A stretch of 22,663 bases of DNA, taken from NCBI GenBank assembly GCA_023444445.1, contig JAEXMK010000235.1:1-22663 (forward strand), in the 5' to 3' direction. The position numbers were made by a program, and so were the translations under genes. Of the stretch, positions 1 to 22,663 are shown one piece after another. Origin of the DNA: Pseudomonadota bacterium (GTDB lineage Bacteria > Pseudomonadota > Alphaproteobacteria > Rhizobiales > Rhizobiaceae). The notes beneath the pieces were generated by a model. It was not told the origin of the DNA. It did no database searches and saw only the letters and a list, made by a program, of their open reading frames with translations. Each line of letters opens with the position of its first letter. Positions within the stretch are counted from its first letter, which is position 1.

Positions 1-15
1 CCTGATCATGCTCCG

Positions 16-38
16 GGGCGCCGGCCAAACCGGCGCCC
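16..38. repeat. Perfect 9-bp inverted repeat (hairpin) near the left edge
   Basis: GGGCGCCGG (16-24) and CCGGCGCCC (30-38) form a perfect 9-bp stem around a 5-base loop. Neither side has a T-run, so an intrinsic terminator is not proven. It may mark the 3' end of a transcript whose gene lies outside the window, or of the small membrane protein transcript at 206-388. I found no convincing gene in 1-205. Confidence 0.4.
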
Positions 39-205
39 TCGATGGCACGCAGGTTCTTCGTTCCAAGCCGTCTTTACGTTCCCAGGTTCACTCAATATGG
101 CGATCAACTGCGGCGCCAACGGACGACCGGCGAGTTCCGTTGCGGAAGGCGGAGCGGTCAGCAACCGCTCCGCGAGAAGCCGACCGTCATGACGATCTTC
201 AAATC

Positions 206-388
206 TCAAGAAGCTATGGCAAGAATGATCGCGATCACGATCAGCATCGGCCCCATCCATTTGAAGTGATGCACCACCCGGGGCCGGTAAGCGGGGTTTT
301 TAGAGAGGGCCAGATAACCAAACCCTACCAGCGTCATCCACAGCCCCACGCAGAGCATGATGAATTCATCGATATAGGATGCGATCAT
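206..388 (-). CDS. Small two-helix membrane protein (60 aa), function unknown
   Basis: This 60-residue protein is mostly hydrophobic. One membrane segment spans about residues 8-28 and a second about 44-59. Between them is a short polar stretch, KNPAYRPRVVHHFK, with several positive charges. The ATG at 388 follows a purine-rich ribosome site (GAGGGGGAG) only a few bases upstream, which supports translation. It lies downstream of the chemoreceptor on the same strand, about 200 bases beyond its stop, so it could share that transcript or have its own. I do not recognise the family and assign no function. It is judged real from the ribosome site and the clean two-helix pattern. Confidence 0.6.
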   Translation of the reverse strand: MIASYIDEFIMLCVGLWMTLVGFGYLALSKNPAYRPRVVHHFKWMGPMLIVIAIILAIAS

Positions 389-595
389 GGCTCCCCCTCA
401 GACGCATTGCAGATGGTGGCGATGAGCCTAGCGGGCGTGGACGCAAAAGGCAAAGAACAGCACCGCAGTCTGCGGCTGACACAGGATGAAAAGCAAAACA
501 CCGGAGATCAGAGCCGAAACCCTGATCGCCGGTGTCCATGTCTGAAACGATGCCCTCAGCACCCTCCGGATGGAAGGGCTGAAAGCGGGAGAGGA

Positions 596-2539
596 TCAGA
601 ACTCTTCCCAGTTGTCCGCTGCGGTATTCAATGCGGCATTGCCGGAAAACGCGGCCCTGATCCTTCCACCGAGGGCGCGGGCGGGCGAAGCAGCCGGCCT
701 GTCGGCCGCCAATGCCGTGCGCATGGGTGCTGCGGTTTCCGCATAACCGGCTTCAGACAGCTTGAACTGCGCAATCAGCCGGTTGAGCGACGATGCCTCG
801 CGGGCGAGGCCATGGCTTGCCGCCGTGCTTTCTTCCACCATGGCGGCGTTCTTCTGGGTATCCTGATCCATCTGGTTCACAGCCGTATTGATCTGCTGCA
901 GGCCGGAGGATTGCTCCTGTGCCGATTCCGAAATGGCGGCAACGTGCCGGTTGATTTCCTGCACTTCCGTGACAATCAGCTCCAGCGCCTTGCCGGTTTC
1001 GCCAACCAGCTGCACGCCCTGCTGAACCTGCCCGTTCGAGGTCGTGATCAGGTTCTTGATCTCCTTGGCGGCATTGGCGGAACGCTGCGCCAGTTCGCGC
1101 ACTTCCTGGGCGACGACGGCAAAGCCCTTGCCCGCCTCGCCCGCACGCGCCGCCTCAACGCCTGCATTCAGCGCGAGAAGGTTGGTCTGGAAGGCGATCT
1201 CGTCGATCACGCCAATAATGTTGGAAATCTCATTGGCGGAGGTCGCGATCTGCTCCATCGCGGAGACGGCCTTCTGAACCACTTCTCCGGATTTTTCCGC
1301 ACCGATTTTCGCACGGCCAACGAGGTGGCCCGCTTCCTGCGCCCGCTTGGTGGAATCTTTCACCGTCGTGGTGATCTCTTCCAGAGCCGCTGCGGTTTCT
1401 TCGACCGCCGCAGCCTGCTGCTCCGTGCGTCTGGCCAGATCGTCCGCGGCGGATCTGATCTCGTTGGCGCCGGCATCAATGCCGCGTGCATTCTGCGCCA
1501 CCTGGGTCAGCGTCGATTGCAGCTGTTCTGCAGCCCTGTTGAAATCGCCGCGAATACCGTCAAGGCTCGGCACGAATGGCTGGGCAATGCGGTAGGTCAC
1601 GTCACCTTCGGCGATCCTCGAAAGCGCCGTGGCGAGATGGTTGACCGCGAACTGAACGTCGGCTGCCTCCCGCGCCTTCTGCTGTTCGCGCTCGATCCGA
1701 TCCTTCTCGGACATGGAGCGGTTGGCCTCGGTTTCATTCTCGAGCCGCACGCGCGCGATGGCGTTTTCGCGGAACGCCTGCACGGTGGCGGCCATCTGAC
1801 CGACTTCGTCCCGGCGGTCCTTGCCGTCAATCTCGCTTGCGGTATCACCGGCGGCGAGTGATTCCATGCGGGCGCGAAGCCGGGCAATGGGCGTGGTAAT
1901 GCCGCGCGACGAGATCAGCAGACCAAGCGCAATCACGGCAAGAGATACCAGCGCAAGGGTGATGAGACCCGTCCAGATCGTCGTGTTGGTGCTGGCCGTC
2001 AGACGCTCCCTGCCTTCATTCATGACCTGGATGAGCTGCTCATTGCCCGCACTGATCTTCGGCGAGACCTCGGTTATTTTCCTGAGCACGTTGAGCGCCA
2101 TCTGTTGCGCTTCGGCCTGCTTTCCCGCCTGCATCAGGGTGATGACCTGATTGCCGATCTCCTCGACCTCGACAACGCCCTTCAGAATGTCGCGGGCCGC
2201 TTCCGTGCGCGCCGGCACCAGCTCCATGATCTTGTTCTGACGCTCTTCGAGCTGCTTGCGGTCTGCCCTGAAGGTTTTGACCGCGGATTCGAAATCGCAG
2301 CTGGCCACGTCATTGAGGCTGGCGCGCAGCATCTGCATGCCGAGCGCATTGAGATTGCCGCTGGTTCTGGCGTTCAGCACCGCAGCAAGGGCCTCATGGC
2401 CTATGAAATCGCTATAGACGGTGTCGGTGCTCTTATATTGCAGGCTGACGTAGCTTATTCCGGAAAGCGACATCAGGCTCATCAACGAGATGACAAAAAC
2501 GACCTTCGTTTTTATCTTGGTATTCTTCAGGAAAGACAT
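596..2539 (-). CDS. Methyl-accepting chemotaxis protein (transmembrane chemoreceptor)
   Basis: A 647-residue chemoreceptor that senses a ligand outside the inner membrane and controls CheA through CheW. Membrane helix 1 is at about residues 13-34. A periplasmic, mostly helical domain spans 35-185 (probably four-helix-bundle type). Membrane helix 2 is at about 187-210, followed by HAMP at 211-263, a second HAMP-like segment near 300-350, and the methylation/signalling coiled coil from about 355. The hairpin tip is clear at about 445-475 (DEIAFQTNLLALNAG, then EAARAGEAGKGFAVVA). The last residues are NWEEF, close to the NWETF tether that binds CheR in enteric receptors. I chose the ATG at 2539, which follows TTGAGG by 6 bases and begins MSFLKNTKIKTK just before helix 1. 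A start 54 bases further upstream is possible but adds a tail with no receptor character. The ligand is unknown. Confidence 0.93.
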   Translation of the reverse strand: MSFLKNTKIKTKVVFVISLMSLMSLSGISYVSLQYKSTDTVYSDFIGHEALAAVLNARTSGNLNALGMQMLRASLNDVASCDFESAVKTFRADRKQLEERQNKIMELVPARTEAARDILKGVVEVEEIGNQVITLMQAGKQAEAQQMALNVLRKITEVSPKISAGNEQLIQVMNEGRERLTASTNTTIWTGLITLALVSLAVIALGLLISSRGITTPIARLRARMESLAAGDTASEIDGKDRRDEVGQMAATVQAFRENAIARVRLENETEANRSMSEKDRIEREQQKAREAADVQFAVNHLATALSRIAEGDVTYRIAQPFVPSLDGIRGDFNRAAEQLQSTLTQVAQNARGIDAGANEIRSAADDLARRTEQQAAAVEETAAALEEITTTVKDSTKRAQEAGHLVGRAKIGAEKSGEVVQKAVSAMEQIATSANEISNIIGVIDEIAFQTNLLALNAGVEAARAGEAGKGFAVVAQEVRELAQRSANAAKEIKNLITTSNGQVQQGVQLVGETGKALELIVTEVQEINRHVAAISESAQEQSSGLQQINTAVNQMDQDTQKNAAMVEESTAASHGLAREASSLNRLIAQFKLSEAGYAETAAPMRTALAADRPAASPARALGGRIRAAFSGNAALNTAADNWEEF

Positions 2540-2807
2540 GAATGGCCTCAAGGCAAGCGCTCTCCAGCCGCCCTGAGGCAGGCCGGGAACCAATGATGAA
2601 ACATCGCGGGTAGCTGTTGCCCCACCTCATAGGGCGACAAGCGGAGTGTCTTTTGAACTGCCGCTGGGGCCGGTCCAGGTGGCTCTGCTTGTTCTACCGG
2701 CTCCGGATCAAACCCTTGGAACCTGCGTGTTTCAGATTTCACAAAATCACTAAATGAAGTGTTACCCGGGCCATACAAGAGCTGACAATTCGGCAGCTAA
2801 AACCCAT

Positions 2808-2829
2808 TTTGCTGTTACAGCAAATTATA
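2808..2829 (-). promoter_or_regulatory. Possible promoter -10 element overlapping a 17-bp palindrome (operator candidate)
   Basis: TTTGCTGTTACAGCAAA at 2808-2824 is a perfect 8+1+8 palindrome. On the minus strand it is immediately preceded by, and shares its edge with, TATAAT (2829-2824), a perfect -10 hexamer. An operator just downstream of a -10 is a classic repressor position. I see no good -35 at the usual 16-18 base spacing, so the promoter call is weaker than the palindrome. The site would drive the chemoreceptor with a leader of roughly 270-280 bases. Confidence 0.4.
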
Positions 2830-2851
2830 AAAACTCACCCCCATACAAATG

Positions 2852-2883
2852 AAAACGCAGCGGAAATTTCTTTCCGCTGCGTT
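2852..2883 (-). terminator. Rho-independent terminator of acnB
   Basis: A perfect 13-bp stem is formed by AACGCAGCGGAAA (2854-2866) and TTTCCGCTGCGTT (2871-2883) around a 4-base loop. On the minus strand the stem runs directly into TTTTCATTT. It lies about 75 bases beyond the acnB stop codon. Confidence 0.85.
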
Positions 2884-2957
2884 CATTCATCTGATACCAG
2901 TAAGCTTGGCCGAGCACTTGCGGGCATTCGCAGGCCGGAGCCCGCGAAATCCGCTGC

Positions 2958-5747
2958 TTAGTAGTGCACCGACTGGGAATCGATCGGCGTTGTCTTCGGC
3001 GGAGCGAACTTCGTCAGGTCGATCCCTTCGACGGCAGAGCGATATTCTTCAATGCTGGGCGTGCGGCCGAGAATTGCGGCAAGCACGACGACAGGGGTTG
3101 AAGCCAGAAGCGATTCACCCTTCTTGTCGGCGCTGTCCTCCACGACGCGTCCCTGGAAGAGACGGGTCGAGGTTGCGAGAACCGTATCACCCTTTGCCGC
3201 CTTTTCCTGGTTGCCCATGCACAGGTTGCAGCCCGGGCGCTCCAGATAAAGGATATTTTCGTATTCGGTGCGGCTTGAGGTCTTCGGATTGACGTCATCG
3301 AATTCGAAGCCGGAATATTTCTGCAGGATTTCCCAATCCCCTTCCGCCTTCAGCTCATCAATAATGTTGTAGGTCGGCGCGGCAACGACGAGCGGAGCCT
3401 TGAACTCGACCTTGCCTTCGGCCTTTTCGAGGTTTCGCAGCATCTGCGCGACGATCTTCACGTCGCCCTTATGCACCATGCACGAGCCGACAAAGCCGAG
3501 ATCGACCTTCTTGGCGGCGCCGTAATAGGAAACCGGACGGATCGTATCGTGCGTGTAGCGTCTGGAAACGTCGTTGTTATTGACGTCAGGGTCGGCGATC
3601 ATCGGCTCGTTGATGACATCGAGATCGACAACGACTTCAGCGAAATATTTCGCATTGGCGTCCGGCTTCAGCGCCGGCTTTTCGCCGGAGCGGATTTCGG
3701 CAATACGCTGATCCGCCTTGTCGATCAGGCCCTTGAGCGTCTGGGCGGCATTATCCATGCCCTTGTCAATCATGATCTGGATGCGCGACTTGGCAATTTC
3801 GAGCGACTCGATCAGCGTCTTGTCCTCGGAAATGCAGATCGACGCCTTGGCCTTCATTTCGGCCGTCCAGTCGGTGAAGGTGAAGGCCTGGTCGGCGAGC
3901 AGCGTGCCGATGTGGACTTCGATGATGCGGCCCTGGAAGACGTTGTCGCCGTGCTGCTGAAGCATCTGCGCCTGCGTGGCATGCACGACGTCGCGGAAGT
4001 CCATGTAAGGCTGCATCGTGCCCTTGAAGGTAACCTTGACCGATTGCGGGATCGGCATGGTCGCCTCGCCCGTTGCCAGTGCCAGCGCGACAGTGCCGGA
4101 GTCAGCACCGAAGGCGACGCCCTTCGACATGCGGGTGTGGCTGTCGCCACCGATAATGATTGCCCGATCATCAACGGTGATGTCGTTCAGCACCTTGTGG
4201 ATCACGTCCGTCATGGAGTGATAGACGCCCTTCGGGTCACGACCCGTGATGACGCCGAAATTGTGCATGAAGGACATGAGCTTGGGAGTGTTGGCCTGCG
4301 CCTTCTTGTCCCAGACGGAAGCCGTGTGGCAGCCCGACTGATAGGCGCCGTCAACCAGCGGCGAAATGACGGTGGCCGCCATCGCTTCCAGTTCCTGCGC
4401 GGTCATCAGACCGGTCGTATCCTGCGAACCGACGATGTTGACCTTGACGCGAACGTCGGAGCCGGCATGCAGCACCTTGCCGGGCGTCACGCCGACGGCA
4501 TTGCGGTTGAAGATCTTCTCGACGGCGGTCAGGCCCTGGCCTTCGATCGAAATTTCCTTGTTCGGCGCAAAGACCGGGGTCGCCTCGACGCCGAGCGTCT
4601 GAGCCGCGAATGTCTGGAGCTTCTTGCCGAAGACGATGGCGTAGGAGCTGCCGGCCTTCATGAACTCCATCTTCTGGGGCGTGAAGGAAGAGGCGAGATC
4701 CACCAGTTCCGTGCCGTTCTCGTCACGCAGCTTGTGGTTCTTGGCGTCGATCTTCAAAACAGTGCCGGTCTCGACCGAATATTTCTGCTCGAGGATCGGG
4801 TTGCCGTCATTGTTGAGGATCGGCTTGCCGTCTTCGCCGAGCTTCTTCACCCAGTTCTTGAGGTTGACGCCGATACCACCCGTCACATCGACGGTGGTGG
4901 CGAAAATCGGCGAAATGCCGTTGGTGCCGGCAACGATCGGCGCGTAGTTGACGAAAGGCACATAGGGGCTGGACTGTTTGCCGGTCCACAACGCGACGTT
5001 GTTGACGCCGGACATGCGCGACGAGCCGACGCCCATCGTGCCCTTTTCGGCGATCAGCATCACCCGCTTGTCGGGATGCTGCTTCTGAAGCGCGACGATT
5101 TCCGCCTGAGCTTCCGGCGAGATCATACACTGGCCGTGCAGCTGGCGGTCTGAGCGCGAATGCGCCTGATTGCCCGGCGACAGAAGGTCGGTGGAAATAT
5201 CGCCTTCGGCGGCGATGAAGGTGACGACCTTGATCTCGTCGTCCACGTCGGGAAGCTTGGTGAAGAATTCAGCCTTGGCGTAGCTTTCCAGAACGTCTCT
5301 GGCGATGGTGTTGCCAGCCTTGTAAGCATCGCGCAGGCGGAACATGTCGGCATCGTAAAGGAAGACCTGCGTCTTCAGCACGTCGCCGGCGGCGGCGGCG
5401 ATCTCAGCGTCGTTACCAAGCGCGATATCAAGCAGCACCTTGATCGACGGGCCACCCTTCATGTGCGAGAGCAGTTCCAGAGCGAAGGAAGGTGTGATCT
5501 CCGGCACCCGCACTTCACCAAGGATGATCTGCTTCAGGAAGGCAGCCTTGACGCCGGCGGCACTTGTGGTGCCCGGCAGGGTGTTATAGATGAAGAACTT
5601 CAGCGCATCGGCGCGGTGTTCGCTGCCGGCATCCTTGATGAGCTCGATGATTTCGGCCGTCAATGCGCCATCATCGATGGGTTTGGGCGCGAGACCCTGT
5701 GGTTCTCTGCTTTTGATTTCAGCCAGGTAATCCAAGTAAAGTGTCAT
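2958..5747 (-). CDS. acnB: Aconitate hydratase B (bifunctional aconitase / 2-methylisocitrate dehydratase type)
   Basis: This enzyme interconverts citrate and isocitrate through cis-aconitate in the TCA cycle, in the cytosol, with a 4Fe-4S cluster. The protein is 929 residues. The N-terminal HEAT-like helical domain specific to AcnB comes first (about 1-160), then the swivelling domain and the catalytic domains. The three cluster cysteines are visible: Cys756 in GSCMVH, and Cys840 and Cys843 in GCNLCMGN. The active-site stretch GGDSHTRMSKG is also present. The ATG at 5747 begins MTLYLDYLAEIKSRE, which matches the usual AcnB N-terminus. The 77 extra in-frame codons upstream look non-coding. 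The Cys756-Cys840 interval is longer than the 59 residues in E. coli AcnB and carries an extra segment of about 25 residues. Many AcnB enzymes also act on 2-methylisocitrate; that is family knowledge, not seen here. Confidence 0.97.
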   Translation of the reverse strand: MTLYLDYLAEIKSREPQGLAPKPIDDGALTAEIIELIKDAGSEHRADALKFFIYNTLPGTTSAAGVKAAFLKQIILGEVRVPEITPSFALELLSHMKGGPSIKVLLDIALGNDAEIAAAAGDVLKTQVFLYDADMFRLRDAYKAGNTIARDVLESYAKAEFFTKLPDVDDEIKVVTFIAAEGDISTDLLSPGNQAHSRSDRQLHGQCMISPEAQAEIVALQKQHPDKRVMLIAEKGTMGVGSSRMSGVNNVALWTGKQSSPYVPFVNYAPIVAGTNGISPIFATTVDVTGGIGVNLKNWVKKLGEDGKPILNNDGNPILEQKYSVETGTVLKIDAKNHKLRDENGTELVDLASSFTPQKMEFMKAGSSYAIVFGKKLQTFAAQTLGVEATPVFAPNKEISIEGQGLTAVEKIFNRNAVGVTPGKVLHAGSDVRVKVNIVGSQDTTGLMTAQELEAMAATVISPLVDGAYQSGCHTASVWDKKAQANTPKLMSFMHNFGVITGRDPKGVYHSMTDVIHKVLNDITVDDRAIIIGGDSHTRMSKGVAFGADSGTVALALATGEATMPIPQSVKVTFKGTMQPYMDFRDVVHATQAQMLQQHGDNVFQGRIIEVHIGTLLADQAFTFTDWTAEMKAKASICISEDKTLIESLEIAKSRIQIMIDKGMDNAAQTLKGLIDKADQRIAEIRSGEKPALKPDANAKYFAEVVVDLDVINEPMIADPDVNNNDVSRRYTHDTIRPVSYYGAAKKVDLGFVGSCMVHKGDVKIVAQMLRNLEKAEGKVEFKAPLVVAAPTYNIIDELKAEGDWEILQKYSGFEFDDVNPKTSSRTEYENILYLERPGCNLCMGNQEKAAKGDTVLATSTRLFQGRVVEDSADKKGESLLASTPVVVLAAILGRTPSIEEYRSAVEGIDLTKFAPPKTTPIDSQSVHY

Positions 5748-6020
5748 CGCGATCCCAACGTCCAGGTGTCTGTGGAGCCAAACCCAACGCCACCGGCAGG
5801 TAGCGTTGAAAGCCCCGGGGTTTCTGTCGTTTTCGACTACGCCAACCGGGGCCGGCTGACAAGATGCCGCACTCCGGTAAAGAACTGATGGATGGAGAAA
5901 ATAGCGCTTTCTATCAGCCGCGAAGTTGTATCGAAAACGCCGTTTTATTTCTCGCCTTAACTTCCCAGCGCAGGTCACTTCGATTTTCCAAGAGAACCAG
6001 GATTTGCCCTGCGCAATTAC

Positions 6021-7673
6021 TCAACGTCGTCTTTGAGCCGCACCGGAATTAAAGGACGCGCAACCAGACAAATCGCCACCGGCACCGCGTAACACCCCGA
6101 GTTTGAGCCGTCGGTCGATGCCGATGCTGGTGAGAAACGCCTCATCATGGCTGACGACCAGCAAGGCACCATCATAGGCGCTGAGACCAGCCTCCACGGC
6201 GGCGATGGAATCTATATCCAGATGGTTCGCCGGCTCATCAAGGATCAGCAATTGCGGCGGCTGCGGACCACCGAGGACACAGGCAAGGCCGGCGCGCAAC
6301 ATCTGCCCGCCCGACAGTGTTCCGACATTCTGCAAGGCGGCGTCCGCGCGAAACATGAAACGTGCAAGCGCTGCCCGACAGGCATTTTCCCCCGATTGCG
6401 GATTGAGCTTGAGGAAGTTCTCGCGTATCGACAGCCTCGCATCCAGCAGGCTGACCTGCTGATCGAGAAATGCCGTCTTGACACCGAGATGAAACCTCCC
6501 TGCAAAGGGTGGCAAATCCCCCGTTATCACTGACAGCAACGTCGTTTTTCCCGATCCATTCGGACCGGTAACGGCGACCCGTTGGGGACCGGTAATCTCG
6601 AAGGACAGATCGGCAAGCACGGGACGGTCGGCAGAATATCCCGCCGTCAGCTTTTGCAGGCTCAACACGGTTTTCGTCGCGTGCAAGCCGCTGGGCGGCA
6701 GGGTGACGGTGACCTCCTGCAGGATTTCGATCCTTTCCCGCGCCGTCCGCAAATCATCCGTCGCTTCGGCTTTCAGGCGGCTGGCGAGATTGGCATTGTC
6801 GCCGCTCGTCTTTTCGGCGCGCCTTTTCATGCCACCGGTAACGATGCGCGGCATATCGCCCTTCGCCGCTTTTGCAGCACCCTTCGCATCGCGGCGCGCC
6901 TTGCGTTCCACCATCTCCTGCGACTTCCTCCTGACCTCGGACAGGCGCTTTTCGGCGCTGGAAAGGTCCTGTTCGGCAGCTGCCCGTTCCAGCACCTTTT
7001 GCGCGCGGTAATGGCTCCAGTTGCCGCCGTAGCGGGTGGCACCTAACGTCGTCATCTCGACGATGGCATCAAGCGTCTCGAGAAGTTCGCGATCATGGCT
7101 GACCACGATGGCTCCGCCACGCCAGGCCGCCAGGAAATCGGCAACGAACATGCGGCCGTCGCGGTCAAGATTGTTGGTCGGCTCGTCAAGGATCAGAAAA
7201 TCGGGCGCGGTGTGGATCTGGGCGGCGAGTGCTGCCCGTGTGCGTTGCCCGCCCGAGAGCGCGGAAAGCAGTGTGGCGGGGGATGCATCGAGCCCGACCT
7301 CGGCCAGTGCACCGGCAATCTTTTCCTCCAGCATCCAGTCGACATCACCGAGTTCATCGAGCGTGGCTATTCCCGCCTGCGCGCGGGAAAGGATTTGCAA
7401 CGCATGGCGCGCCTCGAACAGGTCGGCGATGGTCTCGTCGTCCCCGACCTGTACGCTTTGCCGCAGAATGCCTATCCTGCCGGACACGGAGACCGTGCCT
7501 GTCGAGGGCGAAAGCTCACCGGCGATCAGCTTCAGAAGCGTCGTCTTGCCAACGCCGTTGCGCCCGACAAGGCCGACGCGCTCAAGGCAGAAGCGAAGAT
7601 TGATATTGGAAAAAAGTGGTTGACCGTCAGGCGTGGACCACGAGAGGTCTGAAAGGGTGATGGAGTGCGGCAT
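6021..7673 (-). CDS. ABC-F family ATPase (soluble, two ATP-binding domains)
   Basis: A 550-residue protein with two ABC domains and no membrane segments, as in ABC-F proteins. Members act on ribosomes as translation factors or antibiotic-protection factors. Domain 1 has Walker A GRNGVGKT (37-44), signature LSGGQ (139-143) and Walker B ILDEPTNNLD (161-170). A charged, Lys/Arg-rich linker follows at about 225-320. Domain 2 has Walker A GPNGSGKT (370-377), signature LSGGQ (453-457) and Walker B LLILDEPANHLD. The ATG at 7673 (MPHSITLSD) sits 11 bases after AGGGG. A TTG 24 bases upstream is the only alternative. After the usual last strand (IGIDRRLKL) there is a tail of about 25 residues, rich in Gly and Ala and ending QRRR. 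The subfamily and target are not clear from sequence alone. Confidence 0.9.
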   Translation of the reverse strand: MPHSITLSDLSWSTPDGQPLFSNINLRFCLERVGLVGRNGVGKTTLLKLIAGELSPSTGTVSVSGRIGILRQSVQVGDDETIADLFEARHALQILSRAQAGIATLDELGDVDWMLEEKIAGALAEVGLDASPATLLSALSGGQRTRAALAAQIHTAPDFLILDEPTNNLDRDGRMFVADFLAAWRGGAIVVSHDRELLETLDAIVEMTTLGATRYGGNWSHYRAQKVLERAAAEQDLSSAEKRLSEVRRKSQEMVERKARRDAKGAAKAAKGDMPRIVTGGMKRRAEKTSGDNANLASRLKAEATDDLRTARERIEILQEVTVTLPPSGLHATKTVLSLQKLTAGYSADRPVLADLSFEITGPQRVAVTGPNGSGKTTLLSVITGDLPPFAGRFHLGVKTAFLDQQVSLLDARLSIRENFLKLNPQSGENACRAALARFMFRADAALQNVGTLSGGQMLRAGLACVLGGPQPPQLLILDEPANHLDIDSIAAVEAGLSAYDGALLVVSHDEAFLTSIGIDRRLKLGVLRGAGGDLSGCASFNSGAAQRRR

Positions 7674-7821
7674 GGATATGGGTTCCCCTGATGACAAGGC
7701 GTTGTGGCTTTGTGATCGGGTTGAAATCCATGGTTCACCATCCTGTTGGTATTGCGGAGAAAATGCCCTTACGCGAACAAAGCGGCGCGTTCATGGCATG
7801 GGTTCAGTGCTTAAGGTGGAA

Positions 7822-7845
7822 ACGCCGGGAGAAAGCCCCCGGCGT
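7822..7845 (-). terminator. Probable terminator hairpin of the ABC exporter gene
   Basis: ACGCCGGG (7822-7829) pairs perfectly with CCCGGCGT (7838-7845) around an 8-base loop, about 10 bases after the exporter stop codon. The minus-strand T-run is short (GTTTCC), so termination may be partial and could let transcription continue into the ABC-F gene. Confidence 0.5.
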
Positions 7846-7855
7846 CTCGTTTTCT

Positions 7856-9670
7856 TCAGGCGACCAGGCCCTTGGTCAGTTCCAGCGCCTGCCGTTCGAA
7901 CAGCCGGCGATAGATGCCATCGTGGAGCCGGATCAGCGCCTGATGGTCACCCTCTTCGACAATCCTGCCCTTGTCGAACACCAGCAGCCGGTCGAGCGCC
8001 CGGACCGTGGAAAGACGGTGGGCGATGACGAGCGTGGTGCGGCCATCCATCAGCCGTTCCATCGCCTGCTGGATCTGCACTTCGCTTTCGCTGTCGAGGC
8101 TTGAGGTCGCCTCGTCCAGGATCAGCACCGGCGCATCCGCCAGGAAAGCCCGGGCGATGGCAACACGCTGGCGCTCGCCGCCTGACAGCTTGACACCGCG
8201 TTCGCCCACCATGGTCTCATACCCCTTGGGCAGGGACATGATGAAATCATGGGCGCTCGCCTGTTTCGCCGCCTGCTCGATCTCACGGCGAGAGGCGTCC
8301 GGCCGGCCATAGGCGATGTTTTCCGCCAGCGTGCGGTGAAACAGGATGGGCTCCTGCTGCACGATGGCGATCTGGCCGCGCAGGCTTGCCTGCGTGACAT
8401 CAGCGACACTCTGCCCGTCAATGCGGATAGCCCCCGCCTTTATGTCGTAAAGGCGCTGGATGAGCTTGACGAAGGTCGTCTTGCCCGACCCGGAATGACC
8501 GACCAGACCCACACGCTCACCCGGCTCGATGGTGACCGAGAAGTCCTCATAAAGCGGGGTAGCATGCGCTCCGTACTGGAACGTAACGTGATCGAAGACG
8601 ATCTCGCCTTTTTCAATACGGATCGCCTTCGCATCCGCCCGGTCTTCGATGCCAAGCGGCATCTTGTCGAGCAGTACCAGCTCTTCCATGTCGTTGACGG
8701 CGCGCTGCAGGTTGCGGATATCCTGACCCACATCGCGCAGATAACCCTGCAATACGAAGAACATTGCCAGCACGAAGGTGATGTCGCCGGGCGTCGCCAG
8801 ACCCTTCTGCCACATGATAAGGCCGGTGCCGAGGATGCCCGCCTGCATCGACACCATCATGAAGCTCTGGATCGTGCCGTTCAGCGTGCCGCGTTTCCAT
8901 GTCCTGCGTGTGCGGTTGTCCCATTTCACCAGAACATGACCAAGCCGCGTTTCTTCGCGGGTTTCGGCACCGAAGGCCTTGACCACGGCGTTGCAGCTGA
9001 TCGCATCCGCCAGCGCGCCGCCAAGCCGGGTATCCCAGGCATTGGCAAGCCGTGCGGCCGGCGACACATACCCCATCGAAAGCCCGACGGTGACGCCGAT
9101 ATAGATCAGCGAGCCGAGACCGACGATCAGGCCCATGACCGGCCAGTAACTGCCGAGCACGATGGTGGCGCCCACCAGCATGACGATGGAGGGTAGCAGC
9201 GCGACGAGCAGCAGGTCATTGAGCGAATCCAGCGCCCACATGCCGCGCGTGATCTTGCGCACCGTCGAGCCGGCAAAGCTGTTGGCGTGCCAGTCGGTGG
9301 AGAAACGCTGCACCTTGTGGAAGCCATTATTGGTGACGTCAGCCATGGTCTTCAGCGTCAGCCGGATGATGCCGTTGAAGATGAACCAGCGCAGCACAAC
9401 GCTGGTGAGGCCAAGCGCAACGACGATGACGAAGGCGCGCAGCGCACCATTGCCCCCGCCGACGCCCCCACTGACAGCCCCGTTGCCGCCGGCAATGGCA
9501 TCAACGATCTGGCCCGAAAAGACCGGCACCATCACTTCGGCGAGCGTGCTGGCAACCACCAGCACGATGATGAAACCAACCAGCGCCGGCCGGTGGCTCC
9601 AATGGTTGAAAACAAAGCCGAGCACATGGCGATAGGCATCGGCGCGGAAATCGAGCTTCTTGCGTGACAT
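7856..9670 (-). CDS. Type I ABC exporter, fused membrane and ATPase domains (multidrug/lipid type)
   Basis: A 604-residue half-transporter expected to work as a homodimer in the inner membrane, exporting a hydrophobic compound or lipid. The membrane domain spans about residues 25-320 with about six helices. The ATPase domain follows: Walker A GHSGSGKT (391-398), Q-loop IVQQEP (436-441), signature LSGGERQR (495-502), Walker B VLILDEATSSLD (515-526) and an H-loop in VIAHRLS. The ATG at 9670 begins MSRKKLDFRADAY; its ribosome site (GGGCTGG) is weak. A glycine-rich insert sits at residues 61-77, in the first external loop. It is followed on the same strand by the ABC-F gene, with a hairpin in between. 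The substrate cannot be told from sequence. Confidence 0.92.
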   Translation of the reverse strand: MSRKKLDFRADAYRHVLGFVFNHWSHRPALVGFIIVLVVASTLAEVMVPVFSGQIVDAIAGGNGAVSGGVGGGNGALRAFVIVVALGLTSVVLRWFIFNGIIRLTLKTMADVTNNGFHKVQRFSTDWHANSFAGSTVRKITRGMWALDSLNDLLLVALLPSIVMLVGATIVLGSYWPVMGLIVGLGSLIYIGVTVGLSMGYVSPAARLANAWDTRLGGALADAISCNAVVKAFGAETREETRLGHVLVKWDNRTRRTWKRGTLNGTIQSFMMVSMQAGILGTGLIMWQKGLATPGDITFVLAMFFVLQGYLRDVGQDIRNLQRAVNDMEELVLLDKMPLGIEDRADAKAIRIEKGEIVFDHVTFQYGAHATPLYEDFSVTIEPGERVGLVGHSGSGKTTFVKLIQRLYDIKAGAIRIDGQSVADVTQASLRGQIAIVQQEPILFHRTLAENIAYGRPDASRREIEQAAKQASAHDFIMSLPKGYETMVGERGVKLSGGERQRVAIARAFLADAPVLILDEATSSLDSESEVQIQQAMERLMDGRTTLVIAHRLSTVRALDRLLVFDKGRIVEEGDHQALIRLHDGIYRRLFERQALELTKGLVA

Positions 9671-9926
9671 TTTAACCAGCCCGGCGCCACGAAACAGGAC
9701 GACCGGTCCTCAAAAACGGAAGTTGGATGGCACAGCCCGGGCGGGAGACAAAATGATCCCGTCAGATCAATCGGGCTATGAAGGAAAACAAACCGCATGG
9801 CGGGCGCGCATAAGGCGGGCCGCGAATGGATATGACCTAGTGTCGGGCCATTCCCTGCGGGAGGGTTTTGATGAATGCTGGTGTCATGCAACGCCTCCCT
9901 TTGTTCGATCTGACGCGGTGAAGTGT

Positions 9927-9955
9927 TTTGTAGCTGAGCCGCTCGACCTTGCCAA
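9927..9955 (-). promoter_or_regulatory. Possible sigma70-type promoter for the ABC exporter
   Basis: On the minus strand TTGGCA (9955-9950) and TACAAA (9932-9927) are separated by 17 bases. The first matches the -35 consensus at five of six positions and the second matches the -10 at four of six. The leader to the exporter ATG would be about 250 bases. Weak matches of this kind occur by chance. Confidence 0.3.
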
Positions 9956-10020
9956 GCGGATTTTTGCAACCTTATGGCAAGTGATGTGAAAATAACACAC
10001 CGCTTCACCTGACTGCCGTG

Positions 10021-10048
10021 ATCGTGGCCGCACCGGTACGGCCACGAT
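10021..10048. repeat. Perfect 10-bp inverted repeat (hairpin)
   Basis: ATCGTGGCCG (10021-10030) and CGGCCACGAT (10039-10048) are perfect inverted copies around an 8-base loop that itself contains ACCGGT. No T-run follows on either strand. It may stabilise or end the transcript of the binding protein gene, about 80 bases beyond its stop. Confidence 0.5.
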
Positions 10049-10068
10049 GTTCGACGTCACTATCATCA

Positions 10069-10095
10069 GCCGCGCAACCGGACAGGCTGCGCGGC
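10069..10095 (-). terminator. Hairpin just after the TctC-type gene, possible transcript end
   Basis: GCCGCGCA (10069-10076) pairs perfectly with TGCGCGGC (10088-10095), 33 bases after the stop codon at 10129. No T-run follows on the minus strand, so this is a possible 3'-end structure and not a proven intrinsic terminator. Confidence 0.35.
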
Positions 10096-10128
10096 GGTAA
10101 GCCGGAAGTGGAGATTTACCGCTGCCGA

Positions 10129-11118
10129 TCAGTCCATCTGCACATTGGCGTTCTTGACCACCGGTTCCCACTTGGCGATCTCAGCCGCGACGTGGTCCTT
10201 CAGTTCGTCCGGCGAGGAGGCGACGATCTTCGCACTGAAATCCGCCATGCGCGCGGCGACGCCCGCATCGGCAAGCGCCTTCTTGGCGGCGGCATTGAGC
10301 CTGTCGACCACATCGGCCGGCGTGCCGGCGGGTGCAAACAGCGCGTTCCAGGTATAGGTCTCGTAACCCGGTACGGTTTCGGCGATTGTCGGCAAATCCG
10401 GGAAGGACGAAGCCCGCTCCTTGGTGGTGACGCCGAGCGCCCGCAAGGTGCCGGATTTTATATGTCCTGACGAGGACGGCAGATTGTCGAACATGATGGA
10501 AATCTGGTTGCCGAGAAGATCGTTGAGCGCCGGGCCTGCCCCCTTGTAGGGCACATGCTGCATGCTGACACCCGCCATGCTCTTGAACAGCTCGCCGGAA
10601 AGATGCAGCGGCGTGCCGTTGCCGGAAGAGGCATAGGCATATTTATCAGGCTCCGCCTTCAGGAGAGCGATCAGTTCCTCGACGCTGTTGACGTTGAGCT
10701 TCGGATTGACCACCAGCACGTTCGGAACCACCACCAGCAGCGAGACCGGTGCGAAATCCGTCTGCGGATCATAAGGCTTGGTCTTGAGAATGAGCGGGTT
10801 TAGCGCGTGGGTGGCAACCGTGCCCATCAGGATCGTATAACCGTCGGGGTCGGCGCGGGCCACCCGGTCGGCACCGAGATTGCCACCGGCGCCCGCAACG
10901 TTTTCAACCACGATCTGCTGGCCGAGCTCATCACCCATCTTCTGCGCGATAACACGCGCCACCACGTCGGTGGAGCCGCCTGCCGCGAAAGGAACGACCA
11001 GCGTGATCGTTCGATCTGGAAAGCCCTCGGCACTCGCGGTCATTCCCATCATGCCGAAAGACACCGCCGCCGCGGCAAGTTTCAGCACGGTGCGTCGTTT
11101 TGAAGACCGGTAAATCAT
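10129..11118 (-). CDS. Tripartite tricarboxylate transporter-type periplasmic binding protein (TctC/Bug family)
   Basis: A 329-residue exported binding protein of the TctC/Bug family. Such proteins capture organic acids, aromatic acids or similar anions in the periplasm. The N-terminus has a positively charged start (YRSSKRRTVLK), a hydrophobic stretch and a probable cleavage near ASA-EG. The KRRTVLK segment resembles a Tat motif but lacks the consensus Ser and Phe. The mature part opens with FPDRTITLVVPFAAGGSTD, the usual family start, and later has GAGGNLGADRVARADPDGYT. The ATG at 11118 follows AGGAGGG at ideal spacing; an earlier in-frame ATG 54 bases upstream is less likely. No TctA or TctB membrane partner is in the window, so it is an orphan here. 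The ligand is unknown. Confidence 0.9.
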   Translation of the reverse strand: MIYRSSKRRTVLKLAAAAVSFGMMGMTASAEGFPDRTITLVVPFAAGGSTDVVARVIAQKMGDELGQQIVVENVAGAGGNLGADRVARADPDGYTILMGTVATHALNPLILKTKPYDPQTDFAPVSLLVVVPNVLVVNPKLNVNSVEELIALLKAEPDKYAYASSGNGTPLHLSGELFKSMAGVSMQHVPYKGAGPALNDLLGNQISIMFDNLPSSSGHIKSGTLRALGVTTKERASSFPDLPTIAETVPGYETYTWNALFAPAGTPADVVDRLNAAAKKALADAGVAARMADFSAKIVASSPDELKDHVAAEIAKWEPVVKNANVQMD

Positions 11119-11185
11119 GAACCCTCCTATAGATGGCCTCCTCGCCATCGGCGCATAGTAGCTCAAATGCACCTCGGGGCAACCC

Positions 11186-11208
11186 GCCGGGTACCGGGTG
11201 ATCCCGGC
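11186..11208 (-). terminator. GC-rich hairpin after the superoxide dismutase gene
   Basis: GCCGGG (11186-11191) pairs with CCCGGC (11203-11208), about 22 bases past the stop codon at 11231. No clear T-run follows on the minus strand. It may be a weak terminator, or it may only protect the 3' end of the message. Confidence 0.3.
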
Positions 11209-11230
11209 AGGCTTATGTGTAGAGACCCCG

Positions 11231-11926
11231 TCAGGCCTTCAACCGCTCTTCGACGACCCGCCAGTTGACCAGCTTGTCGAGAACGGCGCGGATATGGTCG
11301 GGCTTGCGGTTTTCATAATCGAGGTAATAGGCGTGTTCCCAGATATCGATGCCGAGATAGGCCGGACGACCAACGGCCATGGGGTTGTTGCCGTCCTCAT
11401 ATCCGATCAGCGCGAGCTTGTTGTCGTCACCACGCGTCAGCCACACCCAGCCGGTGCCGAACACCGTGTCGGACACATCGACCGCGCGTTTGATGAAGCC
11501 GTCATAGTCACCGAAGGTCTCGTTGAGGGAAGCGGCGAGATCGCCTGTCGGCCGGTTCGGCCCGCCCGGAACGAATTGATCCCAATAGGCGACATGGTTC
11601 CAGGCCTGCGCGGCATTGTTGAAGATTTTGACATCGGCCGGCTCTTTCGACTTGGCGGATTGCGTCACGATCTCGACCAGTTCCATGTCGGCATAGCGCG
11701 TTCCGGCCGCAAGCGTGTTCAGCTTGTCGAAATAGGCCTTGTGGTGTTTTCCGTAATGCAGGCCGACCGTTCTTGCCGAAATGACAGGCGCAAGATCGGC
11801 CTCGGCAAAGGGAAGCTTCGGCAGTGCCAAAGGCAGAGCGGCCCGCGCGACATGCGGGCGGGGAAAGATTGCAACGGCGGCTGTTGCCGCGCCTGCGGTG
11901 AGAATGGTGCGTCTGGTGATGTCCAT
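11231..11926 (-). CDS. sodB: Iron superoxide dismutase with Tat export signal (periplasmic)
   Basis: This enzyme converts superoxide to oxygen and hydrogen peroxide. The 231-residue protein opens MDITRRTILTAG, with a twin-arginine motif and a hydrophobic stretch ending near HVARA-ALPL, so it should be folded with metal in the cytosol and exported. The metal ligands are visible: the first His in LHYGKHHKAYF, the His in WNHVAYW, and Asp and His in DIWEHAYYLDY. The FNNAAQ stretch, with Gln where manganese enzymes have Gly (AGGH), points to the iron type. Two ATGs are adjacent (11929 and 11926). The second is 5 bases after AGGAGG and is preferred; the first would be only 2 bases away. It lies upstream of the TctC-type gene on the same strand, with a 112-base gap. 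Confidence 0.92.
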   Translation of the reverse strand: MDITRRTILTAGAATAAVAIFPRPHVARAALPLALPKLPFAEADLAPVISARTVGLHYGKHHKAYFDKLNTLAAGTRYADMELVEIVTQSAKSKEPADVKIFNNAAQAWNHVAYWDQFVPGGPNRPTGDLAASLNETFGDYDGFIKRAVDVSDTVFGTGWVWLTRGDDNKLALIGYEDGNNPMAVGRPAYLGIDIWEHAYYLDYENRKPDHIRAVLDKLVNWRVVEERLKA

Positions 11927-12092
11927 CATATCCTCCTCTTGAACGGTGATATGAGACTAACCCCGAACGACGGCCCTGGTTTCCTCAGGCCGGATGCAAT
12001 TCTGTCGCGGCCATGATGATCGGCGGAAACAACGCCGTTTTGACGCGCTGCCGGGGGCGGATGGCTGGGGTTCGCAGACGCATAAAGAAAAT

Positions 12093-12112
12093 GCCCTCCC
12101 GGCTGGGAGGGC
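12093..12112 (-). terminator. Rho-independent terminator of the GCG_CRPN-type gene
   Basis: GCCCTCCC (12093-12100) pairs with GGGAGGGC (12105-12112) around a 4-base loop. On the minus strand the stem is followed by ATTTTCTTTA. It begins 9 bases after the stop codon at 12122. Confidence 0.8.
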
Positions 12113-12121
12113 CTTGTACGA

Positions 12122-12451
12122 TCAATATCGATAATAGTCGCGACGGTCGCGGTAATCACGATAGTCCCGGCGATCACGCCATTCACGCCATTCCCGTCTC
12201 GCCTGGCGTTCACGCCATTCCCTGCGACCTTCCCAGCGATCGCGGCGATCCCAGCCGCGCTCATAACGTGGCGGGCCGTTCGGGCGGCAATGACCGCGGG
12301 GTGAAAGATGGAAGCCGCGTCCGCAGGCATAATCCACCGTCTGAACATGGGATGCCGAAGGTGCCGACGGTTGGCCGACAGGCATGGCATTCGCACCGGT
12401 GCCGAACAGGGCGCCGAAAATCAGTCCGGCGGTTAAAATCATCTTGCGCAT
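12122..12451 (-). CDS. Small secreted GCG_CRPN-type protein with charged repeat tail
   Basis: A 109-residue protein of unknown function. Residues 1-22 are a signal peptide with a probable cut after ANA. Residues 43-58 read CGRGFHLSPRGHCRPN, which fits the pattern Cys-Gly...Phe-His...Gly-x-Cys-Arg-Pro-Asn of small secreted proteins named GCG_CRPN. Two cysteines (43 and 55) could form a disulfide. From residue 64 the chain is almost only Arg, Asp, Glu, Trp and Tyr, in short repeats such as REWRE and RDYRD. At DNA level CACGCCATTC occurs three times (12175, 12184, 12211), so the tail grew by tandem duplication. The ATG follows AGGAGG with about 8 bases spacing, and an intrinsic terminator follows the stop. 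It is a single-gene transcript, divergent from the six-gene operon. Confidence 0.85.
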   Translation of the reverse strand: MRKMILTAGLIFGALFGTGANAMPVGQPSAPSASHVQTVDYACGRGFHLSPRGHCRPNGPPRYERGWDRRDRWEGRREWRERQARREWREWRDRRDYRDYRDRRDYYRY

Positions 12452-12629
12452 CTTATTTCCCTCCTTGTGGGATGGGGGGATTTAGCGCCCTGCCGGGTGA
12501 ACTGTGGCTGAATGAATCGTGATCTTTTCGTGGCAGCGGGCAAGTCCGGCACCTGCATTCACCCACGGCTGCGTGTCACGAAGGCGTTAAGGAAAGCCGT
12601 TAGAACCGCCGCCAGCCCGTCCAGAAATT

Positions 12630-12641
12630 GCACAGCTGTGC
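12630..12641. promoter_or_regulatory. Perfect 12-bp palindrome in the divergent intergenic region (operator candidate)
   Basis: GCACAGCTGTGC is a perfect palindrome located 81 bases before the ATG of the binding protein that opens the six-gene operon, in a 270-base divergent region. It could be the half-site pair of a dimeric repressor. No regulator gene is adjacent and no second copy was noticed. No convincing promoter hexamers were found around it. Confidence 0.3.
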
Positions 12642-12721
12642 GCCGACCGGCCAGCGCCTTTCCCATTCAGGCGGGTCAGCGCTTCACAGTTCCACTCGCG
12701 CCGAAAATATCGGAGACATAG

Positions 12722-13873
12722 ATGAAACGCCGCACCTTTATGATGTCCGCCGCAGGCGCTGCCGCCGGTCTCGCCCTTGCGCCCCGCATGAGCTTCGCCG
12801 CTCAAGGCACGATCGACTGGTACACCAGTTCGGATACGAATATCCTCGATTTCTGGTCCAACACCGTCAAGCCCGCTTTCGAGGCGGCCAATCCCGGCCT
12901 GAAGCTCAATCTCGTCGATGCCGGCGATGGTGCTGGCGTCATCGCCATCGGTGAGCGCGCCATTGCCGCAAAGCAGACGGGCACCGATCCGCAGGCCGAT
13001 TATTTCGAAACCGCCGATCCCCTGCTGCCCGCCGGCGCCATCGACGCCGGTATCTATGTGAACATGGCGAAAGCCGGCCTTTCCAACTATTCGCGCGTCA
13101 ATCCGCTCGCCATCCGCAGCGAATACAGCCTGCCCTATCGCGGCAGCCAGGTTCTGCTTGCTTATGACACCAGCAAGCTCAAGCCGGCGGATGCACCAAA
13201 GACCTGGGAGCAGCTCGTTACCTGGATCAAGGCCAATCCCGGCCAGTTCGTTTATAACCGTCCCGACAAGGGCGGTTCGGGCGGCAACTTCGTCCGCCGC
13301 GCCATTCATCAGGTCAATGGTCTCGATCCCAAGGCCTTCACGGTCGACAACTACACCCAGGAAGCCGGTGACAAGGCTCTTGGCAAGGCTTGGGCACTTT
13401 TGGCCGATATCGCCCCTTCACTTTATGACAAGGGCGCCTATTCCTCCGGCAACACGCAATCGCTGCAGCTTCTCTCCCAGGGCGTCGTCACCATGACCCC
13501 GGTCTGGTCCGATCAGGTGCTGAAGGCCATCGATCAAGGCGTTCTGCCGAAGGAAACCGGCCTCGTCCAGCTCCAGGATCTGGCGCTTTGCGGCGATTTC
13601 TCGCGCGCCGTGGTACTTGCGAACGGCGCCAATCGCGATGCCGCCCTCAAGCTCGCTAACTTCGTGCTGTCGGAAGAAATCCAGGGCGCCATCCTCACCG
13701 AACTCGGCGGTTTCCCCGGCGTTTCCTGGGACTATGTGTCGGCCGACCTGCGCAAGCGCTTCGCCGACATCATCCCGCAGACCATTCCGACCTTCCCGGG
13801 CGGCAAATGGGAAACCGCCATCAACGATGGCTGGTATCGTCACGTCGCTCCGAACGTCGACCGCAAATCGTGA
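12722..13873 (+). CDS. ABC importer periplasmic binding protein (extracellular solute-binding family 1 / AfuA-YnjB-like)
   Basis: A 383-residue periplasmic ligand-binding protein and the first gene of a six-gene operon. It opens MKRRTFMMSAAG, a Tat-like twin-arginine signal, with a probable cut near SFA-AQG (residues 26-27). The mature part has the two-lobe fold typical of iron/thiamine/polyamine-type binding proteins: TIDWYTSSD at the start, GGSGGNF in the middle, and the late GGFPGV loop. It starts at ATG 12722, 6 bases after GGAG. The family includes iron(III) carriers, but also sugar-phosphate (AfuA) and aminoethylphosphonate binders. The two downstream phosphoester enzymes favour a phosphorylated organic ligand, which is inference. 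The stop overlaps the GTG of the next gene by GTGA. Confidence 0.88.
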   Translation: MKRRTFMMSAAGAAAGLALAPRMSFAAQGTIDWYTSSDTNILDFWSNTVKPAFEAANPGLKLNLVDAGDGAGVIAIGERAIAAKQTGTDPQADYFETADPLLPAGAIDAGIYVNMAKAGLSNYSRVNPLAIRSEYSLPYRGSQVLLAYDTSKLKPADAPKTWEQLVTWIKANPGQFVYNRPDKGGSGGNFVRRAIHQVNGLDPKAFTVDNYTQEAGDKALGKAWALLADIAPSLYDKGAYSSGNTQSLQLLSQGVVTMTPVWSDQVLKAIDQGVLPKETGLVQLQDLALCGDFSRAVVLANGANRDAALKLANFVLSEEIQGAILTELGGFPGVSWDYVSADLRKRFADIIPQTIPTFPGGKWETAINDGWYRHVAPNVDRKS

Positions 13874-14754
13874 CCGAGACTGCAGAAGGAGCGGTTCGCC
13901 CGCTCATCGACACCACGGCAAGCAGGAGGCCAGTTGGCCTCCTGCTCGTCGCCATTCCCGTTTTCCTGATGATCTGGCTGGTGATCTGGCCCGCCATCAA
14001 CGCCATCGGCCGCACGGTCTGGCGCGAGGGTGCCGACGGTCAGTCGAGCTTTGATCTGTCGAGTTACGGTTTTTTCTTCTCGGATCGTTACAGTCTCGAC
14101 AATCTCGCCGTGACGCTCTGGACCACGCTCGTCTGCGCGGTGCTCCTGCTGGTGATCTGCCTGCCGATCGCACTTTACCTCCGCTTTTCGCAGGGCCGTC
14201 TTTCGGCCTATGTGCAGGCGCTGGCCATCTTTCCCATGTTCGTGCCCTCCATCATCCTCGCCTTTGCCTTCATCCGCGTGCTGGGCCCGAACGGCATGGT
14301 GGATATATTGCTGAATGCCGTCCATCTGCCGAAAATCCGCACGCCCTATCTCACGCCCTGGGGGCCGGTGATCGGCCTTGTGTGGGACAATATTCCGCTG
14401 ACCGTGCTCATTCTGCTCGCAGGGCTTGGCAGCGTCGCAAACCAATCGGTCGAGGCTGCGCGTGACGTGGGGGCCAATGCCCTTCAGGTCTTCCGGCACA
14501 TCATCCTGCCGCGCATTTCCAACTCCATTCTCGTTGCGCTTTCCTTCTCGGTGCTCGGCATTTTTTCGTCTTTCACCCTGCCCTACCTTCTCGGCCCCGC
14601 AGCTCCCGAAATGCTCGGCCCGTTCATGCAGCGCACCTTGCGCGAAGTGCGGGACCCCTTGGGCGCCATGACCCAGGCCGTCATCGCTTTTGGCTTCTGC
14701 ATCGCGTTCGGCCTGTTCTACGTGCGCTCCGTCGCGCGCAACCAGGGAAAATGA
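13870..14754 (+). CDS. ABC importer inner-membrane permease, first subunit
   Basis: A 294-residue membrane subunit with about six helices. The cytoplasmic coupling motif reads EAARDVGANALQVFRHIILPRI, the usual EAA motif that docks on the ATPase. I chose the GTG at 13870, which overlaps the stop of the binding protein as GTGA. This gives translational coupling and no independent ribosome site is visible. An in-frame start 63 bases upstream would run inside the binding-protein gene and gives an odd basic tail. The next gene starts one base after this stop. It pairs with the second permease to form the channel. Confidence 0.9.
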   Translation: MTETAEGAVRPLIDTTASRRPVGLLLVAIPVFLMIWLVIWPAINAIGRTVWREGADGQSSFDLSSYGFFFSDRYSLDNLAVTLWTTLVCAVLLLVICLPIALYLRFSQGRLSAYVQALAIFPMFVPSIILAFAFIRVLGPNGMVDILLNAVHLPKIRTPYLTPWGPVIGLVWDNIPLTVLILLAGLGSVANQSVEAARDVGANALQVFRHIILPRISNSILVALSFSVLGIFSSFTLPYLLGPAAPEMLGPFMQRTLREVRDPLGAMTQAVIAFGFCIAFGLFYVRSVARNQGK

Positions 14755-14755
14755 C

Positions 14756-15580
14756 ATGACAAGCCTGACACGGCCGCGGCCACGCATGGACTGGCCCGGC
14801 ATCATCTTCGCCACCCTTCTCACTGTCGTCATCGTCGGGCCTCTCATCGTTGTCGGCACCTGGGCCTTCACCGAGGTCTGGCGTTTCCCCAACGTGATCC
14901 CGCAACAATTCGGTTTCCGCTTCTGGGGCCAGACGCTGGGGCGCCCCGATGTGTGGAATGCCCTGACGCTGAGCCTGCAGCTGACCACGACGGTGACCGT
15001 GCTTTCGGCGCTGATCTGCCTTCCCGCCGCCTATGCCTTTGCGCGCATGAGCTTTCCCGGCCGCAACCTCCTGTTCTTCTCCTTCCTCGCCGGCCATGCC
15101 TTTCCGAAATTCGGGCTGCTGGTGGCGATTGCCGCCATTTTCCTGCAACTCAACCTCATCGGCAATTTCTGGGGTGTTGTCCTTATCCAGCTCGTCGGCA
15201 CGCTGATGTTCATGATCTGGATTCCGGTCGCCGCCTTCCAGGCTGTCGACCGGCGCATGGAAGAGGCAGCCCGCGATGTCGGCGCCAGCCCGCTGCGGGT
15301 GTTCTGGTCGGTGACGCTGCCGCAGGCGGGACCAACCATCGCCGCCGCCGTGCTTTTGAGCTTCGTCAGCACGTTTTACGAGACCGAGGGCGCGTGGCTC
15401 ATCGGCGCGCCGGGCATCCGCACCATGCCGGTGCTGATGATCAGCTACATCAACAACCAGATGGTCATCCAATATGGCGCGGTGCTCTCCGTCCTGCTCT
15501 GGGTGCCCTCCTTCATTGCTCTCATCTTCGCCCGCCGCGTCATCGGCGGCGGCGCCTTCGCGCGCGGTTTCGGCGGTTAG
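14756..15580 (+). CDS. ABC importer inner-membrane permease, second subunit
   Basis: A 274-residue permease with about six membrane helices. Its EAA loop reads EEAARDVGASPLRVFWSVTLPQ. The ATG at 14756 (MTSLTRPRPRMDW) comes one base after the stop of the first permease, with AGGGAAA about 7 bases upstream. The protein has a short basic cytoplasmic N-terminus, then the first helix from about residue 14. The ATPase gene begins 9 bases after its stop. It belongs to the same family as the first permease and probably forms a heterodimer with it. Confidence 0.9.
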   Translation: MTSLTRPRPRMDWPGIIFATLLTVVIVGPLIVVGTWAFTEVWRFPNVIPQQFGFRFWGQTLGRPDVWNALTLSLQLTTTVTVLSALICLPAAYAFARMSFPGRNLLFFSFLAGHAFPKFGLLVAIAAIFLQLNLIGNFWGVVLIQLVGTLMFMIWIPVAAFQAVDRRMEEAARDVGASPLRVFWSVTLPQAGPTIAAAVLLSFVSTFYETEGAWLIGAPGIRTMPVLMISYINNQMVIQYGAVLSVLLWVPSFIALIFARRVIGGGAFARGFGG

Positions 15581-15589
15581 GAAATCAGC

Positions 15590-16624
15590 ATGTCCGTACT
15601 TCACATCCGCCAGGTCACGAAAACCTTCGCCGGCGGCACCAAGGCAGTCGACAGTTTCTCGCTTGATGTCGCCGATGGCGAACTCGTCTGCCTTCTCGGC
15701 CCTTCCGGTTCGGGCAAATCGACGCTGCTGCGCATGGTGGGCGGGTTCGAGCAACCGACCGGCGGGCGGATTACCATCGACGGGGAAGACGTCACCCATC
15801 TGCCGCCGGAGCGACGGCCGACCGGCATGGTGTTCCAAAGCCACGCGCTCTGGAGCCATATGAACGTCTTCAAGAACCTCGCTTTCGGCCTGAAGCTGCG
15901 TCGCATGCCCGCTGCCGAGATCAGGCAGAAAGTAGAGGCCGTTCTCGAACTCGTCGGGCTCTCGGGTTATGGCGAGCGGGCCACAAGCCAGCTTTCAGGC
16001 GGCCAGCAGCAGCGTGTGGCACTTGCCCGCTCGCTGGTTCTGGAGCCGAAAATCCTCCTGCTCGACGAACCCTTCGCCAGTCTTGACCAGCATCTGCGCG
16101 AACGGCTGCGGGAAGAGGTTCGGGATATCCAGCAGCGTCTCGGCATCACCACGCTGTTCGTCACCCACGGGCAGGACGAGGCGCTTTCCATGGCAGACCG
16201 CATCGTCGTGATGGCGAACGGTAAAACCGAACAGATCGACCGGCCGAATATCATCTATCGCGAACCGCAGACCCCGTTCGTTGCCGGCTTCATCGGCACC
16301 ATGAACCTGATCGAGGGTGCGGTTTCGAACGGCAGCTTCGCGCGCGCCGGCTTTACCTTTCCGCTTGCGGTTTCCGATGGGCCGGCCACCCTCGCCATTC
16401 GCCCGGAAGCGATCGATCTCGCGGCATCCGAAACCCCTGATGCGCATGTCCACCGCGTGACGGATTATGGCACCCATGGGCTTGTCGATCTCGGTCTTGC
16501 CGATGGTACAAGGATCAAATCCATGGTCGCCCATCCGGACATGTTCCGGGCCGGGCAAGGCGTGCGGATCACGCCCCGCGCCGTCACCCTTTATCGCGAT
16601 AATCGCCCAATCCACCGGAGCTGA
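15590..16624 (+). CDS. ABC importer ATP-binding protein with TOBE domain
   Basis: A 344-residue ATPase that powers the transporter. It has Walker A GPSGSGKS (37-44), Q-loop Gln at residue 83 (VFQSHALW), signature LSGGQQQR (135-142), Walker B ILLLDEP (155-161) and an H-loop His in FVTHGQDEAL. The C-terminal third, from about residue 245, is a TOBE-type domain, as in iron, spermidine and sugar importers. The SHALWSHMNV segment after the Q-loop differs in wording from the usual SYALFPHMTV but keeps the pattern. The ATG at 15590 follows AGGAAA. The phosphodiesterase gene starts one base after its stop. Confidence 0.93.
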   Translation: MSVLHIRQVTKTFAGGTKAVDSFSLDVADGELVCLLGPSGSGKSTLLRMVGGFEQPTGGRITIDGEDVTHLPPERRPTGMVFQSHALWSHMNVFKNLAFGLKLRRMPAAEIRQKVEAVLELVGLSGYGERATSQLSGGQQQRVALARSLVLEPKILLLDEPFASLDQHLRERLREEVRDIQQRLGITTLFVTHGQDEALSMADRIVVMANGKTEQIDRPNIIYREPQTPFVAGFIGTMNLIEGAVSNGSFARAGFTFPLAVSDGPATLAIRPEAIDLAASETPDAHVHRVTDYGTHGLVDLGLADGTRIKSMVAHPDMFRAGQGVRITPRAVTLYRDNRPIHRS

Positions 16625-16625
16625 C

Positions 16626-17462
16626 ATGAACCCGCCGATCTTCATCGAACGCGATGGCCACAGAACCTGGCTCAAATGGCATCGCGCCCGCCGCCGCGCC
16701 ACCGATCCCGTTTTCACCGGCGAACGCATCATTGAGGCGATGCGGCTTGGCGCAAGCATTGAAGTCGATCTCGTCATTCATGCCGATCATGGTTGCGCCG
16801 TGCTGCATGACCGGACGCTGGAACGGGAGACCACCGGTGCAGGCCGGGTACGCGACACGTCAGCCGCCGCACTGCGCCAGCTCCATCTGCGCGACAATGA
16901 CGGTCGGCCGATCGATGCAAAGGTGATGCTGCTCGAAGACCTCTGCGCCCTGCTTGCCCGCGAAACCGTGCATCCCGACGCCTTGCTGCAACTCGATTTC
17001 AAGGAAAATCTCCAGGCGCTTACCCCGCAGATCGTCACCGGCTTCGGGGCAAGTGTATCGTCGATCGCAGGTTCGGTGATCCTGTCGGGCGGTGATTTCG
17101 ACGCCATCGCCCAGCTGGCGGGATCAGCCCCCGGCCTGCGCACCGGCTATGACCCCTGCCATCAGGGCACGCTTGCCGAAATGCACGCGAATGGACATTA
17201 TCTGGACTTCATCAAAAACGCCCTCGCCACCGCGCCTGATGCGGGCATGATCTACCTCGCTTATGAAATCGTACTTGCCGCCGAGGATGCCGGTGTCGAC
17301 ATCATCGCCCCGATCCATGCCGCAGGTCGTCGCATCGATGCCTGGACGATCAACAGGGTAACGCCGCAATCCACCGATGCCGTCGAGCGCCTGTTGAGGC
17401 TGAAGGTCGACCAGATCACCACCGATGATCCGGAAGGGCTCGCAGAGGTTTTCAGCCGATGA
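16626..17462 (+). CDS. Glycerophosphodiester phosphodiesterase-family enzyme (cytoplasmic)
   Basis: A 278-residue TIM-barrel phosphodiesterase. Family members split glycerophosphodiesters into glycerol-3-phosphate and an alcohol; some release an inositol phosphate instead. Visible motifs are HR at 19-20 (catalytic His19), GASIEVDL (42-49, with metal-binding Glu46 and Asp48) and LHDRTLERETTG (catalytic His61). The usual PENT stretch after the first motif is absent; this position reads ATDPVFTG. The later LQLDFKE replaces the usual E-x-K segment. There is no signal peptide, so the substrate must be imported intact. The ATG at 16626 lies one base after the ATPase stop, with GGAG about 8 bases upstream. 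The stop overlaps the next ATG (ATGA). Confidence 0.85.
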   Translation: MNPPIFIERDGHRTWLKWHRARRRATDPVFTGERIIEAMRLGASIEVDLVIHADHGCAVLHDRTLERETTGAGRVRDTSAAALRQLHLRDNDGRPIDAKVMLLEDLCALLARETVHPDALLQLDFKENLQALTPQIVTGFGASVSSIAGSVILSGGDFDAIAQLAGSAPGLRTGYDPCHQGTLAEMHANGHYLDFIKNALATAPDAGMIYLAYEIVLAAEDAGVDIIAPIHAAGRRIDAWTINRVTPQSTDAVERLLRLKVDQITTDDPEGLAEVFSR

Positions 17463-18268
17463 CAGTCAATTACAGCAATATCCTGGAGCATATGGTCGCC
17501 ACCGCCCGCGAAGCCGGCGCGTTGACGCTCGACCACTTCAAACGCTTCCGCGACATTGAGATCGGCGTCAAGGGACCCGGCGATTTCGTTTCCGATGCGG
17601 ACAGGGATTCCGAGACGCTGATCCGTGAGCGTCTGCTCGGCCAATATCCGTGGGGACTTACCGGCGAGGAATTCGCACCCGTCGAGGGGGCGGATCAGGA
17701 TCATCGCTGGCTGGTCGACCCGATCGATGGCACCACCAATTTTCTCTTTGGCCAGCATTACACCATCACCATTGCGCTGCGCCGCGGCAATGAGACGATA
17801 TGTGGCCTCGTCTACAATCCCGTCTCCGACGAAATGTTTACCGCGATCAAGGGAGATGGCGCCTATCTCAATGGCGAGCGCGTGAGGGTCAATATCAGTA
17901 CCGATGTCGCCCTGATGTGTGTCGGCACCGGTCTGCCGACGCCCAATCTCTCGCTTTATCCCGGCGCCTATCAGCGCCTTGACGATATTCGCGCGCCCAT
18001 CGGTGCAGTCCGTGTCGTCGGCAGCGCTGCCAATTCCTGTGCTTATGTGGCCTGCGGCCGTCTCACCGGCTATTACGAGGAAACCGGTTTCGTTGACACA
18101 GCAGCAGGCATTCTGCTGGTTCGGGAGGCCGGTGGCATCGTGACCGACTGGTGGGGTCGCGGACCGGAATTTTATGAAAAGACGGGCACGCTGATCGTCG
18201 CCAATCCCGCGACCCATTCTTACCTGCTGGAGCACCTGCAAGGCGTTCCGCTCAAGAACCCGGCATAA
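17459..18268 (+). CDS. Inositol monophosphatase-family phosphatase (cytoplasmic)
   Basis: A 269-residue Mg-dependent phosphatase of the inositol monophosphatase superfamily. It has GDFVSDADRDSE at 41-52, the GEE metal-binding pair at 69-71, the hallmark DPIDGTTN at 87-94 (Asp87 and Asp90), and VDTAAG around Asp213 followed by LLVREAGG, matching the second motif. All four acidic ligands are present, so it should be active. Family members cleave inositol-1-phosphate, histidinol phosphate, sugar phosphates or 3'-phosphoadenosine phosphates. The motif set alone does not choose between them. Its ATG overlaps the stop of the phosphodiesterase gene as ATGA, so the two enzymes are translationally coupled. 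It is the last gene of the operon and ends 39 bases from the convergent peptide ATPase gene. Confidence 0.9.
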   Translation: MTVNYSNILEHMVATAREAGALTLDHFKRFRDIEIGVKGPGDFVSDADRDSETLIRERLLGQYPWGLTGEEFAPVEGADQDHRWLVDPIDGTTNFLFGQHYTITIALRRGNETICGLVYNPVSDEMFTAIKGDGAYLNGERVRVNISTDVALMCVGTGLPTPNLSLYPGAYQRLDDIRAPIGAVRVVGSAANSCAYVACGRLTGYYEETGFVDTAAGILLVREAGGIVTDWWGRGPEFYEKTGTLIVANPATHSYLLEHLQGVPLKNPA

Positions 18269-18307
18269 TGTCTTCGTCTTCGAAGAATTGATACTGCAGA
18301 AATTGCC

Positions 18308-20119
18308 TCAGGCCACCTGCACCAAATGGCCGGGCGACACCGTCCTGTAGTTACGCGCAGGTGTTTCATATCCCATCGCCCGTACCGGGCTCTTCAGCTC
18401 ATCATTGGATATGCCCCGCCTTATCCCCCGTCTTGACGGATCGGGCACTGGCACGGCCGCCATCAGCTTTTTTGTGTAGGGATGCTGCGGATTGTCGAAG
18501 ACGGCCGCCCGCGGGCCGATCTCGACGATCTCGCCCAGATACATCACCGCGACACGATGGCTGACACGCTCCACCACCGCCATGTCATGCGAGATGAACA
18601 GAAAGGCCAGGTTGAGGCTTTGTTGCAGGTCGAGTAGCAAATTGCACACCTGTGCCTTGATCGAAACATCGAGTGCGGAGACGCTTTCGTCGGCGACGAT
18701 AACCTTCGGATCAAGGGCAAGCGCACGGGCAATGGCGATGCGCTGGCGTTGGCCGCCCGAAAATTCATGGGGGTAGCGATTGGCCATGTCTGCTGAAAGG
18801 CCGACCTTTTCGAGAAGATCGGCTGTCTTTTCCTTCGCCTGTTTCGTGGTGCCCAGCCTGTGCTTGATGAAGGGCTCAGAAATCGCAGTACCGACAGTCA
18901 TGCGCGGATTGAGCGAGGAGAACGGATCCTGAAAGATCATCTGCACGGATTTGCGCATATTGCGCAGCCCGACCGTATCGAGACGCATCACGTCATAACC
19001 ATCGAGTGACACATCGCCGGACGACGGCTCAACAAGCCGCATGATCGAGCGGCCGGTGGTGGATTTGCCACAGCCTGATTCGCCTACAAGCGACAGCGTT
19101 TCACCCTGGAAGAGGTCGAAGGAGACGTTTTCCACGGCGTGAACCGCACCCGTCTGACGCGCCAGCAGGCCGGATCGGATCGGAAAACGCGTCACAAGGT
19201 TCTTCACCGACAGGACCGGCGTCTGACCGCTCGCAACGGTCTTGGCCACCTCTTCAGGCTCAGTCGAAAGACCGGTCTTCATGTCGAGCACGGCAAAACG
19301 CGTCGGCCATTGCCGGTCACGCATTGAGCCGAGCTTCGGCACCGCCGAAAGCAGCGCCCGTGTATAGGGATGCTTGCCGCGTTTGAAGATCTCCTCGGTC
19401 GGCCCGGTCTCGACCTCGTCGCCGCGATACATCACGATCGTTCGGTCGGCGATTTCGGCCACGACGCCCATATCATGCGTGATGAAGAGCACCGACATGC
19501 CCTCCTCTTCCTGCAGCAGTTTTATCAGGTCGAGGATCTGGCCCTGAATGGTCACGTCGAGCGCGGTCGTCGGCTCGTCGGTGATCAGCAGTTTCGGTCG
19601 TGAGGCGAGCGCCATGGCGATCATCACGCGCAGGCGCATGCCGCCCGAAAACTGGTGCGGATATTCGTCGAAACGGCCCGCTGCATTGGGAATTCGGACC
19701 TTTTCCAGAAGCCGCACCGTCTCGGCCCGCGCCTCACGTCTCGAAAGCCCCTTGTGCCGAATGAGGACTTCCGAAATCTGGCGGCCGATGGTGAAGATCG
19801 GGTTGAGCGACGTCATCGGCTCCTGAAAGATCATCGAGATATCGTTGCCGCGTACACCGCGCATTTCCTTTTCGGAAAGCGAAAGCAGATCGCGGCCGTT
19901 GAGCAGCACCTCGCCTTCGATCCTGCTGGAGGCCGGGGCAAGCAGGCGCATCAGCGACAGCGACGTCACCGATTTACCGGAACCGGATTCCCCCACAATG
20001 GCGACGGTTTCGCCGGGCGCGACATCGAAGGACACATCACGCACGACACTCTTCCAGGCGCCATCGATAAGGAAGGAGGTGGTAAGGTTGCGGACGGAGA
20101 GGACTGGTTTTGTCTCCAT
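18308..20119 (-). CDS. Peptide ABC importer ATPase, fused DppD-DppF type (two ATP-binding domains)
   Basis: A 603-residue protein with two complete ATPase domains in one chain, powering a dipeptide/oligopeptide-type importer. Domain 1 has Walker A GESGSGKS (43-50), signature FSGGMRLR (157-164) and Walker B LLITDEPTTALD. Domain 2 has Walker A GESGCGKS (346-353), signature FSGGQRQR and Walker B VIVADESVSALD. Each is followed by the HPYT segment typical of oligopeptide ATPases. Most bacteria encode these as two genes; fused forms are common in Rhizobiales. The ATG at 20119 (METKPVLSV) lies 4 bases after the stop of the transpeptidase gene, which marks a shared transcript. The first signature has Leu where most relatives have Gln. 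Confidence 0.93.
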   Translation of the reverse strand: METKPVLSVRNLTTSFLIDGAWKSVVRDVSFDVAPGETVAIVGESGSGKSVTSLSLMRLLAPASSRIEGEVLLNGRDLLSLSEKEMRGVRGNDISMIFQEPMTSLNPIFTIGRQISEVLIRHKGLSRREARAETVRLLEKVRIPNAAGRFDEYPHQFSGGMRLRVMIAMALASRPKLLITDEPTTALDVTIQGQILDLIKLLQEEEGMSVLFITHDMGVVAEIADRTIVMYRGDEVETGPTEEIFKRGKHPYTRALLSAVPKLGSMRDRQWPTRFAVLDMKTGLSTEPEEVAKTVASGQTPVLSVKNLVTRFPIRSGLLARQTGAVHAVENVSFDLFQGETLSLVGESGCGKSTTGRSIMRLVEPSSGDVSLDGYDVMRLDTVGLRNMRKSVQMIFQDPFSSLNPRMTVGTAISEPFIKHRLGTTKQAKEKTADLLEKVGLSADMANRYPHEFSGGQRQRIAIARALALDPKVIVADESVSALDVSIKAQVCNLLLDLQQSLNLAFLFISHDMAVVERVSHRVAVMYLGEIVEIGPRAAVFDNPQHPYTKKLMAAVPVPDPSRRGIRRGISNDELKSPVRAMGYETPARNYRTVSPGHLVQVA

Positions 20120-20123
20120 GGTC

Positions 20124-21908
20124 TCACCGCCCCACCGCATAGGCCTGCATCAACCGCGGTGTTGCGGCGGCGCGAAGCAAGCCGTCCGCATCGCGGCGCG
20201 CGGCGGTGAGCCGCCCGACAGACCAGGCATCGGCAACGGTGACTCGGTGGCCTCGACGGCGAAGCTCCTGCAAGGTCTCTTCTCCCACCGAGCTTTCGAC
20301 CATGATTTCGCCAGGCGAGCTTGTGCGAGGATAAAACGAACCCGGGAAATGCGACGTGTGGAACAGCGGCATGTCGATGGACGCCTGCAGGTTCTTGCCG
20401 TGATGGGCATAACGCAGGAAGAAGGGCAGCTGCCACTGGTCCTGCTGGTCGCCACCCGGCGTACCGAAGACCATGGAAGGCCGGCCCTGATGCAGCGCAA
20501 GCGAGGGCGTCAACGTGGTGCGCGGGCGTTTACCCGGCGTAAGCGAGGTCCGCAGGCCTTTCTTCAGCCAGAACATCTGGGCGCGGGAATTCAGCGCGAA
20601 ACCGAGACCCGGCACGATGGGCGAGGATTGCAGCCAGCCGCCCGATGGCGTCGTGGAAACCATGTTGCCCCAGCGGTCGATGACATCGATATGCACGGTG
20701 TCACCGCGCTTTTCGGTCAGATGCGACATGGTCGGCTCGTAGACGGCGCCCTTGCCGCTCATCTCGGCCAGCATCGCCATTGTCGAGTCCACCTGCTTTT
20801 CGTAACCCGGCACGATGCCTGGACGCAGCTCCAGCGAGGCCTCACTACCGATCAGCGCCCGGCGATCGGCACTGTATCCCTCGGAGAGAAGATACTCCGT
20901 TGGAATCTGCCCGAATTCCGGATCGCCGTAATAGACTTCGCGGTCAGCAAAGGCGAGCTTCATGGCTTCGACCAGGGTGTGGATGAAATCGGGACCAGAT
21001 GGATCCATGGCAGCAATGTCGAAACCCTTCAGAAGCGCAAGCGATTGCAGCAGAACCGGACCCTGCCCCCATGCGGGCGTCTTGGCAATCGTCCAGTCGT
21101 GATAATCCAGCGTCTGCGGCGCTTCCACTGTAGCGCTCCAACCGGCCATATCCTGCGCCGTCAGCACGCCCTTGTGCCTTGTGCCGCTGGCATCCATCAC
21201 CTCTGCGGTGCTGACGTAACTGTCGATGGCTTCCGCGACGAAACCCCGGTAGAAGGCATCGCGTGCCGCCTCGATCTGATTTTCGCGGCCAGAACGCGCT
21301 TCAGCTTCGGTGACGATCCGCTTATAGGTCGCCGCCAGAACCGGATTACGAAAATTGGCTTGAGGCTCCGGCGCGGCACCGCCCGGCAGCCACGTTTCAT
21401 AGGATGTCGGCCATTCCTTCTCGAAGAAATCGGCCAGCCCCTTGATGGTGGCAGAGACACGCGGCAGCGTTGGATGCCCATGTTCGGCATAATAGATGGC
21501 CGGTTCCAGCACGTCGCGCGCGCTCATCGTGCCATAGTCGCGCAACATCAGCATCCAGCCATCGAAGGCGCCTGGGATGACGGTGGCAAGCAGCCCATCG
21601 CCGGGGATGAGCTTCAGACCTTCCGAAGTATAATGTTCAATCGTCGCACCGCTCGGGGCCGGGCCCTGGGCGCAGATGACCTCCACCTTATCCTTCTGTT
21701 TCGAGTAAAACACGGCGGGCATATCGCCGCCTGGACCGCACAGATGCGGCTCGACAATCTGCAGCACGAAGCCGGTGGCGACGGCGGCGTCGAAGGCATT
21801 GCCACCCTTCTCGAGGATCGCCATGCCGACTGCCGAGGCGATCCAGTGGGTTGAGGTGACGACGCCGAAGGTGCCAAGGATTTCAGGGCGTGTGGTGAAA
21901 TCAGTCAT
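20124..21908 (-). CDS. Gamma-glutamyltranspeptidase-family hydrolase without signal peptide
   Basis: A 594-residue member of the gamma-glutamyltranspeptidase family, N-terminal-nucleophile hydrolases that cut themselves into a large and a small subunit. The predicted nucleophile and new N-terminus of the small subunit is Thr404 in DTVHIDVIDRWGNMVS. N-terminal features such as GMAILEKGGNAFDAAVA and CGPGGDM are typical. The start MTDFTTRPEILGTFG has no signal peptide, so it should act in the cytoplasm, unlike classical periplasmic enzymes. The ATG at 21908 follows AAGGA by about 8 bases. It sits between a permease gene (21-base gap) and the fused ATPase gene (4-base gap), so its substrate is probably what the transporter brings in. 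Gamma-glutamyl peptides are one option; other amides are possible. Confidence 0.88.
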   Translation of the reverse strand: MTDFTTRPEILGTFGVVTSTHWIASAVGMAILEKGGNAFDAAVATGFVLQIVEPHLCGPGGDMPAVFYSKQKDKVEVICAQGPAPSGATIEHYTSEGLKLIPGDGLLATVIPGAFDGWMLMLRDYGTMSARDVLEPAIYYAEHGHPTLPRVSATIKGLADFFEKEWPTSYETWLPGGAAPEPQANFRNPVLAATYKRIVTEAEARSGRENQIEAARDAFYRGFVAEAIDSYVSTAEVMDASGTRHKGVLTAQDMAGWSATVEAPQTLDYHDWTIAKTPAWGQGPVLLQSLALLKGFDIAAMDPSGPDFIHTLVEAMKLAFADREVYYGDPEFGQIPTEYLLSEGYSADRRALIGSEASLELRPGIVPGYEKQVDSTMAMLAEMSGKGAVYEPTMSHLTEKRGDTVHIDVIDRWGNMVSTTPSGGWLQSSPIVPGLGFALNSRAQMFWLKKGLRTSLTPGKRPRTTLTPSLALHQGRPSMVFGTPGGDQQDQWQLPFFLRYAHHGKNLQASIDMPLFHTSHFPGSFYPRTSSPGEIMVESSVGEETLQELRRRGHRVTVADAWSVGRLTAARRDADGLLRAAATPRLMQAYAVGR

Positions 21909-21929
21909 TCCGATATTCCTTGTAAAAAA

Positions 21930-22663
21930 TCATGCTTCGCGCGGATCGAGCGCATCGCGCAGGCCATCGCCCAGAAGATTAAAACCGATGACGACGAGGA
22001 AGATGGCGATGCCGGGCCACATCGTCATCCATGGCGCCTGGCTCAAGAAGTTCTTGGCGGTGTTCAGCATTGAACCCCAGGAAGGCGCGGGCGCCTGCTG
22101 GCCAAGCCCGAGGAAGGAAAGGCTTGCCTCCGCGATGATGGCGGTCGCGACCGTCAGCGTCGCCTGCACGATGATGGGGGCAAAGACATTTGGCAGGATG
22201 TAGCGGGTCATAATATCGATGTGGTTGAGGCCGATAGACTTCGCGCCCTCTACATAATCCTCCATCTTGACGGCCAGCACCTGCCCGCGCGTCAGCCTTA
22301 CGAAGATGGGCATGGCGGAAAGGCCGATCGCGATCATCGCATTGGTGAGGCTCGGGCCCAGGAAAGCGGCGAGCGCGATCGCCATGATGAGGAACGGCAT
22401 GGCGAGTAGCGCTTCAGTGATACGGGAGATCGCCATATCAACCCAGCCGCCGAAATAGCCGGAGATCAGCCCGAAGGGGACGCCGATCACCACCGCGATC
22501 ATAACGGAGACGACGCCGGCCATCAACGAAGCGCGGGCGCCATAGATCATGCGCGAGAGAATATCGCGGCCGAGATCATCTGTGCCGAGCCAGTGAGCGG
22601 CCGACGGCGCCTTGCGGATGGCCGACCAACTGGTCGCGACCGGGTCGGCAATCGGCAGGATGG
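21930..22663 (-). CDS. Peptide ABC importer permease, DppC/OppC type (5' end outside window)
   Basis: This gene is cut by the window edge. The reading frame stays open from 22663, where the partial protein reads LPIADPVATSW, through HWLGTDDLGRDILSRMIYGARASL, the usual N-terminal region of DppC/OppC permeases. An internal ATG at 22550 is therefore not the start. The visible part has about five membrane helices. It also has the cytoplasmic motif DYVEGAKSIGLNHIDIMTRY and ends GDGLRDALDPREA, a standard C-terminus of the family. It forms the channel with a DppB-type partner expected just upstream, outside the window, and feeds the operon with the transpeptidase and fused ATPase. Confidence 0.93.
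   Translation of the reverse strand, partial: ILPIADPVATSWSAIRKAPSAAHWLGTDDLGRDILSRMIYGARASLMAGVVSVMIAVVIGVPFGLISGYFGGWVDMAISRITEALLAMPFLIMAIALAAFLGPSLTNAMIAIGLSAMPIFVRLTRGQVLAVKMEDYVEGAKSIGLNHIDIMTRYILPNVFAPIIVQATLTVATAIIAEASLSFLGLGQQAPAPSWGSMLNTAKNFLSQAPWMTMWPGIAIFLVVIGFNLLGDGLRDALDPREA

Follow-up and report, generated by a model that had tools for sequence, protein, structure and literature searches.

A conserved six-gene operon of Alphaproteobacteria joins an ABC importer to GDPD-family and IMPase-family enzymes and probably serves the use of glycerophosphoinositol

The window, that is, the whole 22,663-nucleotide stretch of DNA analysed here, from a soil-dwelling member of the Rhizobiaceae, carries six genes on the + strand between positions 12722 and 18268. 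The first, which is kept in relatives, encodes a periplasmic substrate-binding protein of 383 residues (12722..13873), and it is followed by two ABC permeases (13870..14754, with a GTG start, and 14756..15580), an ABC ATPase with a TOBE domain (15590..16624), a GDPD-family phosphodiesterase of 278 residues (16626..17462) and an IMPase-family phosphatase of 269 residues (17459..18268). The initial annotation had proposed a six-gene operon, and its gene identities and all five junctions (in order, a GTGA overlap, 1 base, 9 bases, 1 base and an ATGA overlap) were confirmed on the coordinates. Each protein scores above the cut-offs of its Pfam families (SBP_bac_8/SBP_bac_1, BPD_transp_1 for both permeases, ABC_tran with TOBE_2, GDPD and Inositol_P), the GDPD having been scanned as a longer open reading frame whose start, at 16467, falls within the ATPase gene. 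The two enzymes are probably cytoplasmic: judged solely by 12-residue hydropathy means, neither has a leader, in keeping with the earlier view that both lack export signals. Over the N-terminal 45 residues, such means peak at 0.76 and 0.77 for the two enzymes, against 1.42 for the cytoplasmic ATPase, 1.56 for the binding protein and 3.1 for the permeases. No iol gene lies within the window.

By sequence, the fifth protein is a member of the GDPD family (PF03009, 60 bits versus a cut-off of 23.6) and is predicted to cut a glycerophosphodiester. The HR, E-x-D and HD motifs hold the catalytic and metal residues of this family. Its first active-site block (16680..16811, + strand) comprises H19-R20, E46-x-D48 and H61-D62, with E-x-D and HD aligned to the solved GDPD structure 2pz0; H19, E46, D48 and H61 are invariant in a 13-row subfamily alignment, and K126 is present as well. 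An AlphaFold2 model, used for the fold only, reached a pLDDT of 94 and found its best solved match in 2pz0 (TM 0.69/0.79). Among 28 GDPDs compared, the enzyme belongs to a clade of its own with support of 100/99, which we call the KWHR subfamily after its invariant motif. It stays below the cut-off of the NCBIfam equivalog NF006989 (PRK09454), which we take to be the UgpQ model, with 37.8 bits versus 264. The subfamily is rare outside its own groups, because a class-wide search found it in 1 of 385 genomes.

The sixth protein is likewise placed by its sequence in the inositol monophosphatase family (PF00459, 166.6 bits versus 27), and it matches SuhB/IMPase structures by sequence. The metal ligands are in place (GEE 69-71, DPIDGTTN 87-94 and D213), and the two motifs, encoded at 17663..17740 on the + strand, are invariant at G69, E70, E71 and D87-N94 in seven diverse IMPases. 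Its score against the inositol-1-monophosphatase equivalog NF008027 is below cut-off (152.1 versus 332 bits). Placing every GDPD-partner IMPase in one clade was rejected (p 1e-35) in a tree that contains long branches; two recruitments of an IMPase inside this operon type are not claimed, because holding its two IMPase groups together gave p 0.32.

The binding protein begins with MKRRTF, an RR-x-F signature of a Tat-like leader that spans about residues 1-26, and R3, R4 and F6 are invariant in a 20-sequence alignment. The same alignment leaves the KGGSGGN loop unchanged from K183 to N189 (13268..13288, + strand), making it a candidate phosphate-binding loop by sequence. K-G-G-S-G recurs in three other GDPD-IMPase operons, whose binding proteins are 24-27% identical to this one, and E. 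coli YnjB has PDFTG at this position. The earlier label of an iron/AfuA-type transporter is not established. The protein falls just under the cut-off of SBP_bac_6 (PF13343; 24.5 versus 24.6 bits), the family to which AfuA presumably belongs, and a single-sequence search of the PDB gave no match at 1e-3. A 7-sequence profile produced one PDB match below 1e-3 (4i1d, 7e-4) and, up to 0.1, weak partial matches, several of them to ferric-binding proteins and others to polyamine- and other binding proteins; a remote tie to the ferric-binding class is conceivable. The nearest NCBIfam model, the YnjB-like PRK11622, was far below its cut-off (84.8 versus 203), and none of the 2-aminoethylphosphonate importer models reached theirs (PhnS 33/395, PhnU 42/283, PhnV 68.5/359, PhnT2 347/458). 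The predicted structure of the binding protein (pLDDT 57.5) was too poor for reading the cleft, and a Foldseek list of thiamine-, metal-citrate-, iron- and sugar-binding proteins was set aside at TM values near 0.3.

In relatives the arrangement is retained. Two overlapping sets of loci, 80 anchored on the GDPD and 30 on the binding protein, were inspected. Seen from the GDPD, 71 of 76 scoreable loci have the transporter upstream, and 73 of 75 have an IMPase no more than three genes away; around binding proteins of at least 55% identity, a GDPD is present in 28 of 30, and around more distant ones in none of 12. The enzyme genes thus stay beside the transporter, so that the refuting condition named by the initial annotation, their separation from it in relatives, did not arise, and the arrangement is far beyond chance because it recurs in dozens of loci. 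Hosts include many Rhizobiaceae and also Devosia, Ketogulonicigenium, Alloyangia and Roseinatronobacter. A LacI-type regulator is encoded upstream in 26 of the 80 GDPD-anchored loci, and a Na/Pi transporter gene is found in 10.

Other neighbours were considered as clues to function. In two loci (L021 and L041) the genes thiC-thiO-thiG-thiE directly precede the operon, and in two more (L016 and L023), which have TPP riboswitches upstream of thiC, they precede a lone GDPD-IMPase pair; a thiamine role was rejected, since these neighbours are real yet limited to 4 of 80 loci. MurQ-like genes near nine loci and NagB-like genes near four, mostly in Devosia, suggested an amino-sugar role, which was set aside because they flank a minority of loci. 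Control by phosphate starvation was rejected as well: two Pho-box-like sites with up to three mismatches were found versus 1.3 expected, a comparison based on one consensus in one window.

The clue that bears most directly on the ligand comes from myo-inositol catabolism. In two genomes (G190 and G338), a core iolCJ-iolD-iolE-iolB cluster is divergent from a dehydrogenase gene and iolG, and iolG is followed on the same strand by the binding protein, both permeases, the ATPase and the GDPD, with the IMPase convergent; iolG adjoins the binding-protein gene in G190 and is separated from it by one peptidoglycan-hydrolase-like gene in G338. The NCBIfam scores in G190 and G338 exceed the cut-offs for iolG (449 and 442 versus 355), IolD (943 and 940 versus 715), IolE (387 and 387 versus 290), IolB (330 and 333 versus 205) and the kinase-aldolase (721 and 717 versus 600). 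In three of their relatives, a GDPD of the same subfamily lies shortly downstream of iolG in the same orientation, at 192 bases in G285, 182 in G159 and 84 in G459; it stands there without the transporter, no binding-protein match at 1e-80 having been found. The family of G190 and G338 comprises 28 genomes, ten of which have a GDPD match at 1e-30; in five of these ten the GDPD is within 7 kb of iolG, versus 0.03 expected from per-genome counts in the IMPase search with 4,400 genes assumed per genome. The five linked genomes belong to one family, and their linkage may be a single event. Elsewhere, iolE (365 versus 290) directly follows the IMPase in L074, and a true iol gene adjoins the operon in 1 of 80 GDPD-anchored and 2 of 30 binding-protein-anchored loci. 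The same tblastn test that detects the linked genes was applied to 61 Rhizobiaceae, in 108 regions that take in about 6 kb on either side of a GDPD gene of whatever kind, and found no iol gene; a GDPD gene was called in 89 of these regions, and 19 were unscored. Without correction for kinship or genome size, 41 of the 42 genomes that have this GDPD show iolG above its cut-off, versus 125 of the 355 that lack it; inside one family the figures are 10/10 versus 12/18 (p 0.049).

What might this operon import? Starting from the observed anatomy, conservation, intact catalytic residues and iol linkage of relatives of the operon and its GDPD, we propose, with a probability of roughly 0.6, that the substrate is an inositol phosphodiester, most likely glycerophosphoinositol, the ligand being read from the gene neighbourhoods of relatives. 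The ABC importer and its binding protein would take up the whole diester, the GDPD would cut it in the cytoplasm, the IMPase would dephosphorylate whichever product carries the phosphate, and free myo-inositol would go into an iol pathway whose genes lie in another part of the genome. We envision that the GDPD leaves the phosphate on inositol, yielding inositol phosphate and glycerol, which would explain why the IMPase is nearly always kept; if the phosphate stayed on glycerol, the IMPase would be less needed. The diester would then serve as a carbon source and not as a phosphate source. In favour are the iol linkages, the absence of iol genes from the 108 Rhizobiaceae regions, the co-occurrence with iolG, the conserved gene set, the LacI-type regulators, the Na/Pi genes, the lack of a Pho-box excess and two precedents: AccF and AccG (PMC4526662), and mammalian GDE1 and GDE3, for which cleavage of glycerophosphoinositol on either side of the phosphate is described (PMC3725514). 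Against it stand the window itself, which has no iol gene, the small number of loci with adjoining iol genes, the single family behind the five iolG linkages, the uncorrected co-occurrence with iolG, the amino-sugar and thiamine flanks, and the account of GDPDs in PMC4926365, where these enzymes are said not to discriminate between alcohols and to leave the phosphate with glycerol. The initial proposal of a dedicated operon for a phosphodiester cut inside the cell is thus supported by conservation in relatives; its suggestion of glycerophosphoinositol gains from the iol linkage, which favours an inositol-containing ligand and was not part of that proposal, and this compound is the best-supported, as yet unproven, exact ligand.

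Alternatively, the ligand might be an agrocinopine-like sugar phosphodiester or another plant or microbial sugar-phospho-polyol, with the GDPD and IMPase acting as AccF and AccG. The acc operon follows the same three steps, its GDPD and IMPase genes overlap as well, and the LacI-type regulators and many Rhizobiaceae hosts would suit such a ligand; we nevertheless consider it unlikely, because the GDPD and AccF lie in different clades (though an AU test does not reject a joint clade at 0.05, p 0.08), the transporter is of another class, the hosts reach from Devosia to Roseinatronobacter, and iol genes are linked. Slightly less probable still is a broad scavenger of glycerophosphodiesters (GPC, GPE, GPG and others), a non-Ugp analogue of Ugp-UgpQ working mainly for phosphorus. 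The GDPD family of the enzyme and the reported lack of selectivity for the alcohol fit this scenario, whereas the near-constant IMPase, the Pho-box count, the Na/Pi genes (which fit a phosphate surplus) and the iol linkage do not. That the importer takes a phosphomonoester, inositol or hexose phosphate, with the GDPD handling a minor or unrelated diester, seems improbable: AfuA, a predicted iron transporter, and P5PA do bind phosphomonoesters, and two relatives (L227 and L229) have an IMPase without an adjacent GDPD, but the GDPD is adjacent in nearly all close relatives, and these two genomes carry a more distant member of its subfamily elsewhere on the contig, at about 11 and 18 kb. An accretion of genes without joint function, whose thiamine or amino-sugar neighbours show the real role, is very improbable, as such neighbours are confined to few loci and the six-gene set is general.

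If glycerophosphoinositol is indeed the substrate, a conserved, unnamed operon of plant- and soil-associated Alphaproteobacteria would gain a ligand and a testable order of enzymes, and lipid turnover would be linked to inositol catabolism. Glycerophosphoinositol is a leftover of eukaryotic membrane lipids. Glycerophosphoinositols are described as products of all eukaryotic cells (PMC3725514, in part). Titles and abstract openings among the literature matches listed included none on a bacterial system dedicated to glycerophosphoinositol, and the main text of an iol survey (PMC9430895) has no mention of glycerophospho, phosphodiester or monophosphatase. Somewhat short of even odds, in our estimate, is a bolder scenario, whereby this would be the first recognised bacterial route dedicated to importing and breaking down glycerophosphoinositol as a carbon source, with a GDPD subfamily whose cut falls on the unusual side, so that the phosphate stays with inositol and is removed by the IMPase. 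GDPD-IMPase would then be a plug-in cassette that has combined again and again with various ABC importers, in some cases alongside a Na/Pi carrier to handle surplus phosphate, as a general way of eating phosphodiesters for carbon. This wider pattern would help to assign genes annotated as glycerophosphodiester phosphodiesterase or inositol monophosphatase beside ABC transporters.

How does the operon compare with known systems? Ugp combines an ABC importer with the cytoplasmic GDPD UgpQ, in a CUT1-type transporter system without an IMPase and under phosphate-starvation control. The window operon resembles UgpBAEC-UgpQ in its ABC importer and cytoplasmic GDPD and differs in its binding protein, its IMPase and the absence of a Pho-box signal. 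Like the importer proposed here, AfuABC for hexose phosphate and P5PA for pyridoxal phosphate are binding-protein-dependent ABC importers of a phosphorylated organic molecule, from which the window protein is set apart by its PDB and SBP_bac_6 results. GpxB, a PhnT-family (PhnD-type) glycerol-1/3-phosphate binding protein, and UgpB, of CUT1, import glycerol phosphate that serves as a carbon source (PMC12718374); by the profiles searched, the window protein matches neither class. Two genomes have the iol cluster joined to the operon, and three others have it joined to the GDPD; most loci, that of the window among them, have no iol gene next to them. The initial annotation had called the pairing of importer and enzymes unusual; it is less so, since GDPD-IMPase pairs recur beside other ABC transporters, acc among them. 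The acc transporter has two ATPases and carries an oligopeptide-type annotation, the match of AccF to the window GDPD covers just 45 residues, AccG sits on another branch among weakly supported deep IMPase branches, and the ligand differs. Nonetheless, acc (AccA-AccBCDE, AccF, AccG) likewise unites an ABC importer, a GDPD-family diesterase and an IMPase-family phosphatase in one operon, the two enzyme genes overlapping in a locus (L089) that we take as acc because of how its genes are ordered next to traR and opine genes; its record lacks that name. According to PMC4526662, agrocinopine is imported as the whole diester and cut inside the cell, the same order of steps that we envision for glycerophosphoinositol.

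The six genes at 12722-18268 on the forward strand encode, in this order, a substrate-binding protein, two ABC permeases, an ATPase, a protein of the glycerophosphodiester phosphodiesterase family (GDPD) and one of the inositol monophosphatase family (IMPase), with successive junctions of a GTGA overlap, 1, 9 and 1 bases and an ATGA overlap. All six proteins lie above their Pfam cut-offs; coordinates and Pfam thus bear out the genes and five junctions described in the initial annotation, and the six-gene observation is confirmed. Catalytic residues are unbroken in both enzymes, and the predicted GDPD model (pLDDT 94) resembles solved GDPDs, most closely 2pz0. The binding protein carries a Tat-like RR-x-F leader. 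An N-terminal hydrophobic stretch is absent from both enzymes, in agreement with the earlier claim that neither has an export signal, and for this reason the cytoplasm should be their location.

Several neighbours in the window are worth recording. At 11231-11929 (minus strand), an Fe/Mn superoxide dismutase has, by eye, a twin-arginine-like leader and is therefore perhaps exported. A secreted-looking protein of 109 residues, rich in R, D and Y, is encoded at 12122-12451 (minus strand) behind a ribosome-binding site that looks good by eye; no Pfam match was found for it. At 18308-22661 (minus strand) lies a glutathione-type set consisting of a GsiA-like double ATPase (851 bits versus a cut-off of 1077), a gamma-glutamyltranspeptidase and a transporter permease, which adjoins the operon in several Agrobacterium loci too.

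The initial annotation had tied its reading to the conservation of this arrangement, and a check across relatives supports it. Among the best 80 of 168 confirmed GDPD relatives from a scan of genome contigs, the gene caller placed binding protein and ATPase directly upstream of the GDPD in 71 of the 76 loci with sufficient upstream sequence. Locus L041 is a 72nd, in which tblastn detects the transporter genes and both enzymes, and which went uncounted because the caller had dropped its GDPD; the four remaining loci without an upstream transporter are L016, L023, L057 and L087. An IMPase lies at most three genes from the GDPD in 73 of the 75 loci of this set with sufficient downstream sequence (48 on the same strand, 25 convergent), the remaining two being L041 and L087. 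In L016 and L023 a thiamine operon (thiC-thiO-thiG-thiE, with TPP riboswitches before thiC) directly precedes GDPD-IMPase, the transporter being missing, and the same four genes stand directly upstream of the operon in L021 and L041. L087 (7965-8900), from the actinobacterium Gordonia lacunae, holds a lone GDPD of the same subfamily at 55% identity, which suggests a transfer between phyla.

Anchoring on the binding protein gave 43 matches at 1e-60, in 35 of 397 genomes of the order; 42 regions were fetched, the 43rd match being the operon of genome G001. The set shares species with the GDPD-anchored one. GDPD is present in 28 of the 30 regions whose binding protein is at least 55% identical, versus 0 of the 12 below 55%. 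L227 and L229 lack an adjacent GDPD; about 11 and 18 kb away, their contigs carry a more distant member of that GDPD subfamily. IMPase is likewise found in 28 of these 30 regions (2 kb off in L234), the exceptions being L233 and, with the contig ending there, L241. Neighbours were mapped for ten of the 12 distant paralogues. One, in L245 (6439-8087, 12525-13226), has as neighbours a PhnF-like regulator (152 versus 156.8 bits), a phosphonate-type hexapeptide transferase (285 versus 202) and a hydrolase of the CehA/McbA type, and perhaps belongs to an importer for phosphonates or organophosphates. Near several others, IolE-like and IolG-like genes accompany a ROK-family gene; the IolE/IolG-like products fall far under the equivalog cut-offs where tested (L247: 162 versus 290; 84 versus 355). 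In L246 (217-4517), two permease-like genes, a LacI regulator, an SpdA-like metallophosphodiesterase (260 versus 400 bits) and an IMPase adjoin a GDPD-less paralogue, perhaps a second kind of diesterase-phosphatase cassette with an unrelated diesterase.

A link to inositol comes from genomes G190 and G338, in which a dehydrogenase gene and iolG precede, on the same strand, the binding protein, permeases, ATPase and GDPD, with a convergent IMPase. Divergent from the dehydrogenase gene and iolG is a core cluster for myo-inositol catabolism (iolCJ, iolD, iolE, iolB), which in G190 includes an RpiR-type regulator; each iol protein tested in the two genomes exceeds its NCBIfam cut-off. iolG directly adjoins the binding-protein gene in G190, and a peptidoglycan-hydrolase-like gene intervenes in G338; at L257:11316-13355, a gene of that kind with GH108 and peptidoglycan-binding domains separates the two. 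The family of G190 and G338 comprises 28 genomes, 10 of which show a match to the GDPD at 1e-30. In 5 of these 10, no more than 7 kb separates the match from iolG; chance would give about 0.03 such cases, although common descent means that these are not five independent events. GDPD directly follows iolG in G285, G159 and G459 (gaps of 192, 182 and 84 bases), where no binding-protein match at 1e-80 was found. In L074, iolE directly follows IMPase. As a control, a tblastn test that does detect the iol genes above found them in 0 of 108 regions around GDPD genes of 61 Rhizobiaceae genomes. iolG scores above cut-off in 41 of the 42 genomes that carry this GDPD versus 125 of the 355 that lack it (Fisher 3e-16, ignoring kinship and genome size), and within one family in 10 of 10 versus 12 of 18 (p 0.049). 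Beside the operon itself, a true iol gene stands in only 1 of 80 GDPD-anchored and 2 of 30 binding-protein-anchored loci.

How might the six proteins act together? We envision that a phosphodiester is captured in the periplasm and imported whole, that GDPD would then cleave it and IMPase dephosphorylate the product, and that the released inositol would pass to the iol pathway. Both possible cuts of glycerophosphoinositol are known, according to passages on mammalian GDE1 and GDE3 (PMC3725514). If the phosphate stayed on glycerol, the resulting G3P would be directly usable and the IMPase hard to explain, and we therefore propose that the GDPD cut leaves it on inositol. LacI-type regulators upstream (26 of 80 GDPD-anchored loci), Na/Pi transporter genes (10 of 80) and the failure to find a Pho-box excess within the window are weak hints that fit carbon use with a phosphate surplus.

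Among 61 Rhizobiaceae genomes with 111 GDPD matches, 89 regions were scored, and in 5 of them IMPase is the next gene; G001 adds a case of the window type. Random gene placement predicts about 0.27 such adjacencies for all 111. The pair stands in an acc-like operon (agrocinopine catabolism) in L115, with an SBP_bac_8 binding protein and a UgpC-like ATPase (below cut-off) in L120, and, in L132 and L139 (compare L090), beside a binding protein that shares 24-27% identity with that of the window. In L164 (1742-9665), a ugp-like transporter (UgpC 454 versus 432; UgpB 294 versus 411), GDPD, IMPase and an Na/Pi carrier gene follow in one row. Because the GDPDs fall into several clades and a single clade of partner IMPases is rejected (p 1e-35, with long branches), the two genes appear to have come together more than once. 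At L003:7853-9235, in Roseinatronobacter, a CehA/McbA-family hydrolase occupies the IMPase position and could possibly replace the phosphatase step; several Devosia loci have relatives of this gene upstream.

The initial interpretation, uptake and cytoplasmic breakdown of a glycerophosphodiester such as glycerophosphoinositol, is strengthened by these results but unproven. By curated scores the operon does not qualify as of the UgpQ or PhnSTUV kind, and its binding protein narrowly misses the SBP_bac_6 cut-off. No description of this operon appears in the consulted passages and abstracts of the literature surveyed (PMC4526662, PMC6546132, PMC12718374, PMC9430895, PMC4926365, PMC4546632, PMC3725514, PMC8427247). 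Its operating logic is like that of acc, in which, according to passages of PMC4526662, the cut by AccF keeps the phosphate on a sugar and AccG is a putative phosphatase; the two systems differ in the class of transporter, the clade of the GDPD and the branch on which the IMPase lies.
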